Below are positions 1 to 64,000 of a DNA stretch of 64,000 bases, one piece after another; the first letter of the stretch is position 1, and each line of letters begins with the position of its first letter. A program made the position numbers and the translations under genes. The notes beneath the pieces were generated by a model. That model ran no database searches. It had not been told where the DNA came from and saw nothing but the letters and a program-made list of their open reading frames with translations. Source of the DNA: Acarospora socialis (lineage: Eukaryota > Ascomycota > Lecanoromycetes > Acarosporales > Acarosporaceae); NCBI GenBank assembly GCA_025617375.2, contig JAMYGW020000002.1:3348001-3412000 (forward strand). The letters run 5' to 3'.

Positions 1-1046
1 ACTTGGTTTACTGACGAAGACACGTTTTGCGGGAATGCATTCTGCGTGCTTGGTACTTTAATTGAACTACCCTGGGTCGCAATCCCTGAGGCTGTCGGAG
101 TAGTATTGCTCTGTTGTGATTGTGCCATGACCGCGAGTGCCTTTAAAATCGCAGAAGTATCCGGTGTTGGTGCCGGTGCCGGTGCCGCAGCGTTCGACTG
201 CTTCTGCTCTCCAAGGGGTATGAAGTCCTGCGGAGGAGTGCCACCTGGAGTAGTAGATTGCATCGCTACGTAGAGGAGATCAATCAGATAACCCGAACTG
301 GGGAAGGTTTTAAAAGCAGAAATACATGCTGGAGAGTCTTACTGGTCGGAGACGGAGCGTTTAGCTTCTCCTTGAAAGATGCGAGCATGGGAGCCGGAAA
401 GGTGCTTCCACGCTCCCAAATATCAATGAGTTTTTTTATTTTATCCTAGAACGCAGACCATCATATGTAAGTTGGGGATTGCTTGGACGAACGGAAAGGA
501 AGAAGCAGCTGAGGCATATCTGGAAGAACAGGAAGCATGCGCGTCTCTAATGCTCACGCCACCATCTCTTTGGTGGAAGACTAGAGCCCTTCAGTGATGT
601 GTCTATCAAGCGTACCTTTTGATCCTCTGGGGCAGTATTTATGATATCAGTCATCAACACAGGGAGCAGCTCCGTTACTCTAGTGACACCGGCAGCGAAC
701 GTGCCATCCTGCGCTGCTCCACCAGCGGGGTGGCCGGCCTTGCGCGCTTGGTCTACCCATTGTCGCGTTACAGAATCTACGACATAGAGTACGCCCAATT
801 TGTGAGTCCCGGGAGTTTTCTTGAAGTGCGTGTAGATCTTCTGGATGAGGACGGATTCGGACTATAGAGTGTCAAGGCCGTTAGCACAAGATGAACACGG
901 AGCGCTGACTGCAAGCGTGAACATACCTGAACATTTGCATTGCACAGAGCGGTAATGCTGGTGATCTTCGATCCAGATACTCCGGGCGGTTTCAGAGCCA
1001 ACATGGACTGAAGGATAGCATCTAGCTCTGCTACACAGGACGACAT
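1..1046 (-). CDS. CID-domain RNA-binding protein, Nrd1/Seb1-like (3' part outside window)
   Basis: Nuclear factor expected to bind the phosphorylated RNA polymerase II C-terminal domain and nascent RNA in termination and 3'-end processing. Four exons read on the minus strand: 1046-927, 861-616, 445-343 and 265 to beyond base 1, in compatible phases. The first ~156 residues form a CTD-interacting domain: it opens MSSCVAELDAILQSMLALKP, continues with VLYVVDSVTRQWV, and ends with an IKKLIDIWERGSTFP-type helix. A low-complexity stretch (APAPAPTPDTSAILKALAVM) typical of fungal Nrd1/Seb1 relatives follows. The RRM expected in this family would lie beyond the left edge. A longer in-frame start exists at 1097, but the ATG at 1046 fits the usual N-terminus better. 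Family assignment is firm; whether it works more like Nrd1 or Seb1 cannot be told here. Confidence 0.85.
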
Positions 1047-2047
1047 CTTGTCGTCTCGACACGATTCAATGCCAGTCACAGTGGTGAAAGTCTTCAATGG
1101 CCAAGGCGATCGTCCTAGATCAGCTGGTACTCAAGTTACCTCTCTACTTGAAGCTAAGATTGATCCGTGCAAGTCAAGTGTGAGACTTTGGTGAAGAAGT
1201 GGCGGTTGAGAAGTGTCAAGATCGCTTGTGGTGTTACTTCGATTCTACGACTATTGCGACCGTTGCAGTTCGAATCCAGGATTAAGTTGGCTACAAGCGC
1301 GAGGTGCTGTAGCTGATAACGAAGAAGCACTATGTCGATGGATTTCCTGTAGATACTGTCTTTATCTCTGATGGGTTTGATGATATCGGCCAGACGGGAG
1401 TGTTCTGGTATCCGCCTCAGTCGATAATTGTGGAGGTTGTGGTAAGAAAAACAGGAGCGAGCGGAGAAGGGGAACTTCACTTTGTAGCCACGGATTATAT
1501 AATCATAACACGTGACATTCCGCAAACGGGTCTCAACTCAAGTCAAGGTCTCCCTCTATTCCAGCGTCTTTTCGTGATGCACAAATACTGGTGTCTCAGC
1601 GTGTGCTCCATCTGTCTGACTACAGTTGGTGTGACTCGGAGCAACATATCAGAACTGTGGAACGCGTCTGCCTCCTTTTAATTGGGGTGTTATCTTGTAT
1701 AACAATTGATTGATCAGCTCCCCTTATACATGAGACAATCACATCTTACAAATCCAACGGAGCTTACCTAAAGTACGTAGGGAAGCGCGTGTAACAAGTC
1801 CGGACCCACCTTGCAACCAGGCATCCCGCAGAAGCCTCTGAGTGAACAGCGATTCAAGTCAATTAACTGGGTTGTTGATTATGTGTTCAGTAAGCCTGTC
1901 AGTTAGGACCAGAAGTTCATAGCGATAGGGAACTTATAGAGCCTTCACCTGAACTTGTTCACTTGAGAAAGGAACAAGAGATCCCTAACCGTTAAACCAG
2001 CCGCAATTCACAAGCTACCTTACTCCCTGATTTCTCATCTGTCTGAA
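1047..2047. other. Intergenic region with one uncertain 123-codon minus-strand frame
   Basis: This is the divergent upstream region of the CID-protein gene (minus) and the SDR gene (plus). A minus-strand open frame at 1154-1525 (123 residues) has no family I recognise. It could be a leader of the downstream gene, a small gene, or chance. The stretch 1760-1800 carries a TTACCTAAAGTACGTAGG-like motif of a kind seen in several other intergenic regions of this window. Nothing else was supported. Confidence 0.4.
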
Positions 2048-2972
2048 ATGGCGTCAGCTAACACCACGTACCTCATCACCGGCGGCAACAGAGGTGAGTC
2101 CACCACATCATCCCCCGCCTTAAGTTGTAGTCTAACGTCCAACCCTAGGCATCGGCCAGGGCCTCGTCGCGGCCTACCTCTCCCGACCCAACACCACGGT
2201 CATCGCGGGTGTTCGTGATCCTAATCATGCCACATCCAAAGCTCTCTCTTCTCTCCAAAAAGGTCCCTCCAGCAAGCTCATCATCGTAAAGCTTGACAGC
2301 AAGTCCGAGTCAGACCCAGCTACTGCCGTCAAAGAGCTGGAGTCTACACACGGTATCACGCACCTGGACGTCGTGATTGCGAACGCCGGCATCTCCACCG
2401 ACTACTCGAAGATCGCGACCGTCCCACCCGCCACCTTCCGCGAGCATGTCTCCGTCAATGGCTTCGGCCCGCTGTACCTCTTCCAGGCCACGCTTCCTCT
2501 GCTGCAAAAGTCGAAACAGGGCAAGTTTGTAGGGATCGGCTCGCCGATCGGCAGCATTGGCGGCATGGAGATGAGGCCGTTCCCGATGGCCGCGTACGGC
2601 CCGTCCAAGGCTGTCCTACACTGGATTGTGCGCAAGATTCACTTTGAGCACGAGGACTTGATATCTTTCGTCATTGATCCTGGGTGAGTCATGTGGAATC
2701 CATCATCGTAGCAAGAGACTAATGCCTTTGAGGTTCAGCTTCGTTCAGACCGACATGGGCAACTCAGGTGCTGTTACGTTTGGAATGAAGGAGGCCACCG
2801 TTCCAACGAAAGACAGTGTTGCTGGAATCATGTCTGCGGTATGCCCTTTTCCTCGACACATATCTTGAGGAGCTCATTTGCTGATGGTGTGGTGCTGCAG
2901 GTCGATGGTGCTACGAAGGAGAAGACCTCTGGGCATTTCGCTGGCTGGAACGGAGAGGAGTCTCCTTGGTGA
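2048..2972 (+). CDS. Short-chain dehydrogenase/reductase (SDR, ketoreductase type)
   Basis: Probable NAD(P)H-dependent ketoreductase of about 250 residues; the substrate is unknown. Four exons: 2048-2093, 2149-2683, 2739-2838 and 2901-2972, all with GT-AG borders in matching phases. The classical SDR signatures are present: cofactor motif TGGNRGIG (residues 11-18), NAG at 94-96, and the catalytic YGPSK (Y165, K169). The C-terminal segment DPGFVQTDMG is typical of the fungal C-factor/norsolorinic-acid-ketoreductase-like group often annotated near secondary metabolism. No polyketide or other cluster genes lie nearby, so a housekeeping or detoxifying role is equally possible. The start is the first ATG after a stop-rich leader and directly precedes the fold's first strand. 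Confidence 0.9.
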
Positions 2973-5384
2973 TGGCACTGTGTTGTGATGCCTGATTGCT
3001 AAGTGTGGCTAAGAGAGTGCCATTACGATGCGAAAACCTGAACGCTGCGCATCAATCCTGATCCAAGTGATCAAAACACCTCCTCGTTCTAGTGGATCAA
3101 GACGATAAGCAGTCCGGAAAGAGTCTCAAGGACTTCAAGCTGTGATCGGAGACAGTTAAGAGCAATACACAATGCAATGCTGAACAAAGTTGCTCTCTTT
3201 TGTTTTAAATACTTGTTGTGTGGTTGCCTGCCGCGACCTCTCACGTAGCCTCGCCCTAACATCCTTAGACCTTAACCTAACCATCCAACCCATCAACCGC
3301 TAACCCTAAATATATTCTGCGTAATACTCTGAAGCAGCATGGAACAACTCATCTGTCTTGGGTGGCTGGACGAAGTGCTCGGAGAATCAGCATGATCTAA
3401 GCTGGGTATCTACCCTTATAGGCAGTAAGGTATTAAAGTACTTGAGCTCTTGCAGTAATACATAATTTAGTATTGTGACAGCTGTATCCTAAGGGTGCGG
3501 TGCAGAAGCAATCGGCCCGTTGCTGGAAGTAAGCAGGGCACGCCAGTGACATGATTGGGCAATTGGAGGTTTGGAGTTTTCGCTTGAGGATGTTGTGCGT
3601 AAGCGGCTGCATGAAGGTTGATAAAGGTCACGACGGGGAACTTGCTACTCGAGAGAAATAGTTGCTTTGTTATTGGCTCTGAACAATACTTTACAATGTC
3701 CGCTCTCCTCAGTATTCGAGTAGATGCCTACCTCGTCGGACGCAGTAGTGGATCTTAGGTAGTCGTGCGGAGATAAGTAGATCGGCCTCGTCCTCTTAGA
3801 TATATTGAAGGGAAGACACATGGCGCAGATTGATGACAACAGGGCTCTGTGGTCGGGCCATTGTGCCGCGACCATTAGGGACATCCCACTCAAGAGCCTC
3901 GAGAATGAAGGAAGGCCGAGGCCAGATGTCAGAAATGATGGCAGACCAAAATAATTAAGCGATAACAACACCTTCCTATTCTCTAGTAGATTGAATGATA
4001 ACAGTTCACAAAGAGTTTTAAACACTTCATTTTGTGATCAGTAACACTTAAGAGTAATACAGATTACTTGTATCAAGTCAAGATGTCCCTCTCTGCGCAT
4101 TGTAAACATGTTTGGTTGTCTGTTGCCGCTTATTGTTCTGCCACGACCTCTGACATGAAGCCTCGGGCTACCTGCCGCCGTACCGTGTATCTGCCTTATT
4201 ACTAAGATAGGGAGGCAGATAGGACAGGTTGAGCCAAAGTACGGAAATAACGGCAAACAGTGCGTTATTTCGAGATGCGAGATTTCCTGAGCCTCACCGC
4301 CGTGCCAAGCATCACATATCGCGCATTCTGGAGTGAGGTATTAAAATTTTTTCTGTCTCGAAAAGGTGAAGTAAGGTACTCGCGGACAATTCTACGGTTG
4401 CATCTTCTGAGGTACTTTGCTGTATCGGTAAGATATCCGACCAGGTCCAGGCCACAAGCCTGCCGACGCTTGAAAATATCGCTCCGGCAAACGACAACCC
4501 CGAAAAGTCCAAGTACGTACTCGGCCAGTAACTTGAGCCCGGACGAGAATTTTCACAGCGACAGATAATGAAAGGTCTTCGTTCTGCCTGGCCGGGCCAA
4601 TTGGCAAAGGCACCGTCAGTTGCCATCAATGAGAGATTTATTCGGCTTGAATAGGCGTAGAATGCCCCAGTCGTCTGGTCTACGGATCCCTTTATCTGAC
4701 CTCTGATTTTGACGGTAATTTACATTAGACAACTCGGAAGCAATTGAAGGACGGCTGTGACCATAAGGTATAAGGGAGTTTCAGTGTAACTACCTAGGTA
4801 TAACGTGGACATTTGATCTGCCTTGCGCATCTCTCATACCTACATTATCTTTCTGTCTCAACAATTCCGCGCAAGATGAGACATGATCTTACTCGTAATT
4901 TACTCATACTGAAATACGATACTCTGAAGGGCTGATGAAATTCGCGCATTATTATCACGGGCACGTTAGGCTATGTATACCGAATCAGGACAAGCACATA
5001 CAGTAACCGACTTTGAATACAATACAGAAGCCTGACCTTGGTGTGTAATTTTCCTTTGTTTTGTTGCATTCCTTACCGGCTAATGGCTTCGCTTGTTTGT
5101 TTCGACGGTTATGAATGGTCAATTGTGGATCTCCATCGTGACCATACTCGAAACTAAACCAGAAAAGACGTTACCGTTGCAGCTTACCTTAGTAACTACG
5201 GAAAGAGCTATATACCTTACCGTGATCGAGTAGCTTATCTACCTCCTACACCTAGGTAGCTTTCACTTAAATCCCTCCCGCAGTGTTTTTCTCTTCCTCA
5301 CGGTCTCCATATCTTACCTTACAAACTGGAAAGGCCCGTTCGGTACAAGTGTGTATGCGCTAAAATCCGACTGATCGTCATCTG
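2973..5384. other. Long gene-poor stretch upstream of the H+-ATPase gene
   Basis: About 2.4 kb without a recognisable gene. Open frames here (for example minus 3645-4025) have no family I know and irregular composition. Two segments, about 3140-3260 and 4030-4165, look like diverged copies of each other: both show a TTAAGAGYAATAC-like core, TGGTTGYCTG, then CGACCTCT-AC and AGCCTCG in the same order. Degenerate CCTAAC/CCCTAA steps occur around 3250-3310. TACCTAGGTA-type motifs lie near 4790 and 5250. None of this supports a gene; it may include old repeat remnants. Confidence 0.4.
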
Positions 5385-5826
5385 CTTTCTCCTCTCCCAC
5401 CTCCGCTCTTCTTCTTCTCTTCCTTCCTCACCCAACTCTTCTGGCAACACCGACTTCATCTCTTTTCGCTCCTGGATCACTGCGCGTGAGTGATTGAGTG
5501 TGTGAGAGGTTCGTGGCCCGCAATTGCCTCGTGCAGGTCAAAGCTGCTGGGTCGGCAAACATCGCTGATCCGTCCGTTCCGGGAAGGCAGAGTTCGTCGA
5601 CATTCACTTCCAGTAGCTCGCTTACCGAGATTATCACAACAAGAGAGCTTTTCTCTTCTCTTCTTTTCACACCACACAGTGTCCGCTTCGTGAGGGAAGA
5701 ACGCATCCCTTCGGTCGCCAACCATCCACTGTGGTCTTTTAATTCTTTCTTATCTCTTTTAAATTCCCTCTTGGATATCGCGGCCGCCAACTGACATCTC
5801 GCATTCCTCCTCTCACGACCGGCAAT
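5385..5826 (+). promoter_or_regulatory. Pyrimidine-rich promoter/leader of the H+-ATPase gene
   Basis: A long CT-rich tract (about 5385-5435) of the kind found just upstream of transcription starts in strongly expressed fungal genes is followed by roughly 380 bases in which I see no ATG before the start codon at 5827. More CT-rich runs occur around 5640-5670 and 5740-5770. An AUG-free leader suits a very highly translated gene. The exact transcription start is inferred, not visible. Confidence 0.45.
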
Positions 5827-8800
5827 ATGGCCAACGTGACCACTCACGCTCACCACATTATCAGTGGTGAGCGCTCGTCGCATACGAGTTCGGACGAGAC
5901 CCCTCCGAATCATCTGGGCACCAACGTTCCCAGTGGCGACTTCGACGGTGCCGCTGCTCCTGTCGTTCATGACCCGGAGAAAACTGGTCATCATGATGGA
6001 GATCATCACTCTGCTCCCGCCGCCCCGCCTCCGGCGAAGAAGGAGAGCGCTGATGACGATGATGAGGAAGATGAGGATATGGACGCTCTCATCGATGAGC
6101 TCGAGTCTCAGGATGGTGCTGCCGAAGAGGAAGAGGAAGAGGTCGAGGTTGGCGGTGCTCGGCCCGTGCCGGAGGAGATGTTGAACACGGATACCCGCCA
6201 AGGTCTTTCCGACGCCGAAGTCACCGCTCGCAGAAAGAAGTTCGGTCTGAATCAAATGAAAGAGGAGAAGGAAAACATGATCCTCAAGTTTCTTGGTTAC
6301 TTCGTCGGCCCCATCCAATTCGTCATGGAGGTAAGTCTGATCTGCGAATCCCCACGAACTCGCATCTTCTCAGTGTCCCCCGAATCCCTGCACGCCAAGC
6401 ACTCTTGACCCAACTGCCAAGATGTCATGCTAACTTGTCTTCTACCTTAGGCCGCTGCTGTCCTGGCTGCAGGTCTTGAAGATTGGGTCGACTTTGGTGT
6501 TATCTGCGCTCTGTTGCTGCTTAATGCCACGGTTGGTTTTGTCCAGGAATATCAGGCCGGTTCTATTGTCGATGAGTTGAAGAAAACTCTCGCTCTCAAA
6601 GCTGTTGTTCTCCGCGGTGGTCGTCTTCAAGAAGTTGAAGCTCCTATGGTTGTTCCTGGTGATATCCTTCAAATCGAAGAGGTAAGTGCTGCCATTGATT
6701 CGATTGATTGCCCTCAATACTCACACGCTTCAGGGCACCATCATCCCCGCCGATGGTCGCATTGTAACCGAAGACGCCTTCCTTCAGGTCGATCAGTCCG
6801 CCATCACTGGTGAGTCACTTGCCGTCGACAAACATAAGGGTGACACCTGTTATGCTTCCTCGGCCGTCAAGCGTGGCGAGGCCTTCATGGTCATTACCTC
6901 TACTGGTGATAACACTTTCGTCGGACGCGCTGCTGCACTGGTCAATGCTTCTGCCGGTGGTACTGGTCATTTCACCGAAGTGCTTAACGGTATCGGAACT
7001 GTTCTCTTGGTTCTTGTTATTGTCACTTTGCTTGTCGTCTGGGTCTCGTCCTTCTATCGCTCCAACGGGATCGTTCAGATCTTGGACTACACCCTCGCCA
7101 TCACTATCATTGGTGTTCCTGTCGGTCTTCCTGCTGTCGTCACCACAACCATGGCTGTCGGTGCTGCGTACCTCGCCAAGAAGAAGGCTATCGTTCAAAA
7201 ACTCTCTGCCATTGAGTCTTTGGCTGGTGTTGAAATTCTTTGCTCCGATAAGTATGGTGCTCCACCGTCTCTCAGCCTGTCATGTCACTAATCGGATCTT
7301 GCGCTCTAGAACCGGTACTCTCACAAAGAACAAACTCTCGTTGGCTGAGCCGTTTACCGTTTCTGGTGTCGAACCTGATGACCTCATGCTTACTGCCTGT
7401 CTCGCTGCGTCGCGCAAGAAGAAGGGTATCGACGCTATTGACAAGGCTTTCTTGAAGGCTCTCCGATACTACCCACGTGCCAAGAGCGTTCTCTCCAAGT
7501 ACAAGGTCATTGATTTCCATCCGTTCGATCCTGTCTCCAAGAAAGTCAGCGCCGTCGTCGAATCTCCTCAGGGTGAACGTATTATCTGTGTCAAGGGCGC
7601 CCCATTGTTTGTGTTGAAAACCGTCGAAGAGGATCACGGCGTTCCGGAGGATATTGACACCGCCTATAAGAATAAGGTCGCCGAATTCGCTACCCGTGGT
7701 TTCCGTTCCCTTGGTGTTGCTCGCAAGCGCGGTGAAGGCCAATGGGAAATTCTCGGTATCATGCCTTGCGCCGACCCTCCTCGTCATGACACTGCCAAGA
7801 CCATCAACGAAGCCAAAACCCTGGGTCTGTCCATCAAAATGTTGACTGGTGACGCCGTTGGTATCGCTCGTGAAACCTCTCGCCAACTCGGTCTCGGCAC
7901 CAACGTCTACAACGCTGAGCGTCTTGGTCTCGGTGGCGGAGGGACTATGCCCGGTTCTGAGGTCTACGATTTCGTTGAGGCAGCCGATGGGTTCGCCGAA
8001 GTGTTCCCTCAACACAAATACAACGTCGTCGAGATTCTTCAACAGCGTGGCTACCTCGTCGCTATGACCGGTGATGGTGTCAATGACGCTCCGTCCCTGA
8101 AGAAGGCCGATACCGGTATTGCTGTCGAGGGTGCCTCTGACGCTGCTCGTTCCGCTGCCGATATCGTCTTCTTGGCTCCTGGTCTGTCCGCTATCATCGA
8201 CGCTCTCAAGACTTCTCGCCAGATCTTCCACCGTATGTACGCCTACGTCGTCTACCGTATCGCCCTGTCTCTCCACTTGGAAATCTTCCTTGGCCTCTGG
8301 ATCGCGATCTTGAACGAGTCCCTCAACATCGAGCTGGTCGTCTTCATCGCCATTTTCGCTGATATCGCAACCCTTGCCATCGCGTATGACAATGCACCAT
8401 TCTCTAAGACTCCCGTCAAGTGGAACCTACCAAAACTCTGGGGCACATCCGTCCTCCTCGGTGTCATCTTGGCTGTCGGTACTTGGATTGCTCTTACTAC
8501 CATGTTGGCTGAAAGCGAGAACGGTGGTATCGTGCAGAATTTCGGTGTCAGGGATGAGGTCTTGTTCCTCCAAATCTCGCTGTCGGAGAACTGGCTGATC
8601 TTCATTACTCGTGCGAACGGTCCTTTCTGGTCATCCCTCCCTTCGTGGCAACTGACCGGAGCTATCTTGATTGTCGACATCATCGCCACCTTCTTCTGTC
8701 TCTTCGGCTGGTTCGTTGGTGGTCAAACCTCCATTGTCGCCGTTGTCCGTATCTGGATCTTCTCGTTCGGTGTCTTCTGCGTCATGGGTGGTATCTACTA

Positions 8801-8987
8801 CCTTCTCCAAGACAGTGTTGGGTTCGACAATCTCATGCACGGCAAATCACCGAAGAAGAACCAAAAGCAACGCTCTCTCGAAGATTTCGGTAAGTTTTTA
8901 TATGTCTAGATAATGGCTCAGCCACTGACCTGATCTATAGTCGTCTCGTTACAACGTGTCTCGACCCAGCACGAAAAGAGCGCCTAG
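5827..8987 (+). CDS. pma1: Plasma-membrane proton-pumping P-type ATPase (Pma1)
   Basis: P3A-type ATPase that exports protons across the plasma membrane at the cost of ATP and powers nutrient uptake. Five exons (5827-6330, 6451-6681, 6734-7251, 7310-8889, 8941-8987) give 959 residues, normal for fungal Pma1. The N-terminus is His/Ala-rich and then strongly acidic ([19 protein letters not shown]), as in fungal orthologues. Key sites: actuator TGES (270-273), phosphorylation site CSDKTGT with D417, where an intron splits the Lys codon, and hinge TGDGVNDAP (from 671). Ten hydrophobic segments are expected in the usual 4+6 layout. The last exon encodes [15 protein letters not shown], matching the autoinhibitory tail whose Ser/Thr are phosphorylated on glucose activation in yeast. 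No defects seen; codon use is biased toward C-ending and frequent codons, as for abundant proteins. Confidence 0.97.
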
Positions 8988-9660
8988 GCTCGAGAGCCCA
9001 CATGGTAGTGGCAGGATGTGAATGGATGGGAAGAGGGAGAGATTGCGAGCAGGGTGCGTGCTGTGGTCACAAGATCAGAAAGTTGGCGGGTTACTGTTCG
9101 GATCCAGACGTGTACAAAGAATACCCAGGTCTCCTATGGTGTGGTCTCTGACTCATCTGTCACGGTCATTGCTGTTGTAAAGGTTCCTTCAACCATTTAC
9201 TATGTTTTTCTTTGTTCGAGTACCTCATCGTATCCATAACTACCCATTCGAGGCACTTTCTGCACCTTTACGAGCTTGCTGTGCATAGTATATGAGTAAT
9301 GTGATTGGTGCCATTGATAAGCTCAGTAAATTTACCGGCTCCTGGCGTATGTGCTGTTTACTGTGTCCGTGTTGATGTGAGAATATCAAGGCCGGTCTGG
9401 GAGTCACGTGATGCTAACGTGAAATAGAAGCTTTAACATATTGCGTCAGACCAGAAGTTTTCTGTATGAGCTAGTACCAAGTAGTAGTATGCGTCGCATT
9501 ATAACATGCGATTGCAAATGAACGTCACACTTAGGGTATGACGACTCTGCACCCGCGGAACGGATCTAAGCTCCGTCCTGCCAGGCACGAAACAAACAAA
9601 GCTCCTCTGTCTTTTACACATAGAACCGATGATCGTGTGATTTTCTTTTGAGTCTTCCCC
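8988..9660. other. 3' flank of pma1 and promoter of the next gene
   Basis: No gene recognised. It holds the presumed 3' untranslated region of the H+-ATPase gene and the upstream region of the DCAF4-like gene. A CACGTGA site lies near 9404. Open frames here are short and lack family features. Confidence 0.5.
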
Positions 9661-11917
9661 ATGGACCGTAGCGATATCCCAGGCTTCTACTTTGGTACAC
9701 AACTGAATTCCGGACGACCATTGCGCCTTGTGATATATTTGCTGACATGGCATGTAGATTCCGAGAAGAACAAGTACTTCAAGATCTTGCCGAACCATGT
9801 CGCGCCGACGGGGGCGAAGTATTCCAGGGAAGGGATCAAGCGGGGGAGGGAAGGGGAGATGGTTAGTCATCTTCTTCTTTCTGGCGTGAGGCGGGTAAAG
9901 AGGAGGGGGAGGTGCTGGGTGTTTCCTTTCTTTCGAAAAAGAATGCGTTCCTGTTGGAAATTGATGCCTTCTCGCTCCTACCATGCGGAAGAGCCAGGAG
10001 GAGTTGGAACTGTCGATGCCTCGGCTTGATCTACTCACGAAGCCTTCCTTCATCAGCCTTAACCCTAGCCAAAACGCTTGTTGTCCGTCGAGAACCATCA
10101 GCTAACTCCGATGCCGAAGCAACGCAAGCTTAACGCTGAGCACGAGGTTCTTCGTCAGCAGCGCGTACAGCACCCAAGGGTCATGCAGCATCCACTAGGT
10201 GGCTCTGTTGCGTTATCCCGCGAGCTAGGCTTCTCTTCCCGTACACAACGTCGCGACGCTCCCGGAAATGCCTATGCATGTGGATTAAGGAAGAGGACGG
10301 AGTTGAGAGTCCTTACAGAGTCTGGGTTGGGTAAGGTGGCCGAATTCGCGAGGGATGAGGTTACGGGGGGGTATGTCATGGGTATGGTAAGGCACGCTTG
10401 GGCTGGAAAGGCCACACGCTGATGATGGTGCTGCATCGAAGGGGTTAATGTTGGGGGTTGCGGGATGCTACAGTATGTTTATCTGCTTCTAACTTATGGG
10501 ATCTTGTATGTTAAGCTGAGTACTGAGCATCTTGCTTTAGGTCATTCGCACCTGATCAACGTGGTGATGAGACCTTCAGATATTCAGGAAGAGGTGGGAG
10601 GATGATACTCCCCAATATGTCCTCTGAAGTGGGTAACCCCTGCCTTAGTCCTGCCGTCACGGTCGCTAAAAGACTGTCCAGATATCGTCTGTGAATATCA
10701 GCCCGACGAGAACACTAATGTAAGGGTCACCAGCTATTGTCTCCTCTCACTTCATATCGGGAACCACTAACTCAGGACGCAGAGCAACAACGCTGGGTGG
10801 TACCACACGGCCGACAATCCATCTCTCCAAGTTAGTCGAACCGGAGATACTAGACAGTACTTGGCCCTGGCTGGACATTGGTAAGCCTTCGCTTTCTCTC
10901 TCCCTTCCTAGGCCCCAGAAACCAATCAACTCAATCCACCAACACCCTGATCCTCTAGGTATAACGGTCCTCCTTCGTCCCTCAACCGAAACCTCCATCT
11001 GGACCTCCTTCCCCTCGCCTCAATCGTCAACGCCCACAATCGCCCTTGGCACTTCCCACGGCATCAATATTTTAGCCGAAATGCCTAGCAACTGGGTCGA
11101 GGTCCGAACACTGACGACGTCGAGCGACGTCTTCGCGCTCGAATGGATGAGTGCGAACGGTGTGCTGGCGGCCGGATGTCGAAACGGGAGCGTAAGGATT
11201 TACGATCAGCGTGCGAAGAAGATGATTGGGATGGAATTGAGACATGGGAGTGCGGTGACTGCGGTAAAGAAGGTAGATGAGTGGCGAGTCGTGGTCTGTG
11301 GGCTGGAAAGTAGGGTATGTGTCTCCTGGTCCATTCACCGCTTTCTTTCTTTTCGCAGGATCCCTGAGTGCGGGATACGGATTGCGATCACCAACTCACC
11401 GTGTCTCTAGCTCAACATGTACGACCTGCGCCTTATCAAACACCCGCCCCGTTCCCAAGCCTCCGTTTCTCACCACAAGACCACGCACACCACAAGCCTG
11501 CATTCACGACCCGCCACGAAAGCACCAACAATACCCCTCCTCACCTATCACCAGCACCTCAACCCGCACACGCAGAACCTCGGCTTCGACATCGACACTT
11601 CTCTCAACCTCGTCGCAGCCGCTACATCCCCTATTTTCCCCTCTGCCTCTTCGTCGACCAACGCAATCTCGTCCGACCAGGATGAAGGAAACGTGAATCT
11701 CTACGCACTGCATACGGGCGAATTGATACGCAGCGTTCCTCCCCGTCATCCTATACATCCATCAACCTCTACGGATCAAAGGGAGGACATCCAAACCGCC
11801 AGAGACGCCGAGGGAGCTGAGGTGCGATGCATCCGCTTCTCGACCCTCGATCGCGCCAAGAGCACGAGAGGGCTCGTGATGGCAAGGGGAAGTAGGCTCG
11901 AAGAATGGGGCTGGTAG
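9661..11917 (+). CDS. DCAF4-like WD40-repeat protein
   Basis: Probable substrate-receptor-type WD40 protein related to DDB1-CUL4-associated factor 4. The opening IPGFYFDSEKNKYFKILPNH is the family hallmark; it is split by an intron after residue 11. Proposed exons: 9661-9694, 9758-9861, 10069-10370, 10541-10628, 10682-10719, 10783-10880, 10959-11314 and 11411-11917, chosen so that phases agree. Middle exons carry ISPTRTLIATTLGG and RPTIHLSKLVEPEILDSTWP. The C-terminal half has WD-type blades, including SSDVFALEW, GVLAAGCRNGSVRIYDQRAK and LNMYDLRLIK, ending in SRLEEWGW. The stretch 9862-10540 is the least certain: intron 2 would be about 207 bases and intron 3 about 170, both long for this window, so small exons may be missed. 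Function beyond the family is inferred. Confidence 0.75.
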
Positions 11918-12289
11918 CCGAGCCGTGTACCTTCTGAGTCGTCATAATCACACAGGGAAATAAAAAAGGCAGAAAGCAAACAGCGACAGTGAGGACGCAA
12001 GGAGGTGGGAAGTGGTCAAAATTGTGAACAACGTAACGCCGCGAAAACCAAACTCAAGAAGTCGACCGTGCGTAGCATCCAAATAACCCGGTTCCACTCG
12101 CCAAGTAGAAGCTCAGCTAAGCTTCGTAGAAGGCAACTCCAAGGGGAACGGGGTTGGTAGGCCGAGGTGGTGCACGGGTCTTTCGCTTGCTCGAATGTAT
12201 TGTTACCTTTATTTAGTCAGATCTCGAAGACAGGCCAAGGGATAGGACCAAATGGTATCATACTACATCGACTCGAAAGGAAGAGGGCG

Positions 12290-13375
12290 AGAGCAAGGCG
12301 GATCCGGTGCGGAGCTATACCCAAGGCGGAGGACACTCTACGTTGGGTTCCCAACATGGACTCGGTGCAGATCAGACCTCGGAGTGGGAGGTCGCGACGG
12401 CAAAAGGAGATCATATAATTGCGTCCGCCACACAACATTCCGATTTATACGGGGCTTTGAGTGGGGGTTGCCCAGGAACTTACGGTGTTGTGATTTCCTT
12501 GACGGTCAAAGCCGACTAAGACGGGTCTGTTGGCAGTGCGAGACGTTTTCTCGGCCTGAATATCTAACGACACATACTGGCAAGCTATTGCTTCTTGGCA
12601 GACAGGTCTGCCGGCGTTGGTTGACAACGGCACCACCGCGGTCTATATCGTGACCCGGGAGGCCTTCTCTATTGTCCCGCTGACAGTTCCCAACCGCTCT
12701 GTCGCAGAGGTGTATGGTCTACTCCACCCCTTGAGCACGTTGAAAACGCTCAATAATATTTATCCTCTAAACGTTACTTCGGAGCCAGCCTTACTCGGCC
12801 ATTTCCTCCAATACCTAGATCCTGTGCCTTACCGCTCATACCCCACGGCGCAGCTCTTAGGCGGGCGCCTCGACCCTCGCTCAGATGTACAGGAAGAGAA
12901 CGACGAACCCGTCGTCGTCGTTCATAACATCCCCGAAATTACCACTTTCTACATAGCCGCTACCGCTCTCAACGTCGCTCAGAGCTCCAACAGAAGCGCG
13001 CTTGCGTCAAACGCTGTCCTTACCGCACAGCGTGACGCGCTCCTATCGATTCTCGTACCTGGGCCCTGAGACTTCACCATGCAGCGGTCGGTGGAGGTTG
13101 AAGGAGAATCTAGTTCACACACGATATCATTCCCCAGCTGACGGCTCTAACTCCCGGGACCGGGACGTACTTGAATGAGGCGGACTTCCAACTGCCGACT
13201 TGGCAGGATGATTTCTACGGTAGCAATTACAAGACCCCAAGGAGCATCAAGTCAAAGTACGATCCGCATGAGCATTTCTAGGCCACGACTGCCGTTAGGA
13301 GCGATGCAATTGTTTGGCGTTTTACGTACTCGCAATGTTGGGATATGGGGCAAGTCGGGAAGAGAGCATTTGATT
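12290..13375 (+). pseudogene. Decayed FAD-linked oxidase (berberine-bridge-enzyme type)
   Basis: Remnant of a secreted-type flavoprotein oxidase (FAD-binding PCMH plus BBE domains). The core FAD-domain block is clear at about 12310-12520: YTQGGGHSTLGSQHGLGADQ, then HSDLYGALSGGCPGTYGVV. The substrate-domain block is an open frame at about 12617-13069 (ALVDNGTTAVYIV ... PGP). The BBE end lies at about 13137-13330: LTPGTGTYLNEADFQLPTWQ, DDFYGSNYK, KYDPHEHF. These blocks fall in different frames. There is a stop right after the first block, another inside the BBE part (HEHF followed by TAG), and no convincing splice sites to reconcile them all. The N-terminal third, with the signal peptide and the His/Cys that would bind FAD covalently, is not recognisable. 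A heavily spliced but live gene is a weaker alternative. Confidence 0.7.
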
Positions 13376-14085
13376 GACGATTTTAACTTCATGGGTACTC
13401 GCCGTCAAACATAGCAAGCTGTAAGCGTCGAGGGGCATATACCCGCTGTGAGAGAGGAATAGTAAGGTGCACATGGCCTTTACCTCTGTGACGCTCGATA
13501 CGCATCGCTTTCTTTGATCTGTGTGTGCCATTGTCTTGAACAGCACAGCTAATCAAAGTTAACCCATGAAGTGATCATTTTTACCTGGATATTTATTCAA
13601 CAGCGTCGAGAAGGGGCACCAACAGGTTATATGCCATTAACATTCCTTCAAGAAAGCCCTTAAGATGCCCTTTATTTCTCAAGGGTATTGCCATAGCCCA
13701 CTGTTATGAATAAATAAGGCAATATAACAAATAGTGATATGGTACGAAGTACCTTCGTACTTGTAAGAGTGTAACACCAAGGTATGGTCAAGATTTGAAC
13801 AATGACAGGTGTCATACCTCGGGTACTACGATACCAGGGCTGAGAGTTGCAGCTTACTCTTACCTTATGCCGGTCACCGAGTAACTTAACTTACCTAGAG
13901 TACTCTAAGGGACTTGTAACTTTACTCTTTGCGGTTGGCTCCGGTCAAAAGGTCCTGCTGGCAGCTGCACATACATAAGCCCCGAAACTAAAAGCGAGCT
14001 TTGACATTCCCATCTTCGCTTTTGGAGCTCTCCACCTTTCCAGTGTTTTTAAGTATTGAGCTTTCTATCTGATCCTCACTACAAC
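13376..14085. other. AT-leaning intergenic region and citrate synthase promoter
   Basis: No gene recognised. Around 13735-13765 lie GTACGAAGTACCTTCGTAC-type palindromic steps. Around 13880-13915 there is an ACTTAACTTACCTAGAGTACTC motif like those in other upstream regions here. The last ~60 bases before 14086 are CT-rich, consistent with a promoter/leader. Confidence 0.4.
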
Positions 14086-15887
14086 ATGGCTTCAGCTTTA
14101 CGACTAGGAACCACAGCACTTCGGTGTCAATTGACAGCCAGTGCACGCTCTGCGACTTTCAATGGGCTGCGCTGTTATTCTACGGCTAAGACCCAGGTAA
14201 GCTCCGCGAAGCTCCGCGAAGCTCGGTTGACGTATAGCCATACTAACAACACCACCCACAGACGCTGAAGGAGACTCTTGCGGAGAAAATTCCAGGGGAG
14301 ATTGAGAAGGTCAAGAAGTTGAGGAAGTATGGCAATTGTCCGATTCCGGTTAAGGCCCGCATGTTGCTGACCTGAGGCTTGTTCGCAGAGAATACGGTTC
14401 CAAGGTCATCGGTGAAGTCACGCTTGACCAGGTTTATGGCGGTGCTCGTGGTATAAAGTCACTCGTCTGGGAGGTTCGCAGGATGCTGAAGCTTTAGCGC
14501 GGTTTGTGTACTGATCGGACCTAGGGGTCAATTCTTGACGCCGAGGAGGGCATCCGTTTCAGAGGCAGAACCGTAAGTTACACTTCATATCTGGTGCTCC
14601 AGGAACGCTGACTCTGAACACGTGCAGATTCCCGAATGCCAGAAGCTACTTCCTAAGGCTCCCGGTGGCGAAGAACCACTTCCCGAAGGTCCGCATGAGT
14701 CTGATAGGCCTCCGAGAGGTTTATTCGTCTGATTCTTCGCAGGTCTCTTTTGGCTTCTCCTAACTGGTGAGGTTCCAAGCGAACAGCAAGTCCGGGATCT
14801 CTCCGCCGAATGGGCTGCTCGATCCGATGTTCCGAAATTCATCGAGGAGCTGATCGACCGCTGCCCAAGCGACCTGCATCCCATGGCTCAATTCTCCCTC
14901 GCTGTCACTGCTCTCGAACACGAGTCATCTTTCGCCAAAGCCTACGCCAAGGGCATCAATAAGAAAGAGTACTGGGGATACACTTTTGAGGACTCCATGG
15001 ACCTGATCGCGAAACTGCCTACTATCGCTGCGCGAATCTACCGGAACATCTTCAAAGATGGAAAGGTCGCTCCGGTTCAGAAAGACAAGGACTACGGTTT
15101 CAACCTTGCGAATCAGCTTGGGTTTGGCGAGAACAGCGACTTCGTAGAGCTGATGCGCCTGTATCTCACAATTCATTCCGATCACGAGGGAGGCAACGTT
15201 AGCGCTCATACCACACACTTGGTGGGCAGTGCCTTGAGTTCCCCAATGCTCTCCCTTGCAGCAGGCCTCAACGGTCTTGCCGGACCTCTCCATGGACTGT
15301 AAGCCATCGTTCGGTACCCCCTTCTGTTCCGCACTGACCAATCCTAGCGCCAACCAAGAAGTGCTCAACTGGTTACAAAAGATGAAGAAATCTATCGGCA
15401 GCGATCTAAGTGACCAGGCCATCACAGACTATCTTTGGGAGACATTGAAGGCTGGTCGGGTGGTTCCAGGGTACGGACACGCCGTGCTTCGTAAGACGGA
15501 CCCCCGATACGTCTCCCAACGTGAATTCGCTTTACGCCATCTTCCCGACGACCCGATGTTCAAGCTAGTCAGCCAGGTTTATAAAATTGCTCCTGGTGTT
15601 CTGACGGAACATGGCAAGACCAAGAACCCGTATCCTAACGTCGATGCTGTAAGTTGACTCGCTCCCGCTGTTTAGGTAATGTGCTAATATGGCCATAGCA
15701 CTCCGGTGTTTTGCTGCAATATTACGGTCTGACCGAGGCCAGCTATTACACTGTTCTCTTTGGTGTCTCACGTGCCCTCGGTGTCCTTCCGCAGCTCATC
15801 ATCGACCGTGCTCTGGGAGCTCCTATCGAGCGTCCGAAGTCGTTCAGTACGGACGCCTATGCTAAGCTTGTCGGTGCTAATTTGTAG
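14086..15887 (+). CDS. cit1: Citrate synthase, mitochondrial
   Basis: Condenses oxaloacetate and acetyl-CoA to citrate in the mitochondrial matrix. Eight exons: 14086-14196, 14262-14326, 14389-14473, 14525-14572, 14628-14688, 14743-15298, 15348-15648 and 15699-15887, all in phase, giving 471 residues. The first ~35 residues are rich in Arg, Ser, Thr and Ala with almost no acids ([20 protein letters not shown]), a mitochondrial presequence. All catalytic surroundings are intact: [36 protein letters not shown] with the second His, and [14 protein letters not shown] after the Asp. No peroxisomal C-terminal signal is present (it ends GANL). The 5' intron contains a perfect tandem duplication of GCTCCGCGAA near 14200. 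It lies 790 bases upstream of the citrate carrier gene on the same strand. A 2-methylcitrate synthase is the main alternative name, since the two enzymes are close homologues. Confidence 0.92.
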
Positions 15888-16677
15888 TCTTGTGAAAGGG
15901 GTTCTTCATCTGGGAATTGGTTGTGGATCTGATTTGAGTGTTGCGGGGGGCACTGTACACATTACGGATCGTTACTGTTTACACGCTGTAGTTGTTTATG
16001 ACTTGTGCAACAGGGTCTATCTACCCCTCCAGGTCCACAATGCCTTAAATCCCTATCTGCGTGTGCATGAGTTCGAGTAAGGTCGGTCCACCGCGACTTC
16101 TATATATAGCTTGCTGTTCGTATAGACTCAATGTATGTCAGTATAACACGGTGACAACGAGAATTAGGCGGTGGGAGTGTTTCTAGCTTATCATCATGGA
16201 CAGGCGGTTGTTGCTTTCGGTGGTCGAAATGACTTTCCGGCCGTTGAAGCCTCAACGAGCGGGATCTGACAGGGATCGGACAAATCTAGCGCACCCAGCG
16301 GCCCCCTGGAACGTTTGATCTCAACCAGACTAGGACCCTTGAAGATCTTGCCGTACAAGTATAAACCCACAATCAGAACTGTTATCGCTTTCACAATCGC
16401 TACCTCCCACATCCACGAACGTGTAAACGCTTCCACGGTTTAAACGAAGCTAAACCCGACTGCGAGGAAGTCTGGTGCCTTAACCGCCGCGTTTATCGGA
16501 CAGCTGACAAGACCTCGGACTGTGACCTGCGGCCGTTACACCCACCATTTCCGTCTTACCCACAGACAGAGCGAACAAGACTTTTGCAAGTTTTTCCTAC
16601 ATTCGAGCAATATCGTCAGCAACGAAGCGCCAGTCGTCCCTTGGTCAGGGCCCCTTCAGACGGACCATCGATCCACA
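15888..16677. other. Intergenic region between citrate synthase and the citrate carrier
   Basis: Mostly untranslated flank and promoter. A minus-strand open frame at 16194-16436 (80 residues) begins with a hydrophobic stretch (IVKAITVLIVGLYLYGKIF) that could be one membrane helix. It has no family I recognise and no clear leader, so I do not call it as a gene. Nothing else is supported. Confidence 0.4.
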
Positions 16678-17937
16678 ATGTCTGCTACGATGGAGGTCAA
16701 GTCAAAGCTGGAGAAGAAGCCGGTCAAGTTCAGTAACCTGTTACGTGAGTGCACAACAGATGAAGGTGTCGATGCCCCGGGGAACAGTCATGGGCTAACG
16801 GGTGATCCGCAGTCGGTGCTGGGTTGAATATGTTTGAGTAAGCATTGCACGCGATTCCGTTGTAGAGTGTACTAGTTCGCTAATGGCATGTCTCTAGGGT
16901 CACGACGCTGGGTCAGGTAGTGGACGCCATCCTAATTCGCAGAGAAGACGTTGCTGATAGAGTCCGTGGGTAGCCGCTGGAAGTGGTCAAAACAACTATG
17001 GCTGCAAACAGAGGCGACAATTTCACAGCGGCGCTGGCCAGAGTCTGGGGCCGAGGCGGTGTCTTGGGATGTAAGTCAGCCCGTCCCAAGACACAAGTAG
17101 CGCAAAGCTCCGATGCACAGAACATCCGCTGACGTGTATGCGTCAACAGACTATCAAGGCCTCATCCCCTGGGCCTGGATCGAAGCCTCCACCAAAGGCG
17201 CCGTCCTCCTCTTCGTCGCCTCGGAGGCCGAATACTACGCCAAAAGCTTCGGGGCATCCGACTTCGTCGGCGGCATCTCCGGCGGCATGGCCGGCGGCGT
17301 GGCGCAAGCGTACGCGACCATGGGCTTCTGCACCTGCATGAAGACGGTGGAGATCACGAAACACAAGATCGCGGCGGCGGGGGTCAAGCCGCCCAGCACC
17401 TTCGCCACCTTCATGGACATCTACCGCCGCGAAGGCATCCGCGGCATCAACCGCGGCGTCAACGCCGTCGCCATCCGCCAGACGACGAACTGGGGGTCGC
17501 GATTCGGCCTCTCGCGGCTCGCGGAGACGGGCATCCGTCGCGTCTCGGGCAAAGAGGAGGGCACCAAGCTCAGCTCGTGGGAGAAGATCCTGGCCAGCGG
17601 CCTCGGTGGTGGCTTGAGCGCGTGGAATCAGCCCATCGAGGTCATCCGGGTCGAGATGCAGAGCAAGACGGTCGATCCGAATCGCCCGGCCAATCTGACG
17701 GTCGGCAAGACGTTGAGGTATATCTACTCGAATAATGGCATCAAGGGTCTTTACAGGGGCGTTACGCCGCGCATCGGTCTGGGCGTCTGGCAGACGATCT
17801 GTATGGTGGCGTTGGGTGATATGTTAGTAGTTTCCAGCATCTGGCCTGGAGTGATGGCTTACTGACCGTTTCGTCTCCACAGGGCCAAGGAAGCGGTCGA
17901 AAAACTTACCGGCGAGAAAGTCACGGCCAAGCATTGA
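16678..17937 (+). CDS. yhm2: Mitochondrial citrate/2-oxoglutarate carrier (Yhm2 family)
   Basis: Inner-membrane carrier that exchanges citrate for 2-oxoglutarate, supplying cytosolic acetyl-CoA precursor and reducing power; the yeast protein also binds mitochondrial DNA. Six exons: 16678-16744, 16813-16837, 16898-16916, 16974-17070, 17150-17822 and 17883-17937. They give 311 residues, against 314 in yeast, and match Yhm2 nearly end to end: FSNLLLGAGLNMFEVTTLGQ, PLEVVKTTMAANRGDNF, GLIPWAWIEASTKGAVLLF, WNQPIEVIRVEMQSKTVDPN, GLYRGVTPRIGLGVWQT. Three carrier repeats with six membrane spans are implied. Exons 2 and 3 are only 25 and 19 bases, yet both are needed for frame and for conserved residues. 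The start is the ATG before MSATMEVKSKLEKKPVKF. Placement next to citrate synthase fits the role. Confidence 0.95.
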
Positions 17938-18558
17938 GTATTTCCTTCCCGGAAGGCTTGTTTTACAGCACCGGTTTGAGGGACGAACGAAGCGGCTTTT
18001 TCTTAACGTTTTGCATTTCGGAAATAGAATCATGCTCTCGGATCCGGTGGCCTTGCTTTGAGCTAGTCGTTTGCACTGTACAGTTACTTTTTAATGGCAC
18101 ACAAGGACAGAGCATTATGCTCCCTTTCACTTTTGTCTACAGGGTAAGAAGTGCCGTCTGTGCAAGGTCACTTTGCCCATTGTTACCTTGCATCTCACGT
18201 CACCCAACTTCTGCCTTAAGCAGTTCCTACCGACCCCTCCGTGTGAATCTGGTTAGAGGTGGGCTGAGAGTGGGAGGTTGGAGTCAAGTATTGCGGGTTC
18301 TATATCGTAGGAAAGGTACGACGAGGGCTTCTGAGCGAGAGAGTTATCCCAGACGTGAGGGAAGGGAGAGCGACAATGTCTTGGTTCAGCACCGTCGTGC
18401 TCAAAGCGTCTGTATTCTGGTCATATCTACTCATGCGCGACTGGCCGAATGAAGCATTAGCCACCTTTCCCTTTTTCGTTGTTTTTCATGTTCTTCTCTT
18501 CCCCTCCCAAATGGTCCCCCACCTTCCGGCTCTTCAAAGTTCCTAGGTAAACACCCTC
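17938..18558. other. Convergent 3' flanks of yhm2 and orc5
   Basis: No gene recognised. The plus-strand carrier gene ends at 17937 and the minus-strand Orc5 gene ends at 18559, so this holds both 3' regions. An open frame near 18355-18546 has no recognisable features. Confidence 0.5.
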
Positions 18559-20124
18559 CTATTCCGCCAGATAGTTCTCCACATCAAACCCCACGCTCCT
18601 CGCCACATTGCCCACAAAGTCCGCCCCAACGTTGACCCTCCACTTCGCCTGCGCCTCCAACACGTCTCCGCCCGCCGACGTCCTGACCAACAAGCGCAAC
18701 GACGCCAACGTCGCGATCTGCGTCATCAGGTCCACAGTCGAGACGACCGGGTGCGGCAGGATGGCGTGGAAGATGGCTAGGAGGCGCTCGAGGATGAAGG
18801 CTTGCGGGCCGAGGAGTCGGCGCTCGATCTTACGGTGTTGTCGCTTCGAGGGCCGGGAGGGGGTGGCCATGGTGCCGCCGCCTTTTTTGCGGCGCCTCTT
18901 TTCGGACGCTTTGGTGAAGAAGATGGGGTCTTGGCGGGAGGGGTTGTAGGAGGCGAGGTAGGAGGCTAGGATCAGGTATTTGGTGTAATATGGGAGGTCA
19001 TGCGTGTCTGGATTCCTCATCAGTGTCTGTGGTGGTGGTGGAATATGCGGCAGGTCGTTGAAAAGGGCAAGCGGGTGCGGAGTTACCTTCGATGTTGCTT
19101 CTCTGGTCATTGTCTATAGTTTTGGGAACCACACTCTCGACAAGCGCACTCTCTCCTTGGAACAGGGCTCGAGTCTTCACCATCAACTTTGCGAAGTCTC
19201 GTGTTCCGTAGTGCCCGTCTATGATGGGCTGCACGAAAGGTTGCCATAATCTTTCACAGAGCTCTCTGAAGCTTATTATATCTCTTGCGGCTGCTTTTGC
19301 GAGAGAATCCCAAACAGCGCCGGTGAAGCGACTCCACAGCCATGACGAGTCTTCATCGTTGGGATCTGGAGATGGAGTGTTGTCCTCGTCGAGAGACGGC
19401 TCGGACGGAGAGGGCGGAAAGATGGGCAATGGGGACCGGGCGACTATCGCCAGTGATTGTGTTCGGTCGTAAGGAGGGAAGTGGATGTGGGTTACACCAG
19501 TAGTGTGGAGAAAGCGTGGACGAGGAGCAGTGACGATCAGAACGACCGTGAGATTAGGTATCTACCAGCAATGTTAGGGTTACAAGATGCTTTCAACAAG
19601 AGTGCTACATACGATTTCTCCAAACCTTGCAATGGCTGGGAGAAGTGTTGGCGGTGCTTCCCGCTGGCGATCTATCCCGTCGAGGACAAGAACGAACTTC
19701 TGTCTTCCTTCCAGGAGAAGTTGTAGTTGCACTACCAGAGCGCTTATGTTCTCACATCTCCCATACGCATCCCGGCTGACAGGTCCGCCTGGTACGGCGC
19801 CAATGGCATCGACGCATGCTGCAATGGTCCGCTCAAAGAGATGCCGTGCCGTAACGCATTCCTGCGACTTCACAATCGCGTATGTGGTACCCAGGGCCTC
19901 GAGCACGGACTCGACGATGCTGCTTTTGCCGGTAGCTTCGAGGCCATAAGTGACAAGAACGGATGGGTTTGGTAAGCTAGGCTACGAGCTTCAGCACATT
20001 CCAGTCTAAGTCAGGAGGACCGGTGGGATCTCACGCAGAGCAGGTAGGCAAGCTGTCGTATTTGAAGCTCGCGGCAGGGGAGCTGTGAATTTAGTGCAGC
20101 TAAAAGTAGTTCGTCTGGTAACAT
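18559..20124 (-). CDS. orc5: Origin recognition complex subunit 5
   Basis: AAA+ type subunit of the nuclear origin recognition complex that marks replication origins and loads Mcm2-7. Four exons on the minus strand: 20124-20035, 19981-19613, 19561-19087 and 19007-18559, all in phase, giving 460 residues. It opens MLPDELLLAALNSQLPCREL, as fungal Orc5 does. Walker A is GLEATGKS (residues 43-50) and the Walker B region is KFVLVLDGID with Asp near 131. The sensor-like strand NLTVVLIVTAPRPRFLHTTG follows. The C-terminal part holds LPYYTKYLILASYLASYNPS and a basic KRQHRKIERRLLGPQAF block, then a winged-helix-like end. The third intron is assigned to the acceptor at 19009-19008 because only that one keeps phase. 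Upstream, a MITE inserted about 130 bases from the start codon and may affect its promoter. Confidence 0.93.
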
Positions 20125-20256
20125 GAGGCTCAAGGCTATTGAGAAAGCGAGGTATACTATATTAGAAGAGTTACCTTGTTGGTGATGCAGAGCCGCTCAA
20201 TAATGCAGTGTTTGGGCTCCGTAGCAGAATGTTTCGAGTTCGAAGGCGGTGAATAC

Positions 20257-20773
20257 CGGCGAATTACTAGAATCACCCCCGACTCAACAATATACCACTC
20301 GTTTCACCCCTAAATCAAGTTGTTTTCTCAATTCTCCCCCACCCGTCTCCCCCTACCTATTGACACCTATGATTTAGACGCTCTACACCTAAATTCATAT
20401 CTACTTTCATCTAAACTCTTGCTTATCTTCCTGTCTAGTTTCCTGCCCAAAGTTGTGCCTAAAGTTATGTCTGGAGTCATATCTTTGACTTGAGTTTAGA
20501 CATGAGTTTAGCATGAGTTTAGGTGTGCATTAGGCGTGAGTTTAGACATGAGTTTAGGTATGAGTTTAGGCGTGAGTTTAGGTGTAAGTTTAGGTGTGAG
20601 TTTAGGCACAGGTTTAGACATGAGTTTAGGTGTGGGTTTAGGTATAGAGGGCCTAAATCATAGGTGTCAATAGGTAGGGGGAGACAGGTGGGGGAGAATT
20701 GAGAAAACAACTTGATTTAGGGGTGAAACAAGTGGTATATTGTTGAGTCGGGGGTGATTCTAGTAATTCGCCG
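20257..20773. mobile_element. Non-autonomous MULE-type MITE with 9-bp target duplication
   Basis: A 517-base element. Its ends are inverted repeats of about 121 bases (20257-20377 and 20653-20773) that differ at only two positions, both C/T transitions. The outer ends read CGGCGAATTACTAGAATCAC. It is flanked on both sides by the identical 9-mer GGTGAATAC (20248-20256 and 20774-20782). A 9-bp duplication with long terminal inverted repeats is the mark of Mutator-like elements. There is no transposase inside; the centre is a degenerate minisatellite. The near-identical arms suggest a young insertion. It lies between orc5 and the Tc1-like remnant. Confidence 0.85.
20495..20645. repeat. Degenerate ~12-bp minisatellite (GAGTTTAGRYRT) inside the MITE
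   Basis: About a dozen imperfect copies of a 12-base unit built on GAGTTTAG followed by a variable RYRT-like tail. Related CTAAA-containing units in the opposite orientation continue into the left arm near 20380-20470. The array produces an artificial Asn/Leu/Ser-rich open frame on the minus strand that I do not treat as a gene. Confidence 0.7.
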
Positions 20774-20876
20774 GGTGAATACACTTGGGGGCACGGACTC
20801 GCTACTACGAGAAGAGCCCGAGGGCCTCAAGTAAACAACCGCAACGCAATTGACTTAACACCTTCGACTAATAATA

Positions 20877-21600
20877 ATGATGTCTACTCCTCCGCCTCAA
20901 ACAGATATCGAGGAGGTTGATACACCTACTAGGGTCGAGATCAAGGTTATGGTGGACCATGCCAACATGAACCTAAGCCAAATCGCCCATGAAACTGGCC
21001 TACCTCAAAGCACCATCCAAGCCGTCCTCGACTGTCCCAAAGTACGCCGTGAAGGATTTTACGACCACGACGGCAATCAACTAGTATCAAGGGAGGAGAT
21101 GAGGAGATTGATAGCCGAGGCCACCAGGGATAGGCAGGGAAGAAGTCTCACTTGGAGAGAGCTAGGATTGTTGTGTGGACTGATGTGTCCTCCGGAGATC
21201 ATTGAGAAGGCCATGAAAGCAAAGGGATATACCAAGTGCAGGGCACGCCCGTCTCAAGCAGCCGAAACTACCGGTCCGAAGTAACTCCAACGCACTCAGG
21301 ACAACATATATCCAGCTGGTCAATGGCAACATGGAATCGATCACCAGCGCTCCATGGCCTATGGGAGTTAAAAAGGACGCATTCGCGGGAGCAAGGTCAG
21401 ATCAAATTGTCGCCTGGTTGCCAAGACATCCTGGACATTGTGTCTTGTACAAACTGCACCACTCGCTGGACAAGCTTTAAGCCTCTCTTCCCGAGCAGGG
21501 TTCCTTTAGTAGTTCAGACAATCACCCCGGGTGCATCAAATACCGCCTTGAGGAACCCCCCGCATCTATATGAACCACCTGAACGACCTGAGTCAGATAA
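20877..21600 (+). pseudogene. Tc1/mariner-like transposase remnant
   Basis: The first 135 codons (20877-21284) stay open and encode the DNA-binding part of a fungal Tc1-type transposase. A helix-turn-helix MNLSQIAHETGLPQSTIQAV is followed by a second DNA-binding region SREEMRRLIAEATRDRQGRS-LTWRELGLLCGL and the linker KAMKAKGYTKCRARP that leads into the catalytic domain in this family. After a stop, related sequence continues in another frame (HISSWSMATWNR, corresponding to the usual HIHWT-QW-I stretch) until about 21480. The DDE catalytic block is not recognisable. Terminal inverted repeats were not found. It starts about 95 bases from the MULE-type MITE, but the two belong to different superfamilies. 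Confidence 0.7.
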
Positions 21601-22271
21601 TTGACGAGCTGTCAGTTGTTTTGGGGGGAATTGAATACGGATCACCTGGCTGGCTGAACTAGAAAGGACATATGGGAGAATTTGGCTTCATCACTGCGAG
21701 AATCTCAGAGCAACGGTAGGGTAGCATGACAGCACACCGCTATGTATATAGCCAATAAGTACGCTACGATCTTTATAACTTAGACGCACTTGCGTATGCA
21801 AGTCATGCAAGGAAACACTTGTGCTTCCTATCCTTTGGTTACAGTACCACAAACCTGTCTTGGATAACCAGAAAGGGCCAATCTCAAGCTGCCCATCCGT
21901 TGCCAGCGTAGGTGATACCGCAGTCTGACTACATCACTTGCACCGTTGAAGGGGACACTGTACCTATACCTGACTATTGCAGCACCTATAAGGTAGTATC
22001 TGCCCCGCCGGTTGTGGCTGAATCTTTTAAAGGCTGCCCCACCTCTATCATGTCAGCATGCGAGAACCCCTAAACTCCGGGCCAATGGCCATTATCTTAT
22101 AAGGCAATTGGTAATAAATGAGGTGACATTTGCATTTGGAAGGGCTTTAATATCAGATGGATTCCATGTGAGCCTCTTCCTTCTCAATCATCTCAACGGA
22201 TTCCCCCTCTACTGCCTTCCTCTTTGCTTCAGCTCAGACCATCCATTGTGTATCACATCAATTGACCTTTC
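21601..22271. other. Intergenic stretch, no feature seen
   Basis: This is the upstream region of the NmrA-like gene. I see no gene, no repeat pair and no clear motif apart from a CT-rich run at about 22170-22230 just before the start codon, consistent with a promoter. Confidence 0.4.
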
Positions 22272-23548
22272 ATGGCAACCAAGAAGGTTCTCGTCGTCTT
22301 TGGAGCTACTGGCTCTCAGGGTGGCTCCGTCGTCAAGTCCATCCTCAGCGACCCCAAGGCTGCCGAGCTGTTCCATATCCGAGCCGTGACGCGAGACCCC
22401 ACAAAGCCAAGTGCTAAGAAGTTGGCTGACCAAGGCGCCGAGCTCATCTCTGTCCGTCCACTAATTTCTACTGGTTCCCTTAATTATGACCTAGCTCAAA
22501 GGAGAATCCACGAGTCTGACCGTGTCTCGAAAATCAGGCCGACCTGGAAGACAAAGACTCCCTTCGCAAAGCTTTGCATGGAGCTTATGCCGTCTATGCC
22601 GTGACGAATTACTGGGAGAAGGTGGACGCGAAGCTTGAACTACAACAAGGGAAGAATGTTGCCGACGTTGCGAAGGTACACCCACACTTCAGAAGACATT
22701 ACTATCTCATGAAAGCTCCGTGCTGGGGCTAAACCTATTGTACAGGAAGTAGGCGTGCAGCACTTAATCTGGAGTAGTCTCCTCAACGTCACCAAACGTA
22801 CGTCCCCTCAACCTTTCCGACCCACTCGCCATTTCTGACGGAACCCCACAGTCAGCGGCGGCAAGCTCGCCAAAGTCTACCACTTCGACAGCAAAGCCGA
22901 CGTCGAAGAGTACATCCGCTCCATCAACGTGCCCGCCTCCTTCTTCCTCGCGGGCTTCTACATGCCCAACATCCCCGGGCAGGTGATGCGCCAGGACCCA
23001 GAGTCGCACACCTGGACCTTCGCGCTCCCCATCCCCACCAACTCGCCCATCCCGGTCTTCGCCCCACAGTACGACACCGGCAAGTTCGTCAAGGGCATCT
23101 TACTCAACCGCGAAAAGACGCTAGGCAAACAAATCTACGGTGCGACGGCTTACCACACCTGCGACGAGATCATCGACACGTTCAAGGAAGTCTACCCCGA
23201 GGCCGGCAAGGGCGCCAAGGCCGTTGAGATCTCACATGATGCGTTCAAGCAGGGAATGGCGCAGACGGGCGCGCCGGAGTTCGTGCAGGAGGAGTTGCTG
23301 CAGAACATGCGCATGATGCCGGAGTACGGGTACTTCGGTGGTGCCAAGTTGGACGAAAGCCACTCGGTAAGATTTCCTTCCTTCAATTCTCTCTTTGCGG
23401 TCTGTACGTCGGTGGCTGGCACTTCAAGCCAGGCTCGTCATTCCTCGCCCACGGCTGATATTGTGTCTGTCTGTAGATTGTCGATGAACCTCTGACCACC
23501 TGGAAAGAATACATAGCCAAGGACCCGGCGTTCAAAGATCTGAAGTGA
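22272..23548 (+). CDS. NmrA-like NAD(P)-binding protein
   Basis: Atypical short-chain dehydrogenase fold protein of the NmrA/HSCARG family, which senses the NAD(P)/NAD(P)H state or regulates transcription; some members are enzymes. Five exons: 22272-22451, 22538-22675, 22746-22797, 22852-23366 and 23477-23548, in phase, giving 318 residues. The N-terminal motif GATGSQGGSVV (from residue 11) is the Rossmann glycine loop. Further family marks are VTRDPTKPSAKKLADQGAEL, ADLEDKDSLRKALHGAYAVY, HLIWSSLLNVTK, and a C-terminal WKEYIAKDPAFKDLK. The first intron uses a GTCCGT donor, somewhat unusual, but family continuity across it is clear. The last exon is short. Target or substrate unknown. Confidence 0.9.
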
Positions 23549-24474
23549 ATTCGCCGATATTGTCAAGTGAATGGTGTCCAGTGACACGGCCGAAGTCCGT
23601 CGAGTATCATTGACTCGAACATCCCGGGCGAAGGGTGAGTACCAAAGGTTCAATGATTCAAATGACCGCATCATACATTCAAAATTCGATACCGAAATCA
23701 CCATCCAAACTGTGTCTACAGTGTGCAAAATACCATGTGAACCTTTCCCATGATGATGATGATGATGGAATAGATGGTAGCAGTGTAACACAGCACCCAA
23801 CTTGAACGTGTAATTGAGACGCCATTATTTAACGACATGTTCTACTCACTCGACTCATAGCTTGTCGCCGACTGATAGCTGTACAAAGTACTCGCGTACT
23901 ATAGTTCTTGAGCCTAGCCAGATAGTAACTTTATGGTCTCTCAAACCAACAACTCAAAAGCCTGTAAGGTACTGGTGGAAGGCCATAGGTATTGCTTCTA
24001 GGCTTCGCATGGCTTAGACCACGGCCAAACCCACCGGCTAAACTGACGGGACGGCGAAACTCACGGCTAAAGTGATGTTCCACAGTCTATGATAAGACTA
24101 CGTCCAAGAGAACGAATTCTTGCGGCACAGGGAGATTGTAGTAACTCGTAGGGTTTATCCCAAACTCCCAAAATAGGGCTATTCTTCGCTCCAAGGTAGG
24201 GAAGGGGGTTGGGTATCGACTCAAAAACGCCCCTATGTACAAACAAACGAACCCACACAAACAAGCCCGCCCGACCCACCTAGCGGCAAGTACAAGAGTT
24301 TCAACGCGAAGACCCTCCTCCCTCCAACCACCTGCCCGGTAGCACTGAAAAGCGAAGTCTGTCCATCTGCAACCCCGTACAGAGTAACGCCCCCAACCGC
24401 ACCCTTCCTCGCCTAATCCTACGCCGAACGAAACCCCAAAACCCTTCCCTTTCACCGACCCCCCTCTCCCCTTA
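23549..24474. other. Convergent 3' flanks, no gene seen
   Basis: Lies between the ends of the NmrA-like gene (plus) and the Reg1-like gene (minus). It contains a short (ATG)n/(CAT)n-like run near 23748-23766. Open frames around 24067-24575 minus and 24505-25006 plus overlap or mirror the Reg1-like gene and are not supported. Confidence 0.5.
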
Positions 24475-25922
24475 CTAGACACACCCCAGCTCCAGCAAAA
24501 GCGCATGCTCGTCCTCGTCGTAATGCATACACGTCCCATACCCCTGCGGCTGCGCCTTGAACGCTTCATACGCATTCAGCGGCGTCGCCACCAGCGTCGG
24601 CCCGAGCTCCACGCCCCGGCTGGCATTCTCGTACGTCGAAATACCGTCCGTCTGCCAGTCGAGACCAGCCAACTTGCCGTCGTCCTCGTCTACATCCCAG
24701 AAGAGGTATCGCGACGGCGTCAGGACCTCAGTCGGTCGCGAAAGGGCCTCGGGCTCCGGCTCGGCGCGGAACGGCGTCCCGCGGCTCAGCGACGGGCGTC
24801 GCGGGGCGGAGCCTTCGTGGGTTTTGAGCGTCGTCGAGGGGAGGACGGCGATGGTTTTGCTGCGGGTCGCGAGGAAGGGGCGGGTCGGGGGTGTGGGTTT
24901 TCGGCGGATGCTGGAGAGCGAGGAGGGGGAGAGGGTTAGGCTCGTGGTGTCGTCTTCGGAGGAATCTTCAGAGGAGGTGGAGGAGGAGGAGTCGTCTTCT
25001 TCGTAGATGGCGCAGCTGAGCTGCATGTCTTCGGGCTCGTGCGTGAGATCCAGGGCGATGCATTGCGAGACGCTGTCGTTGAATTGGATCCGCCGCCTTT
25101 CGGCTGTGGCGGGGGATTGGATGTCGGAGAATGGGGTGTTGAGCGAGACGGCCGAGTAGCATTGGCCGGGACGGACTAGGGCAGATGGAAGATTGGTGGA
25201 GCAGGCCATGGTCCCTTCCGGGGTTGAAGGGGTGCTAGGGGTCTGTTGCGAGATGGAGCAGGCGCTGAATGATCGCTGCAGTAGGGCCTCGGCTAGGGTT
25301 CTCTTCTTCAGGATCGGTCGTTGCAGCCGGTAACTTTCTGGTGTTGACGCTTGGCTACTTCCAGAAGATGATGAAGGCCGTGCTTGGATATCGGTGTGTT
25401 TTCTGTGAAGGGGCCCGTACAACCAAGTCACATCGGAATCCTTCTTCCTTGAGGCGAGTTAGCTAAGTGCCAAGATACTCTTGGACAAAGAACAAATATC
25501 GCTCACCAGTCAAGAATCTCCGGTGGGAGGGTTTTCAGTCCGTACTTTGCCTTCATCCATGCCCGCCATGACGCATTCTCCAGTCTCTGACTGTTGTTGT
25601 GGACTGCCTGCTTCGTGACGATACTCCTCCATGATGCCGACAGGTCGTCCTCTGTCCAGTCATGGGAAAGGTAGTCCACGTGTTCAATGGGTTCCTTTCG
25701 AATGGCGGTATCATCCACCACTGTTGCCGTAGGCTCTGTGAGGAGGCTGGTCTCTGAAATACCCTTCAAGGCTGGTAGGGCAGTGGAGAGATCGCCGGCA
25801 GGCGTCAAGGCTGGTACGTTGACTATCCGGTCAAAGTAGGCTGCTTCGTGATAAGATGGGAAGAGGATCTGGTCTTCCTCTTGCCCCTCCTCTATATGCA
25901 GGGGAAACCGGTCCACGAGCAT
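24475..25922 (-). CDS. Reg1-like protein phosphatase 1 regulatory protein (DUF1752 domain)
   Basis: Likely targeting subunit of the PP1 phosphatase Glc7, related to yeast Reg1 in glucose signalling. Two exons on the minus strand, 25922-25507 and 25447-24475, join in phase to 462 residues. The DUF1752 block spans the junction: VDYLSHDWTEDDLSASWRSI, LENASWRAWMKAKYGLKTLP, then DVTWLYGPL. Downstream are ILKKRTLAEALLQRSFSACS and the basic-hydrophobic RRRIQFNDSVSQCIA, which resembles the R-I-x-F PP1-docking site. A Ser/Asp/Glu-rich stretch follows. The intron ends in AAG (25450-25448), not the usual YAG, but the protein reads through cleanly. The start is the Met before LVDRFPLHIEEG; another in-frame Met lies ten residues upstream. 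Confidence 0.8.
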
Positions 25923-27182
25923 TGTGTTGATTGATAGGGAAAATGTACACAAGGGAACTCCCCAGGAAAGTATGCTCCGTTGACTGGATCAATAGGTTTG
26001 AAACTTGAATCTATCAAAGTCCTCCGATTCCTGTTCTCCAGATCCCGAAAGTGCCAAACAGACAAAACAAATTCATTCGAAGCCATACTTGCGGTGCGGG
26101 CTCAACCAGGGTATATAGGCCTCCATACATTCCATATGCCGCCGAAAAAAAACAATAATGACATAAGCTGATCTGATACTTTACACTTCACATGAAGAAG
26201 TTCATGTGGGATCGGAGACCGAATGCAACTCCGATCTGTGACCTCCGAATTTCTTATCTTACCGGACAGTTACTTTGACTCGAGCATTTCGGACACATGG
26301 CAAGCTAGGCTAGTTTGCGGTACGGTATCTCGCATAAGGCTCCTGCGCTAGCGCGTCCTAAACAGCCTAGGGCTGATGTGGTAAGGGCTGGTCTCGGAAA
26401 TTCTTACCGGTATGAAAAGGATGGTGAGACTTGATCGTATCTTACTGCTGTAAGCATAGGTTGGTACCAGTTGTGAGAATAAAAGGCCGATCGAGTTCAC
26501 TCTGAGCTCTCATCGAAAACAGCCGACAGATATAACAGCGAAAAGTAGCCAATTTCACAGCCATTCATTCTTAAGGTACGCAAAGTACCTATCTATAAAT
26601 GCTTAACATAGCCCAAAGGCCCCGCACCAACAGTGATCCTTCAAAGCTCAACTGCCGACCTGAAATGGTACTGCCCCAGCCCTTTCACATGAAGTACGAG
26701 TGAGTAAGCCCAACCGTACCTCTATACGATACCATACCACTCAAAGCGAAGAGGCCCTTTCTCTCGCTATATCTTCGTGAAACACTCCGCAACCCTCGCT
26801 TCAAGCTCAAGTTGTTCAACCAAACAACTGGCCTGCCAGCAAAAGTTATCAGGTGCTATTGCCAACATTCTTCCGGGTACGGTGGACCCTCTCTGCCGCT
26901 CTAGATATACCTCGTACCTTATCGGTATAGGTGTAACCAACTTATCTGAGCCTTGGCTGCCAAACCTCCGATATGCCCGATCGGTGTTCGGGACAACTCA
27001 AGTACTTGTACAACGAGCCAATGCGGGACTACAATGTTCCTTCTACCTCTTTGTTGGCAACGCCAACGAGTATGGGGCTGGCCTTCACGCCAATCGAGTG
27101 ACTGCGTAGCCGATGAAATGCATCCTATGCGTCTCTCAAACCAGCCTTACCTTATCAGCATCCGAGGGGCCGAGGACTAATA
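25923..27182. other. Intergenic region, no gene recognised
   Basis: Promoter side of the Reg1-like gene followed by about 1 kb of unassigned sequence. A TTAAGGTACGCAAAGTACCTATC inverted motif lies near 26572-26594. A plus frame at 26777-27109 (110 residues) has no family I recognise. Nothing else is supported. Confidence 0.35.
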
Positions 27183-27519
27183 GAGGGATTTCGCACCCCT
27201 TGTACACTAAAAGTGAGGAAGAAATGTGGTTAGTTCTGTACATAGTTCGTACAGCTAAACCCGATTCTTTCCTCACTGACCCCCTGTTTTTCTCGCGTCT
27301 GAGGATATGTCCTCACCTACTAAAAAAACAGGGGTGACTGAGGTATGCACGCTCCAGCCATAAAGAGCTAGCGTCATATATCTATGAGCTCCCACTATAT
27401 CCAAAAAGTGATAGCTTCACACTACTACACAACGATCTCTTTTCTATGACTAGCGTAATGAATCTAACCTGTAAAGCTGTATTGTGTATTCCTCACTGAC
27501 AGGGGGTGCGAAATCCCTC
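27183..27519. mobile_element. Foldback/MITE-like element with 17-bp inverted ends
   Basis: The ends are inverted copies of GAGGGATTTCGCACCCC (27183-27199 and 27503-27519), each followed inward by a related TGT...AGTGAGGAA segment. A second nested inverted pair lies inside: CCTCACTGACCCCCTGTTTTT near 27271 against AAAAAAACAGGGGTGACTGAGG near 27324, with a TGAGGATATGTCCTCA palindrome between them. There is no coding capacity. The flanks (TA on the left, CA on the right) do not form an exact duplication, so superfamily and age stay open. Confidence 0.55.
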
Positions 27520-28749
27520 CAATGATAGGCACGTTCTGGAAGACCGACCATGTGCAAGGGCTAAAAGGTCAATGACGAGGTTACGAGCACGGGTGGTCCG
27601 AGACTAACGTTGAACCAAAAACGGGCTCCGAAGTGATACGTGAGTCGATTGGCTTCGAACACGGGTTGCCCTTTCCGTTGATCAAGGAGCAGCAGTACCA
27701 ATGCAACGCAGTCACACGTGTCAACGGTCCCTTGAAGTTCACCTTGTTAGAGCCTCTTCTTCACCCAATATGCTTCCATTATTCATCACAGGGCCATCTA
27801 TGCACTAAGGTCCAAAATCGGAGAAGCCGGCATGCCTAAGGCCTACCAGTGTAGGCTCTCCTGTTGGAAGCGAACAGTTAGCAAGGGTAGTGTCCAATGA
27901 CAGCAACGTTCGCCAGGGTCCGCTTACTTTTCGCCAATAAATCTGACCTGCATATGATGGGTCCGGCCGTGTTGGTAGCCTGCCGTTGACGGATTGGCAG
28001 CGCGCTGGTAATCGAGCTCTTGTTCGAGCTTGTGGGAGAGGCGGACAGACATGCGCGCTTAACCCAGTGCGCAAGGACCGACAGTCAACGTGCACCTAGT
28101 ATGTGCCTCAGCAGTCAGCGGCGACGCCGTAGATTTGAAGGTATAGAAAGGAAAACTGTTAAGCCAAAGACAACCTACAGGATTGACTTCGGAAATGTCC
28201 GTATTAGCCGGATTGGGCGGTCAGAGAACCTTCGACCACTGTTCTTCATGTGGAGAACCAAGGTATCGAGTAAGCGAAAAGCCATGCCCGTTTTGCTCGA
28301 CTGGGCAGCGATTTGCACATTCAACCGTCCGCAGAAGTAAGTCAACCCTGAGCCGCTTATTTCGCTTCCCCTAGCCAACCAGGAACGTTTTCTGATTATC
28401 CTCCGAAATGCGCCGATTGACGATGCAGTCTTTATCACCCTATATTTCTGGACTGAAACCTTTCCGAATCCTTGCTGTTAGATAGGTGCTAGAATCCTTA
28501 GGGAACCACCCCCAATCGAAGGGCGCGTTGTGGTCTGTTTCACGCAGACGGGATGTCACGCCGAAGTGATAACGTCCAAGCCGTTGTCGGGGATCACAGG
28601 GAAACGAGCCGTGACTGATGTCATATTGTCTCAGTCAAGGGCTGAGCGGTGCGAAGCAGCCTTGTTCCGTCTATGCGGTTCAACTAGCGTCCGCAATGCG
28701 TTTGACGCGAGCCTGGCATGAGTTCCATTCAGCGAATCGCACATGTAGG
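27520..28749. other. Unassigned region with a possible zinc-ribbon fragment
   Basis: No complete gene recognised. A plus frame at 28183-28374 encodes CSSCGEPRYRVSEKPCPFC, a CxxC-x13-CxxC pattern like a zinc ribbon or the zinc-binding part of a transposase. It has no supporting exons. The remainder shows only short unrelated frames. It is the 3' flank of the Abp2-like gene. Confidence 0.35.
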
Positions 28750-31145
28750 TCAGAAAACAGCTTCGAAAACTCTCCGTCGCAGACCTTGAAGATCGTCTTC
28801 CTTCTCTTTCAGTTTCTTCTGTAGTTCAAGGCACTTCCGCTTCCAATCGACATTGCTACCGTCTCTGTCCGTTGATTCATCCGTACCCTGGCTGTGTCTC
28901 CGATCTCGTGGAAGGCCATCAATGTAAGCTGGACTTTCGCGAAGAGTGTGCCGAGGGGCAAATGAGTTATGTTCTGGTTCGGCCTCCTTGAACTGAAAAC
29001 TGCCAACAAGATCTCCATATATCACATTCCACCTGACTTCATAAAGGTCTTTAACGTCGTGATGGTTAAGACTGTCGCCCGTGCTTTGCGGTTGTGGCCC
29101 GCTGTCATTGTATTGGGCCTGTTGCCACCGGTCCGCATATCTTGCGGATCGGACATGCTTCACCGATACGTGCTTCTCGGAGCTGGGAGGCCATGCGTTT
29201 AAGCCCATGGTCTGATTCAAGCCTAATAATGTTATGTAATGCTCGACCATCCTACCAGGCGACGTCTGTGGCGTGATGTCTTGATTCGAATGGAGCTGGT
29301 CAATGACCTTCTCTGCCAGTCGATCCGCGTCCTCTGTAGTCAAAGACTCCCCTCCATCCAAGCTTCCCCTTTTCAAGCTGGCCGCAAAAGCCTTCGCGAT
29401 AGTTTGATAGTCGAAGGGCGGGACACGGATCGCTTCGTTTAGATGTTCGTCCGACCGCCAATTCATCTCTTCGCTCATACTTTCGCCCACCTCAACTTGA
29501 TCGAACAAGTCAGCTGAGGACCGGCGTTCGTGTCTGGTCGAGGATACCGAAGTTGAATGACCGTACTCTCCATTAACGAGTAGTGTGGGAGGCGTTGCCA
29601 ACCGAACAGGCCCTCCGGCGTGTTGTGGGACCTGCAACTGCAGCCTACTCGGTCTGGTCTGCAAAGGCTGATGCTGTAGAGTTGTTCTCGGTGACTGGCG
29701 AGGACTTAGGGTTTCACACCTTGGCAGCTCGCCTTTCCCAGCAATGGGAGTTGAAGTTGATGTACTGTTCCCCAGATTCATTGTGGGTCCTTCTTTAGAG
29801 TTCGGATTGGCTGGAAACGTTGAGTAAGGCCCGTCTCGAATTGTACGGTTACTTGGTGGCCTTCCCCTGACCTTACCTCCGGCAACATTACCACCACTGG
29901 ACCACGCGGAAGACACAGCTGGACCGTGACGCCTCCGAGCTCGAGCTTTAGTCACTGAGGAAGGGGTGATCGCAGACTGAGGTTCATCGAATGGAGTTCT
30001 TGCCGCCCGATCATGACCAAGAGGGACAGCGGATTGAGGGTACGGTGTTGATGGCGTGACTTCCCGGGTATTGATACGCCAACGGAAATGATGTCCACTT
30101 GGATGTGCGGTGTTAGGGTGAGGGGTATTGGTCTCTGCGGTGGTAACCGTACCGGGGGTCATGGCTGAAAACGGGGCCCACGAATCTTGAACACCTGTGG
30201 TGTTCGGATGTGCACTCCATGGTGTCGCGCTTTGAGGAAATAAAGCAGAGTGATGACCGTCGAACTCGTCGAACTCGTTCATCGATGTATCCAGATGTGG
30301 CCGTTTCGCTGTCGCAACCGGAGTTTGACCCCCATGGTCTCTTTCCTCTGCCTTTCGCCGACCTCTCTTTGGCCTCCACTCCGGCAGAAGTGCACGAAGA
30401 GATAGATCTTCCTCCATGAGTACGCCGTCGCGCCCTTCTTCAGAAAAGGGCTCATGCTGAGCAGGTAATTCGATGTAATATGCATGAGGTTTGCCCAGGC
30501 AGTACTCAAAGAAGGCATCAACATGCATAGCTCTCATCCACCTCTATTATAATATGTAAGCGTTCTACAACTCGGTCGCATTCCGCTGTTCGAATATGTA
30601 CGCAATGCTAAGAGACACTTTCTGGGATAAGTTGACGATGAGCGGAAACTGACCTTTAACCTGACCGCATACTGTTGCACTTTCTGAGCACTCTGGTTTT
30701 TCTCGGCCGAGGGTGGCTCTACGCCCAACTGTATAGCAAGCTGCGTCCATGTTCGAATCTCCTTATGTTCAAGCTTTCGTATCAATTCAAACAACGTAAA
30801 AGTACTGAAGCTCTTGCCGTCGCTCTTCGGAGGCGTCCTCAGAACCTTCCGGAGCTCGGTTGAATCCGTCGATATCGGGATGGCTGGATTACAATAGAAG
30901 ATGAAAGCAACATATGCATCATCCAAGGTCTGATCTGTTATTTCGCGTGGGGGCAAATGGCGGTTTGTGGGGCTCCCGGTAGAAATTGATGGTTTGAGAT
31001 GTTTCAAAGAAGTCTCAGGGATGCTGCGAGTCTCCGATGCTGTGATACCGGGAAATTCCACGTGCTGGCCGCTCTCGTTTCCATACTGCATCAAGGCCTC
31101 CCGAGGGTTCATCACGTCCGCTTCAGGAAGTGAGCAAGAAACCAA
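28750..31145 (-). CDS. ARS-binding protein 2 (Abp2)-like nuclear protein
   Basis: Fungal protein annotated as ARS-binding Abp2, thought to bind origin or centromere-type DNA. Two exons on the minus strand: 31145-30654 and 30543-28750, in phase, giving about 760 residues. The conserved domain spans the junction: QTLDDAYVAFIFYCNPAIP, LRKVLRTPPKSDGKSFSTF, IRTWTQLAIQLGVEPP, QSAQKVQQYAVRLK joined to RWMRAMHVDAFFEYCLGKPH. The rest is low complexity and Ser/Thr/Pro-rich with basic patches (PEWRPKRGRRKAE), ending in a predicted coiled coil (RKCLELQKKLKEKEDDLQ). The true start may lie further upstream: the frame stays open to about 31227, where an ATAG acceptor occurs, so a 5' exon between 31230 and 31700 is likely but not resolved. 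Confidence 0.8.
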
Positions 31146-32065
31146 GGACGAACAAATACCGGATGGAGCACTGGTTCCTTCTGGGCCGGGTAAATCTTGG
31201 TGTTCGAGAGACGGATCAATAGCAGCTATGGAAGATTAATAGTATCGGACGCTGAAGTTCTCCAGAGGTTATTTATTATTTCTGGTCATCCGAGATCTAG
31301 GACGCCGTAAAGCTGTTTGGTTGTCTTTAAGGGAAGCACTCAAAGACTGGTTCATCAGGACGGGTTGTGCCCTAATCTCGGGTTGAGGGGGGCGTTGCAT
31401 GAAGCTTCAGAGGCTAGTATTGAGGTATTGATGTGAGAACACCGAATGGTCGACAAGTGTGTTTTCTGTTCCAGCTGATAGATTGAGGTTGGCAGACGTA
31501 ACCTCGTGGCTATCTTGTGCATTGACGTGAGCTTGTGCATTGGCTTGATAGAGTACATAGGGCTGAGAAGCCGCACCTCTGAAACAAGCGCACATGTAGC
31601 TAAATGACTATTCTTATGATGGTTGTAAAGTGAAGCAAATTGACAATTGATGGTTGGCGTTTTGTTCCTTAATTGAACGAAGAATGGAAAGGTGTTCATG
31701 TCATCGAGGTACCAACAAGTAGAGTCACGTGAATACTGGGATCCAACCCGCCCTCGTGCTTCCTCGTTCCGTAAACATAACGTTATGCCGAGGTTCAGTC
31801 TCTCCTTCAGATACCAAACTCCAACAATTTCTCAACGGCCTTCAAGTTGCTGATAGATACTCTGCTTCCATAAATTAGCATCTTTTCCTCCGTTCTATAC
31901 GTGTACAGTTATCTGAAATCTCTCTGAGGAGAAACGGCCGCCCGCGATAGTACTCCCACTCCGCCGGCTTGAACCACCCCCCCGTCCCTCACCCCGCATT
32001 CTCATACCTGGCGCAAATACTTGATTCCCCTAGTATCAAGCCTCACCTTCAATCATCAACTGCAA
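31146..32065. other. Divergent promoter region of the Abp2-like and carrier genes
   Basis: Shared upstream region of two divergent genes. Minus-strand frames at about 31250-31390 and 31407-31600 are rich in Gln, Asn and Ser and could be 5' exons of the Abp2-like gene. I could not fix the splice sites. A CACGTGA site lies near 31727. The last 70 bases before the carrier start are CT-rich. Confidence 0.4.
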
Positions 32066-33241
32066 ATGTCTCGTTCCGGGGAACCGACTGCTCAGGCGCT
32101 TAAGGGCGCCGTGCCAGCTAGCAGCGCTGCGCAGCAAAGCGACAACATTGCTCATGCTCTCGCTGGTGCTGGGGGCGGGCTTCTGTCTATGACTTTGACG
32201 TATGCCACATCACTACAGATTGCAAATGTGACATTCGCTGATCGATTTCGTCTTAGTTATCCACTCATCACCTTGTCTACCCGAGCGCAAGTCGAATCTA
32301 AACGTGCCCATTCTTCGACGCTTGATGCCGCCCGGCGGATCGTTCAGCGGGAGGGTATCACCGGCCTATACGCAGGCCTTGATTCTGCTCTCTTCGGCAT
32401 TACCCTTACGAACTTCGTCTATTACTACTGTTAGTTATACCCGTTGGCTCCCGCGGTATATGGCCGATGGTCAACCAGTGATGGTTTGCTAACTTACAGT
32501 CTACTGATAAGGGTACGAATGGACTCGGGCTGGCTTTGAGCGTGCAGCTCTCAAAGCTGGTCGTGTGACGAAGAGACTCACCACTGTAGAGTCGATGATC
32601 GCTGGCGCACTTGCTGGCAGTGCTACGGTCCTTATTACGAACCCAATCTGGGTGGTCAATACCCGGATGACAGCGCGCAAAGCTGAATCCACTGACCCAG
32701 AGAAACCAAAGAGAGCTCCATCAACAATCGGCACACTCCTAGCACTTATCCGCGAGGAAGGCCCAGCGGCCCTCTTTGCTGGAGTCCTACCGGCGTTGGT
32801 CCTCGTGATAAATCCAATCCTCCAGTACACCATCTTCGAGCAGATGAAGAATACCGTGGAGAAACGACGAAGGGTCATGCCTCGGGATGCCTTCTTTCTC
32901 GGTGCTTTTGGAAAGCTCTTGGCGACCTCAATTACGTACCCCTATATCACGGTCAAAAGCAGAATGCATGTCGCCAGTAAGGACGGCCCAAAAGACAACA
33001 TTGTTCAGAGTCTCAACCGGATTATTCGAGAAGAGGGCTGGGCTGGGCTATACAAGGGTAGGTTCTCAGATTCTTAGCAATCGCTTGAGAAGGTCAGACT
33101 AAATGATCCTTTCTAGGCATTGGACCTAAAGTGACTCAGAGCGTTATAACCGCAGCTTTCCTATTCGCATTTAAGGATGCGCTATATGAGATGACTATTC
33201 AGGCTCGAAGAAGGATGCGGGCAAGGTTGCTGACAAAGTAG
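32066..33241 (+). CDS. Peroxisomal adenine nucleotide carrier (Ant1/PMP34/PMP47 family)
   Basis: Mitochondrial-carrier-family protein of the peroxisomal branch that brings ATP into peroxisomes for fatty-acid activation. Four exons: 32066-32199, 32257-32429, 32512-33057 and 33117-33241, in phase, giving 325 residues. Three carrier signatures follow one another: YPLITLSTRAQ, NPIWVVNTRMTARK and YPYITVKSRMHVAS. They are accompanied by GLYAGLDSALFGITLTNFVYYYW, AALFAGVLPALVLVINPILQ and GWAGLYKGIGPKVTQSV. The peroxisomal subfamily pattern in the first and third repeats fits PMP47/Ant1 better than mitochondrial carriers. Intron 2 ends in AAG (32509-32511); the nearer CAG would bring in a stop. The Faa2-like synthetase at the right end of the window is a plausible user of this ATP. 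Confidence 0.88.
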
Positions 33242-33871
33242 ACCACGCCCACATCTCCAGTTTGACTTCGCGCTGGCACAAATGAACTCGAACGATCAAT
33301 TTCAGTGTGAAGTCAAGGTTCGAACTGTGGTGTACCAAGGGCGTTCAGCCGTGGACCCTTCGCGAACTGATGCAATCCTTCGGCGAACTTCGTACCGCGC
33401 AGCTAGTGGGTGTTGGGGATATTAGGTGGGTATGTCTGGAGGGATATCTCAAACGGTTACCCTATTGTTGGTGGTGCATAGTGTAAATACGACCAATTCA
33501 CTGTTGTCAGGTGTTAGTTAATGACAGATAGCTTTTGTATTCACCTACCTTATGTAAAATATAACACAAACTCTCAAGCCGCTCTTCTACAGAACAGCTA
33601 CCCTACTCCACAACCATCTTTCTTCCCTCAACTCACCACTGCCACTAATTAGAGGTTGGAACACTTTGGACAACAGTGCCGGTGTCTGAACGTGGCTATG
33701 AAGCGGTAAGTCTATACATTCTGAGAAGTAGCCTTCTGTGATCACTACTGCAGAAATACCATCTTCAAAGCATGTCACTCAAAGTTGATAAGCCTCAATT
33801 AAGCATTCAGGCATTTGAATAATCATGAATTTGATGTGCTAAGTCTATCTCAATAAAGCTCGAAGCAGCAG
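33242..33871. other. Upstream region of the large WD40 gene
   Basis: No independent gene is recognised. A possible GTAAGT donor near 33700 and an ATG at about 33769 hint at short 5' exons of the next gene, but I could not build a consistent model. Confidence 0.35.
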
Positions 33872-36800
33872 GTTAACGACTTAACCATCGAAGACGTTTC
33901 AGACGAGGTCGCTTCATGGCGACCTGCACGAATCACGAAGCGGCTCGCTCCGCTACCCGCTACGCGCCAAGCTCCTCCCGCATGTTTACTCCAGGCCCCT
34001 TCTCAGCGATCCGCGCTGTCAGGTGTACATCAACGTACGACTAGGAAGATGGTTAGTAACTGCCACTCGAACACTATGGTTATATGGAACTGAGATCTAT
34101 GCGGTGTTGAAGCGCCCAGCAAGGCGAAACTTGACCGAATCTTCACACGAGTCCCAGCAGGATCGAGATACTTTGGCGCGTACACTCGAGCCCGTTGGGT
34201 CAAATAATGTGGGTAGGAGAACACTTCGAACGCAAGCCCCAGGAGCAAAAATGGCGAAGAATACTCCCTACGGTACCGAATCGAAACGGAATCTGGCAGG
34301 AACGTCTGAGAGAAAAGTCCAGGGGTTTGTCGATCTGTCTCTAGTTGGACCAGGGGAGTCGACCAGGCCAAGGAAGAGGACTAGGGACGGTCGTTTTAAA
34401 GCCTCCTTCCCCAGTTCAAGCCGGACTAGCGAGAGACTCGATAGCCCTCCGAACTCCAACGAACGGAATTCGAGCCAGCTTGTGTTCGAGGCGGATCAAG
34501 AGCCTGAGGAGACAGGAGGAACGATCTCCCATGCGGTGCCAGGAACCAGACGTTCAACTACTCTCATGCAAGCATCAGCCCCCGCGAATACCATGAATGG
34601 ATATTTCCGAAAGAAGCCCTCCAGAAACGCTCGAGCTGTTAGGCACCCAGCACCGAACCAGCAATCACCACCATCTCCATTCGCGGGCGAGCAGATTGTT
34701 AGACATCGCACTCTACTTGCACCAACAAGGACGTACTCTACGTCACAATCAAGCTCTTCACTTCTTCGCTTGCGAGAGATGGGTCATGGGGGCAAATCTA
34801 GCTGGTCTGACGTGGATGGTACATCGTTTCGACTGAGGAGCCGGAGATTCAATAGTATGAAGCCTTGGAGAACATGGACTGGCGCTTCAAATGACGTTAT
34901 GGTTCTGGCTTGGTCCCCTGACGGTCAGTCATATGCGGCGGGCGCATCCGCACAGACAGATGAAAGCAGCATGATGTACAATCGGCCGAACAATCTTCTC
35001 TATGGCTCCTTACCGAAGAACACCATCTGGGAATTGCCTGACCATCTGATTGATCGTCCGCTACCAGCAACAGGGCCCAACTCGAACCAGGCCACATATG
35101 ACGCCTGCGATCCAAACCTCTATATGAGCGTGACATCCGTCCAGTTCTCAGCATCTGGAAAACGCATGTACTCAGCAAGCTATGATGAGACAGTTAAAGT
35201 GTGGGACACCTCAACCGAAGGTCGATTGCGTTGTTCGAACACTCTTCTGCATGATGCTCAAGTCGAGGTCATGGCGCTATCTGGTTACAGTAACGAGCAT
35301 CTAACAACTGGATCGCGACTGGTGCACAATGCAATCCGCGTTTACAAGTTGACCGACGATGGCTCCGTCTTGGGTCACTCAGCATTATCGTCTCTCAAAG
35401 CACAGACCAGCCCAGCACAGGAAATATATCCGTCCTGCTTGCAATGGGGTCTCAGTTCTAACAGCGAACACCTCCTCCTGGCGGGGTTTTCCGAGTCAAA
35501 AGTTAGAGATGACTCCTATGACCCCGGCAAGGTGGGTGATCTATGCCTGTGGGATCTCACTGCGGAAAAGCCTATCGAAGTTGTTCCCCGCGCGCAGAAT
35601 GTTTTTGACGTTGCCTGGCATCAGACTCTCCCTGTGTTCGCTGTAGGTACTGTACCTCGAGCGGGCTACATCTCCGACAAATCATGCCGTTCCGCTGTGC
35701 GTATCTACGAACCCATTAAAACGTCGTGGAGTAGCCTTGAGTTCGAATGCCCGGCTTTGGACATCAATGATGTCTCCTTCTGTCCCAATGACCCTCAGTA
35801 TGTTACTGCTGGGTGCACTGATGGTGTTACCTACGTCTGGGACTACCGGAAACCGGACACTGTGGTGCATCAGCTAGAGCATGGGCTTCCCATTGCTCCA
35901 ATGAAGCCTGACATGACACGAGAGCAGTCAGATACGGGTATCCGGCTTACTGCATGGGCCGACTCTGGCAGCCAGTTCTATACTGGCTCATCGGACGGCA
36001 TGATCAAAATGTGGAACATCAAACTGGCACCGGAGGATGTCCATGTTCGGGATGTAGCCCAGTTCGAGGCAGGCGTCATGTGTGGGGCATTTTCGCCGGA
36101 TTCTACCAATTTGCTAGTTGGGGATGCTCGAGGGTCGGTCCACATCCTATCGACAGCACCGGTTATACCATTTGATGACGACTTTGACAATGTAAAGCCA
36201 ATCAAATACCAGCATGCCAGAGGAGAAATTGGCGTGAGTGAGGTATCCGATGCTGTAAATCCAGATAACGATAACCCATCAGCTAAGGCAGCGCGTGAGC
36301 TCGTCACCAATGATGAGATAGTAATCCATCCACTTTGGGGCGCAGGGCAAGGCCCTAAATATAGAGGCCCATATGCCAGCTACGCCAGAGAGGAAGGGGC
36401 TGACCCCAGAACGGAACCACTACTGCCAAAATACCAGGCTCAGCAACTAGATTCTGGTCAAAGGGCTCTAGCTGCAAAGGCTGGTTCTTGGGCGGAACCT
36501 GCGGAGCAAAGAATTATTGCTGTGCAACACCAGCTGGCTAGGGCTCGAAACATGAAATCAGGGAAAGAAGATATGTCGCAAACAAAGTTTCCCATCCGGC
36601 TTAGTCCCGAAAAAAGAAATCAAGGAAGGCCACCAGAGCAACATAGCCAAAGTACCCAGCAGCCTCACCTAGACAAGCAACCCATCCAGAAGTCTGCAAA
36701 GCAGCGGTCAAGCACCTCAGATATCCATCAGTATGTGCAGACAAGTGCGCTACATTTTAAGAGAAGTAAGGCTCAGCAAAGGTCCACAGCTCATTTGCCC

Positions 36801-36905
36801 ACCGGGTTAGAGGTACACAAAACAGTGCAATTAAGTGCAAAGCAGAAAGCTACAGCAAGAACGGCTATTGTTATATCTTCTGATGAAGGTAGTGATAGTG
36901 AATAA
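33872..36905 (+). CDS. Large WD40-repeat protein, Rik1-associated-factor (Raf1/DIM-9)-like
   Basis: WD40 protein of at least 920 residues. It resembles the fungal group annotated as Rik1-associated factor 1, a CUL4-type complex subunit needed for H3K9 methylation. Family evidence is from memory and moderate. The disordered N-terminal ~250 residues are followed by blades such as VMVLAWSPDGQSYAAGAS, SVQFSASGKRMYSASYDETV, YVTAGCTDGVTYVWDYRKPD and FYTGSSDGMIKMWNIK. The tail is Gln/Lys-rich and ends VISSDEGSDSE. A frame open from 34023 covers the main part. However, an upstream open stretch (33872-34051, encoding LTIEDVSDEVASW) ends in a GTTAGT donor and joins in phase to an acceptor at 34112, so the ATG at 34023 is probably intronic. 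The first exon is unresolved. The gene ends about 285 bases from the retrotransposon island. Confidence 0.65.
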
Positions 36906-37185
36906 GATAGTTCTTGGTGAGACTGCATCACAAAGTCTTGATGAGATTGAGTGTAGATTTACTTGGATGAGTTTAGAGCAAAAATAAAAGTTCTAAACAC
37001 TTTCTTCAACAGCAGACATGTTATCAAAATCAGTTCCATAAAATAGCTTATTGTTAAAGAAATGAATGAGTTATAGCTATTTAGATAGATATAGGTCATA
37101 AAATTTACAACTAAGTTGATTTCTTCTTTGAGTTATGAACAAAGACACTTGACACTGCTCTGCAAGATCTTATCATACTTGTTAT
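36906..37185. other. AT-rich left flank of the retrotransposon island
   Basis: 3' flank of the WD40 gene. GG and CC steps are still present up to about 36975 and then nearly vanish before the LTR begins at 37191. Composition therefore shifts outside the element, as if hypermutation leaked into unique DNA. Confidence 0.55.
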
Positions 37186-37190
37186 ATCTT

Positions 37191-37541
37191 TGTAACATTC
37201 TAACCTGAGCTTTCTCAAGTATGTAGAACTAAGAATTGTGCTTATTGATATAATAACTGATCTGAAACAGTTCTGATCTTTAATTCTTAAATGATTATTT
37301 AAGTTGAACACAATTCTTTTCATAAGAGAAATAACTGTGACTATATACTGAGTCTGCTCATCAATCTCACTGTTAAGCTCATCAAGACAGTTCACTCATG
37401 CAACTCATTAAGTTTGCTCATCAAGCTCACTGTCAAGCATGTTGAGATGTCACATGATTGCTGTTTAAACATTTTCTGAATATACATCTTCTGCATGTAT
37501 GCATCAGTTCATTTTAAGTTCATTCTGACTTGATCATAACA
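37191..37541 (-). repeat. LTR of copy A, downstream end of the element
   Basis: A 351-base terminal repeat, the same length as its partner at 48452-48802. It is fully AT-shifted compared with that partner, which keeps C- and G-rich steps in its outer part. Confidence 0.88.
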
Positions 37542-40500
37542 CTATTTTTTTCTTCTCAGATGCTAGTTTTCTAAAATCTATATAAGTAAGAATATTCACA
37601 TTGTCTGTCATCAGCAACAATGCTTTTTAAAAATTCAAATTGTTTAAGAATTGCAAAGAAAATTCAAATTGATGATGTGTCTGCTCTGTTCTCTTGTGAT
37701 TATTGTGTTCATTGTGACATTAATTGTTTTGTAATGAAATCTTGATCAAAATGCAATAAATGTACTCATCATGATTATTCATGTGTCAATGTATTGTGAA
37801 AGTCTCTCAATAGAACTTGTCTTTCACTTCAAAAAAAAATAAGTAAAGCAAACAGCAAATTGACAGTTAAGCACACTGAGCTTGCTGCACTTTTCTTGAA
37901 AGTCATACACAAACTGTGTCATTAATAACAGTTGTACTCAGTCATTCTGATTTCTGTTGACATAGTGTTTCAAGTATGTCTTTACTGTTTGATTCATTCA
38001 TTTGCTTTGTTTATTCATCTGTGAGTGATATGTCATTGACATTTTATGCTTTATTTCAAGTTCTGCTGTAAGCATTTTTCAAAATCTGCTTGTAAACAGC
38101 TTGTCTTTATCAGTGATAAATTCTTTTGATAGTTCATGATTGTTAATCAATTCTTGTAGTATGATGTATGTCAATATTGATGCTGTTGTGATTTCTTTGA
38201 ATGAAATGAACATTGTGTACTTGATTAATCTGTTTACTATAATCAATATACTATTGAATTTCATCTTTCATGCTGAATCTTTTGACAATAATAACTTAAT
38301 AATGAAGTTCATGATAACTGATTTTCATGACACACTTGATGCATCAAGTTGTGTTACTTCATCATATTGTTTATTTCAATTAATCTTATTTCTTCAGCAT
38401 AAGTCACACACAGTAATCATTCTGATGATTCAATTTCTAAAATTGCTAATCTTATGTCTTCTCTGCACTAGATTCTCAGTGTATTTGACTTTTAAATGTT
38501 CATTGATTCTGCTGTAATGACACATTTTTATGAGTTCTTTGTTTGTCAAGAGAGCTTGCTTTATCTTGTACATTGTTGCTAAGTTTTTTGTGAGAACTTC
38601 TTTGTTGTCTTTGCTCAGAATTTTGATGTATATTATCTGTATATCTTTGTGATCAGATTGTCTGCTTAAGATATTTGTTTCATTATTTTCATTATTTTTC
38701 TTGTAATAAATCTGAAATTCATAGTCTGTCAACTACTTTGTTCAACAAACTTGTTGTTGATTGAGTTGCTTTATCATTGCAAAGTTTCTCAGATTCTTGT
38801 GATCTGTATAGATTTAAATTGATTTGTCTGTTTTTGCAAGATAAAATTTTCAATTTTGTGATGCTTTCACTATCACAAGAAGTTTCTTGTCATGTATCTC
38901 ATATCTTTTCTCAGATTCTGATAGCTTTTTAAATTGATACATTATGAATCTTTGTTGTTCATTCTCAATTTAATATAAACATACTTTTACTGTGAAATCT
39001 GAAGCATCAGTTTTCAGTATTTTCTTATATACTGAGTTGAGTATTCTCAGATGTGTCATTTCACTAAAACTTTTCTTTAATATATGAAATGCATTCTTCT
39101 GCTCTTTATCTCAATGTTATTTTTTGTTTTTGTGTGTCAAATGCATTAGTGATTTTGCAATTCTTGCATAGTTTGATATAAACTTTCAATAATAATTCAT
39201 CAATTCTAGAAAAACTTGTACTTTCTTGATTCTTTTTGATGTTGATCAATTTCTGACTGCTTTTATCTTCTTTGAATTCTTCTTGATTTGTTTAGATCAA
39301 ATTACATAGTCTAGAAACTCAACTTTCTTGATCTTAAATCTGCTTTTTGACTTTTTCATGTACAAGACTTTTTTGTTAAGCTTTGTTAACATCTTACACA
39401 CATGTCTTTGATGCTTCTCTAGATCTTCTGAGTATATTAAAATGTTATTAAGATATGTGATTATGAAATCATCAAAATACTCTCTTAATGTATCATTAAT
39501 CAATCTCTGAAAAATGATTGAAATATTTTTTAGTTCAAATGATATGACAATATATTCATAGTGTTTGTATCTTGTTCAAAATGCTGTTTTTCACTCTTTA
39601 TCTTCTTTTGTTCTGACTTAATAGTAGATGTCTTTAAGATTTAAGCTTGTGAATCATTTAGCTTTATTTAATCAGTCTTGCAACTCTTCTATCAGTGATA
39701 GAGAATAATTATCTTGATGAGTTATCTTGTTGAGTTGTCTGTAATCAACACATAGTTGTTTCTTGTCATTCTTCTTTGATATAAACAGAATTAGATATTC
39801 TGTCAGTGACTTTAATGATTTTATGAATTTTCTTTTAAGATTCTCATCAAGATAAGTTCTCACTTTCTTGAGTTGATCTTCACTCATTGAGTATAATTGA
39901 CATTCACTTAGATTGCTTTTCATTCAATAGCAATATCTCATGATTTCATGACTTATGCTCTGATAAGCTCATTTTTAATTGTTTGAGAATCTTGTATGTG
40001 TCTTTGATTGCATATATCTCTTTTGTAACTCAATTAATTCTTAAATTTCTTTCATGCAATCAGAACATTCTCAGTACTGCATTGTATTCAATTAATTTCA
40101 TAACATTGAACATTATCTTCTGTGAGTTTTCAAGAATTGAGACTTTCACACAAATTTTCTCATCAATTCTTTTGATGACTTTATTTATCATTTGTATGTT
40201 GAATGAACAGTGCACTCATCATGTCACTAATCTCAACATATTGATTATTTTTCAGTTCATAATGTTATCATCTGCTTTGAAATTCATCAATATGTTGATA
40301 TAATGTTCATTAATTGTAATCTTGATTCATATTTAATGATCATTGTCTTGTTTTTGAGACACTACTAGCTTCTTGTTCTCTAATCTCATCAAGAAAGCTT
40401 TTTATTTTTTGACTCATCTGATTGTTCAACTCATCTTTAAAGCTCTTGAAATCATCTGAGTTTTCTTTCAATTATGAGATTTACATACTCTAGACTGTGT

Positions 40501-41785
40501 CACTCAATGTGTCTTTCTGAGTGTAGTTGAAATTCATACTGATTGTATTTCATCTGCAATTGACTCTCAAAGACTTTTACTCTTTGCAAAAATTCAAATG
40601 ATATATATTCTTCACTGAAGATTCATCTGTCTTCATTTCACATGATATATTCTTTAGATAAGCATATCTTGACTTTGTGACTCTTTGTTCTTTAAATAAG
40701 AAATTTTGACAATACTGTGTTGTCACTGCTGAGACATTCATCTTTAACAGCTATCATCAGCTTCTTTAGTTGATCATATGTTTTTTGTTCTTTTACACTC
40801 TTGTGTTGCACTTTCTGTTTTCAAGCTTGCATCTCTTACTCAAGCTCTTCAAACTGAAGCTTTTCTTCTTTCACTGCTTAATGTTGATTCTCTGAGTGCT
40901 GATATGCTGTCTTCAGTTTTATATTAACTTTTCATTTATTGATTTCTTTCTGATCTGCATCTGAATTCAGTGCTTGTCAAGTGTTATTGCTGTAGTCTTC
41001 TTTTATCTGAGTTTCTCAAGTATTAATCTCTTCAATCTTGACATCAAGAACATCTTTCTTGATAAGAATAGCTAATTTTCTTTTGTAAACTGATCTATTG
41101 CATTTATCTTTGTTCTTTCTTCTAGACTTCTGTGAATATCATTCAGCTCTGTTTTTTGTGCTTATGTGTATTCTGCATATGTCATTGTAACAGACTGTTT
41201 AATTAAGAATGTCATGCACTATGTGTGTATTCTTCTTAACTGTCACTACAATGTTTTTTCTTTTTATTTGAGATCTGTTGCATTCTCAGACAAGATGTTT
41301 GAGTTTTCTGCAGTTATAACACATTCATATCTCATTTTGTAATATCATCTGAGACTTAGTGAATCACTCTAACTGATGTTCATACTCTGTTTATTTAGTT
41401 CTTTATGACTTCTGATGATGCTTCTTAATTGTGTTGAAATTTATAGAATTTATTTCTCTATATCTTATCAATAAAACATATCACTTCATTCATGATCAGA
41501 AGCTTTCTTCTTGATCTTTTATCATAAATGACATTCAATATTCTTTTTGTTTCATCTGTCATTTTCATTGACAACTATTAATATTGATACTCAGATTAAT
41601 CATTTTCTAAAGATTGTCTGATCATTCTGCTCAGACTATCTTGTCTTTGATGAACTTTTTCAATTCACAATAGTACTGATAGATAAGTGCTTCATTATTT
41701 CATTTAATGAGTGTCACTAACTGCTGAAACTCTGTGACATATACTGTCACTGATTTACTCTGTCTCAAGATGTAAACTCATTTCT

Positions 41786-42138
41786 TGTTACAATCAAGTC
41801 AAAATGAACTTAAAACAGACTGACATGTACATGCAAGAGATGTGCAGTCAAGACTGCTAAATAGCAGTCATGTGACATCTTGTTATGCTCAACATACAAA
41901 TGATAAGTTGAGCAAGCTGAAGACTTAACACACTCAACACACTCAACAGCAAGATCAGCAAGAGCTGACAAGCAAACTATCTATATAGTAGAATTATTTT
42001 TCTTATGAAAACAATTGTGTTCAACTTAAATAACTATTTAAAAGTTAAAGATCAGAATCATTTCAGACCAGTTATTATATCAATAAGCACAAATTCTTAA
42101 CTCTACATACTTAAGAAATCTCAGATCAGAACATTACA
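41786..42138 (+). repeat. 5' LTR of copy B
   Basis: A 353-base repeat beginning TGTTAC and ending ATTACA. It pairs with 47618-47970. Confidence 0.88.
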
Positions 42139-45100
42139 TTTTAAATATTCTTGCAATATAATGAGTATGATGTCTGACATACAAAAAAATGTTTTAACTT
42201 TGTTCTTGAAGCAAGTTTAGACAAACTCATCTTTACTATTTACTCTGAGTAGAATGATGACACAATCAATGATGATGTCAACTTAAACTATACAACTACT
42301 TCTGAGTGCATCAAAGATACAGATATCAGATATCTTTAATGAAAAGAAAGAGAAGCTGCAAGTCTTTGTGACTAAACTTAATCTGTACATTGAATTTAAT
42401 TAACTGAAGTTTTAAATCAATCAAGAAAAGACACTGTTCACAACAATCTATCTCATAAATACAGCTTTTAATTGAGTTGATCTCAAGCTGCACAAGTTTC
42501 TAGAAAAGAAGTATGAAGAATACAATACAGATATGAAGTTTATGTTTAATGATTACATATGATTCAAGAAAGAATTAAGAAGAGTCTTTGAAGTAATTAA
42601 CAAAGAAAGAACAGTCAAGAAACAAATTTACATCTTACAACAGAATAAATCAGCAGCAATATACATCACAGAGTTTCAGCAATTAGTAACACTTATTAAA
42701 TGAGATAATGAAGCACTTATTTATCAGTACTATTGTGAATTGAGAGAGATCATCAAAGATAAAATAATTTAAACAAAACAATCAGACAATCTTCAGAGAA
42801 TAATTAATCTGAGTATTAACATTGACAGTCATCAGTGAGAACAACAAATGAAACAAAAAGAATATCAAATGTCATCTATGATAGAAGATCAAGAAGAAAG
42901 CTTTTAATCATGAATGAAGCAATATATTTCATCAATAAGACATAAAAAAACAGATCTTATAAACCTTAATATAATTAAGAAACATCATCAAAAGTCATGA
43001 AAGACTAAATAAACAAAGTATGAATGTCAGCTGAAGCAGTTCACTAAGTCTCAGATAACACTGCAAAACAAGACACAAATATATTATAACTGCAAAAAAT
43101 CTGAACATCTTGTCTAAGAATGCAACAGATCTCAAATGAAAAGAAAAAACATTGCAGTGATAGTCAAGAAGAATACACACATAGTGCACAACACTCTCAG
43201 TTGAACAATCTGTTACAATAACATATGCAGAGTACACATGAGCACAAAAGATGAAGTCAGATAATATTCTCAGAAATTATGCAAGAACACAAAGAACAGA
43301 TATGATGCAATGAGTTAATCAATTTACAAAAAAGAATTAGTTATTCTTATCAAGAAAAGAGTTCTTAATGTTGAGAAAGAAGACAATGCTCTTGAAGATG
43401 ACATTGAGAAGACTGATGATTATGAATTTCAAATTGATGAATCTTGAATATTTTTCAATAGTAATACACTCACAGAAGAAAGTTCAAACAATGCTGAGAC
43501 AGAATTCTCAAAAGAGTATTGAGCAAAAATTAAGAGAGATCTAAGTGTTCAAAGAAAAACAGCATCAGACTGCAATGTGATGCAGAAAAGAAAGCAAAAG
43601 ACTTAAAATCAAAAAGCAGAGATATACAAAGAATTTGATGATCTAATGAGAGATATACAAACAGTCATGAAGAAATCAATATCAGAATCTCTTGTATGAA
43701 AAATTAAGAGTCACAAGATTAAGATATGCTTATCTGAAGAATATGTCACACAAAATGAAAACAAATGAATCTTCAGTGAAAAATATATATTATCTGAATT
43801 TCTGTAAAGAGTAAGAGTCTTTGAAAGTTAGTTGCAGATAAAGTATAATCAGTACAAACTCTGACTACACTTAAAGAAATGTGTTGAGCAGCACAATTTA
43901 AAGTATGTGAATCTCATGATCAAAAGAAAATCAAGATAATTTTAAGAACTTTGAAGATGAGCTGAACAATTAAGTAAATCAAAAAACAAAAAGCTTTCTC
44001 AACAAGACTAGAGAACAAGAAGCTAGCAATGTCTCAAAAACAAGACAATAATCATCAAATATGAATCAAGATTATGATCAACAAACATTAAATTAATACA
44101 TTAATAAATTCTGAAGCAAACAGAAATATTATGAATCAGAAAACAGTTAACATGTTGAAATTAGAGACATGATGAGTGTGCTGTTCATTCAACATACAAA
44201 TGATGAATGAAGTTATTGAAAGAATTGATGAGAAAATCTGTGTGAAAGTCTTAATTCTTGAAAATTCACAAGAGATAACATTTGATGTTATGAGATTGAT
44301 CAAATACAACACAGTGCTAGAGATATTCTGATTATGCAGAAGAAATCTGAAGATTGATTAAATTATAAAAGAAATATATACAATTAAAAACACATACAAA
44401 ATTTTCAAACAATCAGAAATGAGCTTATCAGAGCATAAGTCATGAAATCACAAAATATCACTATTGAACAGAAAACAATCTAAGTGAATATCTTTATACT
44501 CAATGAGCAAGAATCAACTCAAGAAAGTTAAAACTTATCTTGACAAGAATCTTAAGAGAGAATTCATAAAATCATCAAAATCATCAGTAGAATATTCAAT
44601 TCTGTTCATGTTAAAGAAGAATGACAAGAAATAATTATGTGTTGATTACAGACAACTCAATGAAATAACTCATTAAGATAATTATTTTCTATCACTGATA
44701 AAAAAGTTGCAAGATTAACTAGACAAGACTAAGTGATTCACAAACTTAGATCTTAAAAACATCTATTATCAAGTCAGAATGAAAGAAGATGAAAAATGAA
44801 AGACAACATTTCACATAAAATACAGACACTATAAGTACATCATCATGTCATTTAAGTTAAAAAATGCATCAGTCATCTTTCAGAGATTGATTAATGACAT
44901 ATTGAAAGAATATCTCAATGATTTTGTGATTACATATCTTAATAATATTCTGATATATTCAGAAGATCTTGAGAAGTACTGAAAGTATGTGCACAAGATA
45001 TTGACAAAGCTTAACAAAAGAGTCTTGTATGTGAAAAAGTCAAAAAGCAGATTCAAGATCAAGAAAATTAAGTTTTTAAACTATGTAATTCAATCTAAAC

Positions 45101-47617
45101 AAATCAAAAAGAATTCAAAAAAGACAGAAGCAGTCAGAAACTGATTAATATCAAAACAGATCAAGAAAGTACAGATCTTTCTAGAGTTAATGAATTATTA
45201 TTAAAAGTTTGTATTAAATTATGCAAGAATTGCAAAATCACTGATGCATTTGACACACAAGAGCAAAGAATAACATTGAGATCAAGAGCAGAAAAATGCA
45301 TTTCACATATTAAAGAAAAGTCTTAACAAAACAGCACATCTGAGAATACTCAATTCAGCATACAAGAAAACACTGAAAACTAATGCTTCAGATTTCACAA
45401 TAAAAGCATGTTTATATTAGATCAAGAATGAGCAACAAAAATTCATAACATATCAATTTAGAAAGTTATCAGAACTCAAGAAAAAATATGAGATTCATAA
45501 TAAAGAACTTCTTGCAATAGTAAAAGCACTACAAAATTGAAGATCTTATTTTGCAAAAACAAACAAATCAATTCAGATCTATACAGATCACAAGAATCTG
45601 AGAAACTTTACAACAACAAAACAACTCAATCAACAACAGATTCATTGAGCAGAGCAGTTGACAGACTATGAATTTCAGATTCATTACAAGAAGAATAATG
45701 AGAATGATGAAGTGAATATCTTGAGTAGATAGCTCAATCATGAGAAAATACAGATGATACACATCAAAATTTTAAGTGAAGATGACAAAGAAGTTCTCAC
45801 AAAGAACTTAGCAGCAATATACAAGATGAAGCAAGCTCTCTTGATAAATAAAAAACTTATTGAGATGTATTACTACAGCAAGATTGATAAATATCTAGAA
45901 ATTAAGTACACTGAGAATCTAGTGCAAAGAAGACACAACATTAGCAATTTTAGAAATTGAATCATCAAAATGATCACTGTGTGCAATTTATGCTGAAGAA
46001 ACAAGATCAATTGAGAAAAATAATATGACAAAGTAATGTGACTGAACACATTAGATGCATCATGAAAGTCAGTTATCATGAACTTCATTATGAAACTATC
46101 ACTGTCAAAGAACTCAGTATGAAAAGTGAGATTCAACAGTATATTAACAATAGTGAATAGATTGATCAAGTACACAATGTTCATTTCATTCAAAGAAATC
46201 ACAACAGCATCAGTATTGACATACACAATACTGTAAGAATTGATTAACAATTATAAACTATTAAAAGAGTTTATCATCAACAGAGACAAACTGTTTATGA
46301 GCAAATTTTGAGAGACACTTACAGCAGAACTCAAGATAAAACACAAGATGTCAACAGCATATCACTCACAGACAGATGAACAAAGCAAATGAATGAATTA
46401 AACAGTGAAAATGTACTTGAGACACTATGTCAACAAGAGTCAAGACAACTGAATACAACTGTTATCAACAGCATAGTTTGTGTACAACAACACAAGAAAC
46501 AAAATCATGAGAAAGACATCTTTCTATGTGAACTATGACTACAACTCAGAGATATAACAAGATTTTAAAGAACACAAATCACAGAGTCAAAAAGTAATTT
46601 TAGATATTGCACAGATGAAAAAACTGCATCAAGATCTAACAAAATAAATTAAACAGCAAATAAAACAGACAACAGAAGCAAAATCATTCAAAAAAGAAAA
46701 GAAAATATATTTAAAAATAAACAACATACAGACAAAAAAAAAAAGCAAGAAGCTGAAGAACAAGAGCATTGAATCATTTAAGATTATATGAAACATCAAG
46801 AAATTAAGTTATGAGCTAGACTTACTCAAGAAAATGAGAATACACTCAATATTTCACACATTCATGCTACAGCATTACAATCAGTTCATATTACTTTAAA
46901 TCAACAAAATATCTGTCAAACTCAACAAAGAATATGAAGTTAAAAACATTTTAAAGAAGAAAATGATTAACAGAAAAGTTCACTATCTCATTAAGTGAAA
47001 AGATTATGATATTTCAGAAAATATTTGAAAATCAAGAAAAAATCTCAAAAACTGCACAAGAACACTTCAATATTTTGAGAAAAGAAGTCAATATTAGTTC
47101 AGAAGAATGATGATATGAAGTCAATAAGTTACAACATTATTTGAGAATCTTCATTCTCAATCTCATCATTATCACTATTAAGCTCAGCAGCAAGACAGTC
47201 AATCTTCTGTGAAGCACAGCAATTTATTTGATTTAATATTTTTTAAAGACATACAACTTTTAAGAAAAGTACAGTAAGCTCAGTGTGCTTGACTGTCAGT
47301 TCACTGTTTGTTTTACTTATTTCTTTTCAAAGTAAAAGACAAGTTTGATCAAGAGACTCTCACAATACACTGACACACAAACAATCATAACAAGTACACT
47401 TATCACATTTCAATCAAAATTTCATTACAAAACAATCAAAATCACAAGAGACACAGTAATCACAGAGAAACAGAATTAAGACATCATCAAGTTGAATTTT
47501 CTTTGCAATTCTCAGACAATTGAAATTTTTAGAAAGCATCATTGCTGATAATGAGCAATGCAGATACTCTCACTTATATAAATTTTAGAAGATTAGCATC
47601 TGAGAAGAAAAGAATAG

Positions 47618-47970
47618 TGTTATGATCAAGTCAGAATGAACTTAAAATAGACTGATGTGTACACACAGAAGATGTGCAGTTGAGACTGCTAAACAGCAGT
47701 TATGTAACATTTTGCTGTGCTTAACATGCAGATGATGAGCTGAGTGAGCTGAGAACTCAATGTGCTCAATGCACTCAACAACAAGATCAACAAGAACTAA
47801 CAAGCAAGCTATCTATATAGTAGAATCATTTTTCTTATGAAAATGATCATATTCAACTTAAATAACTATCTAAGAGTTAAAGATCAGAACTGTTTCAGAC
47901 CAGCTGTTATATCAATAAGTACAAACTCTTAGCTCTACATACTCAAGAAATCTCAGATCAGGATGTTACA
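47618..47970 (+). repeat. 3' LTR of copy B
   Basis: A 353-base repeat beginning TGTTAT and ending GTTACA. It pairs with 41786-42138 and is followed by the target duplication TCTCT. Confidence 0.88.
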
Positions 47971-48451
47971 TCTCTTTGCTGCTCTTTTCTCATCAATTAC
48001 TTCAAAAGTCTTTTTTAATTCTTTCTTAAATCATACATAGTCATTGAACATAGACTCTGTATCTGTGTTGCATTCTTTATACTTTTTTTTCAGAAACTCA
48101 TGCAGCTTGAGATTGACTCAATTAAAGACTGTGTTCACAAGATAGATTGTTGCAAACAATGTTTTCTCTTGATTGATTTGAAACTTTGACTGATTGAATT
48201 CAATATATAAATTGAGTTTAGTCACAAAGACTCACAGTTTTTCTCACTCTTCATCAAAGACATTCAATATCTGTATCTTAAATGCATTCACAGATAGTTG
48301 TATTATCAGAACTGACATTACTGATTGTGCTGTCATTTTATCTGAAGTAAATGATAGAGATAAGTTCATCTGAACTTGTCTCAAAAACAAAGTTGAGACA
48401 TTCTTCTGTGTGTCAGACATCATACTCATTATATCATAAGAGTGTTCAAAG

Positions 48452-48802
48452 TGTAATATTCTAATCTGAGCTTTCTTGAGTATGTAAAGCTAAGAGTTGT
48501 GCTTATTGATATAATAACTGATCTGAAACAGTTCTGATCTTTAACTCTTAGATGATTATTTAAGTTGAACATGATTTTTTTCATAAGAAAAATGACTGTG
48601 ACTATATACTGAGTCTGCTCATTGATCTTGTTGTTGAGTCTGTTAAGATGACTTGTTCATGCAATCTGTCAAGCTTTCTCATCAAGCTCATTGTTGAGCA
48701 TGTTGAGATATCACATGACTGCTGCCTAAACATCCCCTGAATATATGTCTCCTGCATGTATGCATCAGTTCACCCTAAGCCCATCCTGGCTTGGCCGTAA
48801 CA
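48452..48802 (-). repeat. LTR of copy A, upstream end, partly unmutated
   Basis: A 351-base repeat. Its inner ~260 bases are AT-shifted like the rest of the island. The outermost ~90 bases keep CC, CCC and GG steps, so the composition boundary falls inside the repeat. Confidence 0.88.
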
Positions 48803-49137
48803 ACCTTTAAATTCTATCTACTGTAAGGCAGGGCTGGAGATAGGCAATCCGTAACTCGGTAGACCGCACCTAGTCCGGCTCAGGTAAGACCGATAACTCC
48901 GAGTTGAGACCGCCGGGACGGTTTAACGCCGATATGTTCACTGCCGGGTAATGGACGCCAACCCTGAGATGGAGCACCGCCTGGCGGGACGAGTTTGGTC
49001 ACTGATGTGTGATGGACAGCATGCTCGCTGTCTGCATATAAATATCTGCCTGTTTACCACGCAGTCGCCCGTCGAGACGGCCATCCAGTACAACAAGAAC
49101 TATCTCTGATTTTCTAGCCTTTACCACAAAGACGACC
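48803..49137. other. Promoter region of the second NmrA-like gene
   Basis: Normal GC content resumes at once after the LTR. Several short CGG/CCG-rich steps occur (for example TAGTCCGGCTCAGG near 48870), and a TATAAATAT box lies near 49037, about 100 bases before the start codon. No other gene. Confidence 0.45.
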
Positions 49138-50215
49138 ATGGCCGGGGGATATGGCAAGAATCAGCCTCAGGGCTTCTCCAACCGCATCGAGAAGGTGGCC
49201 ATTGTTGGGGTATGTCGAGTTTCCACGCCACGGCGTGTAAATTAAGGCAGCCATCAGTAACTGGTGACAAGCCGGCGGCCAGGTGGGTAAGCACATAGCA
49301 GAGCACTTGCTCAAGACCGGCAAGCATGTCGTGACGGCTATCACACGCCGCAGCAGCAAGCTGCCCGAAGGTGTCCAGGTTGCCCGCGTCGACTACAGCG
49401 GCGACGACGACGTGGCACTGGTGGAGGTGCTCCGGGGACAGCAGGTCCTAATCATCACCATGTCGGTGGCGGCTCCGAGCGACACCATCAGCAAGCTCGT
49501 GCGCGCGGCCGCCAAGGCCGGCGTGCCGTATGTCCTGCCCAACTGGTTCGGCCATGATGCCGCCAACAACACGCTGTGCGACGACAGCTTGCTTAGCCAC
49601 AACCGCGACAGCATCTGCGCCGAGATCGAGAGCCTCGGCATCAGCTCGTACCTGCTGCTGGTCTGCAACTTCTGGTACGAGTTTAGCCTGGGCGGCGGAC
49701 CGGATCGTTACGGCTTCAATTTCAAGAAGCGCTCCTTCGTCTTGTTCGACGACGGCAACGTGGCCATCAACACCAGCACCTGGCCTCAGTGCGGCCGAGC
49801 CATCGCCAGTCTGCTGAGTCTGAAGGAGCTCCCGGACGACGAGACGGATCGTTCGCCCAGGCTGTCACAGTTCCGCAACCGCTCCATCTACATCTCGAGC
49901 TTCCGACTTAGCCAGCGCGACATGTTTGAGAGTGTCAAGCGCGTCACGGGCACCACCGATGCCGATTGGACCATCACCCACGAGTCCGCCGAACAGCGGT
50001 GGAAGGATGGCCGGGCCGCCTTGCAGCAAGGCAACATGAAGGCTTTTCCGAAGATGCTTTACAGTCGCATGTTCTTCCCCAACGGCGACGGCGACTACCA
50101 GTTTAGCCGGGGTCTCCACAACGACCTGCTCGGCCTTAATGTCGAAGATTTGGACGAGTTCACGGCTATCGGCGTCCGCATGGGAGAGAACGGCGAGGTG
50201 CCATATTCACACTAA
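49138..50215 (+). CDS. NmrA/isoflavone-reductase-like NAD(P)-binding protein, odd exon junction
   Basis: Rossmann-fold reductase-like protein of about 340 residues; substrate unknown. Exon 1 (49138-49209) encodes MAGGYGKNQPQGFSNRIEKV-AIVG. Exon 2, running to 50215, continues GGQVGKHIAEHLLKTGKHVV, so the pair forms the expected VxIVGAGGxVG nucleotide loop. Further marks are YVLPNWFGHDAANN, NFWYEFSLGGGPDRYGFNF and a long uninterrupted C-terminal exon. The GTATGT donor (49210) and the AAG acceptor (49269-49271) put exon 2 one base out of frame. Restoring GAGG needs a non-GT-AG border or one extra base. The gene is GC- and C-ending-codon rich, in contrast to the island 336 bases upstream. It may be intact with unusual splicing, or newly damaged. 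Confidence 0.75.
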
Positions 50216-50644
50216 GGGAGGAGTTGGTGCTGCTTGCGATATTGCGATACAGACCGGCCAAGTCTTTGGGAGCGATATAGCTCTAATAACTTGTTCGTCC
50301 CGAGTCAGTAAAACATCAATTTATGTATCTTGTCCTGGCCTCTTTTCTTTTCCTTTTTTTCTTCTCGCGTGGCATCCTAGAGAAGTCTGCTTGTCCCATA
50401 GTCATGATCCTGACTTGATATGCAGCTGCACACAGGATCGCAAATGCCAAGTTAGACTACCTCAAAACCTCGCAACCAGGTCTCAGTGTAAGAATAGAGT
50501 GACAGGAGTCTTTGTGTTGAAGACTCCTTACTCATTCTGTGGATCAGAGTGATTGGTTATGGCAAAGCTTAACAGAAACCTAATATCAATATTGTATGAA
50601 GGGTATCGTAGAGTTGGCCAGCACAACATTGTTCTATGTATCTA
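50216..50644. other. 3' flank of the NmrA-like gene
   Basis: Untranslated flank with a T-rich run near 50340-50365. No gene recognised. Confidence 0.4.
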
Positions 50645-50880
50645 GTTCCGGGCGGTCCATAAGCGAGGACCATGGTGTTGACACATGTACGAGTACTATG
50701 GTATAGGTCTCAATTTGCATTAAGAAAGTACTATATATAGGCGAACTTGCAACCATTGAACCTAGATATGTTTGGTAATCAATCAACCTCTATACTGCAA
50801 TTTATCTGTCTGAAATTGTAGTTATCTTTGGTGGGGATGAAGCGTTTTGTTTGTGTGCCGATTATGGACCGCCCGGAAAC
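50645..50880. mobile_element. Short MITE with TA target duplication (Tc1/mariner type)
   Basis: A 236-base element. The left end reads GTTCCGGGCGGTCCATAA and the right end is its inverted match TTATGGACCGCCCGGAAAC, with a one-base length difference. Both sides carry TA (50643-50644 and 50881-50882). TA duplications with short inverted ends point to a Tc1/mariner-mobilised MITE. No coding capacity. Confidence 0.75.
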
Positions 50881-50882
50881 TA

Positions 50883-51248
50883 AAAAACAGCTCCATAGTT
50901 GAAGTGCTTCCGTGAATGCAGAAGGGCTTAGTGAGCAGTACCAGGGTTAAAGCCTGCCAATTCGGTCTCCCTTGATTGTGCCCTTTCCCGAACTGTGTGA
51001 ACATCATGATACACAGACACTTCCCCTTACATAGACCTTATATGATGGCACCTTGTCAGAATCAGTACGAGTTTTTGAGGTGTCCTTTGTGCGACTCCTC
51101 GAACAACAGCCTCATGCTGCGCCTCCTTGGTGCCTAAGTCAGCATTTTGGCCGAGTGAGCTACTATTTTTCCATCTACTTTTGAACAAACATGTTAAAAG
51201 CATTTGGATCTCTCAGAGTTGCGGACTTCAAGCAATGCGAGAAAAAGA
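50883..51248. other. Upstream region of the HeLo-like gene
   Basis: No gene recognised. Short frames only. Confidence 0.35.
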
Positions 51249-52979
51249 ATGGCCGAGCTCGGAGCCATTGCGTCGGTCCTCCAGGTCGCTCAATTCGGAG
51301 CGCAACTTTCGCTCACGTTATACAACGTTGCTCAAACAGTCAAATCCGCCAGTCAAGATGTGAAGCGTATCGCTAAGGAGATTGCGCTTTTTGCCCAAGT
51401 CCTGAAGGACTTGGGTTCGGCTCTTGAACGTGGCCAAGGGTCAAAGATCTACCGTGGTGACGCTTACGATACGAGTCGGATGATCGTGGAGGAGTGTCAG
51501 GGCGTCTTTAAGGAGATCGAGGAAATTCTCTTCAAAAGGACAACGAAAGAGTCAAAAGCTTTTGACGCCGCTCTTTCCATTCCCAAAGCGGAGCGATTTC
51601 TATGGGTTTTTCGAAAGGGAAGGGTTCAGCTGCTCCGAAGCAACTTGGAATCTCTCAAGTCAACCATATCCTTACAATTGGCCGTCTTGACCTATGCTGA
51701 TAAACATGCATCTTCAATGTAGGAGCGATTGCTACAATTTTTGCCTGCATATCCACATTGCTGACCACAAACTAGTAACCGGTCCGATGATGCTGACGAT
51801 GTATTATCCTTGAAGAGTCTTGTCCTCGCGAATGAGACTGCCACAGGCGAGTTGCGAGAACTTACTACCTCTACAAGACTGAGTCCAGAGGACCTTGGGT
51901 CAGAGCACATCTGGAGTCCTGGACTTATAGCTACGCATGGGATATGGAACCTCTCGCCTACCGGCAAGCAGATGGGAAGCTCCTTTAAAGGGGATGTTCT
52001 GACGCCAACCACAGCGCCTGAGCCACCAGCGTCGCCGGTTCCTCCAAACATAAACATGAGAGCAGGGTCAACGCACTACAATGGCGATTCGAAAGGCCCT
52101 CTACTCACTTATCCGAAATTCAGCACCACCGCTACTGATGAGAACGCCGCAGGTTCGCAGGAAACCTCGGGACATCGAAGGCGCATCTGGGGTAATCAGG
52201 ATAAGCTAGAGCTTGCAGTGAAGAAACTTGACGTTGCGATATGGGAGCTTGAACGTATCGAGAACAACATCAAGCTAGGGTGCCCTGTAGAACATGAGGA
52301 ACAGCAGTACTGGTTGCTCGTCCACCTGGAACACTGTTTGGGCCTGCTTGGCATGTCTTCTGAACAAGTCCATTGGGCAATGAATAGGTTGGCAAACTGT
52401 AATACTCTTCTTGGTGAAAGAACCGAGACTACCCAAGAAATTTCCAAATCAGATGTAGACCTAAGGGCCTTACAAAACCAAGGAATTACTTTTGTATTCG
52501 ACAAGGTTAGGCTGCATTCCTTGATGACCGTTCCATCAGTTTACTGACTTTCATACAGGAGAACTATGACCGTTTGATTATCAATCGCTGGCTTCCAGAC
52601 ATCTTCGAAGATATTCTATGGTCTCATATGAAACAAAGAACCCATGATATGCAGGATGTTTTAGGCCTTGAGCAAGTTCATTCCACGCCAAAGTTGTACC
52701 AAGTCAGCCAGTCTCTGGGTCAAAGAGCTGCTAATTGTAATTATTCTGGATGTGATGAGGTATGCGGCTTCATGACCTTGTTATATACACTCACATTGAC
52801 ATGGCTAGACCAACATGCCCACCTCAGCGCTGCTTGAAAGTACAACCAAACGCTTGAGCCGCACAAGATCCAAGAAGAAGTTGGACTGGAATGAAGGCCT
52901 GGAATCACCTGGAGCAAAAACTGAAGGAGGGCTCACCCGGTACAACTCACCTTCTGACACAACTCCATCAGTTGTATAA
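51249..52979 (+). CDS. Free-standing HeLo-like N-terminal (PigL_N type) domain protein
   Basis: The first ~200 residues resemble the fungal Helo_like_N domain (PF17111, azaphilone-cluster protein L N-terminus), found at the front of NOD-like and STAND immune or cell-death proteins. It begins MAELGAIASVLQVAQFGAQL and continues with amphipathic helices (VKRIAKEIALFAQVLKDLGS). Four exons: 51249-51718, 51776-52505, 52559-52759 and 52809-52979, in phase, giving 523 residues. After the domain come a Ser/Thr/Pro-rich linker, a helical block (KLELAVKKLDVAIWELERIE), an acid-basic region and a lysine-rich tail (SRTRSKKKLDW). No NB-ARC or NACHT domain and no repeat domain follow. So this is a stand-alone regulator, a truncated STAND protein, or a scaffold. 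Role is inferred only. Confidence 0.75.
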
Positions 52980-53108
52980 CCACTAACCACTAGCACTGTA
53001 GGCAGCATGAACCCAACCACAACTCTTCACAATACAAATGCAGTAATTCTAGTTGTCATGAGTCAATTCTTCATCCAGATATACCGATTAGGCATTTGGA
53101 GAGAGAGT

Positions 53109-54600
53109 ATGTCTTCAGGCCTCTCATTGTTAGATGTTGCTGACTGTCACTCGAGGCCTCGCCGCTTCTCCACTCCACCTCGATCACCGAACGATGTGTC
53201 GCAGCTGACCAATATACGCCCTTTGGGTTTTGCCGCCGCACATGAAGCGCCCTACTACCCGCCGCAATATCCTGGGGAGCACCAAGGGCCGCCGCCGCCG
53301 CCTGGATACCATCCGCATGAGACCCAACAGCTGAACGGGACCGCCCCTCACAGCATGCCCGTGGCTGGCCACCATGGTCCGTTGCAAGTCCCACCTCTGC
53401 CCGGCCCCGGTGCGAACTATGCTCCTCCACCCATCACCGCCGGACCAACCCATCTGGGAGGCAGTTTTTCATATGCTTCCCCCTTCATGGGAGGATACAA
53501 CCCTCAGAGGAAGAAACAAGTTCAGTTCACTCAAGTATGGCGCACGACAAGCATGTTGAATCTGACTTGTTGCTGACATGATGAATCAGGCTTGCGATGC
53601 ATGTCAGAGTCATAAAGTGAAGTGTGACAGTCTAAGACACAACAATTTAGAGTCCAGGGGCTATCATCATGAAAAATCTTTGAGTCAAGTATCAATGACT
53701 GAGTCAGATGCTGCTCATACCATCATGGCTACCACAGTCCCGCCGCTCTCTCCCAACACGATGCTGGAAACAGCCACTCAGCCGTCCAGTGCAATGTCAA
53801 TATACTCCATTGTGGAACACAACACGCCACCTGGCTTTGTAAATCAGCCCATGAGCACTTTGAACGATTTATCACAGCTGCCTGTACCCACTGGGCCTCA
53901 TGGCTTTGCACCCGATTTAGTTTACGGAGCAACAACTTCGGATGATTCTCCCTTCTGCTCATCAGACAGCTGTTACCCACCTACTTCTGAGTACTTTGCT
54001 GGTCAGTCATACCTTTCAAGAGACGATCAACAACCTCCATCGCCACTCCCGTCGTTTATGGAACCATCCTGCCAGCGGAGGTTGTCCGTGGCAACCACCA
54101 CCTCTAACTTTCTTGCAAGGACCTCAGCTGGAGCTAACCCCATTGACGACTTAAGAACCGGTCCGAGGTCAGGATGCGTAAAACCTGTACCAGGCACAGC
54201 TTCGAACACCTCAGCAACAGCATCAAGTGATAGAGCTATTACTTCACCATCTGCTGAACGCAAAAGAAAGAACACCCAACTTGGCAATAATGTGAACGCT
54301 ATGCTATCTTCTAATATAAAGGCCCTAGGCTCTCCTATCCAGCCATCACGACCAACATGGGCGCGGCAGATGTCGTCAACCGAAACAAGCTCACCACAAA
54401 AGCTAAGACGGACAATGAAGAACAGGGCTGTTAACGACAATACTGAGTTTAATGTGAACGCTGAGGCTAAGGAGACAACGGAGGAAGCGATGCGGGTTGA
54501 CCCTGACCAAGCCGTCAAGAACCTACTCCGGAAATGGACAACTTTGCTTGACATGCCGCTCAGCCCAGCTACGGAAAGTAGTTCGCGAAGATCAACCTAG
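53109..54600 (+). CDS. Zn2Cys6-related protein with an incomplete zinc cluster
   Basis: Resembles a fungal C6 transcription factor up to the DNA-binding region. A proline-rich N-terminus (PPYYPPQYPGEHQGPPPPP-like) leads to MGGYNPQRKKQ, the usual lead-in of this family, and an intron at the normal place (53535-53589). Exon 2 then gives ACDACQSHKVKCD, which supplies only three of six zinc-binding cysteines. The second half, normally CxxC...C, reads SLRHNNLESRGYHHEK without cysteine. The remaining ~300 residues are Ser/Thr/Pro-rich and open, but no fungal transcription-factor (middle homology) domain is seen. It is either a decaying paralogue or a repurposed protein. Exons: 53109-53534 and 53590-54600. 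An earlier in-frame ATG lies at 53007. Confidence 0.6.
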
Positions 54601-55024
54601 CGATGAGAACTCGTCACCCTCGTTTTCTGGGGCCAGCCCCAGTAGTGTCAAGGCACTTTAGACGGCGCACTTATGGGAGAGTTCGCCATGGGCGAAATCC
54701 AGCGCCCGGAAAATCACGCGTTGAAAGGCCAAACCGCAAGTGAAGCCTGCACAGTGAAAGTTTGAGCTTGGAAGACAGCGGAAGCGAAAGATAGGATCCA
54801 AGGAGATGGTGGTAACAGGAACGCAAGGTCAGGCGCAAAAACCCCTCGATGCTGTCAGGATTTGAAGCCAGGCGTTTGGGTGTAGAAGGATGACGGGTCC
54901 GGAGTCATAGGGAACTACCAACAACTCTCGTGCTCCCTAGCTGACCAATCGCAAGGAGCTCAGATTCTTCGTGCTCCTCTTGGTTGCGTAGGAAATGAGT
55001 GAGAGCCAGAAAGCCAAGCTAGTG
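54601..55024. other. 3' flanks between the zinc-cluster relative and the DUF3433 gene
   Basis: No gene recognised. Sequence just after the stop at 54600 reads in another frame as a Ser-rich continuation (SFSGASPSSVKAL), which may be a trace of a longer ancestral C-terminus. Confidence 0.35.
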
Positions 55025-58000
55025 TTAAATCCATGTCTCTTCCTCCCCCTCAGGTGCCAGACCCATCATCCTGGATAGCCATGATCTCCTAAGTTTCCTC
55101 GTGACTCTCTTTCGGAACGGAGGTTTAGGTATCCCACAGTCCATCGGCACAACAAAAGGGTGCCTTTCAATCCCAATGTGGGCCTTCCCGTCCACGCCGA
55201 TAAACCTCCCGTAACCAAATCTTTGCGCTTTAGTAGCTGCTGAGGAGTCGTGAAGGTCGGTTTGGAGCGCGCGACTGGCGTAGATGAAGCCGACGATAGA
55301 AGCGATAGAGGTGGGCATTCTAGGTAAGAAGTGATCTCGCATATGATAGTAATACGCAACGGCCACGATGACGTCCAGGCTTAGAATGGTGATCGAGATC
55401 CAGAACATAGTTGGGTCCATGAAGATGCGGTATTCCTGGCTGAGTCTTGATCCAACGATGGTGACGTTTTTCGGTGCTGGAACTAGTGCGTGCGTGTGTA
55501 GTCCAAGTAATATAGCAATGAGGCGTTGATAGAGGTCTGTTAGAAGGTCTATCGCTCTAGCGGGATCGGGGGCTGGCACTCGAGGATCAGTAAATATAGA
55601 CGAATTCGCCAAGGTGTTGAGAAGATAGCTCGGCCAGCTAGCTGCTAAGGTATCATTATGCCATCCATCATAGCTCGACACCGTGGTCAAGAAATCGAGA
55701 AAGTCTATGTTCGTGTGGAATTTGAATGGAGCTATGACGATGCTCTCTTGTACATGACCAGCAGCGTCAACCGTCACGTAGAATGGAGCTATCTTCATCT
55801 TCTGCTCGCAAGCTATGACAGTCTGGCTTTTAGTGTAGGTTACGTCGGAGCGGCCTGTAACCTCTGTATCAGCGCGTAGCCAGCCAGCCACAAGCAATGT
55901 GTCACAAAAGGGTTCATTGTCCGTAGCAAGATCGCCCGGACGTGACAGATATTCCAAAGCCACTGGACCTTTGAGAGGCCGGTCTGAGGAAATATAAGGA
56001 AGTTGGCAATATATCGTCCTCCCATCTTCTGTTGTGTAGTAAATTCCAAAAAGCTCATTGTAGTCGATTCTATAGCCGAATTTGACGGTGCCTGCACCTT
56101 CAAACCCAGGCAATCCATGACATGTCAGCTCTGGTTCAAAGCCTTGAGTCATTGCTTTGTATGTATTGTTATTTTCAAGGTCTTGATCCACCTCTATCTC
56201 GAAAGGCACAAAGAATTGCTTGGTAGATACCCATGGGGGTAAAGGCGTACCATCGAAAAGATTTGCCCTTGCGATGTAGAAGTGATCGATGTAGGAGCTG
56301 CCATATTTCGAAAAGTCTTCCTGAATTGATCCTTGTATTGAAGGTGTCATCGACTGGGTAAACACCTTCTCATGCTCTACACAAACCAATTGTTCTCTGA
56401 ACAGACCACCCAAAGCAATAGATAGCAGGTTTGCAAGGTTCGCTGTCCCACAAACAACGGCAAGCAGAAAGTGCCTTGCCCGAAGAGCATGCAAAAACAC
56501 CAGCTGCGGCGGTAATGAAGTGTACCTCGCCTTAACTGAGGATTTAGCTGTCGCTCTGCCCTTTTTGAACTCCTTGAATGGCTGGATGACGCAGAAAAGT
56601 CGATCGAGAAACACCCAAAAGACCTCGAGCGCCGTTGCGAATGCCGTCGGTAGGTAAGCTGTCAAGACTTGTCGGATCACGTTACTTTGTGAAGGGCGAG
56701 GAAGACCTGTCCTCAGAGTCAAAAAGAAGGTCCTCATCAATGGGCTGAATTAGTCTATGAGGCTCACCATTCCATTGACAAATTCGGACACTGCAAAAAG
56801 CCAAGGCAGCGATAGACAAAAGAAGTGTCAGTATGAAGCAAGCGCCAACCCAAGGGTCCATTGCGACTGATCTGACCGGACTTGCAGAGACGTTCTCCGG
56901 AGCCTTGTGCCCATTCATATGGACCTGTCTGGTCCCTGTATTGGGAATCTCTAGAATCACCGTCTTCCGCTTCAGGCCCTGTTCACTGGTCAAATGAAAG
57001 CGAACAGCGTCCCCGCGCAGAAACACGTTGAGCCTTTTTCCATCAAGCCCATCACAATTCTCAAAGAGCTTGAGTAGGTCTGGACTCTGTCTCACCAGCG
57101 CAGCCACGCTGCAGATTGAGGCAGGATTTTCAGACAGCTGACTGGTTCTGCTCCAACAAATACATAGCAAGCTCATCGCAAGCGCAGCCAACAAGCTAAG
57201 GGCTGCTTGTACAATGACTGCAAAAACCGGAACAACGACAACAGCGTTGATTTGGTACGAAAGTGTACCTGGGCTTTGATGATTTTCTAAAGGAGCGTCC
57301 GTCATGAGATAATTGACTGCTAGGCTGAAAAGAAGTCGGTATCCATTTTCCAGGGCTGTGGACAGATTAATGGGATCTAAATACCACTCAGGGGCCCTTT
57401 GAGTGGCAGCAACAGCAAACTCAACCACTCTTGGCATAAAATCGCTTGAATTCATGTTCACAAGACGTGGGCCCTGTTCAACTATTTCTCTTTCCATAAC
57501 ATCCCCGCCCGAAATTTTTGGGTACTGAATGCTGATTGTGGAAAGGAAGTCTGTTGTATTGAACCTCGTATGGGGCAGATCTTGTCTAAGGTCAGAGGAT
57601 TCTAGTTTCGAGATGCTGAGATTTGTTGCAGATACAGTAGCATTGACTTCCTGAAGATAAAAGTTAGGTTTGCAGAACAGTGCTGTTGCGTTAGTCATAG
57701 AAGTTGAGAAATTCTTGGCCCAGATGACGAAGAATGATGATAGCTCCCAACTGGGACAGGAACCACTATTCGGAGGGTTCAGAGGGCTGAAAGATCCTGT
57801 GTAGGTTGCAAAGTTCGAGCCGGGTTGAGGCAGGAGGTCCGACACTGGCCCTTGCATTGTACAGTTTTCTTGAGTAGACCAGTTTGCGGTATACTTATCG
57901 CTAATGGTGAAGGACGCAGGTTGGCATGAAAGGTCCAGACTGTAGAGTGTTGTCTTGGATGTCCAATATTGGTTGAAACCTATGCTAGTATTTGGTGTCC

Positions 58001-58689
58001 GAGGCTCGAAGGGTTCGAGAGCATATTTTCGAGTCGTAAATGGTGGGATTCTCTCACCAAGCCATAAGATTCCATATGCGGAAATCATAAACTTAGAGTT
58101 CAGCGGTGAGGGAAGCAGTTGCTTTGATTGTATCATTGTTGTGGATAGTGAGCGTGTGGTGGTATCTGTCGCGAATATGCCGCTCTGGAGTGGTGTAATC
58201 GCCCAGAAAGTTATCATCATTGCAGTCCCAGCACAGACAACAGCCCAGTGCCTGACTTATCAGTTATTGCAGGTTGCAGCGGAAAAGAACTTTGACTGAC
58301 CTTCTCTTAGCAGCCCTAAATGGGGCGACAGGTAATAGCTCAAAAGGGTAGTCGAGCAATATGGACTCTTCCGCTGTAGCGCCTTCAGGTTTTGAGAGTT
58401 GAAAATATGGTTCCAAACGTTTAGTGTCCAGGTCAACCCAGCCCCAAACGATGCTAAGACCAACTGCGATGATCGTTGGAAGATATTGATATGCGAAGAA
58501 AAGGCCGAAAGGGATACTATCGAGATCCTCGGCCAATATAATACCCCCATCTCGCTGGCTTTTGTTGTGTAAGACCTGTATGATGGCGATGAGGGAGACA
58601 GCTACCACGCTGATCGACATGAGAAGAGGAGCACGTAATGTGAAAGGCTTCCATGCGTGCTTCTGGGCTTCTGTACGATTTGATGTCAT
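55025..58689 (-). CDS. DUF3433 multi-pass membrane protein (two DUF3433 units)
   Basis: Large fungal-specific membrane protein of unknown function. Three exons on the minus strand: 58689-58301, 58251-56768 and 56706-55025, in phase, giving 1184 residues. The first unit opens with a membrane helix (LLMSISVVAVSLIAIIQVLH) and the family block FFAYQYLPTIIAVGLSIVWG-WVDLDTKRLEPYFQLSKPEG. The second unit repeats the theme: VLTAYLPTAFATALEVFWVF and LDRLFCVIQPFKEFKKGRA. Large extracytoplasmic segments with many N-x-S/T sites lie between helices, followed by a cytoplasmic C-terminus (FGYGRFIGVDGKAHIGIERH). The second intron (56767-56707, GTGAGC to CAG, 61 bases) was chosen because it restores frame and the NGLPRPSQSNV junction. 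Orthologues are of similar length. No defect seen. Confidence 0.85.
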
Positions 58690-58930
58690 TATTTGCGATC
58701 GTCCACAAATGTCGGTACAGCTTACTGCCTTGTCTTGAAGGATCCTCGTGAACCTTGCAAAAGAACCTTGCTGTAATGGCTCTCCACATCTCAGCCATTG
58801 AGAACGTCGCTGCTTTCCCTATGAGAGCAGTCAGTGTCAAATCGGAAAAACAGTGAAAGGTTGAGGGAGTAGGACGGGTTGCTTCGTTTGGCAGTGAGGT
58901 AATCCTTTATTTAGTTCAAGGATGCCTTTC

Positions 58931-59505
58931 TCAACCGGATTCTAGGCCATGAGAGAGTTTGATATTTGACTGATTATTGTCGATCGACCTTGTCCACTTG
59001 TAGGAGATCCGACAGCGATGATCGCGAGTCGCCTTTGAATTATACTTCACATCCAAAAGAATATAAGAACTATCCAAAAGGATGATAGGGAGGAACAGCA
59101 TAACTAGTTCGCAAAAGATCAAGAAGCCAGTTTGTTGACTCAAAAGCCAGGTAGCCATAGCCCCCAAGAGTGCCAGGCAGAGTGTGCATTCTCTGAAGGC
59201 GACGGCCAGAGTGAATTCTGTGTGCCTTTTGTCTGTACATAATGAGATCCTGCCCTTGCGTCGTAGGACAACACTGCTTCAATCTAATCTAACCTGGTCC
59301 AATCTCTCCCGCATCTTACAGAAAGCATGAAACAACAAGGCTGAGAGCAGAGAGTAAATAAACGCAGGTACTAGCAAGATGAGTACTCTGTACAATACAT
59401 TTCGAAGCACACATAGTACAAGTGAACCAACTGGTTTCTCATCTCTGGGTATTGAATCCTGGACTTCATTTAGTTGACGATGAATATAAGTGTGTAGGCG
59501 TCAAA
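58931..59505 (-). CDS. Putative small multi-pass membrane protein (5' end unresolved)
   Basis: Unrecognised, but coding-like on the minus strand. An upstream open stretch (about 59505-59329) encodes EKPVGSLVLCVLRNVLYRVL followed by ILLVPAFIYSLLSALLFHAF, a strong membrane helix. It ends in a GTAAGA donor that joins in phase to a TACAG acceptor, giving KRHTEFTLAVAFRECTLCLA, then ALLGAMATWLL and FLIFCELVMLFLPIILLDSS, two more helices. A charged tail runs to the stop at 58931. At least three membrane spans result. No in-frame ATG is visible in the first stretch, so a 5' exon is missing or the gene is a relic. It lies tail-to-head upstream of the DUF3433 gene. Confidence 0.45.
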
Positions 59506-59972
59506 GAGCGTAAAAGCCCTTCGGCGTCGACGGATAACCTCTCAGTAGGTACTTTAAGCCCTTTCGTATTGCATTGCATTGCATCGCATACTCTGTACTC
59601 CGTGTTCTCCGTCTTGAATTGTCATCGATAAGGCAGATTTGATAGGCGTTCTCAAGCGTGAGGCATTCGGCGCCAGCCCCCATCACCTATAATCATATCA
59701 TGTTGTCACAATCACTAGGAACTCTGTACCTTACCTACCGTATGTGGGGAAACACAGCGATGGCGTGACGGCGCCATACCCCAATGGAACGGTGCGAGCT
59801 GAAGCTAGTAAAACAAACTTCTGGCGCACAACCTTATATCCTGTAAATGGAGGGGTCTTCCACAAACCGCAACAACTACATAACGGAGATATTCCAGTGA
59901 TATGCGTCTGAACAATCAGCTATTCTGATACTTAGACTGGTTCTAATTAGATTTATTGAGGATTAATCCACT
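59506..59972. other. Promoter region of the sulfhydrylase gene
   Basis: Contains TGCATTGCATTGCATCGCAT-like repeats (about 59569-59590) and a TACCTTACCTACCGTATG motif near 59730. A minus frame at 59501-59686 is not supported as a gene. Confidence 0.4.
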
Positions 59973-61647
<1,675 letters not shown>

Positions 61648-62485
61648 ATTCCCTCGATCTGTGGATTATTGTAGCTATCAGCAACCTTATGTACATAGAC
61701 CGAAATCTGATTGGCACCGATTTAGGGCCACGCCTTTGATGCCGTACACACGTGGCGTCCGAAGCGTGACACGGCATCCTTGCGACTTCGGACATCGCCG
61801 CACTGTAGCGTCGGCGGGGGACGCCATTCGCATGCAAGTGTTTTTACATATGTGAAACTCTATGGAAATAAAAGCCACGAAGAGTAAGGTAAGCAATCTA
61901 TAGCACGGGCAGTTTGGCCAAGTGCGTTCGTCTTCTGGGCTCTTCCTGGTCCCGAGTGTTCGCTTCGGTACATGTGTGTGAGTACTGAAGGTCATTCGAC
62001 AAAATTTGGCTTGAATCGAGCCATTTTTACGAGTAGAATGGCACTGCTGGCACGTCCATCTGATTGAATCTAATTTCGTTACGAGTATCTTCGTATTCTT
62101 AGTATGAGAGAAGGATCTTGACCCCCGAGCGGGCCGAGGCATCAAAAGAAAGTCTGACCCTGCAGGCAGTAGTGCACTTTGCAGCTGACAGGCAGCGGGC
62201 TTCAGCTGTGAATACCTTATGGGGAGCCTCATACATAAGGTAAGGTAAGGTCCATGTCGCCTTTCAGTATCCTTGATATGCCTGGCGTTATTCTAGAGCT
62301 GTCTATTGGGTCAGACTTTCTTTCTTTTGATCTAAGACCAGTCAGTAAACAGATTGAGTGATCAGAAGCTACCTTATTTACCTCGAATTAGCCTGGACAT
62401 GCTCTAGTTCAATTTGATATTGTTTCCACTTTCTCAACAGTAGATTACATTCGTTGTAAATCATCTCACGATAAACTGTTTCAAT
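61648..62485. other. Intergenic region upstream of the acyl-CoA synthetase
   Basis: No gene recognised. A tandem AAGGTAAGGTAAGGT run lies at about 62238-62252. A minus frame at 61687-62232 (181 residues) has no family features and spans the terminator region of the sulfhydrylase gene, so I do not call it. Confidence 0.4.
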
Positions 62486-64000
62486 ATGGATTACCTCAAA
62501 TTCGCAAAAGAACTCGGTGGATCTCCACCTGTCGGTTCATCTTACAGTGTTGCCCTACCTGGATCAGAGAAGCCGGGCCGGAGTAAGGTATATCGGCACT
62601 GGAGGTTCCAAGATGGTCTACTCAAGACGTTGGACCCCAAGGTCAGTCTCCGTGATTGCCTAGGTGGGATGGTCCTGAGATGCTGATCTGTCTAATGGGT
62701 AGATTACCACTGTGCATGAGATGTTCGAAGCATCTGGTAACCCTCACCAACTCCTCACTTGATACTATCCGATACTGATACCGTTTCGCAGCAATGGTAC
62801 ATGCGCGCCACAAATGTCTAGGGTACCGTCCATACGACTCGACCACAAAGTCTTTTGGCCAATATATGTGGCTAGACTATCAAACAGTACAACAAAAACG
62901 TGCAGCCCTAGGAGCCGGCCTCGTTGAGCTGCACAAAAGAGCTGGTATTGTGGACCAAAAGTACGGAGTAGGACTCTGGTGTCAGAATCGGCCGGAGTGG
63001 CAGATCACTGGTGGGCAGCACACTGCCAGTCTTCCAAGTTTAGAAGGACGTTGACTGACTCCTTGCCACAGACCTTGCATGCATGTCTCAATCCCTATAC
63101 ACGGTTTCAATCTACGATACACTTGGACCTGACACCACGGAATATATCATAAACCACGCCTCGCTCCCCTGTGTAGTCACCTCACTCTCTCATATTCCAG
63201 CTCTGCTAAAACTCAAACCGCGACTGCCAACACTCAAAATCATCGTCTCACTTGACCCACTCGATGCTGGCGAACAGCCTGGTCTTTCAAAGGGAGACCT
63301 GCTCAGTAACCTGGCCTCTGACCTGGGCGTCACCATACATTACGTTGATAACGTCGAACGCCTCGGAGAGTCACTGCAAAGACCTAGCAACCCGCCGCGA
63401 CCGGATGACATCATCACAATTAACTATACATCTGGCACCACAGGAAATCCTAAGGGTGTTGTTCTCACTCACGCAAACGCAGTAGCAGCAGCCTCATGCT
63501 CCCTCGTTACCCTACCACAAGGGCCTGCCGATTCAATATGCTCGTACCTTCCACTGGCACATATATATGGGCGAATGACCGAACATGGCGCCCTCTGGGC
63601 AGGCGTTCGCATTGGATACTTTCATGGTAACATCTTAGAACTGGTGGATGATCTAAAGTTACTCCGTCCAACGGTCTTTACTTCCGTACCGAGGCTCTAC
63701 AACCGCTTCGGCAGCGCGATAAGAGCGGGGACTGTGAACCAAACTGGGGTCAAAGGCGCTCTGAGCAGGCATGTGGTTAGGACCAAGCTTGCAGCTGTCA
63801 GGCAACCGCACGGCACAGCAACCAACAAGCATGCTTTTTACGATCGAGTATGGGGCCGCAAAGTCACCTCTGCGCTGGGTTTAGAGAATACCAAAGCTAT
63901 GATATCCGGATCTGCGCCTCTAGATCCCACACTGCATCAATTTTTACGGGTTGTGTTCGGGAATGACGTTCTTCAGGGTTATGGTCTCACGGAAACATAT
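62486..64000 (+). CDS. Long-chain acyl-CoA synthetase, Faa2-like (3' part outside window)
   Basis: ATP-dependent fatty acid:CoA ligase; this subfamily is peroxisome-associated in yeast. Exons seen: 62486-62641, 62703-62736, 62792-63010 and 63072 to the window edge, in phase, about 445 residues so far of an expected ~700. It begins MDYLKFAKELGGSPPVGSSY. The adenylation signature YTSGTTGNPKGVVLTHANAV starts at residue 255. LPLAHIYGRM, VPRLYNRFGSAIRA, ISGSAPLDPTLHQFLRV and QGYGLTETY follow in the normal order. The window stops just after the GLTET motif, so the hinge, the C-terminal catalytic lysine and any PTS1 signal cannot be seen. No damage in the visible part. Confidence 0.93.

What the first reader, a model, noticed from the sequence alone, without database searches (positions are those of the whole stretch)
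37191..48802. Hypermutation with a CpC/CpG preference instead of the classic CpA RIP context
Across about 11 kb, GG, CC and CG steps are almost absent while CA and TG remain abundant. When the two LTRs of the outer copy are compared, the differences are nearly all C/T or G/A transitions. They fall on C followed by C or G, while CpA and TpG steps are shared. Known RIP in Neurospora prefers CpA. This points to a different context preference of the RIP machinery here, or to methylation plus deamination. The contrast with normal flanking DNA is sharp.
Basis: seen in the sequence. Interest (0 to 1): 0.75.

Follow-up and report, generated by a model that had tools for sequence, protein, structure and literature searches.

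The report
Repeat-silencing mutation sparing CpA sites
In this fungal genome, repeated DNA has been hit by C-to-T mutation wherever C is followed by C or G, while the classic target (C before A) is almost untouched, so standard detection indices score this heavily mutated DNA as clean.

Summary
Between 37204 and 48725 only 5 CC/GG/CG steps remain; flanking windows hold 130-287 per kb. CA and TG stand at 1.56 times expectation. The region is two nested Ty3/gypsy-type elements; 21 of 24 other scored copies look alike.

Copies at different stages give the order CpG >= CpC >> CpT ~ CpA. Between two LINE copies 84 of 139 CpC but 13 of 452 CpA changed, with 7 transversions. Internal stops in 150 reverse-transcriptase matches are 84% TGA. 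RIPper-type criteria flag 0 of 22 region windows.

RID-like, DIM-2-type and DNMT5-type genes are present. Best reading: RIP with a nearly inverted context. Methylation plus deamination is not excluded.

Extra: a LINE family with open frames, clustered once on each of ten contigs, has few synonymous CpC and CpG sites but keeps CpA and CpT. It carries the imprint of this mutator yet remains breakable.

The parts
36890..37190 (.). Flank with strongly depleted CpC/GpG/CpG, apparently single-copy: spread of mutation out of the repeat
   Evidence: 4 such steps in 301 bp, GC 0.302, against 130-287 per kb in flanking windows; 36880-37188 matched only itself in the genome (an unmutated copy of such a sequence could be missed)
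37186..37190 (+). Left target-site duplication, ATCTT
   Evidence: Differs from the right copy ACCTT only by CC to TC (read out)
37191..37541 (+). Left LTR of outer element, saturated
   Evidence: Direct repeat with the right LTR; 300 bp compared, 52 differences, 51 transitions; end inferred from the right LTR
37191..41787 (+). Outer Ty3/gypsy-type element, part left of the nested insertion
   Evidence: Aligns to the family member L014, whose open frame has RT_RNaseH, Integrase_H2C2 and rve domains
41788..47972 (-). Inner element of the same family, nested in reverse orientation, saturated; boundaries approximate
   Evidence: Inverted-repeat arms with the outer element and LTR pair 41786-42085 / 47618-47917, 52 differences, 52 transitions
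47973..48802 (+). Outer element, right part with right LTR (48452-48802)
   Evidence: Inverted-repeat arm 47973-48318 and direct repeat 48452-48751
48725..48802 (+). Unmutated tail of the right LTR: mutation stops inside the repeat
   Evidence: 14 CpC/GpG/CpG steps in 78 bp after none in the preceding 764 bp
48803..48807 (+). Right target-site duplication, ACCTT, unmutated

Best explanation
The region is a pair of nested LTR retrotransposons destroyed by a repeat-directed C-to-T mutator of the RIP kind. In this fungus its sequence preference is CpG >= CpC >> CpT ~ CpA, so CpS is the effective target (S = C or G). Both strands are attacked. Each CpG becomes TpG or, by a bottom-strand hit, CpA, and is then protected, because the product is CpA on one strand. 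CpC becomes TpC and GpG becomes GpA. The process runs until almost no CpS is left, at about 27-31% G+C, while CpA and CpT are eroded at roughly 1-4% of that rate. Shown here: context, saturation, repeat specificity, slight spread and abrupt edges, few transversions, presence of a RID-like gene. Inferred: that the RID-like protein does it, before meiosis, by sensing DNA homology.
For: Composition and near-total absence of CpS. In 30 gypsy-family loci, flanks included, 246 of 286 one-kb windows have at most 10 CpS, against at least 130 in the window's flanks.

Direct spectra. LINE copy L087 to L088 over 2719 bp: CpC 84/139, CpG 4/8 strand-cells (all 4 CpG steps), CpA 13/452, CpT 12/363, 7 transversions; reverse changes 5, 0, 4 and 8. 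Seventeen short LINE pieces against L069: CpC 130/707, CpG 11/68, CpA 20/2254, CpT 8/1564, 7 transversions (copies share ancestry and two are identical, so these are cells, not events).

Gypsy relative L014 to seven lightly mutated copies: CA>TA 211 against 186 in reverse (almost no excess), CC>TC 891 against 29, CG>TG 620 against 0.

Simulation with CpA = CpT = 0.015 of CpS (values set by hand) gives GC 0.30-0.31, CA 1.47-1.69, TA 0.54-0.57 and the four main difference classes of the LTR pairs; a Neurospora-like setting gives CA 0.34-0.38 and TA 1.24-1.36.

Stops in RT-domain matches: 418 TGA, 60 TAA, 21 TAG. Same-strand neighbours share fate more than opposite-strand neighbours within 100 bp: 0.557 against 0.464, reached by 5 of 500 shuffles. 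Both strands are hit. A Tc1/mariner-type copy (L060) is saturated. Spread into flank. Methyltransferases: L009 (E 2e-191 to 9bap; that this is DIM-2 is recalled), L011 (E 2.5e-67 to 7r76, labelled Rad8; PMC7862722, passage, equates such fungal Rad8 with DNMT5), L010 with a methylase domain and no BAH found, RID-like.
Against: No methylome, cross or mutant. RID identity of L010 rests on domain content and motifs recalled by me; none of its 36 structure hits is named RID, and the locus does not reach the gene's 5' end. Some repeats escape: near-identical open LINE copies persist, and L015 and several Tc1/mariner-type copies look unmutated. Three Tc1/mariner-type copies (L058 in part, L059, L061) are CpG-poor with normal CC/GG, which could be a separate CpG process. 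The L069 yardstick is not pristine: other pieces keep C where it has T in 16 TG and 23 TT cells. Strand patchiness is modest and rests on one copy; a looser test on CpG strand choice was also weak (0.042 against a shuffle maximum of 0.038 in 200). CpG strand choice agrees between gypsy copies at a mean of 0.65-0.68 instead of 0.5, unexplained; neighbouring-base effects are irregular.
Confidence: 0.72

Rival explanations
1. Heterochromatic cytosine methylation (DIM-2 and/or DNMT5) restricted to CpG and CpC in repeats, followed by ordinary deamination of 5-methylcytosine over time; no RIP.
For: DIM-2-type and DNMT5-type genes are present. Spread into the flank and confinement to repeats also fit. 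In Zymoseptoria, DIM-2 presence raises C-to-T change (PMC8016269, passages).
Against: CpC has no symmetric maintenance. In the LINE pair the CpC hazard is about 30 times that of CpA, with 7 transversions in 2719 bp. Saturation is near complete with an abrupt edge inside an LTR. Same-strand patches. In Zymoseptoria the methylation was CG > CA > CC and the new mutations CpA.
Confidence: 0.13
2. Two processes: CpG lost by methylation (DNMT5) plus deamination, CpC lost by RIP.
For: Light gypsy copies L017-L021 have 0-1 CpG but 48-122 CC+GG. L061 has CG 0.28 with CC 0.91 and GG 0.97; L059 has CG 0.53 with CC 0.98 and GG 1.33.
Against: In young LINE copies CpC and CpG are hit together: 130/707 and 11/68 strand-cells. 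Both losses share the same edges in the window. One enzyme with CpG faster than CpC gives the same light-copy picture.
Confidence: 0.1
3. A cytidine deaminase editing retroelement cDNA, as APOBEC3G does in mammals (CC context).
For: CC preference resembles APOBEC3G (recalled).
Against: Both strands are hit (32 C/T and 19 A/G in the outer pair, 23 and 29 in the inner); mutation runs into flank and target-site duplication; a DNA transposon copy is saturated.
Confidence: 0.02
4. Classic CpA RIP, old age or plain AT drift.
For: Low G+C, C-to-T transitions in repeats.
Against: CpA is enriched, not depleted; RIPper-type criteria flag 0 of 22 region windows and 0 of 286 gypsy windows; the Neurospora-like simulation fails; few transversions argue against age.
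Confidence: 0.01

Closest known systems
RIP of Neurospora crassa (RID, with a DIM-2 route)
   Same: C-to-T on both strands, repeats, limited spread to flanks, RID-like and DIM-2-type genes present
   Different: Neurospora preference is CpA>CpT>CpG>CpC (passage of PMC5496416); here the order is nearly reversed
RIP of Trichoderma reesei, Aspergillus nidulans, A. niger and A. fumigatus
   Same: CpG among the targets
   Different: T. reesei CpA~CpG, then CpT>CpC (PMC5496416; one sign is lost in the held text); A. nidulans CpG and CpA (PMC2621366); A. niger and A. fumigatus CpG in addition to CpA (PMC4352252). These passages do not describe CpC high with CpA spared
CpG-type hypermutation in Microbotryum
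   Same: CpG hit, no CpA signature reported
   Different: TpCpG trinucleotide, CpG signature only, Masc2-like gene and no RID/Masc1 class gene found (PMC4352252); here CpC is hit as well and a RID-like gene exists
RIP in a lichen fungus, Cladonia rangiformis
   Same: Strong, sharply bounded RIP, RID and DIM-2 homologues reported
   Different: TE-derived DNA there peaks near 16% GC, below the about 29% seen here; its main text holds none of the words CpG, CpA, dinucleotide (PMC12542154, passages)

Membership tests
RIP (broad sense) | C:G to T:A transitions on both strands confined to repeated DNA | tested here: met
   two arbitrary host samples (L089, L090) and the window flanks normal; only a small part of the genome was sampled
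RIP (broad sense) | RID/Masc1-type methyltransferase gene | tested here: inconclusive
   L010 has a methylase domain over two exon-like frames and no BAH found; RID subclass assigned by recalled motifs, no tree made
RIP (broad sense) | Occurs between fertilisation and meiosis and depends on RID | not testable with these tools
   Needs crosses or parent-offspring sequencing
RIP (broad sense) | All copies above a length and identity threshold are hit | tested here: not met
   Near-identical open LINE copies persist, some identical over 753 bp
Classic CpA RIP | CpA/TpG depleted and TpA enriched | tested here: not met
   Substrate index 1.63, product index 0.65, composite -0.98
CpG methylation-deamination | Loss limited to CpG | tested here: not met
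   CpC lost as thoroughly as CpG in saturated copies; three Tc1/mariner-type copies do show CpG-only loss, L058 in part
APOBEC-type cDNA editing | One-strand bias and confinement to the retroelement | tested here: not met

The most novel reading that the evidence does not exclude
A RIP system with inverted specificity (CpS in place of CpA), together with a transposon that has co-evolved with it. A LINE family that clusters once on each of ten contigs (probably centromeres) keeps long open frames whose synonymous CpC and CpG sites are mostly gone (4.2 and 0.7 per kb in one frame; three host frames 30-33 and 38-48), while CpA is at host level and CpT just below it. Because the mutator has a defined end point, a coding sequence emptied of CpS offers it few targets. 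Immunity is not complete: stop-making CpC sites (6.6 per kb, host 5.0-5.9) remain, and mutated copies do carry TGA stops.
Probability: 0.4. Interest if true: 0.85.

Novelty: new variant of a known kind. Interest (0 to 1): 0.72.

Why it matters
A 2025 survey of 1,239 genomes, using k-mers without a fixed context, concluded that RIP-like defences share a preference for CpA (PMC12543289, abstract and passages). The common index tool is built on CpA loss and TpA gain (PMC6714961, passages). Here saturated DNA scores further from RIP than normal DNA does (composite -0.98 against -0.27 to -0.52), so index-based scans would pass it over. If the RID-like gene is responsible, comparing it with CpA-type RID makes the question of what sets RIP specificity directly testable. 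The stop-codon effect changes too: TGA instead of the TAA/TAG that one paper expects of RIP (PMC3828140, passage).

Tried and rejected
Age as the cause of 83% LTR identity: rejected in part. The hand-set simulation gives 85-89% identity between two independently mutated copies of one sequence, so LTR distance is not a clock here; the remaining gap to 83% is not explained.

L014 as ancestor of the copies: not adequate. It differs from light copies by about as many TA>CA as CA>TA changes, so it served only as a relative. The first context count against it overstates CpA and CpT for that reason, giving 0.278 and 0.331. One search, the first attempt, gave no alignments because of a bad setting.

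CpG strand-choice correlation as proof of patches: weak; the LINE pair gave a clearer but modest result.

The ITS region and an insertion near the SSU end look to me like a lichen-forming ascomycete, but this is recalled, not tested. Xanthoria, RIP and genome terms found 2 papers.

Literature for CpC-type RIP: ten searches, of which 15, 17, 24, 30, 66 and 77 used CpC, CpG or context terms. One search listed 20 of 429 papers and 15 of 3,371. I opened 15 papers, all as passages only (one also as outline and abstract); none of the passages seen described CpC with CpG as the main target. The library lacks most subscription papers; Clutterbuck 2011, the obvious survey, was not read.

Internal repeats of the neighbouring WD40-type frame as another mutation target: none found.
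Full report
WHAT IS THERE. The window lies at 3,348,001-3,412,000 of contig 2 in a 31.1 Mb, 38-contig genome. Gene content and ribosomal DNA suggest a filamentous ascomycete (species not tested). An outer LTR element runs from 37191 to 48802. A second element of the same family sits inside it in reverse orientation, at about 41788-47972. A related copy elsewhere (L014) has an open frame with RNase H, integrase zinc-binding and integrase core domains in that order, as in Ty3/gypsy elements.

THE OBSERVATION. In 37191-48802 CC, CG and GG stand at 0.06, 0.00 and 0.01 of expectation, CA and TG at 1.56 and TA at 0.59; the flanks are normal. Between 37204 and 48725 five such steps survive. Two runs of 4.9 kb have none, whereas the longest run outside the region is 112 bp. 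The right edge falls inside the right LTR, 78 bp before its end. On the left, depletion reaches about 300 bp into DNA that matched only itself in the genome. The two target-site duplications read ATCTT on the mutated side and ACCTT on the intact side.

LTR differences are indeed transitions (51 of 52 and 52 of 52). They do not fall on visible CC or CG, because almost none is left. They appear as CA against TG (42 of the 102 with readable context), CT against TT (28), CA against TA (19) and CT against TC (8), with 5 others where one copy still has CC. CA against TG is the trace of a CpG hit on either strand. CT against TT or TC fits runs of C hit in different order plus slow CpT loss. CA against TA shows that CpA is not wholly immune.

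GENOME-WIDE PATTERN. A DNA search with the left part of the element gave 67 matches; only 25 of 668 first-look candidates were scored, so this is a lower bound. Apart from the window, 24 copies (L024-L047) came with long matches: 21 of 24 loci have CG 0 and CC plus GG between 0 and 22; L024, L031 and L043 have more, in L024 and L043 mainly towards one end of the locus. Six lightly mutated copies found by another route (L017-L022) have lost CpG almost entirely but keep 48-156 CC plus GG in about 3.2 kb. L022 keeps 20 CpG, all in its first 600 bp, which look unmutated. Over L017-L022 and L024-L047, 246 of 286 windows hold at most 10 CpS and none meets RIPper-type thresholds; L048-L052 were left out because several overlap other loci. 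The window's flanks too are RIPper-negative, 0 of 101.

CONTEXT RATES. Against L014, seven light copies show almost no excess at CpA (CA>TA 211, reverse 186), little at CpT (361, 311), and large excess at CpC (891, 29) and CpG (620, 0). Eighteen heavy copies show CpA 1156 against 395 and CpT 1600 against 752, so slow loss there is real (sums over related copies). A cleaner test is a LINE-type family found through its reverse transcriptase (the LINE label is mine). Some of its open copies are identical over 753 bp. Seventeen other pieces compared with one of them (L069) changed at CpC 130/707, CpG 11/68, CpA 20/2254 and CpT 8/1564, with 7 transversions; reverse differences were 1 at CpC, 16 at CpG, 1 at CpA and 23 at CpT, so L069 itself has lost some sites. 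L087 (open frame of 957 codons) against L088 over 2719 bp gives CpC 84/139, CpG 4/8 strand-cells (every CpG step), CpA 13/452, CpT 12/363 and 7 transversions. CpC was hit less often after A (22 of 53) than after T (35 of 47).

A MODEL THAT FITS. Simulated decay of three 2 kb pieces with CpG and CpC at rate 1 and CpA and CpT at 0.015 gives GC 0.30-0.31, CA 1.47-1.69, TA 0.54-0.57 and a mixed difference spectrum. The observed values are GC 0.289, CA 1.57 and TA 0.59. Zero CpA/CpT rate gives TA 0.40-0.42 and no CA/TA differences among the classes shown. Neurospora-like rates (values recalled) give the opposite composition. The parameters were chosen by hand, not fitted, so this is a plausibility check; observed LTR identity (0.827) is lower than simulated (0.85-0.885).

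STOP CODONS. Among 150 listed matches to the reverse transcriptase family (150 of 435 first-look candidates were scored), 23 have no internal stop. The rest carry 418 TGA, 60 TAA and 21 TAG. In all frames of the hypermutated window region TGA is 916 of 1742 such triplets, so TGA is favoured beyond composition alone. This search does not depend on the mutated query. TGA is what CGA and TGG become under CpG and GpG loss. A published argument expects TAA and TAG, not TGA, from RIP (PMC3828140, passage). Copies share ancestry, so stops are not independent.

MECHANISM. Both strands, one saturated DNA transposon copy as well as retroelements, flank spread, abrupt edges and few transversions point to a repeat-directed mutator acting on chromosomes. 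Same-strand sites share their fate more than opposite-strand sites within 100 bp in L088 (0.557 against 0.464, reached by 5 of 500 shuffles; within 400 bp by 41 of 500), as expected if one strand is worked on locally. The genome has a DIM-2-type protein with a methylase domain and a BAH match just under its cut-off (L009), a DNMT5-type protein (L011) and a RID-like protein with only a methylase domain found (L010). Which of them acts, and when, is inferred. Targeted methylation at CpC and CpG followed by deamination stays possible.

AN ELEMENT SHAPED BY THE MUTATOR. In the open LINE frame of L087 (2.9 kb), synonymous sites per kb are CpC 4.2, CpG 0.7, CpA 42.5 and CpT 43.5. Three host frames have CpC 30.1-33.1, CpG 38.5-48.2, CpA 35.3-44.7 and CpT 45.4-53.5. 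Amino-acid-changing CpC and CpG sites are reduced too (40.8 and 2.8 against 89.9-97.5 and 60.4-79.1), but stop-making CpC sites are not (6.6 against 5.0-5.9). Chiefly the two mutator contexts are missing, so this is not general AT-richness. The simplest account is that the surviving lineage has passed through this mutator while selection kept its protein. Whether that counts as adaptation is open: mutated copies still gain TGA stops. One element frame and three host frames were compared.

COMPARISON. Known preferences are CpA>CpT>CpG>CpC in N. crassa and CpA~CpG, then CpT>CpC in T. reesei (PMC5496416, passage), CpG and CpA in A. nidulans (PMC2621366, passages), CpG signatures in Tuber (with CpA) and Microbotryum (PMC4352252, passages), and mitotic CpA change linked to DIM-2 in Zymoseptoria (PMC8016269, passages). 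A 2025 survey states that RIP-like defences share a CpA preference (PMC12543289, passages). I found no report of CpC with CpG as the main target in the searches listed under Tried and rejected; most subscription literature was not available.

VERDICT. A real and extreme case: RIP-like hypermutation with the context order nearly reversed. It works like RIP. Membership is partly tested; timing and RID dependence are untested, and the persistence of identical open copies does not fit a fully efficient RIP.

Noticed in passing
G000 contigs C1 2.65-2.80 Mb, C2 1.47-1.50, C4 1.99-2.00, C5 1.54-1.59, C6 0.65-0.69, C7 1.32-1.36, C9 1.25-1.26, C10 0.19-0.26, C11 0.93, C14 0.01-0.085 Mb: Matches of the LINE type (about 715-753 bp) to the reverse transcriptase family lie in one cluster on each of these ten contigs; probably centromeres. 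Contig C12 has one such match; C3 and C8 have clusters that include shorter ones.
   Followed up: partly
L058 (middle part), L059, L061: Tc1/mariner-type copies with CpG depleted but CC and GG near normal: an early stage, or a separate CpG process.
   Followed up: no
L013, contig C30 (27 kb): GC 0.68 with an integrase match; looks like a bacterial contig in the assembly.
   Followed up: no
L086, contig C28 20530-20680: A second 5.8S match with lower score; the 1 kb fetched there has normal CpC and CpG, so not hypermutated; could be another organism.
   Followed up: partly
L053 about 1855-2074: Extra sequence interrupting the end of the small-subunit rRNA gene, like an intron; I recall such insertions from lichen fungi.
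   Followed up: no
window 34023-36905 +: 960-codon frame with WD40 matches whose stop lies at the edge of the mutated flank; its last codons may have been altered by the spread.
   Followed up: no
gypsy copies aligned to L014: At former CpG steps copies agree on which strand was hit at a mean of 0.65-0.68 instead of 0.5; neighbouring bases explain it only partly.
   Followed up: partly
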